From Terebella lapidaria (Eukaryota > Annelida > Polychaeta > Terebellida > Terebellidae), in NCBI GenBank assembly GCA_949152475.1, contig OX424566.1, forward strand, positions 27,814,423 through 27,878,422: a stretch of DNA of 64,000 nucleotides, read 5' to 3'. Below the pieces are notes generated by a model. The model had not been told where the DNA came from. It saw only the letters and a list, made by a program, of their open reading frames with translations, and made no database searches. Of the stretch, positions 1 through 64,000 are shown one piece after another; within the stretch, counting starts at the first letter, position 1, and each line of letters begins with the position of its first letter. The position numbers and the translations under genes are program-made.

Positions 1-2410
1 TCAACGACACTGCGCTTTGTGTTATAGCAGTTCCGCACCCTTTTCAACAGTTCGCCAGACTTTGGTCTTTGTTGGGCGTCCGAAGACCACGCTGCTTCTA
101 TGCAACTTCGGATAGCATGGGGCGTCCTGTCATTCTCACAGGGGCGCAAGTTGTTGTTCATTATAGCTCTCAGAATCTCTGATGCTTCCATCGTGTCATA
201 GTGCTCGGCATATGGGGCTTCGGTCATGAAAATTTCGTGGATGACGATAGCTACACTGTATACATCACTTTCAAATGTGGGCATATGCATGTACTCTGCT
301 TTCATAATTTCTGGTGCTGTCCAGTATTCACTTTTGGCATTATCTGCAATGCCTGGGTTTTCTGCCATCGGGTGAGTCAGAAACAGTGGGTTTTTCTTTG
401 AATGTATTTTCTGATATAGGGAACTGAATTCCCAATCAGCGATTTTGATCGTCCACTTCGTGTCTAGCATGCACTTCGTGGAACTCAGGTGTCCGTGAAT
501 TATATTTCGACTGTGTAAATAGGCAACGCCGTTGAGCAATTCAACAGCGAGGGAATACTGGATGTCCTTATTGAATGTTATCTTTTTGTTTTCGATGATA
601 TCATACAGTGAACCTCGGGCACAAAATTCATTCACAGCATAGATATTGTCTTCAATGGATGTTATTCCGTAAAACTTGAGAATGTTCGAATGGTCCAAAT
701 CCATGAACGTGAGAACCTTTCGTTTGGTTTCCGTTTTGATATCAAGACTTTCTTGTAAACGCAACACTCGAAGGCCAATTGTGATACCATTCCACTTGCC
801 TGGCCAATGGAGCACGTGTTCCATCATAGTAAACCCATCCTCCACGTGGGTGACATCAGTTAGTGACGTCAGAGAGGGCCAGTGAACGAAGCGACATTCT
901 TCATCGTCATCAACAGCAGTATGGTAGAAATTAATCTCTTCTATATGTACGAGCCATTCATTAAGGCTCAACTTCTTCAAGAATTTGACGTGCCTCACGA
1001 GATAGATGATGCCCAGTATCACCAGGATAGTTAAAATTATAGAGCCAATTAGAGACAAAACCGTCACAAGTAAAGTGTTATCCTGTTTGTTTTCTCTCTC
1101 TTTTTCGGCCCTCGCTATCTTCCACATGTTGTCACCATCACATGTTATTTTCTCGAGAACTGCCTTTCGCACAGTTCTAGCTAGATTAGTACTGATTGGC
1201 GTCATTGAAGCATCAATACAGATTTGAGCAGCATCTTCTGAACTGAGAAACCAGTCGATGTATCTAACTAACTCCAAGCTTACTTCACAGTCTTTCATGG
1301 ATGTAATTTGGACAATCATGTAGGTAAAACCTGCGATCGGATAAGAGCTTTTACTGTGAAAATCCGCCAGTGTCGCGGTCAATTCAGTGGCAGTTTCGAA
1401 GAACCGTGAAGCAACATCCATCAACTCTTGTACAGACTCCGTACCAGCGGAAACTATGGTTCCATATTCGTTCTGCAACTTTGCGTATGGAACTTCAGCG
1501 TTTCTGGCATCCGCGATTGACAAGTACCCTATACTATACTCAAACGACAATATGAGCCCAGACATTCCTCGGTTTTTGTATCCATAATGGTGAATAGCAT
1601 TTGATGGCCATGCGGTTTTCTTGCTGAAAACCCCGTATCTGCTTTTCCAACTGTCATCAAGACTCAAACCACTCGTGAATATACTCGTTGTACCGGACTT
1701 ATCCAAACGGGCGATGACTTTTATTGGTTCTCCAGTTAGATTCACCCATGGGTTGAGATTTGCTATCAGAGAATCGTTCCAGTGAGTTATGCTACCGTTG
1801 TATATACGAGCCAGTATGGGGATGGACAACACCAAATCATTTCCCGTCTTCTTCACTTCGGGCACGTTGTAACCAAGCACAACAGCACTGAAACGAATAA
1901 AAAGTTGAACCCTCACGTCACCTACACGTACATGTATAATAATTGCCAAGTTTAAAATATCAGTGCATATACAGTTTGTAAGTTATTAAACTAACTGGAT
2001 AGCATTGGAAAATTTAGAAAGTGTCAATAGCAGCAACAATTTCGTGGACTTTACCCTGCCATTGTTGGGAACATTCTGAGGTCAGGAAAATCCGTCTTCT
2101 GTTCCTGACTGAGAAGAGAGTCACTTCCCGCGTAATCCACGTCCGGCTCCTGTTGGGTTATTCTTCCCTTCCCCGTAGAGCTGCCCACAGATTCATACTT
2201 AATCTGGACGTCCTTGTGGACCTGGCGCTCCAGATTGTACGATAGGATCCATGATTTATACACGTCACTCGGGAAGCTTGCTCCAGCGCCGCTAACGACA
2301 ACCGTGTCGCCGGATGTCACGTGCATCACGCTGGCAACCCATGTGATTACCCAGGTTAAGGTAAGTATATCAGATGACCAAAACCTAACCAATCCGGGAG
2401 TGGCTTCCAT
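1..2410 (-). CDS. PstS-type phosphate-binding receptor with pseudokinase domain (receptor guanylyl cyclase-like), 3' part off the window
   Basis: Two exons (2410-2055 and 1887-1) join in frame across a 167-bp GT-AG intron in phase 2 and give about 747 residues before the window edge. Residues 1-34 form a signal peptide with a hydrophobic core at about 15-33. Residues 35 to about 385 match bacterial PstS along its whole length: GAGASFP (41-47), YESVGSSTG (72-80), DYAGSD (92-97), FPTMAGAVVLGYN (114-126) and RLDKSGTT (179-186). One membrane helix lies at about 391-416. The cytosolic part matches receptor guanylyl cyclase kinase-homology domains (NEFCARGSLYDIIEN, IIHGHLSSTKCMLD, YWTAPEIM). The catalytic motifs are degenerate: IGLR in place of VAIK, HGH in place of HRD, DWE in place of DFG. 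Three N-glycosylation sequons (N149, N156, N168) suit a secreted domain. An in-frame TGA lies six bases upstream of the chosen ATG. The cyclase domain is expected left of base 1 but not seen, so a receptor pseudokinase without cyclase remains possible. Phosphate sensing is inference. Confidence 0.93.
1888..2054 (-). other. Phase-2 intron inside the PstS-like domain
   Basis: The donor is GTAAAG after ATG-GCA-GG, and the acceptor is TTTCAG before T-GCT-GTT. The split codon is a glycine. The join restores the conserved PstS strand FPTMAG-AVVLGYN exactly. This shows that the bacterial-type domain is encoded by a normal spliced animal gene rather than by contaminating bacterial DNA. Confidence 0.92.
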
Positions 2411-4385
2411 CTTTGATCATACATAGTTCACGAGCCTCCTAATCTTTCCGAGTTGACTTCACCGTCTGGAACACAACAAAGTCAACAGTGTTATGATAAT
2501 GTGAACACTATTACAAAGAAAAGTAATTCTGACATGTCAATATTATCATGGCGTCAGAGATACAGCAACTAAACATTGTGAAATGTGATGAGCGAGCCCT
2601 CGCTCGACAAGCGGAAGTTTTCCGTGGACAGGTGAATTTGCCGGCATCTGTATGAATATATGATATGACGGTATCCCCATTTGTACGGCCCTGTTGATGA
2701 ACGGACCACTTATGGGCATGCCGTAACCCTGAATGCAATCCAGTTTGATAACTAGGGAGCGGCGTTTGAATAATCCATGACCCGGACAACAAAGAAGTCA
2801 GTGCACGGCTGTTGATATGGTACAATGTATAGTGAGGACACTGGTGTTTCGGCCAGTTCATAGCGTTAATTTGCATTGTCTGCTGCTCAGCGCACAGGCT
2901 GGTAATGACATCCATGTGTGTCATTAGTTATTGCACAATACATCAGAGGACAATGTCACAATTTCCATCTTACATAAAAACCGAGAAAATGCTTCATCGG
3001 GATATTACAAAACATATCAAGATAATTATGTTGGAAAAGATAATTACTGAAACATAATGAATACTAAATATAAGTTTCAACATAAAAGACATTAACTGGG
3101 GGTGGTGGAGTCCTAGTAGAATCAGAACATGGATGGTTGCATTTAAACTTGGATCAACAAACTCTCATTGATGTACGGCCTCAGGCCACACTATACTGTA
3201 ATGATACCGTATGTATCTGCACCCACAGCTATCAGTAGTCGGGTTTTCGCTTCGTGTTTTCGCGTTCTCGCCCATTGTTTATGAGCGAAAACGCGAGATC
3301 CAAAAATGTCCGTCGTCGTACACCATAAGTGAGCCTTCTGCCGCCAGTCTGCTCTGTCTAAACAGCAAGCCAGCTAGTCCGTGACTTAGAGGTAAATGTA
3401 TCATCACCATCACTAACTCATACTCATTCCTAAGTATTATTATCCAACAATTTGCACCCAGTCATACATGTATTTTCCGATCTGATCCTAACCCTAGGCC
3501 TATATTTATTTTATATTGTGCAGTGATACAACTGCAAAAATCAAGGGTGTACGGTGGATTTTGCTTTTTTAGCGCGATTCAGGGCTGGTCCGGGTGTTCG
3601 GAGAGTGGAATTTCGCACCACCATCCAAACTTACTTGTATTCTGATATCAGATTTTTAAGGTGTGATTGCACGTAACTTACCTGTGACTGCACTGAGGCA
3701 CTTTTCCATTGATTTATAATGAGAAAGTAAAGGTAACAAAATCACCAAAACAATACAATCCCCTGACCTAAAACTTGGCTAGCACATACACATATACTCA
3801 TGGATAATGAACCGAGACATGGTTTCATAAATGATATCACGAAAGCAGTGCAATTTGATGATTAGATAAATCATTTTATACGTTTCACCAAAACGAAGAT
3901 TCGAGTGTTCTGCTTGACAAGCACTGGCTGTAGCATATATTTATTCCTTGTTGTCGTCAAAATGATGAGAATATCTAGGGCTATACTTTCTGTGAGATGA
4001 ATACAATGAGCTGAACATTCATAATCCCAAACACCTCGGTGCACCCGAGTGCATATCACCTGTGAGTTTTACTGGCTTCACTAGCTATTTGCTGCACAGC
4101 ATAATCCTTTCGCTCGCCCTGTTGTGAGTGTATTTTGTAGACTGAGAAATAGGTCGGAAAATGACATATGAAAACGATGAATTTAACAAATTTAACATTG
4201 CTTAGTAAGAAACAGAGTCTCGGTTAGTAATCCTTGATGGCTAACAATCAGAAAGGCAAAGTTTCACGTTGATTAGAAGTGTGTAAATTCATGAATTTGT
4301 TACCTTTATATTTACATTATAAGTGAATGGACAGCAGCGAGCTGGTCAATGCCAGGTTCATGACCATCACATGCAATCAATCCTT
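2411..4385. other. Upstream region of the receptor gene, no gene seen
   Basis: This region should hold the 5' UTR and promoter of the minus-strand receptor, but no clear TATA box or upstream exon is visible. A minus-strand open frame at 2511-2924 has no recognisable family and no supporting splice or start signals. A small inverted repeat around 3250-3300 (TTTTCGCGTTCTCGC against GAGCGAAAACGCGAGA) can form a hairpin. Confidence 0.5.
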
Positions 4386-5380
4386 AAGTTACCGGACCTA
4401 TGGCCTGACAACCTATAGGGCCTGTAAGTCACGTGTCGTCACGGTGTGATTCTGGTGACCAACAAGATACACCTTTTGTTCAATATGAGTAGAACTCCAA
4501 TTAGAACGCAAATTGCTCAGGTAACACAAAAGGGCTCTGTTTGTTTGTCACCAGAATCACACTGTGACTGCTCGTGACTTTCAGACCGTATTGGCACGGC
4601 GTTGCGTATGTCGTCCGTCCACATTTTTATCTCTAAACTTTACAGTCGAAACTTTCTGAAACTTCGCACAAAAATGCCTGAAAATATTTTAAAAAGGGGG
4701 GTAATTAGTTTCTTTATCTTCGCTTTTTTCAAAATAGCGGCCATTTTCGACCAATAACGGCCATTTTCTCAAATATTTTTGTTTCAGATTCCCCTCATAT
4801 ACCTCTGTGACGTATATAAGTTTCTTTGCCCTTGAATCACCGGTCAGCGTGTGGTGGCCATGTTCATTTTGTCGACGGGTCCCAAATAGGACTATCCCAT
4901 GTTAAATTCTCCTATTCTTCATAATTGGAAACATTATGCACAATATCTCATTCAATATTTAGATTAGAGATCAGAAATCAATTGTGCCGAAATGATATAT
5001 GCCGAATATTCTGATGATCTTGAATTTGACCTTCGATCTCATTTTCAAGGTCAGAGCACAAAATGGTGTATATTTCGCTTGATATCCACTTTACAGCTTG
5101 GGAATAAATTTTGCACATATAGCAAATGATATATGCTGAGTATCGTCATGGCCTTGAATTTGACCTTTGACCTCATTTTCAAGGTTAGAGCTCAAAATGA
5201 CTTATATCTCGCTTATCATCGACATTACAGCGTAGGAATTAATTTATCTCGCTTATTATCGACTTTACAGCTTGGGAATAAATTGTGGACATATAGGAAA
5301 TGATGTATGCCGAATATTTTGATGACCTTGAATTTGACCTAAGGTCAAATATGTGCAATTTTGTAAAATATGTTCACTTT
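4386..5380 (+). repeat. Truncated copy of the GGTTACCGGACC / AGGTCA element family, reverse orientation
   Basis: It begins with AAGTTACCGGACCTATGG and the GGCGTTGCG and GTCGTCCGTCCACA stretch found, reverse-complemented, at the right ends of the copies near 27.5, 34.3, 52.2 and 61.4 kb. It continues through the AATTTGACC / TTCAAGGTCA repeat region and then fades out. A perfect TGACCTTTGACCT lies at 5161-5173. No protein is encoded. The copy is interrupted by a MITE at 4417-4588. Confidence 0.75.
4417..4588. mobile_element. MITE, 172 bp, nested in an older element
   Basis: The arms are inverted: GTAAGTCACG...GGTGTGATTCTGGTGAC on the left, and GTCACCAGAATCACAC...CGTGACTTTCAG on the right. The flanking TAT is duplicated (4414-4416 and 4589-4591). 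Other copies of the host element read AACCTATTGGCA-like sequence without interruption (the inverse is seen near 27.53 kb), so an empty site is available for comparison. There is no coding capacity, so it would be non-autonomous. Confidence 0.75.
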
Positions 5381-8107
5381 GTAGATATCCAGGCCGTGGA
5401 ATGCAGTGGGCTGTGACTCGATCATAGTCAATAACAAACATCTTTTATACATCCATCTATGCTCACAATCACCCAATATATTATTAATACCACTCTACGG
5501 GAGTGTCTTTCCTTTTCGACGAAGGGTACCCCGCAAGCAACATAATAGAAATAATAGCCCCAATCGATTCTCAATTGGGACTTACATGTTGTATGTATAA
5601 CAGTTACATTGGCGGAGAAGCGCCTCGGTTAAGTTTGCATCTTAACATTGCACCCCCACAGAAGAGGACATAATAACAAAAGCGAAGCAAATACTGCAGC
5701 AGTCAACCAAGAAGATCAGCTACTTCTTGTGCAAGAAAAGATGCCGTTCAGATCTAACCTATTTACCCAAGAGCTATTGATCTAACACACTGCTACGGTA
5801 TATTACATGTATAGATTTATGCAGATACTCAGTATTACTATAACAGCTATGTGGGCTGTCTCAAGTGGCGCTGCATGGCGCTCCACTGAGAGACATCATG
5901 AATATTTAATTTTTTAAGGATGGAATCGTCTATATGGTTACACATGAAACACGTTTCGACTGCTGTGTTGAATGTACACGTACATACGGTACATATACGG
6001 GCATGTCATGTCAGATCGAGTTACAAAAGTCTTTCATCGCAGGTCGAAGATACCTAGTATGTACTATATATTCACGATTGTCTGCCGATGAATATTGTGT
6101 TTTTTTCTGTCACTCCTATAAAAGTGATATTGACGAATCAGTTGTAGAATGAGTGATCGTTTGACCAGTAATATAGACAGAAGTTTTATTAACCCATTTC
6201 TGGGAAATTGCCTTGCATTCTGCTCAGAAATACAATTCACATCCCTTAACTAACGTTACATCGAACTACATTCAGCACATCACACTGTTATATACATGGA
6301 CGGAATTAGGCACAGAAGACAATCTGTAGCGACGAGTTCTACACACCGGAGCCCGGAGACGCCTCCCTGATGGCATCTGCTGATGTAGTGGATGGTCTAT
6401 TGAACGATACATATTTTGGACACTTTTAGACACATTCCTGATGTAGATATATCTGAAAGTGGTGAAAATTTTCAACGAGTGATATTACAAGCATGTTATT
6501 ATATATTTTTGATAATTCTATATGGCCCAATAAGCTTCGACACCAAAACAGTAGAGTTGTACAATGCATAGATTACGCAAATATCTTGAAATAAAAAAAG
6601 TTTGGTAATCGCTACTATCCCCTAGAACGTGTCCCGTGTCAAGATTCTAAAACATCTGAAACTATCAATGTCACTTTTATCATATCACTATTTTATGAAT
6701 ATGAATATTAATATTACGTCTCGAAGAATAGATGGTTTGCAGATGACGTCATAATCCTGTTTTGAGAATAGGATTAGTATTGTATTGCCGTCCATTCAAG
6801 GTGTTGCCGTCCAGTCAATTCTTTTGTTAAATGGTGTTGAGTTGAGTAATAGCAAACCACTTGCTTTGGGCGGATACGTATTTCGTATTAATGGTAAGTC
6901 TGGGCGGATTATTGGTAAGCCTGGATGAGTTCGTATTGGACAACGACCACGATATTATGAGTGACTTCTCCTTTCATGTATTAAAGGATTTCTCCGTTCG
7001 GCTAAGAAGATCATAACAGTCATTTGAGTAAAAGCAGGGCACTGTATGTTTCTCTGTCCCCTTTTGGCCCAAGTACCGTACCCTGCTCCTTAATACTACT
7101 CGTCCACTGAAAACATACCATTTATTCCGTCTCGCACCTTTTTAATCCCTATTGAATATAGAGGAAGGCGCAGGATATGATACGGCAGACGGCATGGGGG
7201 GATAAGATGACTTATAAGGTAAGATAAGTTGGATATCAAAGTGATTAGACGATGTCTTGCAATTAATCATTGGAGCAGGTGCGCACATGTGAACACTCCA
7301 AGGAGTGCAATTACAAGCACAAAGCAGATAGACACCCCTTCAGGCTACAGTATATTAATTATATTGGCCATTCAACTCAATGTTAAATGATCTTACTTTG
7401 ACGGTCCATAACACCTTCCTAAAAAAAATCCCAGCCTAACCACTATGCTAGTTTTATTCCTCAACGTATTGGGCATCGCGTGGTAAGCATGAATATATTT
7501 GACGACACATGGGATTTTTCGCTATTCTGCCTTGAATGGACCCGGGGTAAAAATACCCAAAATTATGGGTACTGATGCCCATGCAAAACCCCTTTGATTC
7601 CCCAGCTCCTGAGAAGAACGCCAACAAGATACTGCCTTGAAAACCGGGTCATTATATCCCAGCACTGCGTTCTTTCAGGTGAATATACACTCGTCCAGAA
7701 GTCTGGCCTAGAAAAATATATGAGGCGATGTTTAACAAGTTTCCCTTTAAATTGCCTAAGTGATTGGCTGAGCGAATTACTGTACACTGCCCTTCAGCGC
7801 AGTGACTGGTCCCTAGATTCCCATTGGAGTAGTATTTCATATATTGATTCATGGTAATTGATGGAAGTCAGACCAATTAGTTCGTAGAGATTTGCGAAAG
7901 TATCGAATGTTGCAAATGATGATACGTTCCCAGTAATTGCTACAACACTTCGAAGTAAACAGACAATTATACTGGACAATATACAGCTCGTGTCTCGTGT
8001 ATCAATTAACAAGTATGTTGAGCCATGTTGGGTAGATGTATAATGCACCATGATGTTAGAATGTCTGCTATTTAGCTTCTCACGTGGAAAACAGTGAGGT
8101 AATGACA
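5381..8107. other. Intergenic, no gene or clear element seen
   Basis: Only short open frames without family resemblance, splice support or biased composition are present (for example at 5934-6152 and 7594-7857). I see no tRNA or other structured RNA here. Confidence 0.45.
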
Positions 8108-8284
8108 CTGAAAAGAAAATAGGGGGTCACCGAACTGGTTTCTTCGACATATTCGATCAAAATCACAAACATATACCTGAAATGACATATTTTTGGACAT
8201 TTTTGCACATTTTGTTGTCCATATTCACATTTTACATCATGTTTTCCATGCGAATGGATACGGTGACCCCCTATTTGCTTTCAG
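8108..8284. mobile_element. MITE with CTGAAA..AATAGGGGGTCACCG terminal repeats
   Basis: The left end reads CTGAAAAGAAAATAGGGGG then TCACCG. The right end is its near-perfect inverse, CGGTGACCCCC then TATTTGCTTTCAG. The 177-bp element has an AT-rich core and no open frame. The target duplication is not clear. Confidence 0.72.
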
Positions 8285-11200
8285 TTTCAGGATGCTGATC
8301 AGTTATTCTATAAAATATGTCATTTTGAAGCTCTAGATTATGTTGATACAGTTATTTAGTTTAATATTTAGATACAGTTATAAACTCTTTGATCATTCCT
8401 TACCCCACTGTTTGGAGCGGACTACCTTAAACATGAAACATGGTTGTATATAAGATATGGAATCTGTTTGAAAACCTATCCTAAAATTGGTCAAAACCGG
8501 ATTTTCTTGGTTCAAACCCGAATATGAGAAATCAAAACATTGTAGCCTCGACAGACGAACCACATGGACACCAGCGCATAACAGCGGTTCAATAGCACGA
8601 ACTTGTATGCTTAGGTTTCATAAACACATTCTCAAATATCGTCCGTATGCTAACCAATCGCAGCAGAAACCCATAACAAAGATATGGGTTTCTGATCGCA
8701 GAATGTCGATAATCTCGAATGCCAGACACTGCCAGTTCACGGAGAATTTTGCGGGAGGATTCACCGACAGTTATATCACGGGTTGATTGGTCTACAGTAA
8801 TTTCATACGACAACTAGTTTAAGCATAAGATACTAAATGAACAATTTTGTGGGCTCGATGTTTATTAGTTACTGCTAATATACATAATTCGCTTCTTGGT
8901 GATTTTTCTGTGTGCGTTCTTGGAACAGCTGGTGAACGAGATTGACATGATATGTACCGGCATAACCATACAGGGTGCCCCCAATGAAATGGTAAATAAA
9001 AACAGTTACACTAGAGTTTCGGTTACATTTTTGGAGACACCCTGGTATGTTACCCGCGCGTGCACTACTGCATTACTGTAACACTCTCTGCCTGCCAATT
9101 CACAGTTTTAATTGTAACAGCCACTGGCTCCGGAAGCCAATTCGAAGGGCGGGGGCAGCTTTCACAAGAAAGGCATAGTTTGCTTAATAAAAAATTAGGA
9201 AATACCTGGAGGGGTATGTGGTCCCCCCACCTTGCCCGTGTTCACAGACGTAAGTTCTGCGGAGAGTGAATATCAGTTGAAGGTTAGTGTTATACAAGCA
9301 AGCCCATATGTTTATTAAACATTTATACTCAATTTGCAAAATACTAGTGTCCAACTTCACTATGCCTTAATTACATAACGGAATACTCCAATGTACATAT
9401 GTATAGTTGTCTTTTATTTTGTACTAAAAATCGATATAGAGTTTATTTAACGTCACCAAACTCTCACCTGTGTGACCGTCTATCATTATAGTGATAGCAT
9501 AATCTCAGTCCACAAACGTTTTGTCTGCAGCGGCCAATTTACATATTTTTATTAGGTCGAGCGCAAGGCCACCGAAAGATGTTAATGACTTACTATATAT
9601 TATGTTCATAATACATCCTCAAGCTGTATCTACAGACGTTTTGTTTCCAAGGAACAATCTTTGCACTCTATGCACTTTGTGCCATTTGAGCTTGCATTCT
9701 GGGCATTTCGAATAATTCAAGAAATTCCATTATATACACAAGATGAGTTCAAAATGTCATGCATAGGCCTATGTAAAATTAGAGATAATGAAAACATATC
9801 CAGCAAAATACCATAAAGTGGATTTCCGGCATTTTTTGTTTGTCTCTTACGACTAACGTTCGAGCGATTCAAAGCATTTTATTTTATACTTCTTGTGGAA
9901 AACTCGAAAGAAAACCATATACCTAGATTTTGAGAAAGCGATTTTTCGTAGAAATGCAACAAAAAACACCTTCCTTTGAAGATCTGACTGTGAAGTTTAA
10001 AGACAAAATATGAACGATGGGACCACAGGTTCGGTAGCCTGGAAACTATATATTGACGGTGGATATTCGTCAAATTGCCCCCACTTGATCTACCGTCACT
10101 AATTAGCCCAATACTCATTATTAAGACATTGCTGATCGAAAGCCATCATCTGATTTATTACAATATCCGATAATTGGACTCATGAAAGGGCATATTGCTG
10201 CCCCCGTGGTTCCGGCGCCTCTGGTATAGCTCCGTCTGCCCCCAGTCGTCGGTGAATCTCGATTGAAACTTCGGCGAATCGTCTCGAAAAAACAAAAAAC
10301 AAACAGGGAAATCACCCTGTCATATACAGCTTGCATAATGCATAGTTATGAGGTGTTTACTTTTATTTTGTTCATGCAGTATTTTCGTGTTGCGTATTCA
10401 TGATATCGTACTTCGATCTTCACTTTTTTCTACCTGAGCATTATATATTATACTATTAAATATACTAATATTATGTACCTGGTAAAAATGTCTTTGTTTC
10501 TTCTCAATTTACTGTTCCTTTGATCAAGGAGTGTTTGAATGTTAAAACTTTCCAATCGGTCCTATCGTTAAAGTAGGCTACTCAAGGTGCACGATAATCA
10601 CTCCCTGGTCATATTCGCAAAGCATATGGAACGACCATTACCAAAACATTGAAGAATGTGTTCAATACCAGATACTATTCCATCTAAAACTGAACCCAAA
10701 TCGAGTGAGCTTATAATATAATATATATGTGCCCAGTTTGTTGGTCATCGATTGCATATTATCTGAAATAAGTGAGCTTATCCACCACGTGTATCCAACA
10801 CACACACAAAATTACTAAATTCAATAAATTGTTGGGGTTAGGGGTAGGGGTGCACTCAAATCAAATGTAGCTATTGCAAATATAAAACCGATAACTGAAG
10901 TGATAACTAAAAGAAAAACAATCGATTTAACGGATAGAAGCTCTAACAAGCATGCCAGGAGGAGGTCTAATTGGTTCGAGAACAATGGGATTGCGTTATA
11001 TAAACGTGCGATGTAAAGAACTAAAACTTACCTGAGCACAATGGTGAAATAAATCAACAGGTCATACTAGATCTAGAGCATACTATCTTGATTTTGAAAA
11101 AAACCCTATATTATGGTAGATTAATAGATTTTAAAAGCTCAATTCATATATGCTATTGAATTTGAAAGTAAAACAAGTAAAATATCGTCTTACCTCTCAG

Positions 11201-12189
11201 GCGAGATTATCCATAGTATTTTGTCGGCGATTTGCGTGAAGTTTCATTCCCCTGCGAATTTGTGTCGTTATTAATACGACTAATCCCTTGCATGTGATGA
11301 GTCGCAAATCGTGATCCCTTTTTCCGTTCCTGGTATTCGATCGAACACACGTGTCAACTTGCTTGAAGCGAGCTGTCCTCACGTGAAGTGCCCATGGGAG
11401 GTACTCTCAAAGAACCATCCGTAGCGCGCGCTCTCCAAGCGGCAGGCACCGCACACAAGTGTCACGAGTCGTCTGCTCGGTTGCGCACACGTCGACCGCA
11501 TGTGGCTATTGAACGGCAAATCGTTCCAATAACACAGGTGTTTTAGCCGGAGGGGAGGGTCAAGCATAAACTCTTAATGCTACCAGCATGATCGTCAGAA
11601 GATAGGGCACAGTATGTATTTCATCCTGAGAAAACGCCCTATAAATATATCAGTTTCGTTTTTTTTCGACTTTCTGACATATATGTCATGATTAGAATGT
11701 CATTAGATAACTAAAAGGTTTCCCGCATGGCCGTCAGCAGGATGGGGACTGGAGCACAGTGCGTGCCGCTTCCTGTCATCAATGTCGTGATCAGACAATA
11801 TTTTTGCACTTCTTCCATTAAAGGTTGATTTCGTGGCATCGAAAAAGGTCCTCTCTCACCTCGACGATTTGGCCAGCGTGAAACAACACGTCAGAACATA
11901 ACATTATCACACGCTGATCTACGACATTCGCTAATACACACATAACGTTCCAACAAACTGTCAACAATTTCACAAGATATATGCACAACGAATGTCAAAG
12001 TTGTGCATACCACATCACCAATGATCACATATTTTGTATTTTATTTTTGGTATTTTAATCGTTTATTATAGTGACCAAAGCAGATAACAGTAACATAAAA
12101 TGAACAAATGCCTCCAGCCGCATAGGGCTTATTAGTCACTACAAATACAAAAAAACAAATAATCGTGACGCAACATTGTAAACCTGAGC
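8285..12189. other. Intergenic with scattered repeat fragments
   Basis: No supported gene. Small inverted repeats occur, for example AGAAACCCATA against TATGGGTTTCT around 8663-8692, and CATACAGGGTG against CACCCTGGTATG around 8968-9050. The piece at 9500-9560 (ACAAACGTTTTGTCTGC) is related to sequences near 18.84, 49.68 and 59.0 kb. Confidence 0.4.
9880..10055 (-). repeat. Solo right-end fragment of the GGTTACC element family
   Basis: It ends with GGGACCACAGGTTCGGTAGCC, a diverged form of the TCGGACCATAGGTCCGGTAACC terminus seen at 27.54 kb. It is preceded by the GTGAAGTTTAAAGACAAAATATGAACG stretch that corresponds to the AAAATTTACAGATAAAAATG portion of other copies. No interior repeats remain. 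Confidence 0.45.
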
Positions 12190-12432
12190 TCCATTTACAC
12201 AAACAATTTACTTTTTCTGATTTCCATTGCAGCACATATATACATGGATAAGTGTTTTGAACATTTCTGATTAATTAATTTGAATTGTTCATCCACATCA
12301 TAATTTTTCATATCTGGAATAACTGTTCAACCTTATTATACAAGTTGGTAGGAAATGTAATTCATCTTCGATTTCATCTAAGTGGCATAAGTTACAAATT
12401 CTTCGATCAGCAGGTACATTTTTGTAGCGACA
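12190..12432 (-). pseudogene. Relic of the 3' end of a LINE reverse-transcriptase ORF
   Basis: The minus-strand translation starts CRYKNVPADRRICNLC then HLDEIEDELHFLPTC. This is the Cys-rich C-terminal region typical of many invertebrate LINE ORF2 proteins. After a frameshift a second piece resumes (FKLINQKCSKHLSMYICAA then MEIRKSKLFV), matching the helix-rich tail of the same family, and ends at a stop. Two frames and the missing upstream polymerase show that this is a dead 5'-truncated copy. Confidence 0.75.
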
Positions 12433-13987
12433 TATGTCCTAGCCTATGTTCTAGTAGGGACTAGCGGAGTGGGAACGATGGGTGGAAGAGCTAGGCCTAG
12501 TATTAAACATACAAATTTCCCAAATATCTTGTCGGTGACAGAACGTTTTGGGCACAGCTGGTGTACATGTAGAAAATATAGTAAATCAGTTATTGATAAC
12601 AATTCCATACATATGTTATGTAAACACATAAAAAATAACTGTTTCGAAATTTGGTGTAGTGGCTTTGGGTTATTTGGTAGTAGGTGAAAATGACTAAGTT
12701 GGGCCCTATTTTTTATCACCTATATTCATTCCTAGGTTGTGATATTGCTTGTGTTCCCGTATTCGACATGAATTAAGAGGTTGCCAGACGGATTAAATAC
12801 ATATAAGTGCGCGCAAACAAAAGAATGCATGACAGATAAAAGCCACCCTACTACGGATATAGGCCCTAATTATGCATGAAGAAAAACTGGTATTGTAATA
12901 ATTGCACAATCAGTTCATGCAAGCAACCTTCTAACTGTGTGCGTGAGGAGACAGCCTGGCCAGCATGTTCAAGAGCAGGTCGAGGAAGTCACGATACACG
13001 CACTGAGTGTAGATTCCAGAGCTAGGGTGATTACAGGGTCAATGTAATCAATTACGATTAGGATTACTTACATATCTCATGATTAAACTACGATACGACT
13101 ACAGGCAAATATAGGTGTAATCGATTACAGTTATAGTTATTTAACAATTACGATCATGATTACTTTTTGAGATAAATATTATCATTGAGTTGATAACACA
13201 AGTAAGCGTCCGAATATGCAGCAAATGACGTGTCGCATGCATCCAGCAGTGCGTAGCTTGATTTTGTGGGCCTATAGGTATATGGAATTATGACCTGCCG
13301 CGAAGATATCGTTAAAGATCGCCTTGATCATTCTTAAGTATCTATAAAATGTTCCTCTCAATACGTCTATCATAATCAGAACAAATCAAATTTCCCGAAA
13401 TAAAGACAAAGCCGTCATGATACTCATAAATGTATCTCATGGTATCATTAGCTATCGAATGAATAACGGAGTTCGGATTCCCTGGGTAAACTATCAACGT
13501 ACTCGCAATAGTTTGCGGTTAATATTACACATGAATATATTGCAAAACTTTATGTGAATTAACGGAAATTTAGTTTAAGAATTGCTTTGACCTGATTGAT
13601 TGTTGGAACCACTATGTCCAGAACAAATGCTGCTGTTGGCAAGACCGCCCATAGCCTCATACAGGCATACATCGTTTTCATAGTATTTGAATAAGTAGTA
13701 ATAATAAGTATAACTACTTATATAACTACTTATATAATAATAAGTAGTATTTTCAAAGTATTTGGCGCCAATTAGATAAGTACAGCCATGCTACTAATAA
13801 CAACACACCTAACCGACTGTCGTTTGTTGGAAAGGATTCTTCACTTCTACACAATAACAGTGTTATGTCCACAAATGCATCATCGTGAGTGCCACGCATG
13901 GAGCAACCTCCACATGTGTATGGGATTCAATGTATGCGAAGGCAAACTACCAATGGTTCAAACAAGTTTGATTCGATTTGAACCCAA
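12433..13987. other. Intergenic, AT-rich, no gene seen
   Basis: There are no supported exons. At 13045-13170 short words based on ATTACGATTA and GATTACAGTTAT recur, giving weak internal repetition. At 13693-13747 the words AAGTAGT and ACTACTTATATA alternate in an inverted arrangement. Confidence 0.4.
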
Positions 13988-13989
13988 TA

Positions 13990-14972
13990 GTACGGAAGCG
14001 TATTAGGGCCACATGAGTTTTTTTAAAGTTCAATTTGTCCACTTATTATCTCGATAAATCGAGTTAGTTATCTCGATAAATCGACTTATTATCTCGATAA
14101 ATCGAGATATTAAGTCGATTTATCGAGATATTATCTCGATAAATCGAGATAGTATCTCGATAAATCGACTTAATTATCTCGATAAATCGAGATAGTATCT
14201 CGATAAATCGACTTAATTATCTCGATAAATCGAGATAGTATCTCGATAAATCGACTTAGGACTCAGACATTTAAAGTACAAGTAAAATGAATATGCATCG
14301 ACCATAGGCGAGCCATACCATTTCATTGGTTACCTTGGCAACAATAGGACAAATAAAATATACTGATTACTCATATTGAAAACTATATGGAGTAAATGAT
14401 TAACAGTCATTACATTAATCTCTGAAATAATACCAAACTATACAATTGAAGAAGCCAGTACAGATAACTTTACGAATATACCTCAATCCATGTCTGATAG
14501 CTAAAGAATTGTTTAAAAAAATTATAACATTTTCATTGATGAACATGTTGCATCTTTATAAAAGATAGTGATATAGTAACTTCATTATAGTTTTAACTAG
14601 GTAGTTTTGTCTGTATGATTCAATATTTAACGTTATAATGGTCCATCATAAGCCTATTCAACATATGAATAATGTGACTAAACATATTTCCATTTTACTT
14701 GAACTTTAAATGCCTAAGACATAAGTCGATTTATCGAGATAACTAACTCGATTTATCGAGATAATAACTCGATAAATCGAGATAATTAAGTCGATTTATC
14801 GAGATAATTAAGTCGATTTATGGAGATAATTAACTCGATTTATCGAGATAATAAGTCGATTTATCGAGATAGTAAGTCGATTTATCGAGATAATATCTCG
14901 ATTTATCGAGATAATAAGTCGACAAATTGAATTGAAAAAAAAAAGTCATGTGGCCCTAATACGCTTCCGTAC
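13990..14972. mobile_element. Foldback element, arms built of TCGATAAATCGA palindromes
   Basis: The terminal inverted repeat is GTACGGAAGCGTATTAGG then GCCACATGA at both ends, flanked by TA (13988-13989 and 14973-14974). Just inside, each arm (14040-14260 and 14722-14930) is an array of about ten CTCGATAAATCGAG-type units joined by short AT spacers. The two arms are inverted copies of each other around a core of about 450 bp with no open frame. The TA target fits a Tc1/mariner-like mobilising transposase (inference). Spacers vary (TTA, TATT, TAGTA), so the array is not clock-regular. Confidence 0.88.
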
Positions 14973-15218
14973 TATAGAGAGAAACCCCGAGATGAAAGAT
15001 ATTCCAAACCACAAAATGATGTCATCATCGGGTTAAACTATAGAAATGGAGAGGTTTCTATGGATTAAACAATGTGACTGATATGATTGGTTGTTTCAGT
15101 ACATACCTGATGGATTAAGTATACGACTACCCAACAAAGAATTCTTTTGAAACCGAAATCTGACCAGTTCAAAAATGGTACACAGAGAAATTTGGCTCAA
15201 CAACGAGGTTTGGTTCAT

Positions 15219-15636
15219 TACGGTGGCTTATTTCTGCCACAATTAGATTAATTTATGTAAAAACAGATTTCAGATATAAATATTTCAATTACACATGGAG
15301 CAAATGTTTCCTTCGCGAAGCAAACGTCTCTTACACGAAGTAAATAGTTTCCTACGCGGAGCAAATTTTTCCTTCGCGAAGCAAACGTTTTCTTCACGAA
15401 GCGAATTGTTTGCTTTGCATAGCAAAAGTTTCCTACGCGAAGCAAACGTTTCCTACACGAAGAAAATCATGAAGGAAACTCGTGAAGGAAACATTTGCTG
15501 TGCAAAGCAAACTATTTGCATCGTGAAGAGAACGTTTGCTTCGCGAAGGAAACATTTGCTCCGTGTGTAATTAAAATATTTATATCTGATTTTTTTAACG
15601 AAATTAATCTAATTGTGGCAGAAATAAGCTACCGTA
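15219..15636. mobile_element. Foldback element, arms built of TTCGCGAAGCAAACG units
   Basis: The ends are TACGGTGGCTTATTTCTGCC and the inverse of TACGGTAGCTTATTTCTGCC. They are followed on both sides by ACAATTAGATTAATTT and a CAGATATAAATATTT stretch. The flanking hexamer GTTCAT is duplicated (15213-15218 and 15637-15642). The 270-bp middle consists of about a dozen units on the theme GGAAACNTTTGC and TTCGCGAAGC in both orientations. The open frames across it in both strands are by-products of this repetition. Confidence 0.88.
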
Positions 15637-17829
15637 GTTCATGGATATATATGCTTACAAATAATGAAATAACATGGGAACACTAGCTGGTTTACCGTTG
15701 GGATGAACGCTCTGTAATATGTTTTCTAATCATAGACGTCTTTTCAGGTTCACAGTGGGTGGACTGTCTTCAACCCGAGTGCCGACTAAGCTTCACTCAT
15801 CATGACAGTTTGCGTAATATACCTCATACCGTCAGTAATACCCATCCCATCCCTATACCCATTGTTTGTGCACCCAGCCAGTGTGTTTTCTCTGTGCATG
15901 TATATGTTCTAGTGTAGCATTCATTCCACTCCCTCGAGATTTTGATTGTGTCGATAGGAAAGTTACTGGAATATGAGTAGGAAGGAAGTCTGACCTATAA
16001 GTTATATTCAAAAGTATGTTGGCGTCGTCGGGAGAGAGTCTGTTGAATGTGGATGTTTTCACTCGAACTCAATGGAATTGCAAATGCCCAAAGGACTATT
16101 CTAATCAATATCAAAATCCCAAGCATTAGATGCACGACACGTACATAACCTATCCATTTCAATATCAGAGGTTACTGTGTTTATGGTGAGTAGGCCTATT
16201 AACAACATATCTTGCACACTAGTTCCCAGGTCAAGTATTCCACAAACAAACTGTGTCTGGAAAGAATCATTGTTTTTTACCCTCGGTCAGATGGGAGGGT
16301 GTTGTTTTTGGATCAGTCTGTTTGTCCATATGTTTGTATGCTTGTCTGCCTGCGTGCACAATTCGGAGTAGAGATGATTGGTTCGACCGAATTGAACTTT
16401 GACGGCATTAAGCGGTACCTCTTTGGCCCCGTCTTCCTCGATTTTGGTCGGAATCACATAGAAACTGTTGCCACTGCAACAGAAAATGTGGAAAACAGGT
16501 AAATTGCTATGAATTCGGTTGTTATCGAGTAAGTTTCTCTGGCTAATTCCTAACCATCTCATATGTGACCAGTGTTCGTACAACCATATATCCTATTATT
16601 GCCTGAAGTAAAAAAAAAAAAAAACAACGAGGTCACATGTTTACACTCTCAGGCAGGCCATTTTGTTTTGTTTTCTTTTTCAATTTGTTTCGAACAGTTT
16701 TGAGGAGATTTGCCTTGATTTAATGAACAAAACTGTTTAATTTTACTGCTCAAAGTTAAAGACTAAGGTCACAGAAAAGTCAAAATCGAGCAATCACAAT
16801 AGCTACATTGATATTCAACATATGTTTCTTGCGTTTTAGTATTTCTGTATAATCAATTTCTCATCATTTGATATATGACCGATGGTCGTGAGACCAAACC
16901 TCCCGTTTATCGCCTAAGGTTGAACAACTGAGGGTCATCATCTGAAATCATCAATTTGCGAACTCTACGATGGTTATAATTACAAAAACATTGACGATAG
17001 CCATATCAATATTTCAACAAAATATAGTGCCATCATCTGCAACTATGGCTGAAACTATAATGATTATACCTAATGGGCAAGGGTTTGTAATCTCGGATTG
17101 TCTGTGAACGCTGTTACCCAACAGCAGAAACCAATTTTCTACAGATCAAAGAAAGTCGACAATCCAAACACCATAGACTCGGATTCTGATCGTGACAAGA
17201 ATTAACCTCTCTCCAAGTCGGTAAACATTATGAGACATGAAAATGTTCAAATATCCAGCTGACAAACTTATGAGTAGTTATTGCCTAGAGTTGAGAGGTA
17301 AGGATAGAATTATATTTTTTCACGACCAAGACAAATATATTGAAATATCTCGGTCAGTGTAAATGATATGACTATAACTCCTTTGATACCTGTGCTTTCG
17401 ATCCAGAGATCAACCTAGAAGATCCCTTCCAAAACTTTCTGTCCATAGTGTAATCATTTAGTATGGATTTTCGGTTGTTTTGTCAGAATTGGGTTTCTGG
17501 AACGGGGTGTCTGTTTCGATTAGACTGCAATAACAATAATAAAAGAAGAGTGCATAACGTCAAAGTTATTGAACCGTTCAAAATGACGCAATCTTCACTT
17601 AGAGTGATACAATTATATTGATGAGCTAGCCTGACTGTGCAAACTATCAAAGAGCTTATTCCGAAATAACTACATGTACCTTTTCTCGTTCCATCCCTAA
17701 ATGGAAGTACAATTATCCCATTCTATTCAGCAAATCAACAGACGTCAGCACTGATTTGTTAAGAGAAAATGCATCAGATTAAAGTTTAACGAGTGCATAT
17801 TAGTTACATAATCTTATCTGGTTTATCTG

Positions 17830-18180
17830 GTTCGTAAAAAAGCGAACGTTTTTGTATTCAAGCTCTCTACGATATTTTTGAACGAGGTATTTTACCTGGT
17901 TTCCCTGACACCATCCAAAAATCTTTACTAGTCATCGATATATGAGTGCCGTTGATATAACGGTTACTAAACATCCTGTGTTCCTGAGTAGTTGTGTACT
18001 CAACTATGCTTTTAAGAAAAAAGTCATATTTAAAATTTTATGTATGTATTGAACTTAATGCATTATGTTTTGATGTTTTCAACCTATTGAGGGTCGATGA
18101 CCATGATGGAATACATGATATCTATGATAATCCAATTAAAGCACAGTTCGCAAGACACAACCAACTGTTAGTGTTGTTTA
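17830..18180 (+). repeat. Diverged repeat, partner of 31690-31950
   Basis: Shared words in the same order include CTACGATATTTT, GACGAG/AACGAGGTATTT, AAAAATCTTACTA-like, GTATTGAACT, CATTATGTTTTGATG-like, GACCATGATGGAATACATGA against GACCATAATGGACTACATGA, and TATGATAA. Similarity is patchy, so the copies are old. No common open frame survives. Confidence 0.55.
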
Positions 18181-19784
18181 GGCCTACGTGCGTACTCAGG
18201 TGCACCCATGACAGCTGAACTGTCGTCCTGTGTATGAAATTATACATACAATGTTCTTATATTGAAGTGCCGACGGTTGCTTGACACAGAAAATGTCTAT
18301 GGTCACTCGATAGCCGAGAAACTAGATTTGAATGCCATTATTCTTATACGAATGAATAAACAAATTTATATGTAGTTTTTGTTGAAGTGGTTGTATGGAC
18401 CTATCGCATGACAAGGTGGTTCAACATTTCGTGCATTTGTGATGATATTCTCATTTTGTGGTGCTGATTATAAAGCTGCTGAATTAATGGATTCCATGTT
18501 TGTGAGTAAAACGGTCAACCAGCAATGCGACACGAATTAATAGTTAGGTTTATTCATGAGTTTTATTTGTTCATGTTACTGCTGTTCACATGAATGTGTG
18601 GGTTACATTTCCGAGCAATCCAAGTAGCTGTGTGGAGAAATATTCAAACTTAATTTAATAAAGAACAAAAAATATAGCCCGAAGGCTAAGAAATATTACA
18701 GGGACATATTCAGTATTCTCAGAGAAATTGTTGTTTTGCAATATCAAATTCACTGGAGATCATATGCAAGTTCACCCAAAGAACCACCTGATGTGGCTAC
18801 CTGTATGCGTTCATAATACAAACCTAATATCCATCTACAAACATTTTGTCTGCATCGGCCTGTTTTTATTCCAAAAATGCTGTAAGTTTGGTTGGTTATT
18901 GTCATCATTAAAATCTGATTGTATAACGTTGATACGTACTAAACTACCAAATCCCATATATGCGACCGGTGTTTTTCAAAACCACATAGAGTACGAAGTA
19001 TTCACCATGACGTGAACGTTTTCACTTCACATACACCTGAGTGTAGAAATTGGTCGCGAACCTGCGTGAGCCTTTCAAGCATAGACATAGAGAAGATATG
19101 GTTTCAAGATGGTTATAGCCAGCTGTTACATTATGTGCTCTGAATACTATGGTGCAATTTGTCTACAGCACTATACAGCCAGGAGAGTGTGCAGACGACT
19201 CAATGTAGTCCATACGACACAACTACATGAAACACAGCGTCCTTTATACCGGCCTGTCTTATTGGATAACCAAAAAGCCAATCAAAAGCCAATATTATTC
19301 ACTCGGTGGTATTCTCATTGTAAGGACACTCCTGATTAGACGATTTGTACCACGTGACAATCCTACATACTCAATGTTGGACGGTGATAGTCTATATTAT
19401 TAACTTGACACGCACCCTTCTCGATGATTGGTCTATTTATACCACGTGTCACACCCAAATACTGTATGATGGATCCCGGAATGGTATATTCCATTCGTGT
19501 ATCAAACAGCGCAACAGCCTCAGCTACTCAGCATGTCTGTTCCTTTTTAAAAAGGTATATTGGATCCGTGTCATGTATATGGGATTCCTATATTGGACGG
19601 TGCTGCGATAGCAGCCAATCAGCTTGCTTGTTACAAATAAGGTCATTCTGCCAATTTCGGTTCAATGCCTTCATCAGTTTATCGTCCACGAGGCCTAAAT
19701 CTTTTGAAAGCACTCAAAAAATGCAAATAAATTAACTGACTATTTGGTTACATAATTATTGGCTAGCATAGATGCGATGTTGTT

Positions 19785-19891
19785 AATAATATAGCAAAGA
19801 TTGGATGCTGGTCGTCCAATACAGAGTTTACGGGATTCAGAAAAGCTAAACTCTGTATTGGACTCCCCATCATCCAATATTTGTATAATAT
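19785..19891. repeat. Short foldback repeat, first of a pair
   Basis: The arms TTGGATGCTGG..TCCAATACAGAGTTTA and TAAACTCTGTATTGGA..CATCCAA are inverted around a centre of about 16 bp containing GGGATTCAGAAA. It shares the layout and many words (AATATAGCAAA, GTCCAATA, GGGATTCAGAAA) with the element at 20003-20150. Confidence 0.7.
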
Positions 19892-20002
19892 TGGACGGCA
19901 AAAACGTATATTGGACGGGCGGGTGCTTATCAGCCAATCAGAGCGTATGTTACATGTGGGGTTTCCCCACTCTGGGTTTCTCCTACATTCATTGGTAAAT
20001 AA

Positions 20003-20150
20003 TATAGCAAATGTTGGATGTTGAGAGTCGTCCAATATACAGTTTGCGGGATTCAGAAATGTCATATTGACCTCGGCTGCGCCTCGGCCAATATGACATT
20101 TCTACATCCCGTCAACTGTATATTGGTCTCCTCAACATCCAATATTTTAA
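20003..20150. repeat. Short foldback repeat, second of a pair
   Basis: This is a long hairpin. GTTGGATGTTGAGAG.CGTCCAATATACAGTTTG on the left pairs with CAACTGTATATTGG.CTCCTCAACATCCAA on the right. The inner stem AATGTCATATTGACCTCGGC folds on GCCTCGGCCAATATGACATT. AT-rich ends (AATATAG and TTTTAATATTATT) border it. No coding capacity. Confidence 0.75.
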
Positions 20151-20488
20151 TATTATTGAGGGCGAAAATAATGCGGAAATTTATTTTTAAAAACTAAACA
20201 ATATAAGAGAGCATGCTTTGCTATGTGTATCAATACCTTATAGGTGCAGGATTGCCTAATCTATTGAAATTGCATGTATCTAGTATAATGTATGATAAAA
20301 TAATATCTGATCGAATATGTGATGTATCCCAAACTGTCCGAAAATGGCGTGTTGTTCCGGTGTCGATGTAACCATACAAGGTCAGCACACCGTCCCCTGA
20401 CGATGTTACAGACATTGTCTTAGTGATCACCTGGGTAATGTATATAAAAATCTACTGTAATAATATTGGATTTTTCTGTTGTGCCTAT

Positions 20489-20524
20489 CCCCCCCCCCCA
20501 AAAAAAAAAAATATATATATATAC
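20489..20524. repeat. Simple repeat: C run, A run, (AT)n
   Basis: Eleven C residues are followed by about twelve A residues and then alternating AT. It has no further feature. Confidence 0.9.
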
Positions 20525-21528
20525 ATATGATAGTATTCATAATACTGCCTATCATGGCTATCAATTTGTCACAGTTGCTACATACCTGACAGAATATATA
20601 TTACATAGATCCTGGATTCTAGGAAAACCAGCGCATAGTGCGAAATCTAATAATATCACCAACCTATTAGTACATCTTCTATTGAACACTGACTTATGTC
20701 AACAAAGCGAACAATAGATAACCAACATTTGGCATGCATATCCCAGTGATCACGTAAATCGCGTCAGGTGCAAACAGGGCAGTGTTAATAAGTGCACACA
20801 TACAGATGGAACTACCGGCGCCTTTGTACACATTGTATATTTGTCGAAGGGCGCCTTACAATATATGGTATAATAAATAAATACCACTCGTGACTCCTAG
20901 GCCAGTATCGAAATTGAGAACTGACTCTTGACCGGGTTACAGTGCAACACTACAAGCTGGAATCAATTTTATACCATGGTGTATACATCCTGAGCCTCGT
21001 AAATTTGCCCGGAATCCATTCATGGCACTATGCCCAAAAACCAAATTCAACACATACTTGAATTACCCAAAATCGATTTATTCGAGAGGTGTATTGCAGG
21101 TATAGTCAAATTTCATGCTATTACCTCGGCAATATCATAGTTATATTCAAGTGTTATTTGCGCCAAACAGATTCATCAGCTTGGAATCATAATATAAATA
21201 CGTTTAATTTGATACAAGTGTTTTACTCACGGTGAGACTTCCGTCCACCCTGGTCAGTGGACTTCTTCAGACTGGTGTTGTTACAGACCGACCGCTAAGT
21301 GTTCTATTTATGATGGAATCTTATACAATTGTATTTCCAAGAGTATGTCACTTGCTGAAATATAATTCATAACCAAGAAACACAACTAAGGCGCTTTACG
21401 GCCATAGCTTCCAAACACAAACTTCATGATCGCTAAGTGTTCCAATCGACTTATTCTTTGGCTTTATAGTATTTTACAGTTGATATATTGTGCTGTTCTG
21501 GAAACCATCGATATTGATCAAGTAGGTA

Positions 21529-21806
21529 TTACTGGGCTTCATCATGCTCATATCTTGCCGTTTTGATCATATCAGCAGATGTTACTCCACAGCATTTATC
21601 GTCTCTGAATCCAGGTATGTCAGTTTCTCGTTCTCCAAGAAATGAACTGAAGAAACCTCTATTATAGCCTCGACTGATTGGGATGCTTTGGTTAAAGAGC
21701 AGATTGACACACATGATTTTCTTGTCATCAGCCCTGCGAGTGATGGTTATGTCGGTCGTCCTGTCTGCATCATTGGTGCTTCTAGACCTCTTCCCTATAT
21801 TTACTC
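21529..21806 (-). CDS. Possible terminal exon of an unknown gene
   Basis: An open minus-strand frame runs from just after a TGA near 21812 to a TAA at 21529-21531. It reads NIGKRSRSTNDADRTTD early on and ends CCGVTSADMIKTARYEHDEAQ. The tail looks more protein-like than the surrounding shadow frames, and a pyrimidine-rich stretch with possible AG acceptors precedes it. No upstream exon, partner or family is recognised. GKR could be a chance dibasic site, so a secreted-peptide reading is speculation. Confidence 0.22.
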
Positions 21807-24779
21807 AAGAGAAAGTGCGAAAAGCATTGTATTGACGCCGTAATGATGTATTTTCGGGTTAAAACATCATAATATTGGAGTCACAAACATAAACATTATA
21901 TGTAGGCCCTGTGACTTGGATTACATGAAAGATAAAAATATTCCACAGCTCAATAAAAAATTACCTACTACATGCATGTCCTTATTAATTTATCATGAAG
22001 CTTGCTGCACTCCTTCAGGCATTACTTTCAAGGTACAAAATATTCAACTGTCGTCGTCATCCAAACTAACAACCAGTGCTCTAGTCATCTGGTTACAGTT
22101 GTCTCATCTTTGTGCTACATCTAAGCCGCATTGCACCTGCGAGGATTATCAATGGAGCATCCATTCTCAATCAACTGCATTTTATAGACATGAACAGCAT
22201 ACTCCTTTGGAAAAAGCAAGGTTGAGCAAGAATTGGTGTGGTTTCTAGATTATTGGTGGTAATAGATTGATACTTACATTCATACCACTGAGTCGGTGTC
22301 ACTGCTGGCGGACGTTGAATCTGTCCCCGATGATACCATCAACTCAGTAGCCTTCTGGCTTGTGATTAGGTACTTATGTACTTGTCATATATCTATTCCA
22401 TGGGGTTTGTTTCAGATTTCTAAATTATTTTCATAGGTTGTTGGGCAGTTGTATACCAGTTCCATCAGGTGTGCAGTAGAAACAACTACATTTAACACAC
22501 TGTCTGCCCCTGATGACGCCAGTGTGTCTTTGGATAAACTATTTGGTCGGGCTTTGTTTCTATTCCAAAATGTTCTATTTTACGTTTGTTTTTGGCATCA
22601 TCAAAATCTGACTATTGGTGGTAATAGATTGATACTTACATTCTGCTTTCTATACGAAATGGGCTCCAGGTCTGGAAAGTCAGGTGGAGTGGTTTGCTGC
22701 CTCATATAAACTTACTGAGCATTCGTGTCATAATTTAAACATATGTATTCAATCTGGAACGCACAATAGCTGACACTATTCAGGGTGTCAGCAGTACTTT
22801 ACAACAGTAAGTATCAACAGTCATTTGTGTATACAGTGTAGCTGATCGGGTTATAAAATACCTGTATCACGAAAATCATTTGCACCTTGTCGTTAACTGA
22901 CCTCGGGGTAAATGTAGACTGATGGAATCCACTGGATGTAAATTTCTTTCCCCCATAGACTAGATATTAAAGCTGCACCGGCAAGAAAAGTTTTTGTTCC
23001 AAATCAACAAGAACTATGCTTGATGGCCTCAGAAAAATCAGTAACAAAAAAATTATGGTGAATTGGTTGGATCAATCAAACACTTTACAGTAGATCTACC
23101 AGCAGCCGTCTTTTGTTTTATGTGCCACTCAAGAGTTAAATCTAACTATCTCTAAGCACCGAGAACGGCGGTAATGTAAACAAATTCTAACGGTTTCCAC
23201 CAGAAATTCGCGCAGAAATCAATGAGAAAGTGACATCTGTTGGACAAAACAAGTGCATACTAGTTCGTGTGCTTTTCCTCTCAGCCAGAAATGTATGGCG
23301 AAATTTATAATTCTCTCCCAATATCACCTTCAGATTCATTACATTTACTGAGTTAGCTCAGTTTTCATATGGACTAGGGTTTGATGCCCGGCTCAGGATG
23401 TCAGGTGGTTCATGTTCATTGTTCTCTGGACTCCACTCACCTTTAAATGACAACCGTATCCCGAGAGTAGAGATATGCCGGTATGCTAGGGGGATGAACC
23501 TTTTTCCCCCAGTAGAAATAAACACGTGATAGTACACTTCGTGGTTGTTGTATAATGAATTTTGGATATATTCACTTCACTTCTCTCAGATGACAGACGC
23601 TGTCTCGAATATCGAAGTAGTTTTTACTGACACACATGGGGACACGGTTCGTTCCACACCAAAAGTACACAAAATTCATACATTCGGGATAATAAGACTG
23701 TAAAATGAGACACTAGGGCATACTGATGAGATACTATCACATATACGTAGGAGATACTAACGCATACATAAAAAAACCCATCACAATAATTATTTTTATG
23801 GAAGATAATTTTTGATTATTGTATTTCTCTATACCCAATTGCTCACCATTTGATATAATGAACAATGGTCATGCGATCAAAATATCTCATTATCGCCCAA
23901 GCTCTAAAATCTAAAGGTCACCAGCTGACACTATAGTGACTAGATCTAGAGGGCGAGGGTCTGTAATCTCTGATTGTCTTGTTGTGGTCGAAAAGAAAAG
24001 AGCAATGGATTTTATTCTGGAATTCGATGATGAACTGTTACCATAGACTTACAATTTATGGATCTTATTTATTGGCATTGAAACAAAGCAGTACAGAAAA
24101 AAAAACAAATATACAAATTTGATTGCCATCAATGATTTCTAGAAAGCAACAATATAATATATCGAATGAAAAAATTCCGCAACACAGTTTTAGTGAAATA
24201 GTAATGTCATACATTAAATGATCATAGTCTTTAATTTTATACTGACACTATTTCAAGCAATAGGATGCATTCATTTTAGTGAATGTATCACGTTAGTCGT
24301 TGCGTAAAATTTCTAACGTGCAAGAGAATAAGGTCATGCGAACATTTAGCGATTAGGTGTCAATTTTGGAAGCTGTGTCGGCAAAGCGCCTATAGTTGTG
24401 TTGGTGGTTATGAATACTATATCAACACGTGACATGTCGTCGGGAAACAAACAATTGGAAAAGCTTTGATTGGATTTTTTAACACTTGGATGTAGCTATG
24501 ATATTGACAAAGTATTATCCAGAAATCTGAATATACCTTCTAATAGAGGTTTTAAATAAGTTGATGTTTGCTAACTCAGGTATATATCTTTAAATTGATT
24601 TTTTAGCACGGTGCCATGGAGGGATTCCGGGCACATTTCATACGTCGGATGCGGGATATACATATAATTGATAAAATAGAATTTATTTCAGCTTGTAGTA
24701 CTGCACTTGACACTAGGTCAATTTTACAGCACATACAGGTTCATTGTCTATCAAGTTTCAACCATGCAAGTGCGAATCA

Positions 24780-25030
24780 TCGTTTACATTGTTATGGGCT
24801 TTTTATCGACTTCGTGCTATGTCCCAAATGAATAATGTTACCATGTCGCTGGTGTTGTCTTGCTTGCATCCAAGTGTGTAATCTAACCCTGTATGTCAGT
24901 CCTGTGCAAACAGCTGACCTATTACTGGAGTATACCTGGTCCGGTCTAATAATGCAAAATCGAAGATATGTGATGGAGTTAAACAAAGACTAAAAGGTCA
25001 AGTCCAACGATTCAATTCTCCCAGTATAAA
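24780..25030 (-). repeat. Inverted-repeat module, left end of block A
   Basis: Its reverse complement (GTTTAACTCCATCACAT, CTTCGAT, ACTCCAGTAATAGGTC, GATTACACACTTGGATG) matches the forward module at 29690-29950 and those at 32110-32260 (inverted) and 36250-36480 (forward). Each block is therefore bounded by an inverted pair 4-5 kb apart. Confidence 0.7.
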
Positions 25031-25616
25031 AGAATGCCACTTTGCTACATTTTATATAACCTCATGGACATGTATACGGTTCGATTGATACTAAATAGTG
25101 GATTTCATTAAGGTTGTCAGCACGTATAAATCGCGAAACTGAGATGCTCGAGCTATTCATCCCCTCATAATGTGAATATTAGGGTTACAGAATCATACAT
25201 ACATACAATCATGGTTTGCATACATACATGCGAATCCAAATTACCATGGGGATCCATAGTCTTCAACGATCACCAATCGAGATTTCATTTTTGACAGAAT
25301 TTTGTCAATTATGTCAAATGCGAAAATCATCATTTCCACATGTCATTTGGTTACTGGTCCACTCATATATGAGTGGACACGGGAGGAGTATATATCATGC
25401 CACAACTGATTTTTTTTCACTGATTTTCTTTTACGATTTCGACCTTTCAGTGTCATTGAAAGTCAGATACAAGGCCACCGCTGAAATCTCTATCTGAAAC
25501 TTCCCATTTGAGTGTGCCAATATTTAAGCTCTATCTTGAACTATTCCAGGAGTTACCTCCATTGAGCTCCCGGCATGAAAGGAAAAGTGGATGAAAGTTC
25601 CCATCCATTTATTTGA

Positions 25617-25628
25617 GGGGGGGGGGGG
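25617..25628. repeat. G homopolymer
   Basis: Twelve consecutive G residues. A similar position in block B (near 34620) has only a broken G-rich stretch. Confidence 0.9.
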
Positions 25629-26389
25629 ACATTGAAAGCGATAGTGACTTGATTTCAGACAGATTTTTTTCTTCTCGCTGACCCATCAGAAAATCAAATG
25701 CACTCCATGTGCGAACCAGCAATTCAAGGGCAAAGAAACACCATGGTAGCGTTATTCTGCACAATTGTACGTATAGGGCGTGTAAGTGAGATTTGAAACG
25801 TCTCGTTATTTTACGTGATTTGACCTTTCTGGTGACATTTGATTTTCCCGCCAAATTTTTGGGCCAATTCGTAAAATTCTACATATTCGAACTCCTGCAA
25901 CTTACACGGAAATTATCGGAAAATTATCGCATATTCGTACTTTGATCATGACCCGTTCCTACGATCGCTAACGGTCTAAATATGCATTTTTCATAAGCAT
26001 TTCATTCCATTCAAAAGGGATGAAAATCGTATGTTTTTATGTTCCAAGGTCATGACCTTGACGGGAGAAAAAAGCTCATTCCCTTGAAACTACGTGATTA
26101 GTATGCAAACCGTCGGTGGCGTTTGTGACTATATATGATGTGGCATATGTTCTGTGCACTTTTTGTTATAACATCACAAAAATTAGGCCAAGGGCCAAAG
26201 ATAGGTTACCAGACAATGTTTAATATTTTAGATGGTAGCCAGGTCACTGGTTAAATTCAAGGTCAAGAGAATATTCAGCATATATATAATATTAAGCATA
26301 TATCATGTCCACAGTTGATTGCTAACCTGTAAATTCAATAATCAGAGAGATATTAGCAATTTTGTGCTGTGGCCGAAAATGAAGGCAAA

Positions 26390-27130
26390 AGTCAAATTCA
26401 AAGTCATCAAAATATTCAGTGTATATCATTTTCTATATGTCCACAATTGATTCCCAAGCCATACAGTCAATATAGGAGCAAGATATGAGCCAGTTTGTCC
26501 TTGGACCTTGAAAATGAGGTCAGAGGTCAAATTCAAGGTCACGAGAATATTCAGCATATATCGTATCCTATATGTCCACAATTGATTCCTAAGCTGTAAA
26601 ATCGATCATAAGTGAGATATTAGCCATTTTGTCCTGTGACCTTGAAAATGAGGTCAAAGGTCAAATTCAAGGTCATGACAATAATTTGCATATATCATTT
26701 CCTATATGTTCATAACTGATTCGTAAGCTGTAAAGTCGATAACAAGCGAGATGTTAGCCATTTTGTCCAATGACCTTGAAAATGGGTCAAAGGTCAAATT
26801 TAAGGTCATCAGAATATTCAGCATATATCATTTCTTATATGTCCACAATTGATTCCTAAGCTGTAGAGTCGATAATAAGCGACATATAAGCCATTTTGTC
26901 CTATGACCTTGAAAATGGGGTCAAAGGTCAAATTCAAGGTCATCAGAATATTCAGCATATATCATTTCCTATATGTCCACAATTGAGTCCTAAGCTGTAA
27001 AGTCGATAATAAGCGAGATATAAGCCATTTTGTGCTCTGACCTTGAAACTGAGGTCAGAGGTCAAATTCAAGGTCATGAGAATATTCAGTATATATCATT
27101 TCCTATATGTCCACAATTGATTCCTAGTCA
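26390..27130 (+). repeat. Tandem array of ~134-bp units rich in nuclear-receptor half-sites
   Basis: The AAGGTC landmark recurs at 26535, 26669, 26802, 26936 and 27070, giving a 133-134 bp period. Each unit carries TGACCTTGAAA, then AGGTCA(A/G)AGGTCA or a one-base variant, then AAATTCAAGGTCA. It continues with ATATTCAGCATATATC, CCTATATGTCCACAATTGATTCC, AAGTCGATAATAAGCGAGATAT and AGCCATTTTGTCC. A perfect DR1 is at 26651-26663. The flanking TCAAGGTCA (26667-26675) and inverted TGACCTTGA (26637-26645) fit ERR/NR5A extended half-sites. Confidence 0.88.
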
Positions 27131-27469
27131 CTAATCTCAACATTAAGTGAGATATTAGGCATAATGTGTCCCATTATAAAGCATAGGAGAATTTAACATG
27201 GGAAAGTCCCATTTGGGCCGAGTTTGGGAGTTTCATAGGAGTACATATGAGGAGTGTTATGTATCAAAAAGAAAAAAAGTTACTGAACAGATTTTGAGAA
27301 AATGGCTGCCAAAGTAAAAAATCAGGCAGTTTTCGTCGAAAACGGCCGCCATTTTGAAAAAAAAAGCTAAAATAAAAAAAATAAAAAATACCTCCTTCGT
27401 GAATTATTTTTAAGTATTTTTGTGCAAAATTTCAGAAAAATTCGCCTGTAAACAAAAAAGATAAAAATG

Positions 27470-27516
27470 TGGACGACGACGACGACGACGACGGACGACG
27501 ACGGACGACGGACGCA
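27470..27516. repeat. (GAC)n / GGAC-type microsatellite
   Basis: GACGACGAC units grade into GGACGAC units next to the right terminus of the block A element. The equivalent in other copies is shorter (GACGCTGACGCC near 52.11 and 61.39 kb). Confidence 0.85.
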
Positions 27517-28109
27517 ACGCCATGCCAATAGGTTATCGGACCATAGGTCCGGTAACCTAGAAATAATCTTGTTATATTGGAATATGGAGTCCAAAAACAT
27601 GCTGTGAAACACAACATAGATCGGGGGCAAATTGACTATGAAAAAATATACCTTCATTATTTTAAACAGTGGTATGCTGTAGTTCAGAGCAAGTGTAATA
27701 AATAAAATAATTGATTGTAATAATATTTGTAATCATATTTTTGTATGGTGCTTCTGAAATCGAGCAAAATCAGCAAAATTGACCACGTGGCAATGTTTGT
27801 CACCACTACGTACCTGAATACGTCATTTTACGACATCTGAGAAACGAGACTTACAGGCCCTATAAGGAGGTATACACATCAATTATACGAAGCATTTTGC
27901 ACTTGACTTCATTGAGAAAATGGCCCCCAAATCCAAAAATTGTCTTTCTTCCACAAGAGTGGCTATGACCTTTCGAGGTAATTGAAGGTAATTTTTTAAA
28001 TTACCTATCGGAAAATCAAAATGGCCACCACATGCATACTGTAGATTCAAATGCAAGGACACTTATACACATCTACAAAGGTCCATATGGGGAGGCCGAT
28101 GCATAAATT

Positions 28110-28128
28110 GGGGGGGGGGGGGGGGGGG
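28110..28128. repeat. G homopolymer, 19 bases
   Basis: An uninterrupted G run lies in a region otherwise shared with block B, where the matching place (near 34620) is only GGGGAGGGGG. It is a likely slippage or assembly-sensitive site and can form a G-quadruplex on the plus strand. Confidence 0.9.
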
Positions 28129-29689
28129 TATTGGACAAATTTCGAGAAAATGGCCGGCAATCCAAAAATGGGAGTTTTTCGACAAAAATTGCCGACATAG
28201 GAGATTTTAAAAAAAAAAAGTCCGGTTCGGTAAGTATATCACTCTTCGGTAAACAGAAGAGTGATATTTCTGAATATCTATACAGAGTCTTAATCCTTAC
28301 AAAGATGTCTATCATAACCTACTGTTGATGATTGAAGTAAAGGTTCGTGCTTGTGAACATGGCGCTATGAAACGCTACATTACTGCAAATTGATTTTCCC
28401 CCAACTGACATCTATGAGATGGCATATCGGTTTTCGTACAAAAAATAAACTCTCGGACGTCTTGCAAGGGAAACTTCCTGTACTGTGTGTACCTTGTTGA
28501 ACACATTAAAAACTGTTCCAAATATTACCTCAAACCAGAAATCAATGTCCGAAGATTCACGCTGTAGCTATTTACATTGTTATGTTTTACCCTGACGTCT
28601 TATAAAAAGTGGTTGGCAACTTGATTCTCACAGCAACCATGATATAGGTACTCATACTGTTTGTTGTGCTTACAAAAGTCGATGTTCACCGGAAAATGAA
28701 ATAGAAATTCGATATCACAAAACTTCTGTACAACGTCATACAGGTGTAACATCCCGATGATTGTCATGTCTTATACCACCAGTACGACACCGGCTAGTCA
28801 CATATATAGTTCACGTATACTAGTAGTACGTGAACTATACCATACATGGGGCCACTAACTTCTGTTTTACATAGTACGATCTCGCATATATAATGCATAT
28901 GATGTGAATAGTCAAGACCTCATCCTAGATAATTCAATAAAAATGACATGGTTCAAAGTATTCGAGATGTTCTTTCAATGTATAGAATCGCGTATATCAT
29001 GTAGATCTAATTTGAATTGAATAGGCCATTGAATGGGCATGCAAAATGTATGTCCCTGGGTAGCAGGTTTACAATAAATCCATTCACATGTTTCTGTGTG
29101 GTTCACTTTACAAAAGATTGTTGTTTTGTCCAACAGATGCCCGTTTATCATTGATTTCATTGTGAGTTTCTGGTGGAGAACATATGATTTGGTTTGTATT
29201 ACCGCCATATCCAGTGCTTTGTGTCCCTTGATGCAAATGATTCCAGCTTATTCGCATACGTTTGAGCGTAAACCACGTCAGGTCAGATATTGCCAAGTGG
29301 TGTACAAAACAAAAGCAAACCGGCTGCTGGTAATGTCGAGTTTTCTTATTTATCCATCTAATTCACCACAGTATGCTCTGTAGCTGATTTTTTTTCTTTT
29401 TCTGAGGCCTTCGGATATAATTCTTGTTGATTCGGAGGTTCCCATTGCAACTTGAAATCAATGGAATATATTAATAAAGATGTAACCAATACCCAAGTAT
29501 AAAAGTTTTTCGAGCGAACAAAACCAAGTTCGTTATCGTAGTCCAGTGTCAGACAAACTTTTATGGCACTTCATGAACTCACATACATGGCCATAACGAA
29601 GTGCATGTATAGCCCTGAGAATATATAATAAATATGAGTATGTTTTCGAAATATGGAGACGTGTGAATATGAAAAATATGGAACAGTGA

Positions 29690-29950
29690 CATTCTTTTAT
29701 ACGAACGATTTGGAGCGTTCAACTTGACCTTATACGTTGTATAACTCCATCACATCACTTCGATTTGTATTCGTGCACATGACTGGATACTCTCCAGTAA
29801 TAGGTCGGCTGTTGCTAGAGAATGTCAATGGACATCTAGGGCAAGATTACACACATGGATGGAACAGCATACTGGCATTTGATTTATCAGTCGATTTATA
29901 CTTTCCATTTAGGCAAATATTTTTGGCAGCGTGTAACTTCACCACAAGAA
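29690..29950 (+). repeat. Inverted-repeat module, right end of block A
   Basis: This is the forward copy of the module at 24780-25030. CATTCTTTTATACG, TCAACTTGACC, TAACTCCATCACAT, ACTCTCCAGTAATAGG and GATTACACACATGGATGG appear in order. Confidence 0.7.
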
Positions 29951-32908
29951 GAACCAAGTCCATGGAATGATAACAATGTTATGTATGTTCCAGACCGGAC
30001 TGATCGAATCTAAAATCAGGATTCAAAGGATTTAAATACATGTACATTGTCTATCTTCGCCTGGAGTTGATAACTTCGACCGGACTGATTTGGAATGCGG
30101 TTTGGGTTTTGTTAATTTTTGTCGATGTTTGGACATACGGGATGGCAAATTGAAATATTAATGTAAATTCTAGTCGAAACGTTTTCTTGTCTTGCTCCTC
30201 TTCATTTCAATGTCACTTTTCAGTGTTATCTCGATAATTTGGTACGCTTCTTCTATACTCAGAATCACACTGTAATTACAACGAATCCAATACACACAAT
30301 CACGTGAGTGATTGTATGTGAATGAATGCACTTGGGTATAAGTACAAACCTATACACCCAGGTGAGTATCCATTTATCAAAATTCTTTTCAGCATGAGAA
30401 CATTTGTACCTGAGTGTGAAGATGTGCACCTAGTTTTCACCTGAGTGAAAACTGAAGATAGGTAAAACATAGCGAAGTGACCATATATATATAGAAACTT
30501 ACATTGAAAATAACACGCATGTCATGTTGATGGATAATCAAACCTTTCTACTTGTATTTTAATATATTAAACTGTATTGCTCAATGTTTAAATACAATTC
30601 GACTGATGCTAGTTAATATTGTTCCATACAGGAACAAGCAACAATGACTCTAGGATGCAATACCACTTCAGTTACATGTATCAAAATAAATCAATTCTCT
30701 TTGTTCTTTTGTCTTGCGCTTTGCAACACTGGGTCCCACATTCGAAAGGATTGATTGATAAATGATATTTTGACACGACATTGTTTTGTTGTTTATAAAA
30801 CATGTTGAATACGTCGAACACAGTCATAAGAAAAGTTTTACCTCTGAGCCGGTTCCAGTTATCGACAGTGTCATCTCCGTCACAATATACATGCACGAAG
30901 ACTGCCTTGAGTGTCTGGATCATAAAGGTTTATCAGTGATCAGAAAGTGTGATTTATAATTATAATTAAATCATGGTACTCCCTGTACATTATTTCAATG
31001 CCTTCACATTCATGTATGTTACCGCTTCACCGCTTGAGCAATCAAGTTACAGGCATTGGCCTCTGTTGGAGTCCACAAATTGTACCTTTCTCATACCATC
31101 CATTGAATAAGTTTATCTTGTGTGCCATTTGGAAATAAATTAATTACTTCTGAATCTTCACTGAATGGAAGAAACACTCGTTGAGTTGAACATTGCGCCA
31201 GATAGGAAGTTATCTTTTTTTTAAATCATTGGGATTTCTCTGAATGAGATGGTAGGTTATGATGTCAAACATTGCGTGTCATTTTGGCAGGTTTCATTGG
31301 TTTACCCATGGGAAATGCAGCAAATCCTTCAAATCCATTTGCAGTGATTAGTCTTACTATAATGTGTCTGTCAATTATACATGGAAACTAATGTAATGAC
31401 ACAATCCAACTCAGAGCGAACCAGTTATATTAACGAGCAGGAATCCCCGTGCAAACAAGGAAAAAAAAAATTCTCACCAGAGATTCAGAAATAATTATCT
31501 GCACTCGAATGGCCTGAGGAAGCCTAGAATCTACCGTAAAATTGGCCAATTCCATTCAACGAACAAAAATATCACTTAAGGAGTTTTTGAGAATAAAAAT
31601 CATCAGACACAAGTTTGACTGGAGCATACCATTCACATACATATAAACTTATAATGTCATATGACCCAATAAAGGTAAAGAAATATGACTTTCTTGTGTC
31701 AAGCCCACTACGATATTTTATTTATGGACGAGATATTTCACATGATTTCCTAGATAGTATTAAAAAATCTTACTATTCAATGCTGAGCTAGTAAACAAAC
31801 AAAAAAACATTCATATTTGAAAAGTTTCGTATGTGTTGAACTCATTGCATACATATTCAATGTATTATGCTCCACGCATGTTGACTGTCAATGACCATAA
31901 TGGACTACATGACATGTATAATAAAACAATTATCGTCCAGTACATAATGCACACCCATGGTGTAATATGCTATGTATGAAACTACATGTATACAATACAT
32001 ACAGTGTTCTAATGCTCAGTGTTCTATTCCGTCGGGGAACCGAGTACTGAGTGGATGAGTGCTTCGGTGTTGCCTATAGCAAACAATCGACAAGCCTCAG
32101 CACTTATCATTTGCATAACGTAGCACTATATGTCAGCTCTGTGCAAACAGCCGACCTGTTAATGGAGTACCGTGTAATAATGCAAAATCGAAATGATGTG
32201 ATGGAGTTAAACAACACCTATTAGGTCAAGTCGAACGCTCCAATACTTCCAGTGCAAAAGAATGCCGCCCCTATGTGTGCACACTACATTCGGTAAGATT
32301 GACACTGACGGATGGATTTCATTAATGTTGCCAGCATTTATATATCGCGAAAATGAGATGCGCGAGCTCTTCATTCACTTGTAATGTCAATATTCCGGTA
32401 CAAAATCATGAATAATTATGCTGACATCCATTCGAACCCAATTTACCATGATGAGCCATAGTCTTCGACGATCACCAACTGATACTTCGTTTTTGAATGA
32501 AAATTATCAAATATTTTCGATCATTTGCAGATGTAATTTGGCTATACACTATGTACAAAACGCAAAATGACCACACAGTACAGTAGAAAACACACACGAC
32601 CTGATTTTTTCCTCCTTTTATTTTAATAAAATCAATAGGCCTTTTACATTAATAAATAAAACCATTTTTTGGTTCATGAACCACGGGTATATTTGTTTGT
32701 TGACGAAGACATGGGAAGAGGGGTGCATATTTAGAAGGCGGATCACTGCCGTTTCTGTTGTTTTTGGCGTGCATCGCGTCCGTAAGAGGATTGACTTTTA
32801 AATGGACGGATTTATTTAATAACTGGGATCCATGATTTTGAATACCAAGTACATACACTTTGTGGTACACTCCACAATAGAAGTTCACTACATTGCTCAC
32901 ACGATCAT

Positions 32909-34292
32909 AAAAATTAGCCAAGCGACTAAGGAAAGTTACCGAACAATATTTCAAATAGTAGCCGTTTGTCGCATAATTTCGACAATAAGGCCATTGGTCC
33001 ATTCGAGGTCACGAGAATATTCAGCATATCATTTAGAGTATGTCCACAACTTATTCCTAATCTGTAAAGTAGATAATATTTGAAATATTAGCCATTTTGT
33101 GATCTGACCTTGAAAAGAAAGTCAAAAGTCAAGTTCAAGGTCATGAGAATCTTTAGCATATATCATTTCCAATATGTTCACTATGGATTTCTAAGCTGTA
33201 GAGTCGATAATAAGCCAGATATTAGCCACTTTGTTCTCTCATATTGAAAATGAGATCAGAGGTCAAACTCAAGGTCACCAGAATATTCAGAATATATCAT
33301 TTCCTATATGTTCACAATGGATTCCTAAGCTGTAAAATTGATAATGAGCGATATATTAGCCATTTGTGCTCTGACCTTGAAATTAAGGTCAAATGTCGGG
33401 TTCATGAGAATATCCAGCATACATCATTTCCTATATGTCCACAATTGATTCACAGGCTATAATAAATTATTATTATTATTGGTAATAAGCGAGATATGAG
33501 CCATTTTGTTCAAGGTCACGAGAATATTCAGCTTATATCTTTTCCTATGTGTTCGCAATTGATTCCTGATCTCTAATCTCAATGCTAAGTGAGATATTAG
33601 CAATAATGTGTCCTATTATAAAGCATAGGAGAATTGGTTTCATATAAACTTTATTTATTTTACAACAATTGATGAACAAGCATCAGCTTATATCAACATC
33701 TCTTGTTGGCTCGGATCTTGGCGTAAGGGTGCTCATTAGTGTGGGAGGAAACCACAGAACCTGGTGAAAATCCACTTGCCCGGTTTAGAGACCACATACC
33801 ACCTCACATACTGCCGAGGCCGGGGATCTAACCCGCGCCTAAACCGACTGCATTGGTGAGAAGTCAGCCCACATACGAACTGAGCTAACCAGGCAACCAA
33901 TATAGGAGAATTTACCATGGGAAAGTCCCATTCGGGCCAAGTTTGGGCCTAAATGACCCACTTTGAGCGATTCAAGGGCAACGAATCTTATACACGTCAC
34001 AGGGGTACCTATGAGGAGTCTTATGCACCAATTAGAAAAAAGTTACTGAACAAATTTTGAGACAACAACCGTCAAAGTCCAAAATTGTCTGTTTTTCGTC
34101 AAAAATGGCCGCCAATTTTAAAAAACTTCGAAAATCAAAAACCTAAAAAATATCTCCCTCTTTAAATATTCTTAGGCATCTTTGTACAAAATTTCAGAAA
34201 GTTTCAGTCGTAATCTTTAAAAATAAAAATGTGCACGGATGACGGACGCAACGCCACTGCAATAGGTTATCGGGCCAAAGGTCCGGTAACCT
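32909..34292 (+). mobile_element. GGTTACC-ended element with AGGTCA units (block B copy), split by a SINE
   Basis: It begins AAAATTAGCCAAGCG..AAAGTTACCGAACA and ends GGTCCGGTAACCT. Inside are about four decayed units (CAAGGTCA at 33005-33600, with TGACCTTGAAA and AGGTCAAACTCAAGGTCA variants). The right arm matches the block A copy. Without the inserted SINE it is about 1.1 kb. Confidence 0.78.
33636..33901 (-). mobile_element. tRNA-derived SINE with 11-bp target duplication
   Basis: Read on the minus strand it starts GGTTGCCTGGTTAGCTCAG then TTCGT (pol III A box). It has a B-box-like GGGTTAGATCCCC some 40 bases on, a central GGTTTCCTCCCACA stretch, and a tail ending AAATAAATAAAGTTTATATG. ATAGGAGAATT is duplicated at 33625-33635 and 33902-33912. 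The block A element shows the intact empty site (CATAGGAGAATTTAACATGG near 27.18 kb). Such elements depend on LINE machinery supplied elsewhere. Confidence 0.92.
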
Positions 34293-37200
34293 AAAAACAA
34301 AAATTATAATTGAAGAGCATATCTCGTTTTCTCCAAAGCATACTATTACACACACACAAAATTTCCCAAGGGCTCCAGAGAATTGTATAGTGTTATGCCA
34401 CCACTGATTTTTTCATCAAAATTGCGGTTTTGACCTGTTGAGGTAATTGAAAGTCAAATTCAAGGTCACCACTGAAATCTCTATATGCAACTTATGAGTG
34501 TGCCAATATTTAAGCTCTATCTTGAAGTACTCTAGGAGTTACACATCTCCCATCTTGACGTTCCAAGTGGATGAAAATTTCCAATGAATTCCAATGGCGA
34601 AAAACATTTATATAAGGCAGGGGAGGGGGTGGAAATGGTTCGAACCAGATTCATGGGAACCGAAACTCATACACGACATACTGGTACATATCAGGAGTCC
34701 TATGCATCAAGTATAAAAAAGTTATCAGGCAACCTTCGAGTAAAAGGTCACCAAATCCAAAAATGGGCGTTTTTTTACAAAAACGATTGCCTTCTTGAGA
34801 AAATAATTAAAATAATGAAGTATTTTAAAAAATACGTCATTGTTACTTTGGTTTGAGGTATCCTTTCCAAATGTTTCAGAGCGATATAATATTTAAACTT
34901 AAAGATAAAATATTTCCGGTACGGTAACCTAAAAAACATAACGTTTCTGAACATATAAAGACAAGGTCTGAATCAGTACAAGTATGAATAGCTACGTCAC
35001 TACAAATTGACGTTTCCCCCAAACAAACATCTATGAGATGACGTTTTTCTCTTTTCGTGCAAACATGTCTCTGAAATCTTGCAGATATACCCAGTGTAAA
35101 CATGACTCCAGGCTATTGAAACACAACAATACATACTATGATTCACGTCGACCTGTTCGAATCTGAAGCCATGAAGCGTTTTTTGTCTATACTCACGAAA
35201 CTTCCTGTAGTCTCAAGAGTGTACATTGTTGGCCACATTCAAATATTGTTTGAAATATTAACCCCGAACAGAAATCGATATGCAGTGATGTAGGTATTCA
35301 CACTGTCATGTTTGCATCTAACACGTCCTATAGAAATTGGTTGGTGACTTGATGTTCATAGGAAGTATGACAGAGTTCGTCACATTGCTTATTGTGTTGT
35401 CACAATTCAGTCTTTAAGGGAAAATACAATGGAAGTTTGATATCGCAAAACCTATGCATATTGTTATATAACATTCGGATGATTGTCAAAGGATATGCCA
35501 CCAGTATGACACCGGCTAGGCACTCATAGCGCACTTGTACGTGAACTATACCATTCATGGGGTCACTAATTTCCGTTTTAGATGGTCTCACATATATTAT
35601 ACTGATGATGTCAATATTTAAGACATTATCCTAGATAATGCAATAAAAATGGCATGCTTCAAGGTATGCGAGATGTCCTCCTGTTTAATATATATATATA
35701 TAATAACGCGTACAAAATATATATCTAATTGTAAATGTAAACCGTGAATATAAAGACATCATGGAATAGGCCTGTAAAATGTATGTCCCTGGGTTGCTAT
35801 GGATATTATTGCAGATATTACAATCAATCCATTCAATTGCTTCTGTATGGTTCACTTCACAAAAGAAAACCAGCCCCTGGTACTGTCAGAGTTTGATTTA
35901 ATCCACCTAATTCACCATAGTTTCTTTTGTTACTGATTTTTCTGAGGCCATTGGGTATAATTGTTGTTGATTTGGAACCAGTAGTTTCTCGCCAGTACAA
36001 GTTTGAATCAATAGAAATGTATATGAATAAACATGTAACCAATACCCAAGTATAAAGTACTCCAAACGAACAAAACCAAGTTCGTTATCCAATTTCGAAG
36101 TCCAGTGACAGGGAAATCGTGAAAAATTTATGGAACTTCATGGATCCCCATATATGGCCACAAGGAGGTGCATATATAGCCCTGTGAATATGAAATAAAT
36201 ATGAGTTTGATTTACAATATGAAAACGTGTGAATATGAAAAACACAGAACTATACGAAAAAAAATTGGAGTGTTTAACTTGACCGTGTATGTGTTGTAAA
36301 TCCCCATCACTTCGATTTGCATTACTGCACAGGACTGGATATACTCCAGTAATAGGTCGACTGTTCACACAGTGCAAGATTACACACATGGATGGACTAG
36401 CGTACTGGCATTTATCAGTCCATTTATTCTTTTCGTTTGGGCAGATAATTCTGGTACCGTGTTACTTCACTCACAAGGAAAATCAAGTCCTTGTAGTCAT
36501 AACATTGTACAGTATGTCCCAGACCGGACAGATCAAATCAGAAATCAGGATCGATAGGATCAAAATATACATGTACATTTTCCATCGTTTGAATTGCTTC
36601 GCCTGGAGATCAGTCGCATAACTTCGACCGGACTGATGCGGAATACGGTTTTTGTTGTTATTTTTTGTCATTCAATGTCATTCAAGTAGAAACATTTTCT
36701 TGTCTTGCTCCCCTAATCTTTCGTGTCAAATTTCAGTGCTACCTCGATAATTTGTTACACATTTTCTATACCCAGATTCTCTTAGCCTACTGTGTGTCCC
36801 TTTATTACACTATAATACAACAAATCCAGCACACACAATCAGGTGAGTTCTGAACTGTGTGTAAATGAATGCACTATGGTATAAGTACTCATACCTTGGT
36901 GCAAATCTATACACCCACGTCAGTGTCCATTCATCAAGATTTGTTTCAGCGTGCAAACATTTGTACCTAGGGATGTGTGGAGATCCGTACCTGGTTTTCA
37001 TCTGAGCATGCTGAGTGGAATTGAAGATATGTGAAACATATGGGAGTGATTATTAGGTGTGCAGGTATTGAAATAAAAATGCGTGTCATCTTAATAGAGT
37101 GGTAAGTATTACTTTTTCTTCTTGTATATAACGAACATAGGTATTGTTATATGCAATATTATATATTGCTAGGTTATGTTGTTCTATACAATGGAACACA

Positions 37201-37560
37201 CGTGGGCAAATGAATCGATCCATTGTAATGGTAGGTGCGTTAACCATAGCCAAATGAATCAATCTATTGTGTAGCAACACCAATTACTTAGTACATGACA
37301 TCACTCTGGGTCTACTCAGGCCTGAAAGATGTCTGCGTGTATAGGGTGTTTACAACATATATATAGTACTGTTATATAATATCATAGTTACATGCCCAGT
37401 ATACAATTGAAAATGCTCAGGGGTGGACAAGAACGGATCTATGATTCAACACCACTTTAGCTACATGTATTAAAATGAATCAATTTTCTTTGTTCCTTTG
37501 TTTTGTCCTTTGCAAACACTAAATTTGCATTAGAACCAGGTCCAGTTATCGACAATGCCA

Positions 37561-38589
37561 TATGAAAACTGCATTGTGCGCCCTGAGTCCCACGACAAAG
37601 AGAAACAAAGAATGTTTAAAATTTCAACGAGAAAACTCGAGACAGCAAAGCATGATACAGAGTGATGGTGACGCCGAAAGCAGGAGACCATTGATGGTGA
37701 GCATGTCGAACTAACGTGCGTGGACAGGTACCGGAGAAGAATGGAATTTTTCATGAATTGAAACATCATGAAGTAGAAGCGATTGTCTCGTTTTCTTCAA
37801 AAAGAAAATTATTATGCTTTATTTGTTACATTGCTCTAAGATGAAATATTGGATGATTACAACATTGTGGTCACGCCTTTTGAATCATACGGTGGAAAGA
37901 AAAGGTTTCACAGAATGCAGAGCTTCATTTATGCATATATGTGCAGGACAATCGATCAGAAAGCAACGACGTTACCCAGAAGACACCCGATATGGAATAT
38001 CTATTGCAACCATTACTTGAGCTTAGATTACCAAGAGGTGACATTTTGCCGTTACTTCTTCCGTGCAATATCGCTCTTTTGTTGTGTTTGTCAGGGCGAG
38101 GTCAAATGGGAGTGTTTTCCAGTGAGCATCAAGTCACCATCAACCCTACGCACACGACGTAGTGTGAATAGCTACTTCAATGCACATCAATTTCTTTTCT
38201 GTTCTTGAAATTTGCAACAATCTTTGTATAGGATCAACTATGGCGTCCCGTCCATGCCAAAAAGGCGTCAAGTGAAATAATTTTCTTTCTCTAACACTTG
38301 CGTTTTAAATAATAAGTTATACGTAATAAGAGATACTAAAACATACCTAGACCTATGATATCCTAAGTCATACGTATGATATTATTGACACATAGGTAGG
38401 AGATATTAACACATATAATAATACATATATAATTATAAGCAACGGGCAGAACTACCAGCAAATGAAACAGCGACCAAGACTTATCTTGGTACAACACAAA
38501 TCAACAGCTAGGAGTTATAATTATGATGAATTACCGAATAGAGCATGAGAGCATGTTCATCATGCCGTGAATTCATCATACTAGAATTC
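37561..38589. other. Intergenic, no gene seen
   Basis: A plus-strand open frame at 37849-38208 has no recognisable family, start context or splice partner. Short repeats of the type ATACCTAG and CATAC..TATGATAT occur near 38340-38420. Confidence 0.4.
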
Positions 38590-38940
38590 ATCATACTAGA
38601 GCATGTTCATCAGATTCTGACTACCAAATTGCTCAAACAAGGATACCAAATGCCTAGGCTGAGGTCGACATTCAAGAAGTTTTATGGTCGTCACCATGAT
38701 CTGGTTGAAGGTTACGCCAAGCCTGTCACACATATGATGAAAGATATCATCCCATCCTTATAGTTTTGTGCATATATTTCCGTCTCGATATGCCAGTGTG
38801 GATATCACAGCGGGTGTCGCATGCGGGGCAGGAGATGCTCACTCTTCCGGAGCACCTGATCTCACACTCAGCTGGCTGGGTGTCTGTATTTTCACATGGC
38901 TTTGACTTTGATACCTTAGTATCTCTCGGATTTGACTACT
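38590..38940 (+). pseudogene. Probable C-terminal relic of a retroelement polymerase ORF
   Basis: The plus frame reads LTTKLLKQGYQMPRLRST then FKKFYGRHHDLVEGYAKPV and ends shortly after at a stop. The pattern of a basic K.L..F.KFY.R..DL stretch is one I associate with the end of reverse-transcriptase ORFs of animal retroelements. Nothing upstream in frame shows polymerase motifs, so it is at most a 5'-truncated remnant. Assignment to a particular family is not possible from this fragment. Confidence 0.4.
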
Positions 38941-39328
38941 CACACTGATCTTGTAAAATTGGTCCATGGATTCGGTCTTGGAATATGAATTTGTCTGTTT
39001 GTCGGTATACATTTCTACTTTTATTCAAGCAAACCAATTCATTTCCACCGTGTTGTCCTTTACGAAAAGTCGATGCAGGTTATGATGGTGCCCTCTCGGC
39101 AATATTAATTCATGCATTGTGTTAGGATTGATTCGATAAAGATAATCATTAAATTGTTGAGTTCCAAAATATACACGTTCACCTACAGGAGTATCAATGG
39201 TTTCAGACTCGGACATGTTCGATACCAGCGAGTGGAAGACAAACATAACATATAGTCGGAGATCGCGTGTTGCTATCAAACTTGGCCGGATGAGAATCAC
39301 ACCTACCTCGTATTTATATCAGGTTCTT

Positions 39329-40518
39329 ACCAAGGATCTTCTATATTCCAACTCTGCCTAAGAAGGCGTGATTACGTAATATGACGTAAATCTGATTTGA
39401 GCGTGTTGAAACGGTGCCGGGCGCTAAAATCAGAATGTGCACATCGATTTGTAATGAACATGAGCAGAGTTGTGAATTATATATTGAAATGAATGATAGC
39501 TGATTGCATTGATTGGGGGTATGGCCTAAATTTCAACAATATTCAGCATTCGCGTTGCCGATGATGTGGTATTGGGGTCGGGATTTGAAAGTGTTCGTTT
39601 ATATGCTTGTGTGTGAATCGAAGGCTGTATCTCGAACGGGTTTAATCCGATCGTCTTTAAATTTGAGCAATGGGAGGAATAATCTCCCAGCTTGAAAATA
39701 TTCAGTTTCCATGGAAATCGGTTGATTTTTGTTACCATGGTAACCGTTCAAAATCCTGAAATGCCATTTTACTGCCACGGAAAACGCCTGTAGAACCGAG
39801 CCACTCATTGTGACAATAAAATTGGCCACTCATTAAAAAAATGACTCTGATGGTATTTCTCAGGTAAAAGGTAGGTTCATTTCAGAGTTATGAAACAGAA
39901 CATTTACCTCCAAATTTAGTGAAAATTGAGTATTGCAATGATATTAGAATGGTTCTGATACCGACAGTTTTCATGGGATTTCCTTGGAAACGGGATATTT
40001 CCGAAACAATGGATAATGCCTCTCAATCCTAAACTTTTGAAAAGATAGAATGGTTATTGACGTGGATGAGCGCAAAAACACGCATATAGACATGCACGTG
40101 CTTGGACCACATCAAAAATATTTTCGAGAGCGGGAAGAAAGACAAGACTTTTTAGACTGGTTAGAATGGCCCTGAGTGAGGTATAATTAGCACGATTAAT
40201 ATTCAATGAGATTGTAACGAGGTTGTTGATTGCTTTGACCTTGGAGAAAGCAACAACACTTCTAAGCCTATTGACAGAGCAATTATTTTGATTTGTCATG
40301 TCAATTATTCCCAACAGTTTAGTCAATAACACTATCCCATGTATGGAATCTAATGATACGTACATTGATACAAGCTGCACTGGTGTTGCGCCAGTCAGCC
40401 AGAATGTTCTTCTACTCATATGTCAAATTTCACCTCTACCATGAAATTTGTGAATCTGAACACAAATTGTCAAGTTATTCGATGTTTAACCAAGGATCTT
40501 CTATAAGAAGATCCTTGG
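39329..40518. repeat. Possible 1.2-kb element or displaced copy with CCAAGGATCTTCT ends
   Basis: ACCAAGGATCTTCTATA occurs at 39329-39345 and again at 40488-40505. It is followed immediately by its inverse, AAGAAGATCCTTGGTTT, so the right side is a nearly perfect palindrome. The segment could be a DNA element bounded by these words, but no clean target duplication is visible and the interior has no recognised protein. Confidence 0.3.
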
Positions 40519-40664
40519 TTTAACCATAAACTCAGCGATTCTTGTCCACGGCTATTTTGTGTATTTTATCGGGATTTTCAAATTGTTTTCGTTGAGTGTT
40601 GGGCTGTTGTATAATAATTCATCTGATAATTTGAATCAACAAAAACATTCACGTTCTGTGTGAT

Positions 40665-40670
40665 TTTATT
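40665..40670 (-). terminator. Candidate polyA signal of the four-exon gene
   Basis: AATAAA on the minus strand lies about 166 bases past the stop codon of the 506-residue gene. It is the first such hexamer on that strand downstream of the stop. Confidence 0.55.
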
Positions 40671-40835
40671 CCCGTAACAGTAAAGCACACTATTTTTTGG
40701 TATACATATGACACATGATAATTCAACAACGATATATTAAAAAAACAAAGTGAAAATATTTTCCATTGTGTATCACAGACATGTTTAAACAAATAAACAA
40801 TCACATATATAATAATTTACATACATTACGATTTT

Positions 40836-43800
40836 CTAATCATGTTTCTTGACAATGTAAGAAAAACTTCGAGGTATTTTGAAGTTCACATTTTTGACTT
40901 TAACAAAAAAATTGGACAACATGTTGCCTGGAGCCAGTTTCATCGGATTCATCTTTGGAGTTTTCGGTTTTAGTTTCCATCGTGAAGCTTTCTTAGGCTT
41001 GTTTTGACATATCTGGGCAGCAGAGTGATGCGTACAAGACAGGTCAATCATTGAATTCAGTTTTCGTCTCTTATGGGGCTTCCCTGTGTTTAGCTCTTGT
41101 CCACATGTTCCATCGCATGTTTTTCGTTTGTGGTTCTCCAATGTATGCTTTCTATTCTCCTTGTTCATTTCCTCAACATTTAAAGTTGAATCCACACAAA
41201 TGTTAGAAGGGTGGACAATACGGTTCCGTGCGTATCGCCCAGAGTCAGACTGGAGCAAACGTTGTTCAGATCCAGAATTCCCTTTCATATCCGTGTGGTT
41301 ATTTAGCAATGTCATTTCGGAAACGTCCTTTGCAATTATATCATCCTGAGTTGTCCTGTTGCTTCTTTGTCTCTCCTGGCAACATTGCTCTCCAGTCGGA
41401 CGATTGATCACATTCAGGGAGGTGAGAAGGACTTCACTTACACACTGCCTGAAAAATAGTCGAGTCATAAAAAGAAGGATATTTAAGTGAAAGTAATATT
41501 AAGACGTCACTATTTATTGACCAATGTCATGTTAACCATTCATACGAACTGGATGTTACCAGTATTCACGGACATAATTCTGGCTCATCATTTTAGACAC
41601 ATAATTCGGCCTAAATAACTTGTGCTGTTTGTTCCTCTATATTCAATAAGGATTGAAAAGGTGCAAGACGAATTAATTGGGGGGGTGTTTTCAATAATCG
41701 AGAGGTGTTATGGGACAGTACAAGATACTTTGACCCATAATTTCTACATTTTTCACGTATAGGTCTAACTCATCACCCATGTGTCCCGTGAACCCACCTG
41801 ATGACTCGACCGATGACCTCAGTAGATGTGAAATCCGGACTGGTGTCTCCGTCTCCATCTGTTCGACACTCTGGAATGGGGGGCATTCTGGATCTGTTCC
41901 TTGATGTGTCCGTGTGAGGTGGACACCTGGGCGTACTTCTTGAATCACTTTTTGTCAAGGGATTTGACTTGTGTGGTATATCTGGGTGGCAACTATTGCC
42001 TCTCCTAAGAGTTCTCACATTACCCATGCTTGGGTTGTTCATGGGCTTTGGTTCGATTCCAAAATGGTTTCCTACGTTGCCGTTTGTGTTACTTCTCCCA
42101 ATTTCGTTTACACGGAAATAATTCCATGTTGTGGGGACGACTACATCCCTCCTCTCCGATCCGATAGTGGTCGATGGAATATTGAATGACTTATGATGAT
42201 CCCGAAATCGTCTCGCGTCCGGAGTGGAAAAAGTGGACGAAGCACTGACATCTAAATGTTCACCTGGAATTGAACCATTTCTTGCTTAAACATTTGGCCT
42301 AATGCTTAGCATATAAGCAACCTAATATAACCAATCATGGAGATTAATGCTTGGAATTTACTCAACTATGTAGCCTACCCTTTCCTGGTGACTGTCTGGC
42401 AATGGCCTTCACATGTTTTCTGGAACCCACGGAACCGTCCAGCCAATAATACCAACCGTCTACTCTCTACAGGGGCGAAAAAACAATCACGTAAAAACTA
42501 CTATCAGAACTGATCATACCTTTTCCGTGAAAACGTTAAAATGAAGTGTTAAAATGAAGGATAAATGATGCGGGCAAAAGTTAGGCACCTTTTGCTTTGA
42601 GAGTACGTGACGTAATCCAAAAGACATCGATCCCAAGATTTCATGTTCTTCACTGAAATGTACAATGCATCACGGTCAGTGTATAGTATTCATCGAAATA
42701 ATTTGAGGTACAATAGTGGTGTGCGCCCTGGAAATATACTGTTTGAAACATGGATATGACTCTTATAATTGATACTCTATACTGCTAGACGCGCACCTGT
42801 GATCTTCTGGTTGATGCCACAATGACAGGTGTAACCGCTTCTTCGTATCTCCTGGTAAAAGCTCACTGTGAGAAGTAAGCATAATATTACTTATTCCGCA
42901 CCTCACTCGTGTTATATATTAGGAACATTTATTATTCCACTTATTCTGTTGTGCTGTTTCTGTACACATAAGTACACTAAGTGAAACTAATCTGTGGGAA
43001 ATCATGTTTTCATAAATTTGCAAGATGGTCGAAAATAACACTTTCCATGCAGTGCTTACAATGAAAATTTCTCGTTGAAGCGCGGATGATTGGTACCGGG
43101 TGCAACCTCCGTGAAACACGTGGTCGTGTTTGTGACGTCAGGGATCAGCGACACCTGGTGAGTGAATATGTTTCACACAATTTTTCATTCTGGGCATTAT
43201 GTAAACTTCACTTTAACGTACGTAGCTATGTTAAGGTCAGAGGTTAGTCAACCGTGTTCCTTTTAACGGATTTGTGCGGTTAAAGACACGAGCCTTACCT
43301 TAATATAGGCGTTGGATTTCAAGTCCACAAGAGGAGCAAGATGTCGGCACTCAATAACTGCAACATACGTTTGTGTAAACTCTTTTATAGTCTGAGTTTG
43401 TAAAAAAAAAATATCTCGGCTGTAGTAGCCTTAGCTATGGCGATTGATATAACTTACAGATAATGTGATAATGGGATGCTTCTGCCTGTACAATTAGGCC
43501 GATATATTACTGTACGCGCGAAATTATTTGTGTTTCGGGCTTACCGTGAACTGTCATCATTCCTGAGTTGATGTATAGAGATAGACGCAGGATGGCTGTA
43601 ATAATATGAATATTGGGGATCACGTATAGTCTAAAGAAATATTTGAACAATATGAATGTTTTTCGAGTATTTGCAAATCATTTCATTACCCGCAATGGAT
43701 CAAGTTTTCGCGTAGAAAGACTTTTTTTTACTGTATATTAAATGGTTCAGGTATTTCTGGTATACTCGTACACTAACCTTTGCCTTGAATCACTGATTCT

Positions 43801-44135
43801 GCTAAAACTTTCGACGGCGATTTACCGACGACAACAGGATCGGTGTCTTCGTGAGATTGATTGTGGTCAGAAACATATCCATAGTCAGAGAGCAAGTGCC
43901 TATCCTGTGTGGTGGGCGATAATGGGGAGTTCATGTGTACGTAATAATCCGTGGTGGACGTCTCAAACTTGGAAGCATTTCCGGTCATGTTGACGTAAGC
44001 GGATTCAATCAAACGATTGGCTCTGCCAGAAGGCGTGGTATTGGAAAGTGTGTCGTCATTTCCTGATCCATCGTCGAATCGCTTGCATGTTCCTATACTT
44101 CTGACTTTCACTTTTGAAGGTGTTTTCGAACCCAT
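40836..44135 (-). CDS. Four-exon gene for a 506-residue protein of unknown family
   Basis: The exons are 44135-43778, 42462-42379, 42263-41798 and 41448-40836. The phases fit exactly (1, 1, 2), with donors GTTAGT, GTAGGC and GTGGGT and pyrimidine-rich acceptors. A TGA lies three bases upstream of the ATG in frame. The first exon (residues 1-119) is Ser/Thr-rich with scattered tyrosines. The short second exon encodes VDGWYYWLDGSVGSRKHV, the most distinctive, probably folded segment (about 120-147). The rest is low-complexity and polar, with basic clusters (HKRKTCDG, KPHKRRKLN, KPKKASRWKLKPKTPK) that resemble nuclear localisation signals. It has no signal peptide or membrane segment. I do not recognise the family. 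A nuclear, intrinsically disordered protein is the best guess. Confidence 0.75.
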
Positions 44136-46080
44136 TCTTCAGACAGACCATATACTAATTGATCTTTTGCATAATATCCATGTAACAGGTTGCTACAAAA
44201 TCAGTCGCGACTGGTGATGTCCCGTTTCCATTCGATGGTATTGATTGTCCGGATGTACTTGTGTCGACTTTATCTTGTCAACGACCCTGGCAAGTATACA
44301 TTAGGTATAAGTGGGTCTGCTTTTAGTTTATTCCTATGGGTCCGACATGGCTTATCGTAAACCTGAAAGTAAACAATAAAATATTGTAACACGTGACTGT
44401 GTAAACTCATTTATGACCCTCTATAGCATTCGTTTGTCTCTTTTTGTCGCAAACAAGACAATTGAGACAATATGTGAACAAACATGTATATATACGTACG
44501 CAATATTCGCAAATACATAGACCTACATTGTGGTAGGTAGATGTATTCAGTTAAAGCAATCCGCACTCGCTCAGTTATGTCCGATGAAAATATATTTTGT
44601 TAGATATTAACACACCTTTCCTCCTTCACGTATGTCACCATATTGAGAGTGAACTATCTTACCTGATAACGACAATAATCCGGTACTTGAACAGGAGTTT
44701 GTCGGTAGAACACACCCTTATATGACTATATTGTATATATAGCGTTCTTATCGTAAATGTTGCCCTCTCCAGGTGAGCACTTGAGGACTCCTGTCAGTGG
44801 TATTACTTCGAGGAATAAATTACTGTGATTTTATATACTGTGGTCACACATAGTAAACAGATACACCCACATACTTGTATATACTCTGTATGTCATTGGC
44901 TAGGAGTATATGATACCATTGATACGGGCAATTTACACGGCTGTAATTAAAGGGCTATTTATTCATTGTACCGCGCGTGTTTGATGCGCTCGAACGGTAA
45001 CGGTTGCTTAATCAGCCATTGTTCCGTGTTGAAACACTTCTGATTTCATACTTTATGATATAATTGTTCATTTGAGAAGTGCTAGTCAGGCATGATGGTG
45101 ATGTAAGTGAACAAAATATCAGTGAAATGAAACAAAGCATGAAAGTGAATGAGCATCTGTTTTCAACTGTGTTCATTGCACAATAAAGGAAAAGGGAATT
45201 TGCGCACCTGTTTCGCGTTTGTGTTCGTTTAATAGACAATGGAGGTGCATTTCAATGTATGAAAGTGAATAGTACTACATATTTATGCGTGTCAATTTGA
45301 ATTCGTATATATATATATATTCGAACAATACATCATGAACTAACGGTTCCTAAATACGCATACATTACACGTGATGCATGTCAGATGTACCTGTATTCTG
45401 AAAATCCGTTTCGCATAAACTTTGTATCTTGTCTGAATTTAATAATACCGTATATATTTTATTTTTTATTTTAGAAATATAAATATATTTCGTTGGTTAT
45501 AAAATCCCCAACACGCGGCCTTGAATGACAATGAGTAGGCCCAATTTATTAAAGCTACGTTCACAAACAAGTGTGAGTGCTTTGCGATTCTTTCGCGGAC
45601 AGCTTTTGTTGGCATTTAAACAAAATCCACATATTTATCGTGAATAAATTTAGGGACATTCAACAACAAAAGCACGAGATAGCGCCCTTGGTACATTGGA
45701 GCTCCACCCCGCCAGGAGGGCGGAGAAGAACACCATTCAGTCAAACTATTCAGTTTAGCTTAGAAACGAAGTAACCAATGGGCTGAGCTCGCACGGACTG
45801 AGTGAGAGAACAAAAAGCGGGGGTCTTTCCAGCCAGTCGATCTGATTTTTATGAACAATTTTGGTCTCTATTTGCAGTGCATCCTAGATATATGGTTTCC
45901 TGATTTTCATCAAAACGCCGTCATAGGACCAGCGGGTGGTTACATTGAGTTTATTCAAACGGAAAACTTCACGTATTTTTGTTTATCCGTGTCTTTTGTT
46001 CGAAGCAACAATACTGACACCACCGTTTTTGATCAAACGTTTTCCCGCCAAATTCCCAACCAAAACAGATGTCATACGAT
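44136..46080. other. Upstream region of the four-exon gene, no further gene seen
   Basis: A plus-strand frame at 45851-46093 runs up to the start of the tandem duplication but has no recognisable family. An alternating AT tract lies at about 45307-45321. No clear promoter motif for the minus-strand gene is visible. Confidence 0.4.
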
Positions 46081-47284
46081 ACGTCGTAAATAAAATATAA
46101 TAACGTAATCCCTGTGTTATTTGTCTGGGACACCTCCAAAAGACACATTTATATCATTGGGCCAGCCTAGGGTGGCACTGTTCATTTCTAGAACTGAGTA
46201 TTGAGGTCTCTTGTCCATTGAGCTGTTATAAATGTCATAACGGTCTAGGTGAGAATTAGCCTATCATGATGCTTGATCAATGCACATTAAAAAAAAAACA
46301 GATGAACAACTAGATGTCCGAACCGACGTTGACACGGAGAAAGTGCCAAATAAAAATTCACAATATATATCCATCGAACTATGATAAAAAAGCTCCCTTG
46401 TATGAGAGGTGTCGTATATATTCTGGGTTATCTTAGAGCTACAACCTGGCGGCAAAAATATCAATATAAACTTTTAGTCTTGATCACTTTTCTGAATTAT
46501 TCCCTATACAACTGATAGGGTGAAGTATGCCAAGTAATCAAAATAATTCAGCGCTATGGACTTTAAGATACCTTGAAAGTAGTATTCTCATGATGGCCAG
46601 TGGCTATGTTCATAATTTGACCGTCCTCGAAGGTGATTTTTGTTTTGTTTTCTCGGCTGAGAGATTAAATTATTTTCACTTTTTATAGTTCATTTTATTC
46701 TGTAGTCTTGCTGTGTACAATATTCAAGCAGGTGAAGATGATCCCTACAGTAAACATAAAATAACATTGTTTTAGAATGTAGATCTAGATCTATCCGGTA
46801 AATTATGTTTCAAATCCACGATTGATGGGTCTCCTGTCTTGTCCAGGTATGCTATGGACCATAACTTGATCATTCATATTCAATAGGCCGTGGGAAGACT
46901 AGGTTCATGAAGTACCCTAAAATTTACCGACGTCACCAGACACTAGACTAATTAAAAATTGGACAGTGGGTTCAGTTTTAATCGCTCCACAGTCTATATA
47001 CCTGTTATTGATCTCATGTCTTTGTCTCCTGTAATCAATATGAGCTTGGGATGCCAGACAGAATTATGGCATATTTTCAGTGACCGAGTTATATTAAGGG
47101 GCAATCTAATCTATCTGGGCCAACTTTCTGCGTTCGTGCAATTTAAATTGCAGATGAATCAAATGCGAAAAGGGATTCTACCAGTGCATATTTCTTTTTG
47201 TTGTTGTTTTTTGTTGTTAAATATATCATGCTTTCTGGGGAAGTAACTTTCAAATATTAAAAGACTTATAGGTATGCTTGTAGT

Positions 47285-47290
47285 TTTATT
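47285..47290 (-). terminator. PolyA signal of MGSC gene, copy 1
   Basis: AATAAA on the minus strand, 30 bases past the stop codon. It is conserved in copy 2. Confidence 0.75.
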
Positions 47291-47319
47291 GAATTCTGAA
47301 CTTCGTCAATCACGAACAT

Positions 47320-48092
47320 CTAACCACTGACAGCCCTTGCTGACCAGGCTGTCACGTGATATGTCCTAGCGTCTGTAGCACGCAGACTTCCGGTCATCTC
47401 AATCCCGGAAACACGCGACTCACTATACAGCGTCAAGAGATATCGAGCATTCTCCGTCACAAAGTATCCGCTGAAGAGTAGCGATGCTTTTCCTGCTGAA
47501 CAAATGTTGAATGTCCCATGATAGTAGCTCTTCTGACCCAGAAAACAGGAGTCGTTCAAAACTTTAATATATTGCGCTCCAAGTCGGCGTTTCTTTAGGC
47601 ACAAAATCATTCGTCTTACACACGGTTTCGAGTTATCCTTTTGATCTGTGTTCATTGGAGCGAGGGTGACGAAAATTTGACGTGGAAAGAGGATGGTTTC
47701 GTCAATCACCTAGAAAAGAACAGCAATATTCATGTATATATTTTGACATATCTTTGAACAACGATAGTGAACATGCGGCTAGACCTCATGCATCATAGAA
47801 GTTCATCAAATCGTAGCAACTCATCAACCTAACTATCGCTATTGATTTTTTTTTAAATCAACCTGAAAAGAAAAAAAATACAAACCTTGCATGTGTAATG
47901 GTGTCGAGTGTCTCCAGGAGCGCTCACGCTGTAGCACGTGTCGGTTGTACTCCCTGCTGAGGCCTGGAAACCTAGATTGGTATATGACAACGTGCTTGCA
48001 CTTGTGATTTCAGTATATGTTCCATCCTTGTTTCTCTCCGAGATTTGCTGTTTCTTGTTTATATTATTCTGACGAGAGATACAACTCCCCAT
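47320..48092 (-). CDS. MGSC-family protein, copy 1 (198 residues, probably N-myristoylated)
   Basis: Exon 1 (48092-47886) codes for 69 residues and exon 2 (47709-47320) for 129. They join in phase 0 with donor GTTTGT and acceptor TTCTAG. The start MGSCISRQ fits an N-myristoylation signal (Gly2, Ser6) with Cys4 available for palmitoylation, so membrane anchoring on the cytosolic face is likely (inference from motif). Residues 9-69 are polar, with YTEI and YTNL that could be phosphotyrosine sites. Exon 2 is a compact, Cys- and beta-rich-looking segment (IFVTLAP, RRMILCLKKR, YYHGTFNICSAGKASLLFSG, RYLLTLYSE). No signal peptide or membrane helix is present. The family is not recognised. FRS2-like adaptors share only the MGSC start. 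The TATA box and polyA signal place the gene within about 0.9 kb. Confidence 0.82.
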
Positions 48093-48166
48093 TGTTATGA
48101 CTTAATTGATTTGCTTCACAGAAGTGTGTCCCTTTACACGCTAGTGTATTTCGTTTGTCTGGTAGA

Positions 48167-48174
48167 TATTTATA
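48167..48174 (-). promoter_or_regulatory. TATA box of MGSC gene, copy 1
   Basis: TATAAATA on the minus strand, about 75 bases upstream of the ATG, which implies a 5' UTR of about 45 bases. It is conserved in copy 2. Confidence 0.6.
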
Positions 48175-48425
48175 CAAATCGTAAATTATGCTAATGATGG
48201 GACAATTTTGGTATTTATATATACTGACTCGGAAGTCACAGTCTCGTCGCGAACACGTATGGAAATGTCAGATGTCACAGACGTTTTTGAAATTTCGTCA
48301 CTTATAATCGGCTTATTGTTGCTAATTGCTCTTAACCAGATTCGTATTCAACTTGAACATGCCTGAATCTGATACAAGATGCCGATTGCAATCAATCAGA
48401 TAATTGGCCTAATGTGTAATGAACC

Positions 48426-48706
48426 CTAAAGTATGGATACGTGCAGTTCTTATTTGCTTTGCGTTTTTGAACAAGCGAATTAACTCTTCACAAATCCTCC
48501 AGTCAGGCGAATGAAAGAAAGCTGTAGTTGTATTGATATTTTACTGTCAACTCTCACAAAATCAGACCTATTTCATATAATTAGGGTATCGTAAGTATAC
48601 CAGATTTTATTAGAAGGTTTACTTTCTAACTACCAGAAAGCATGAAAGAGAGCAATGTGCTAATCAATAAATCAGTATAATGAGCTGATTTGTTTAACGA
48701 CGGTCC
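48426..48706. other. About 280 bp present only in copy 1
   Basis: In copy 2 the flanks are joined by about ten unrelated bases (GAACCC-TTTTCGAAGG-TTCATCATGATAGG, near 58010). Copy 1 reads GAACCC then this segment then CCATGATGATAGG. Whether it is an insertion in copy 1 or a deletion in copy 2 cannot be decided here. The segment has no terminal repeats. Confidence 0.7.
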
Positions 48707-48709
48707 ATG

Positions 48710-48895
48710 ATGATAGGCAATTCTGTCTGTCTTCCCCCATCCCCCGTCGGGTGACAATTGTGATTTTAGAAAGCACATTCGAATGGAGAAACCTTTGCGT
48801 TGCCAGGATGAAAACTCCACCTACTTTGTGCCGGTGACGGGATTTTAACCCGCATCACCTACCGCCTCTGAGCTTCTTCGCTCTGAGCTTTTATA
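48710..48895 (-). mobile_element. tRNA-like SINE fragment, copy 1 (decayed B box)
   Basis: On the minus strand it contains GATGCGGGTTAAAATCCCG then TCACCGGCA, which is the T-arm and 3' acceptor half of a tRNA. No matching 5' acceptor half is present, so it is not a functional tRNA gene. In copy 2 the B box is closer to consensus. Confidence 0.5.
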
Positions 48896-49493
48896 ATTAT
48901 TGAAGTACGATAGTGACATTTACATTTGCTGGAATCAAGACAAACTTGTTGTGAAATTTCCCAGGCATAAATGTCAACAACACCGTGTCCGAAATTTGTA
49001 ATAATCTAGCATTTTCGTTCGTCGTTGTCACTTATGGGATGTCATTAGCGTCTTTTCATCCAACGATCGTACATAATACATATAACCATATGCACCAATC
49101 TGGAATATTTATGGGTTTGACAACAGTACAAGATGCTGTCATGGTGCAAGTGATTTTGTGCTAGGAACAATCTGTTCATCAAATATAATCCATTGCACAC
49201 ACGGCATTATCTTACACATCATTTGTATTCGGATAACTCCTATTATATTACAACCTCCTTAAGTGGAATATCGTCAGCTACATTGAATTGATCAGAACTG
49301 AATTTTTATAATGATTCATAAACAGAACGTGGGCGTATCTAGAGTGGGTTCATGGATTACCCCCTCCTTCCCCCCATTCAGACAAAATGATGTTTTAATC
49401 AACCCATCCCCATTTATTGACATCATCAAGGATCATTACTTTGAGGAGTGTCCATAGCATTTGGATGATCCATTCAGACGCGAGGTATATAAA

Positions 49494-50397
49494 GAAGAAA
49501 AAATTAGCCCAAGAGCTAAGATAGGTTACCGAACAATTTTGGTTTTGAGCATTGCGGGTGATAATGACCTCCAGATTTACCAATCAAGGTCATCTTTGTG
49601 AACATCAATGTCGCCACTATGTATGCTTCATATAACTTTATATATGTTCATAACACAAACATATCATCCCTATCAACAAGTATTTTGTCTGTAGGCCAAT
49701 TTACACATTTCAGATCGACTTTACAGCTTGGGAATAAATTGTGGACGTAGAGGAAATGATGTAAGCCCAATATTTTGATAACCTTGAATTTGACCTTTCA
49801 ACTTATTTTCAGAGCACAAAGCACATAATGGTTAATATCTCGTTTATTATCGACTTTACAGATTAGGAATCAATTGTGAACATATAGGAAATGATATATT
49901 CTGAATATTGTTATGGCCTAATTAAATTTGACATTTGACCTCATTTTCAATATCAGAGCACAAATGGCTAATTTCTCGCTCATTATCGACTTTACAGCTT
50001 AGGAATCAATCGTACACAAATAGGAAATGAAATGTGCTGAGTATTCGTATACCTTGAACTTGACCTTTGACCTCATTTTCAATGTCTGAGTACAGAATAT
50101 TTAATGTCTCACTTATTATCAATTTCACAGCTTGAAAACCAATTGTAAAACCAATTGTGAACTTATAGGAAATGATATATGGTGAATATTGTGATGACCT
50201 CATTTTCAAGATCAGAGCACAAAATGGCTAATATATCGCTTATCATCGACTATACAGCTTAGGAATCCATTGTGAACATACAGAAAATGATGTACCCTGA
50301 AGATTTTTTTTTCAGGGTCACGGGACACAAGGGTTAATATCTAAAATATAAAACATACTGTCCGGTAACCTTTCTTAGCCTTTAGGCTAATTTCTTC
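49494..50397. mobile_element. TIR element L, copy 1
   Basis: The ends are inverted: GAAGAAAAAATTAGCC then CAAGAGCTAAGATAGGTTACCGAACA on the left, and the inverse of GAAGAAATTAGCC then TAAAGGCTAAGAAAGGTTACCGGACA on the right. Each terminus holds its own TTAGCC..GGCTAA hairpin. The interior (49710-50340) is a decayed array of the ~134-bp AGGTCA unit in reverse orientation, including a perfect TGACCTTTGACCT at 50061-50073. No protein is encoded. Confidence 0.82.
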
Positions 50398-50400
50398 CTC

Positions 50401-52189
50401 AGGTTACCGGACCTATGGTCCGTCCGTCTGTCCGTCCAAATTCTTATCTTTAAAGTTTGCGGATCAATCTTTCTGAAAAAATTGGAAAAGATACCTCAAA
50501 ATAATTCGAAAGGGAGATATTTTTCAGTTTTTTTATTTTTAAATTTTTCTCAAAATAGCGGCCGTTCTCGTAAAAAAAAATGCTCACTTTCAATATTTTT
50601 TGGCCATTTTCTCAAATTCTGAGATTTCGGTTTGAAAAGATTCCTCTTATATACCTTTGTGAGGAGTATAAGTTTTGGTGCCCTTGAATCGCCGGTCCCC
50701 ATGTGGCTGCCATTTTGATTTTTGCCCCCAAATCGCATTACTATCCGTTTCTGGACATTTCTAGGAGGAAAAAAAGTTTTCACCCTTTGAAATTTTTTTT
50801 GGACTTTTTTCCTTCATCATGCGAGTTGCCACCAATGTACCCATAGAACCCCTGAAGAAAGAGCTTTGATATTGGCACTTACAAATAGGAAGTCATATTT
50901 GGTGATTTGTGTGGTGACTTTGAAATTGACCTTCGATGACCTTGAAAGGTCAAAACAGTCATATTTGGGTGAAAAATGGTCAAACTTCCTTTTACGGATG
51001 AATGCTTGTATATAGAGTTTAAGTTTGCATTTTGAGCATATAGGAAGTCATATATGGAACAACTAATGATGACTTTAGGCTTGACCTCGGATGACCTTGA
51101 GAGTGCCAAATGTTTGACGTGAAATGTGTGAATTAGTCTCCAATGCTTAAACCATCGTACATCGGGTTGTACATACAGGTTAGGATTGTGTATAAGCTTA
51201 TAAGGGGTCATAATTATATATGACACATCTTTACTGACCTTGAACTTGACCTTAGACAACCTTAGAGGCTAAATCTTTTGTGCTCTGGCCTTGAAAATAT
51301 CGTCAAATGTCAAGTTCAAGGTCATCAAAATATTCGGCATACATCATTTCCTATATGTCCACAATTGACTTCCAAACTATAAAGTCGATAATAAGAGAGA
51401 TATATTCCATTTTTTGCTCCGACCTAGAAAATAAAGTCAAGTTCAAGGACATGGAAAATTCAGCATAATCATTTCCTATATGTGCACGATTGATTCCTAA
51501 GCTGTAAAATCGATAATAAGCGAGACATTAGCCATTTTATGCTTTGACCTTGAAAATGAGACCAAAGGTCAAGCTCAAGATCATGAGAAAATTAAGCATT
51601 ATCATTTCCTATATGTGCACAATTGATTCCTAAGCTGTAAAGTCGGTGATAAACGAGATTTTAGCCATTTTGTGCTCCGAAAATTAGGTCAGACAAATAT
51701 TCGGCATATAGTATTCCCTATATACCCACAACCGATTCCTAATCTCTAATCTCAATAATCAGTGAGATATTAGCAGTAATGTCTAACATTATAAAGCACA
51801 GGAAAATTTGACATGGGAAAATCCCATTTGAGACCAGTAAAAAAAAATCGAAATGGCCGCCACACGCAGACCGTTGATTCAAGGGTAACATAGGTGTATG
51901 AGGAGACTCTTTTGAAACAAACCTCTCAAAACTGATCAGACAATTTTTTGAGAAAATGGCCGCCAAAATCCAAAATTGGCCAATTCGGAAAAAAATGCGA
52001 AAGTCGAATTACTAAAAAGTGCTTCCCTCTTGAAGTATTTTTAAGCATTTTTGTGAGAAATTTCAGAAAGATTCGATTGTAAATTTTACAGATAAAAATG
52101 TAGACAGACGACGCTGACGCCGACGATGCTGACAGACGATGGACGCAACGCCACGATAATAGGCTATCGGACCAAAGGTCCGGTTACCT
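50401..52189. mobile_element. TIR element R, copy 1
   Basis: AGGTTACCGGACCTATGG at the left and CCAAAGGTCCGGTTACCT at the right are inverted. Homology between the arms extends inward (ATCTTTAAAGTTTGCGG.TCAATCTTTCTGAAA against AATCTTTCTGAAATTT, and the AAAATGGC / GCCATTTTCTCAAA stretches). The middle carries AGGTCA-type units, partly in each orientation. The open frame at 50879-51259 is read-through of these units. It lies 3 bp from element L. Confidence 0.82.
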
Positions 52190-54519
52190 AAAAACTATTG
52201 AACACTTGACATCGCTGTTGAGTTCTACTTCAGACAAGCAGAATCGTGCCAGGTGGTAGCAGGAAACACCATAAACCATTTGGGTTCTTTCACAAAATCA
52301 TGTCACGCAAAAGAACAATCAAACGTGACACGAAAAATGACCATGAATTTCTGGATTCGTCTCTGTTCATTAGTGCAATTATTCCTGTCTGCCTTCGTTT
52401 AATTGTTGTTACCCATGCCTGATAACCCCTTGTTACAAGTAGTTTTGCAAGAAGATACTTCCTGCTGTGTAATTCAGCATCATTTGCAAACCCAGCGAAA
52501 TAGGTCAAGAAGTAATTTCATGACGTCATTCATTGCTACGCACCTGTCACTTAACCGTGCAAAAAACAATCTAATTATTGCAGTTCGGTTTTCCATAGCA
52601 TTAACACTAAATCCGCTACATCTTGTCAGTACCGGCATGCCGATATCATTGCATACTTTAAATATAGTATGCTTCTTGCCAGTCGCCTGTTGGAGAGAGC
52701 AAGAGCGACCTCCATCTCCATTTTCTTCGGTATCTTCAATCTACCATCCGAAGTGAATATATTCGTCTCACCTCTTCATGCAATTATACTTTGTTTGTGT
52801 CCAAATCAACTCAAAATCAGAACTCAATAGCAGCCAAAAGCAAGACATCATGCATATGTGTGAAGAAAATTTTTCTTTGGAAATTACCACGCACGTCGAT
52901 ACAGGAAGTGGCTAGGGAATTTTATGCAGCTGTCTGTCCCGCGGAGTATTTGCGCGACATTTCGATATTCCTAAGATGGAAGATATATATAGTAATACAT
53001 GATTAGATGAAAATATCTGTGAAGTATGCTCAAGGTGCTTATGATATGCTATTATTTCCTAACAATATATCTTTAATTGACAACCCTCGTGGGCGACTCC
53101 TTTACAATATATTGTCTGCCATTATCTGGTGCTATTGATATTTGGCAACATCCCCACGATCAGAGAATAATGTGCATAGTGTACCATAGGTAATGTGTAT
53201 AAAATACCTGGTATTACATGTATATATATGTACCTAAACTAAATTCACAAGCGAATTTCACATTATCATGGTCATGATCTGATACTCATTTCTGCACGAC
53301 ACATTTCAATAAATATAGGAGTACAATATGATATTGTACTCTATTGTAAAACTATTGTGATACAATTTGCTGTATGACGAGTATTATTGTCACGTTACCG
53401 GAGATTATCTTCATGAGAACGTGTAATTATCGGTGTAGAAAATGAGCTTCAAGTAATACGCAAGTCAGGAAATTCCAGTTTCCTGACAACACTGTATCAA
53501 CGGTCACAATCAGTTCCCAATCATACAACACCTGCCTCTGGGTGGATTATCATTAGTAGTTCTTTGAAGAATGATAAGTCTGCTGCTTTTTCCGAGAATA
53601 TCAGGAATATCTATCAAGAACTTCATACAATATTGGACAACGTCAAATGAATGTCATTTAACTAGATTCAATACTAAATGACTGTCATTTAACTATGTTC
53701 AATACTCTTATAAATATAGTATTTAACGTATTTCAATAAAATCGTTATTTTGCATATAACCCATAATTTCGATTCCAAATACAGGAGCTGGAATACTCGT
53801 TTGAATTTAATGCATTTAAGTCACGAATTATTTCATTTAAAAACAGTTTGTTTTACATACATGTACACCGTCATACCGATTGTAAACACGCTTTGGATCA
53901 TAGGTGAAGGTGCATCTACTCTAGATGTACATAATCAATTCTGTTCATACAACTTGGAGTGAAGTTTCGAATAATTGTTTGTTTTCTCTCATCTGGATTG
54001 ATATCTCATATTGTTTGATATTCGAATGTGGCGTTTGTGATGAATAACTCGATGTGACTCTGTATTCACAAGTGCAGACACTCAAACTTTCCAGTTATCC
54101 GCAGTATAACTGTATCAATGTTATTGTGGTGTATTCTTCCGATAAAACTTCATATAACCGACTAGCCGAGTGTAAGTTCCATTTATGGTGAACAACACAA
54201 TGTATGTTATCACACCGATGGCCTGCAATCACGATCGTGGTTCATAATGGCATACTTAGTAACTAACTACACATCAAATGCACTCACTAGAGATCATCAT
54301 GATTCATTCATTGTATTAGCCGATAACAACAACCACGAACGGATGATTATCAAAACAATACAGTAATGAACAATAATAGACAATTTGGGATGGTTTTGTT
54401 GCACTTTTATGTCATAGTACAGACGTGCATGATTTACAGGCGTCACGCGTCTGAAACATCACAATTACCTTCACAACAGTGTAGAAAATGATGTATATTC
54501 TTACTGTATAGGAGTACAA

Positions 54520-54639
54520 ATGGACACCGACAAACAAACGATTTCACTTCCAAAGACCGAGCCCATGGACGAATTTTACAAAATTAATGAAAGTGGTCAA
54601 ATCCGAGTGATGCTAAAGTATCAAATCAAAGCCATGTGA
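54520..54639 (+). CDS. Small ORF, copy 1 (39 residues)
   Basis: It starts MDTDKQTISLPKTEPMDEFY and ends KYQIKAM. LPKTEP resembles a sumoylation site (psi-K-x-E). Copy 2 keeps the first 22 residues unchanged with two silent differences, then diverges after a small indel. There is no family, promoter or splice evidence, so it may be a chance ORF or a first exon. Confidence 0.2.
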   Translation: MDTDKQTISLPKTEPMDEFYKINESGQIRVMLKYQIKAM

Positions 54640-55454
54640 ACATCTCGGACACCCAGCAAGCTGAGTGTGAGATCATGTGACAAACACGTTATCGATGGTG
54701 GTTCCGATGGTGTTTCAGACGTCATGTATTGACGTCAAGTATAGATTAGATTCCAAGGAGGAACGATGATATTACATGTACATATGCTGTTATACACTAT
54801 GTATGGCACTCACATGGGAAGACTGAGTAGCTTCGTTTATGCAACCAGCAGACGGAGGTGATAGATGGACTGTATCTTATGTCGACATGGTGCATGTCAT
54901 CCATGGATATGGTAACACATTGTAGATGCCTACGTATTGACAATCTTGATTGCATTGTTGTGGCATTGAAAATGGTATACACTTCATGAGTGTTTCAAAA
55001 CATGGGCTTCTACTGAGTAGACCAGTGGGTCCCAGTAGGACGTGCCTGCTCAAATTTCTTTATTATGCTTCGTGGAACAAGGTACTGGTAGATGATGTTA
55101 CACTATTGTTACATTATGTACATGTATATTAGTTAATTTCAGTAAATATAACTGCTATCGACTATTTATTGATATCTTACTTTTTATTTCTACACATGTA
55201 CACGTTCTCTTCTGCTTCATATAAACAGGCGACCAGTTCAAGCCTTTTATTACCAATACTGTTTTCGTGGGTAATTATTTGTGAGTGTTACGCTACAATA
55301 CTGTGTATGTATAGACAAATGACCCATTAGAAGTTGAGATGCAGAGAAAAAAAAAATGCAGACGAATCTTCGTCACGTGGTGGTGCAATGATTTATCATT
55401 TGTATAATCTCTTATTGATCCATTCAAACTACGTGAGCCTTGCGAATCCCTATT

Positions 55455-55629
55455 TCAGTAAATCGAAAACGTGTCATGCCCTGTTACATTGGTAGCGCCA
55501 GAAGCAACATGAATGAAAAATGCCTTTTCTACATGAGAATGTTGGGCATTTCTTTGTGAAACCAGAAACATCAAAACATTACTGCCATCTCGGGACAAGA
55601 TCTTTCTAATTGGGAATCGATTAACGAGC
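55455..55629 (-). CDS. Possible terminal exon beside the duplication junction
   Basis: After a good acceptor (TTTTATTTTAG) a minus-strand frame reads LVNRFPIRKILSRDGSNVL and, later, FFIHVASGATNVTGHDTF, ending at TGA. The junction between copies (55654-55657) falls just upstream, in what would be its intron. It does not splice in frame to the phase-0 donor of the MGSC gene. The family is unknown. Confidence 0.25.
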
Positions 55630-56871
55630 CTAAAATAAAAGATTGCGCTTGCTGATACGTCGTAAATAAAATATAATAACGTAATCCCTGTGTTATTTGT
55701 CTGGGACACCTCCAAAAGACACATTTATATCATTGGGCCAGCCTAGGGTGGCACTGTTCATTTCTAGAACTGAGTATTGAGGTCACTTGTCCATTGAGCT
55801 GTTATAAATGTCATAACGGTCTAGATGAGAATTAGCCTATCATGATGCTTGATCAATGCACATTAAAAAAAAACATATGAACAACTAGATGTCCGAACCG
55901 ACGTTGACACGGAGAAAGTGCCAAATAAAAATTCACAATATATATCCATCGAACTATGATAAAAAAAGCTCCCTTGTATGAGAGGTGTCGTATATATTCT
56001 GGGTTATCTTAGAGCTACAACCTGGCGGCAAAAATATCAATATAAACTTTTAGTCTTGATCACAGAAATAATACTTTTCTGAATTATTCCCTATACAACT
56101 GATAGGGTGAAGTATGCCAAGTAATCAAAATAATTCAGCGCTATGGACTTTAAGATACCTTGAAAGTAGTATTCTCATGATGGCCAGTGGCTATGTTCAT
56201 AATTTGACCGTCCTCGAAGGTGATTTTTGTTTTGTTTTCTCGGCTGAGAGATTAAAATATTTTCACTTTTTATAGTTCATTTTATTCTGTAGTCATGCTG
56301 TGTACAATATTCAAGCAGGTGAAGATGATCCCTACAGTAAACATAAAATAACATTGTTTTAGAATGTAGATCTAGATCTATCCGGTAAATTATGTTTCAA
56401 ATCCACGATTGATGGATCTCCTGTCTTGTCCAGGTATGCTATGGACCATAACTTGATCATTCATATTCATTAGGCCGTGGAAAGACTAGGTTCATGAAGT
56501 ACCCTAAAATTCACCGACGTCACCAGACACTAGACTAATTAAAAATTGGACAGTGGGTTCAGTTTTAATCGCTCCACAGTCTATATACCTGTTATTGATC
56601 TCATGTCTTTGTCTCCTGTAATCAATATGAGCTTGGGATGCCAGACAGAATTATGGCATGTTTTCAGTGACCGAGTTATATTAAGGGGCAATCTAATCTA
56701 TCTAGGCCAACTTTCTGCGTTCGTGCAATTTAAATTGCAGATGAATCAAATGCGAAAAGGGATTATACCAGTGCATATTTCTTTTTGTTGTTGTTTTTTG
56801 TTGTTAAATATATCATGCTTTCTGGGGAAGTAACTTTCAAATATTAAAAGACTTATAGGTATGCTTGTAGT

Positions 56872-56877
56872 TTTATT
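56872..56877 (-). terminator. PolyA signal of MGSC gene, copy 2
   Basis: AATAAA on the minus strand, 30 bases past the stop codon, as in copy 1. Confidence 0.75.
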
Positions 56878-56906
56878 GAATTCTGAACTTCGTCAATCAC
56901 GAACAT

Positions 56907-57677
56907 CTAACCACTGACAGCCCTTGCTGACCAGGCTGTCACGTGATATGTCCTAGCGTCTGTAGCACGAAGACTTCCGGTCATCTCAATGCCGGAAACA
57001 CGCGACTCACTATACAGCGTCAAGAGATATCGAGCATTTTCCGTCACAAAGTATCCGCTGAAGAGTAGCGATGCTTTTCCTGCTGAACAAATGTTGAATG
57101 TCCCATGATAGTAGCTCTTCTGACCCAGAAAACAGGAGTCGTTCAAAACTTTAATATATTGCGCTCCAAGTCGGCGTTTCTTTAGGCACAAAATCATTCG
57201 TCTTACACACGGTTTCGAGGTATCCTTTTGATCTGTGTTCATTGGCGCGAGGGTGACGAAAATTTGACGTGGAAAGAGGATGGTTTCGTCAATCACCTAG
57301 AAAAGAACAGCAATATTCATGTACATATTTTGACATATCTTTGAACAACGATAGTGAACATGCGGCTAGACCTCATGCATCATAGAAGTTCATCAAATCG
57401 TAACAACTCATCAACCTAACTATCGCTATTGATTTTTTTTAAATCAACCTGAAAAGAAAAATTTACAAACCTTGCATGTGTAATGGTGTCGATTTTCTCC
57501 AGGAGCGCTCACGCTGTAGCACGTGTCGGTTGCACTCCCTGCTGAGGCCTGGAAACCTAGATTGGTATATGACAACGTGCTTGCACTTGTAATGTCAGTA
57601 TATGTTCCATCCTTGTTTCTCTCCGAGATTTGCTGTTTCTTGTTTATATTATTCTGACGAGAGATACAACTCCCCAT
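56907..57677 (-). CDS. MGSC-family protein, copy 2 (198 residues)
   Basis: It has the same structure as copy 1: exon 1 at 57677-57471, exon 2 at 57296-56907, phase 0, with intact start, splice sites and stop. Relative to copy 1 I count four amino-acid changes in exon 1 (E to D in YTEI, T to A in AGSTTD, and D to E plus T to N in PGDTR). Exon 2 has one (N to T in QKDNSK) beside about four silent changes. Both copies therefore look functional. The anchor sequence MGSCISRQ is unchanged. Confidence 0.82.
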
Positions 57678-57751
57678 TGTTATGACTTAATTGATTTGCT
57701 TCACAGAAGTGTGTCCCTTTACACGCTAGTGTATTTTGTTTGTCTGGTAGA

Positions 57752-57759
57752 TATTTATA
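57752..57759 (-). promoter_or_regulatory. TATA box of MGSC gene, copy 2
   Basis: TATAAATA at the same distance from the ATG as in copy 1. Confidence 0.6.
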
Positions 57760-58029
57760 CAAATCGTAAATTATGCTACTGATAGGACAATTTTGGTATT
57801 TATATATACTGACTTGGAAGTCACAGTCTCGTCGCGAACACGTATGGAAATGTCAGATGTCACTGACGTTTTTTAAATTTCGTCACTTATAATCGGCTTA
57901 TTGTTGCTAATTGCTCTTAACCAGATTTGTATTTGACTTGAACATGCCTGAATCTGATACAAGATGCCGATTGCAATCAATCAGATAATTGGCCTAATGT
58001 GTAATGAACCCTTTTCGAAGGTTCATCAT

Positions 58030-58205
58030 GATAGGCAATTCTGTCTGTTCCATCCCCCGTCGGGTGACAATTTCGAATTTAGAAAGCATATCGAATGGAG
58101 AAACATTTGCGTTGCCAGGATGAAAACTCCACCTACTTTGTGCCGGTGACGGGGTTTGAACCCGCATCACCTACCGCCTCGGAGCTTCTTCGCTCTGAGC
58201 TTTTA
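58030..58205 (-). mobile_element. tRNA-like SINE fragment, copy 2
   Basis: On the minus strand GATGCGGGTTCAAACCCCG then TCACCGGCA contains a consensus pol III B box (58153-58163) and a tRNA 3' half. AGCTCAGAGCGA upstream could be an A box. A 5' acceptor strand complementary to CACCGGCA is lacking, so this is a SINE head or relic, not a tRNA gene. Confidence 0.55.
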
Positions 58206-58675
58206 TAAATATTGAAGTACGATAGTGACATTTACATTTGCTGGAATCAAGGCAAACTTGCTGTGAAATTTCACAACCATAAATGTCGACAACACCGTGT
58301 CCGAAATTTGTAATAATCTAGCATTTTCGTTCGGAGTGGTCACCTATGGGATGTCATTAGCCTCTTTTCACCCAACGATCGTACATAATACATACAACCA
58401 TATGCACCAATCTGGAATATTTATGGGTTTGACAACAGTACAAGATGCTGTCATGGTGCAAGTGATTTTGTGCTAGGAACAATCTGTTCACCAAATACAT
58501 ATAATCCCTTACACTCACGACATTTTTGTACATATCATTTGTATTCGGATAACTCCTGTTATTTAACGTGTGCAACCTCCTTAAGTGGAACATCGTCAGC
58601 TACATTGAATTGATCAGAACTTAATTTTTATAATGATTCATAAACAGAACGTAGGCGTATCCACAGTGGGTTCAA

Positions 58676-58690
58676 CCCCCCCCCCCCCCC
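58676..58690. repeat. C homopolymer
   Basis: Fifteen C residues. Copy 1 has a short mixed TACCCCCTCC stretch at the same place, so the run expanded after duplication or is an assembly artefact. Confidence 0.85.
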
Positions 58691-58818
58691 TCCTTCCCCC
58701 ATTCAGACAAAATGATGTTTTAATCAACCCATCCCCATTTATTGACATCATCAAGGATCATTACTTGGAGGATTGTCCATAGCATTTGGAATATCCATTC
58801 AGACGCGAGGTATATAAA

Positions 58819-59729
58819 GAAGAAAAAATTAGCCCAAGGGCTAAGATAGGTTACCGAACAATTTTGGTTTTGAGCATTGCAGGTGACATATGACCTCCAG
58901 ATTTACCAATCAAGGTCATTTTTGTGGACATCAATGTCGCCATTATGTATGCTTCATATAACTTTATATATGTTCATAATACAAACATATCAGCCCTATC
59001 AACAAGTATTTTGTCTGTAGGCCAATTTACACATTTTAGGTCGACTTTACAGCTTGGGAATAAATTGTGGACGTAGAGGAAATGATGTAAGCCCAATATT
59101 TTGATAACCTTGAATTTGACCTTTCAACTTATTTTGCTATTACACAAAGCACAGAATGGTTAATATCTCGTTTATTATCGACTTTACAGATTAGGAATCA
59201 ATTGTGAACATATAGGAAATGGTATATTCTCAATACTGTTATGGCCTAAAATTTGACCTTTGACCTCATTTTCAATATCAGAGCACAAATGGCTAATTTC
59301 TCGCTCATTATCGACTTTGCTGCTTAGGAATCAATTGTCCACAAATAGGAAATGAAATATGCTGAGTATTCGTATACCTTGAACTTGACCTTTGACGTCA
59401 TTTTCAAGGTCTGAGTACAGAATATTTAATGTCTCACTTCTGATCAATTTCACAGCTTGAAAACCAATCGTGAACATATAGGAAATGATATATGGTGAAT
59501 ATTGTGATGACCTTGAATTTGAGTTCTGACCTCATTTTCAAGATCAGAGCACCAAATGGCTAATATATCGCTTATTATCGACTATACAGCTTAGGAATCA
59601 ATTGTGAACATACAGGAAATGATATATCCTGAAGATTTTTTTTCAAGGTCATGGGACACAAGGGTTAATATCTAAAATATAAAACATACTGTCCGGTAAC
59701 CTTCCTTAGCCTTTAGGCTAATTTCTTCC
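58819..59729. mobile_element. TIR element L, copy 2
   Basis: Same ends and interior as 49494-50397. The left hairpin is perfect here (TTAGCCCAAGGGCTAA). A perfect TGACCTTTGACCT lies at 59254-59266. Confidence 0.82.
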
Positions 59730-59731
59730 TT

Positions 59732-61462
59732 AGGTTACCGGCCTTTGGTCCGTCTGTCTGTCCGTCCACATTCTTATCTTTAAAGTTTGCGGTTCAATCT
59801 TTCTGAAAAAATGGGAAAAGATACCTCGAAAATAATTCGAAAGGGAGATATTTTCCAGTTTTTTTTATTTTTAAATTTTTCACAAAATAGCGGCCGTTTT
59901 CGTCAAAAAATGCTCACTTTCAATATTTTTCTTATATACCTTTGTGACGTGTATGAGTTTTGTTGCCCTTGAATCGCCGGTCTCCATGTGGCTGCCATTT
60001 TGATTTTTTTGATTTTTGCCCCCAAATCGCATTACCGCATTCGCATTTCGGGACATTTCTAGGAGGAAAAATAGTTTTCACCTTTGAAATTTTTTTTGGA
60101 CTTTTTTCCTTCATCATGCGAGTTGCCACCAGTGTACTCATAGAACCCCTGAAGAAAGAGCTTCGATATTGACACTTTCAAATAGGAAGTTATATTTGGT
60201 GATTTGTGTGTGTGAATTTGACCTTCGATGACCTTGAAAGTCATTTTTGGGTGAAAAATGGTCAAATTTGCTTCTACAGATGAATGCTTGTATATAGAGT
60301 TTAAGTTTGCATTTTGGGCATATAGGGAGTCATATATGGAACAACTAATGATGACATTAGGCTTGACCTCGGATGACCTTGAAAGTGCCAAATGTCTGAC
60401 GTGAAATGTGTGAATTAGCCTCCGATGCTCAAACCATTGTACATCGGGTTGTACATACAGGTTAGGATTGTGTATACGCTTATAAGGAGTCATAATTATA
60501 TATGATACATCTTTGACTGACCTTGAACTTGACCTTAGACGACCTTGGAGGCTAAATCTTTTGTGATGTGGCCTTAAAAATATCGTCAAATATCAAGTTC
60601 AAGGTCATCGAAATATTCGGCATACATCATTTCCTATATGTCCACAATTGACTTCCAATTTATAAAGTCGATAATAAGAGAGAAATAATCCATTTTTTGC
60701 TCTGACCTAGAGAATAAAGTCAAGTTCAAGGTCATGGAAAATTCAGCATTATCATTCCCTATATGTGCACGATTGATTCCTAAGCTGTAAAATCGATAAT
60801 GAGCGAGATATTAGCCATTTTATGCTTTGACCTTGAAAATGAGACCAAAGGTCAAGTTCAAGATCATGAGAAAATTCAGCATCATCATTTCCTATATGTG
60901 CACAATTGATTCCTAAGCTAAAGTCGGTGATAAACGAGATATTAGCCATTTTGTGCTCCGAAAGACAAATATTCGGCATATAGTATTTTCTATATACCCA
61001 CAACCGATTCCTAATCTCTAATCTCAATATTAAGTGAGATATTAGCAGTAATGTGTAACATTATAAAGCACTGGAAAATTTGACATGGGAAAATCCCATT
61101 TGAGACCAGTCAGAAAAAATCGGAATGGCCGCCACACGCAGACCGTCGATTCAAGGGTAACATAGGTGTATGAGGAGACTCTTTTGAAACAAACCTCTCA
61201 AAACTGATCAGACATTTTTTTTGAGAAAATGGCCGCCAAAATCCAAAATTGGCCAATTCGGAAAAAAATGCGAAAGTCGAATTACTAAAAAGTGCTTTCC
61301 TCTTGAAGTATTTTTAAGCATTTTTGTGAGAAATTTCAGAAAGATTCGATTGTAAATTTTACAGATAAAAATGTAGACAGACGACGCTGACGCCGACGAT
61401 GCTGACAGACGATGGACGCAACGCCACGATAATAGGCTATCGGACCAAAGGTCCGGTTACCT
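59732..61462. mobile_element. TIR element R, copy 2
   Basis: Colinear with 50401-52189, with small deletions. The open frame at 60059-60589 is longer than its counterpart only because of indels and is not a shared protein. Confidence 0.82.
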
Positions 61463-63463
61463 AAAAACTATTGAACACTTGACATCGCTGTTGAGTTCTA
61501 CTTCAGACAAGCAGAATCGTGCCAGGTGGTAGCAGGAAACACCATAAACCATTTGGGTTCTTTCACAAAATCATGTCACGCAAAAGTACAATCAAACGTG
61601 ACACGAAAAATGACCATGAATTTCTGGATTCGTCTCTGTTCATTAGTGCAATTATTCCTGTCTGCCTTCGTTTAATTGTTGTTACCCATGCCTGATAACC
61701 CCTTGTTACAAGTAGTTTTGCAAGCAGATATTTCCTGCTGTGTAATTGAGCATCATTTGCAAACCCAGCGAAATAGGTCAAGAAGTAATTTCATGACGTC
61801 ATTCATAGCTACGCACCTGTCACTTAACCGTGCAAAAAAAACAATCTAATTATTGCAGTTCGGTTTTCCATAGCATTAACACTAAATCCGCTACATCTTG
61901 TCAGTACCGGCATGACCATATCATTGCATACTTTAAATATAGTATGCTTCTTGCCAGTCGCCTGTTGGAGAGAGCAAGACCGACCTCCATCTCCATTTTC
62001 TTCGGTATCGTCAATCTACCATCCGAATTGACTATATTCGTCTCACCTCTTCATGCAATTATACTTTGTTCGTGTCCAAATCAACTCAAAATCAGAACTC
62101 AATAGCAGCCAAAAGCAAGATATCATGCATATGTGTGAAGAAATGTTTTTCTTTCGAAAATACTACGCACGTCGATACTGGAAGCGGCTAGATAATTTTA
62201 TGCAGCTGTCTGTCCCGCGGAGTATTTGCGCGACATTTCGATATTCCTAAGATGCAAGATATATAACAATGCATGTTTAGATGAAAATATCTGTTAAGTA
62301 TGCTCAAGGTGCTCATGATATGCTATTATTTCCTAACAAGATATCTTTAATTGACAACCCTCGTGGGCGACTCCTTTACAATATATTGTCTGGTGCTATT
62401 GATATTTGGCAACATCCCCACGATCAGAGAATAATGTGCATAGTGTACCATAGGTAATGTGTATAAAATACCTGGTATTACATGTATATACATGTACCTA
62501 AACTAAATTCACAAGCGAATTTCACAATATCATGGTCATGATCTGATACTTATTTCTGCACGAAACATTTTCATAAATATAGGAGTACAATATGATATTG
62601 TACTCTATTGTAGTACTATTGTGATACAATTTGCTATATGACGAGTATTATTGTCACGTTACCGGAGATTATCTTCATGAGAACGTGTAATTATCGGTGT
62701 AGAAAATGAGCTTCAAGTAATACGCAAGTCAGGAAATTCCAGTTTCCTGACAACACTGTATCAACGGTCACAATCAGTTCCCAATCAAACAGCACCTGTC
62801 CCTGGGTGGATTATCATTAGTAGTTCTTTGAAGAATGATAAGTCTGCTGCTTTTTCCGAGAATATCAGGAATATCTATCAAGAACTTCATACAATATTGG
62901 ACAACGTCAAATGAATGTCATTTAACTATGTCCAATACTCTTAAATATATTATTTAGAGTATTTCAATAAAATCGTTATTTTGCATAAAACCCATCATCT
63001 CGATTCCAAATACATGAGTTGAAATACTCGTTTGAAATGCATATAAGTCACGAATTATTTTATATAAACAAAGTTTGTTTTACATACATGTACACCGTCA
63101 TACCGATTGTAAACACGTTTGGATCATTGGTGAAGGTGCATCTACTCTAGCTGTACATAATCATTTCTGTTCATACGGCTTGAAGTGAAGTTTCGAATAA
63201 TTGTTTGTTTCTCTCATCTGGGTTGATATATTATTTGATATTCGAATGTGGCGTTTGTGATAAATAACTCGATGTGATTCTGTACTCACAAGTGTAGACA
63301 CTCAAACTTTCCAGTTATCCGCAGTATAACTGTATCAATGTTATTGTGGTGTATTCTTCCGATAAAACTTCATATAACCGACTAGCCGAATGTAAGTTCC
63401 ATTTATGGTGAACAATATGTTATTACATCGATGGCCTGCAATCACCATCGTGGTACATAATGG

Positions 63464-63503
63464 CCATAGACATAGACGAGAGAGTATCTCTTCTATGTCT
63501 ATG
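63464..63503. mobile_element. 40-bp hairpin insertion with 7-bp target duplication
   Basis: CATAGACATAGA..GAGAGA folds on TCTCTTCTATGTCTATG. It is flanked by ATAATGG on both sides (63457-63463 and 63504-63510). Copy 1 has the uninterrupted ATAATGGCATAC at 54244. A related word, CATAGACATAGAGAAGATA, occurs alone near 19080. Confidence 0.8.
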
Positions 63504-63779
63504 ATAATGGCATACTTAGTAACTAACTACACATCAAATGCACTCACTAGAGATCATCATGATTCATTCATTGTATTAGCCGATAACAACAACCACGAAC
63601 GGATGATTATCAAAACAATACAGTAATGAACAATAATAGACAATTTGAGATGGTTTTGTTGCACTTTTATGTCATAGTACAGACGTGCATGATTTACAGG
63701 CGTCACGCGTCTGAAACATCACAATTACCTTCACAACAGTGTAGAAAATGATCTATATTCTTACTGTATAGGAGTACAA

Positions 63780-63947
63780 ATGGACACCGACAAACAGACG
63801 ATTTCACTTCCCAAGACCGAGCCCATGGACGAATTTTACAAAATTAATGGAAGTGGTCAAATCCGAGTGATAATAAAGTATCAGAGTCAAGGCCATGTGC
63901 ATGTGAACATCTCGGACACCCAGCAAGCTGATTGTGAGATCATGTGA
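63780..63947 (+). CDS. Small ORF, copy 2 (55 residues)
   Basis: It opens like the copy 1 ORF (MDTDKQTISLPKTEPMDEFY) but continues further, through GQIRVIIKYQSQGHVHVN, to end ADCEIM. Copy 1 loses this tail through a small indel. It has no known family and no promoter or partner exon is seen. Confidence 0.22.
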   Translation: MDTDKQTISLPKTEPMDEFYKINGSGQIRVIIKYQSQGHVHVNISDTQQADCEIM

Positions 63948-64000
63948 CAAACACGTTATCGATGGTGGTTCCGATGATGTTTCAGACGTCATTTATTGAC

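Follow-up and report, generated by a model that had tools for sequence, protein, structure and literature searches.

Receptor guanylyl cyclases such as GC-A (NPR1) combine a single-pass layout with a kinase homology domain that lacks the catalytic aspartate, a linker, and a cyclase domain; their ectodomain is usually of the ANF_receptor type, which is customary and not strictly defining. Bacterial PstS, of the Pst phosphate ABC transporter, captures phosphate and hands it over to the transporter. Here, we analyzed a stretch of 64,000 bases from the annelid Terebella lapidaria (the window), which carries a receptor gene resembling both. It has the layout of the receptor guanylyl cyclases, but its ectodomain belongs to PF12849 instead of ANF_receptor (PF01094), and its cyclase-like domain appears to be dead. 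With bacterial PstS, it shares the whole domain, the predicted fold, and the phosphate-site residues; unlike bacterial PstS, the domain is followed in one chain by a membrane helix and signaling domains of eukaryotic type.

Among the proteins discussed as phosphate sensors in vertebrates, none of PiT2, FGFR1c, and CaSR is, to our knowledge, built on a PstS domain; their folds and outputs are different. Like the window receptor, they are proposed sensors of extracellular phosphate; a review names them as candidates and describes the molecular mechanisms of this process as poorly understood (PMC8199323). PstS-type ectodomains also occur in fungal class C (glutamate-type) G-protein-coupled receptors with PBP_like_2, e.g., P0122 of Calcarisporiella, and PMC3251606 records PF12849 in one fungal glutamate-type receptor, SPPG_06488; the output of these proteins is a seven-helix domain, not kinase homology and cyclase-like domains. 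DING proteins and the human phosphate-binding protein are likewise PstS-like phosphate binders reported from eukaryotes, but they are free proteins whose genes are said to be absent from genomic databases (PMC2817009), whereas the window gene is a chromosomal, spliced receptor gene.

Gene structure and extent

The receptor gene lies on the minus strand and starts with the ATG at 2410(-). The coding part of exon 1 (2055..2410) specifies aa 1 to 118 and two bases of codon 119, which cover the hydrophobic N terminus and the first portion of the PstS domain. A phase-2 GT-AG intron (1888..2054) interrupts codon Gly119, and the in-window portion of exon 2 (1..1887) encodes aa 119 to 747 in a frame that runs on left of base 1. 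Earlier coordinates had ended the gene at window base 1, and this limit is corrected here: in the assembly (761.6 Mb, 438 contigs; the window is C13:27814423-27878422, so that window base 1 is 27814423), exon 2 extends another 952 bases to the left, to C13:27813471, adding 318 codons that end in a cyclase-like domain. Its open frame, of which 660 codons fall inside the window, thus reaches 978 codons, far above chance expectation, and the spliced product grows from 747 aa in the window to 1065 aa, the final residues of which may be intron read-through. The genomic DNA read across the left edge contains no N, and the contig break between the PstS and kinase parts that the original prediction had named as a refuting finding is absent from this single open frame.

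The predicted junction at 2055/1887 recurs at the same codon position in relatives (judged from protein letters) and in paralogs of the same genome (judged from DNA). At the place of Gly119, 27 of 45 relatives have Gly with preceding sequence, 7 start downstream of this position, and the other 11 carry Arg or Ser and lose the match immediately before it, as would be expected from read-through of a phase-2 acceptor AG. A GG/GT donor and an AG acceptor occur at the equivalent codon in three paralogs, those on C15, C1 (76 Mb), and C14, and in the paralog at C1:41.5 Mb, the acceptor side alone is visible. The window gene fits a family layout of PF12849, membrane segment, kinase homology domain, cyclase-like domain, and phase-2 intron at the Gly119 codon.

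PstS-type ectodomain and phosphate site

The PstS-type domain (1149..2299, minus strand; aa 38 to 365) is split by the intron. It matches the PstS model TIGR00975 over aa 40 to 362 with an E value of 3.1e-60 and 203.9 bits, 1.1 bits below the equivalog cut-off of 205 bits. The 747-aa product matches PF12849 (4.5e-26), and in Pfam, the ectodomain gave no match to ANF_receptor. When the outer half was compared with PDB sequences, PstS chains were retrieved (best 5e-37), with that of Burkholderia first and that of E. coli second. The N-terminal hydrophobic stretch is, by eye, similar to a signal sequence.

Eight of the nine phosphate-site positions are identical to those of E. coli PstS, and Ser replaces Thr10 at the remaining one. 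In the sequence alignment, the motif R179-L-D181-K-S183-G184-T185 (1689..1709, minus strand) contains the equivalents (R179, D181, S183, G184, and T185) of R135, D137, S139, G140, and T141, which are among the phosphate-site residues of E. coli PstS; D97 (2120..2122, minus strand) corresponds to D56. With these residues kept, the window ectodomain probably binds phosphate; a PstS fold could bind another oxyanion.

Membrane segment and kinase homology domain

A single membrane segment, assigned by eye (990..1067, minus strand; aa 393 to 418), lies within a long predicted helix (aa 373 to 426). The kinase homology domain (39..971, minus strand; aa 425 to 735) is a pseudokinase; the 747-aa product matches the kinase model PF07714 with an E value of 2.6e-31, HGHL replaces HRDL, Arg occupies the VAIK lysine position, and the aspartate of DFG is retained as DWE. 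Inner-half matches among PDB sequences are kinases, with GC-A among the best 60. The structure model of the window protein begins at aa 120, and kinases make up all of the best 50 fold matches listed; for the model of a relative, P0001, the top Foldseek match is the intracellular domain of GC-A. The original prediction of a full-length PstS-like domain, a putative signal peptide, one membrane helix, and a kinase homology domain is borne out by the profile matches and, for the hydrophobic segments, by eye; that the PstS domain, membrane segment, and kinase homology domain belong to one spliced gene is certain.

Cyclase-like domain

The linker starts at 1..38 (minus strand) and leads to a degenerate cyclase-like domain beyond the window (L085:3049-4000). 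At the six columns of the metal, guanine, and transition-state residues, the window protein reads M D G V D Q, compared with D E D C N R in intact members, and Pfam gives no PF00211 match in the C-terminal domain even at E <= 1. The linker and cyclase-like part can be aligned with those of P0002 (172 bits, 34% identity). As predicted from its sequence, the window protein is a pseudokinase with a pseudocyclase, a degenerate relative of receptor guanylyl cyclases and not an active member, and cyclase activity of its own would be highly improbable. Phosphate sensing through cGMP or another output had been proposed originally, together with a search left of base 1 for a linker and a class III cyclase domain. 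The animal gene, its PstS ectodomain on a receptor-cyclase-type pseudokinase, and the kept site residues stand, and a linker with a cyclase-like domain was indeed found; cGMP output from the protein itself is unsupported because this C-terminal domain is without catalytic residues. Such a loss was foreseen from the family tree, in which 18 other members of the group are degenerate, before the DNA left of base 1 was read.

We also considered a role like that of the alpha half of soluble guanylyl cyclase, which would give its two metal aspartates to a partner; it was rejected because the window's group does not conserve them. The cyclase-like domain is fast-evolving and perhaps in decay. In the model of P0001, it has mixed confidence (block means of about 40 to 86; whole-model pTM, 0.43). 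The fold-match lists are dominated by PstS and kinases and thus carry little information on this domain beyond the GC-A match.

Distribution and conservation in animals

Three protein searches found full-length or near-full-length relatives in molluscs (Haliotis, Patella, Ylistrum, Argopecten, Argonauta, Liolophura, Gigantopelta, Ruditapes, Littorina, Babylonia, Mercenaria, Solemya, Nucella, Sinanodonta, Dreissena, and others), annelids (Paralvinella and Owenia), and the nemertean Lineus; among the 7,999, 7,999, and 7,136 candidates scored, no named PstS-plus-kinase match came from other animals. Predicted models are thus present in databases, as had been anticipated, where they are labeled generically, e.g., as "atrial natriuretic peptide receptor 2-like." A search of open PMC with narrow terms found neither a PstS receptor cyclase nor a description of this architecture with a known non-phosphate ligand, which the original prediction had held would refute it. 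The oyster kinome lists 23 receptor cyclases, and "PBP," "phosphate-binding," and "periplasmic" do not occur in its main text (PMC4883820).

The family tree contains 46 sequences, the window product and 45 relatives; it is unrooted, some inner branches are weak, and P0025, P0026, P0028, P0031, P0034, and P0119 were omitted as short, of other architecture, or near-duplicate. The window product falls into a group of 19 (support 100/99) with annelid, mollusc, and unnamed sequences, and all 18 of the others are degenerate. A second group of 17 mollusc and unnamed sequences (99/96) contains 15 degenerate members and 2 without a cyclase domain. At least one cyclase column is readable in 42 of the 46 sequences, giving 34 degenerate and 8 intact ones (all six columns can be read in 5 of the intact ones); P0057, with 2 columns, and P0118, with 3 of 6, count as degenerate with an incomplete domain. 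Three changes between the intact and degenerate states are needed on this unrooted tree, and the loss of the enzyme in the window's group apparently predates the annelid/mollusc split. Throughout this group (19 of 19 sequences), the VAIK lysine is replaced by Arg, the HRD aspartate is missing, and the DFG aspartate is kept.

Mean pairwise identity differs between the intact set (8 sequences, 28 pairs) and the window's group (17 sequences, 136 pairs, computed without the window product and P0118). In the former, the cyclase is the most conserved part (64%) and the kinase homology domain is the least conserved (31%); in the latter, the values are 21% and 48%, respectively, and the PstS part has 44% in both. 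Of the 136 pairs in the window's group, 135 have a cyclase identity below their kinase homology identity, versus 0 of 28 pairs of the intact set; the pairs are not independent. This reversal led us to regard the receptor of the window's group as a pseudo-enzyme that is still used and whose likely output is the kinase homology domain. The shift is not general, because the second degenerate group lost the cyclase without raised kinase homology identity (33%, against 25% for the cyclase, which is lower in 89 of 91 pairs). The window's group, in which the enzyme is lost and the sensor and kinase homology domain are kept, offers a natural experiment on the role of that domain by itself.

Paralogs in the same genome

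A genome search with PF12849 reached four places, and a fifth PstS receptor was reached through its cyclase match, giving five loci in total. All six cyclase residues are kept in the paralogs on C15, C1 (76 Mb), and C1 (41.5 Mb), as are the three readable ones on C14; Pfam cyclase scores of the paralog exons are 198, 223, 203, and 116 bits, respectively, the last being incomplete. From these residues, cGMP output by the paralogs is possible. The phosphate site is intact on C15 and C1 (76 Mb). The C14 paralog, which groups with Paralvinella P0055 (100/100), has Tyr at F11 and Glu at D56, and the paralog at C1 (41.5 Mb), read without its first exon, has Cys at S139 and Glu at T141. Because the sensor and enzyme residues differ among the five loci, one animal holds PstS receptors in several sensor and enzyme states. 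The underlying alignment and tree, of 27 relatives and the five loci, are unrooted with some weak inner branches. The paralog at C1:41.5 Mb (L121:1618-4482, minus strand), with six of six cyclase residues and a changed phosphate site, is in effect the window gene in mirror image. The same genome also has a conventional ANF-receptor cyclase, at C16:26.03 Mb. PF00211 has at least 172 exon-level matches in this genome (150 of 195 candidates scored), with clusters on C2, C3, C14, and C15.

Origin of the PstS domain

In a scan of prokaryotes, the best 20 loci are all from Chloroflexota and are 33 to 40% identical to P0021, a range overlapping that of the non-animal eukaryote sequences (37 to 42%). 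An unrooted ectodomain tree of 42 sequences has its 18 prokaryote sequences (16 of the best 80 of 281 relatives, plus P0036 and P0071) on one side of a branch with support of 100/100 and all 24 animal, other-eukaryote, or unknown-host sequences on the other; P0035, P0055, P0071, and P0122 are long. The window-type ectodomain groups with PstS ectodomains from eukaryotes and unknown hosts and is separated from the prokaryotes sampled. The ten animal ectodomains group at 100/100 and join the fungal seven-helix receptor P0122, both halves of P0025, and P0034 at 95/89. A recent transfer from a bacterium to an animal is not favored, since the 24 non-prokaryote sequences share one side of the unrooted tree.

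In 14 sequences that are neither animal nor bacterial, several of them metagenome proteins of unknown host, the readable site positions match the window product or E. coli, the exceptions being P0122, with Glu at D56, and P0067 and P0035, with Leu at F11. P0124, from the green alga Tetraselmis chui, joins a PstS-type ectodomain to a phosphodiesterase domain. Together with P0122 (Calcarisporiella thermophila), P0045, and P0037, it places such ectodomains on a cyclic-nucleotide phosphodiesterase and on class C seven-helix receptors. P0034, on a 41 kb metagenome contig, has a PstS-type domain with a class III cyclase and without a kinase homology domain; at its start, the residue pattern is compatible with the Gly119 intron site.

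Tentatively, and at slightly less than even odds, these proteins may represent an old, unrecognized eukaryotic family of PstS-clamshell phosphate receptors with varied cyclic-nucleotide and G-protein outputs. The output would be a receptor guanylyl cyclase in the annelid, mollusc, and nemertean proteins, a class III cyclase lacking the kinase homology domain on the metagenome contig, a phosphodiesterase in Tetraselmis, and a class C seven-helix domain in the fungus. The lophotrochozoan branch would have split early into enzymes and dead partners that jointly measure environmental phosphate.

Proposed mechanism and alternatives

Our best explanation, with a probability of roughly 0.5 for the whole, is that the window gene encodes a regulatory phosphate-binding pseudo-receptor acting through its kinase homology domain. 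In this single-pass receptor, the PstS clamshell would bind extracellular inorganic phosphate or a closely similar ligand, and its closure would be relayed through the membrane helix to the kinase homology domain. No cGMP would come from the receptor, as its kinase and cyclase parts both lack catalytic residues. The kinase homology domain would instead provide the surface for output, where a partner protein binds or through which the receptor pairs with an active-looking PstS receptor cyclase of the same animal, whose phosphate response it would thereby tune. We infer binding, relay, and output, and a regulatory role through this domain, possibly together with an active sister, is an informed conjecture; pairing is suggested by the co-occurrence of the two types here and in Paralvinella (P0001, P0055).

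Among the alternatives, a chemosensory receptor that retains the PstS fold and has switched its ligand (to an organophosphate, a phosphonate, arsenate, or a phosphorylated peptide) survives best, yet it is unlikely. Several paralogs per species, three in Gigantopelta and five loci here, are reminiscent of a chemosensory set; S139 and T141 are altered in the C1:41.5 Mb paralog, and D56 is Glu in Argonauta, Paralvinella P0055, and the unnamed P0011. The window product and most readable relatives, however, retain the site positions unaltered; the deviating letters in the alignment, E at S38 along with K at D56, stem from P0060, the first residues of which resemble intron read-through. Less probable still is a membrane-tethered phosphate scavenger or transport helper that passes phosphate to a transporter and uses its inner domains as a scaffold. 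Its appeal lies in the bacterial role of PstS, reflected in the name of model TIGR00975, and in the dead inner enzymes, but the kinase homology domain is the best-conserved inner part of the group and paralogs keep cyclase residues, which argues for signaling rather than scavenging.

An active phosphate-gated receptor guanylyl cyclase, with the window protein itself making cGMP on phosphate binding, would agree with the architecture, the kept phosphate site, and the cyclase residues of the paralogs; it is very improbable and, for the window gene, contradicted by the C-terminal sequence (M D G V D Q and no PF00211 at E <= 1), as well as by the degenerate state of the 18 other group members. An artifact, i.e., a bacterial PstS brought in by assembly error or contamination, or a pseudogene, is next to negligible, for although PstS is bacterial by name and the PstS-like DING proteins of eukaryotes are reported to be without known genes, this is a spliced gene with a conserved intron and a 978-codon open frame in a 40.6-Mb contig, with relatives in annelids, molluscs, and a nemertean whose ectodomains stand apart from the sampled prokaryotes (100/100).

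A receptor whose PstS-type ectodomain retains its phosphate site is a directly testable candidate phosphate sensor. The family may represent an undescribed mode of phosphate sensing, and such a sensor could be relevant to feeding, reproduction, or mineralization in marine molluscs and annelids.

Other features of the window

An RGS3-like gene may span about 44130-40860 (by eye). Six of its exons, joined by eye at 42379-43593 on the minus strand, give a C2 domain (PF00168, 2e-15) whose closest PDB entry is RGS3 (1.8e-20). Pfam searches of ten of the 61 other open reading frames of at least 85 codons produced no match at 0.01, and a tRNA scan of the window was empty. A vault RNA lies at 45668-45794 on the minus strand (RF00006; 44.4 bits versus a gathering score of 34) and independently marks the genome as that of an animal. 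Open reading frame pairs at 46956-47709 and 56543-57296, about 9.6 kb apart, are nearly identical in their first 60 residues, pointing to duplication of a segment or to a dispersed repeat. Seven tandem arrays (4990-5245, 26305-27126, 33002-33451, 49714-50133, 51305-51680, 59041-59627, and 60593-60958) share a similar unit of about 125 to 136 bases that is rich in AAGGTCA-like words.
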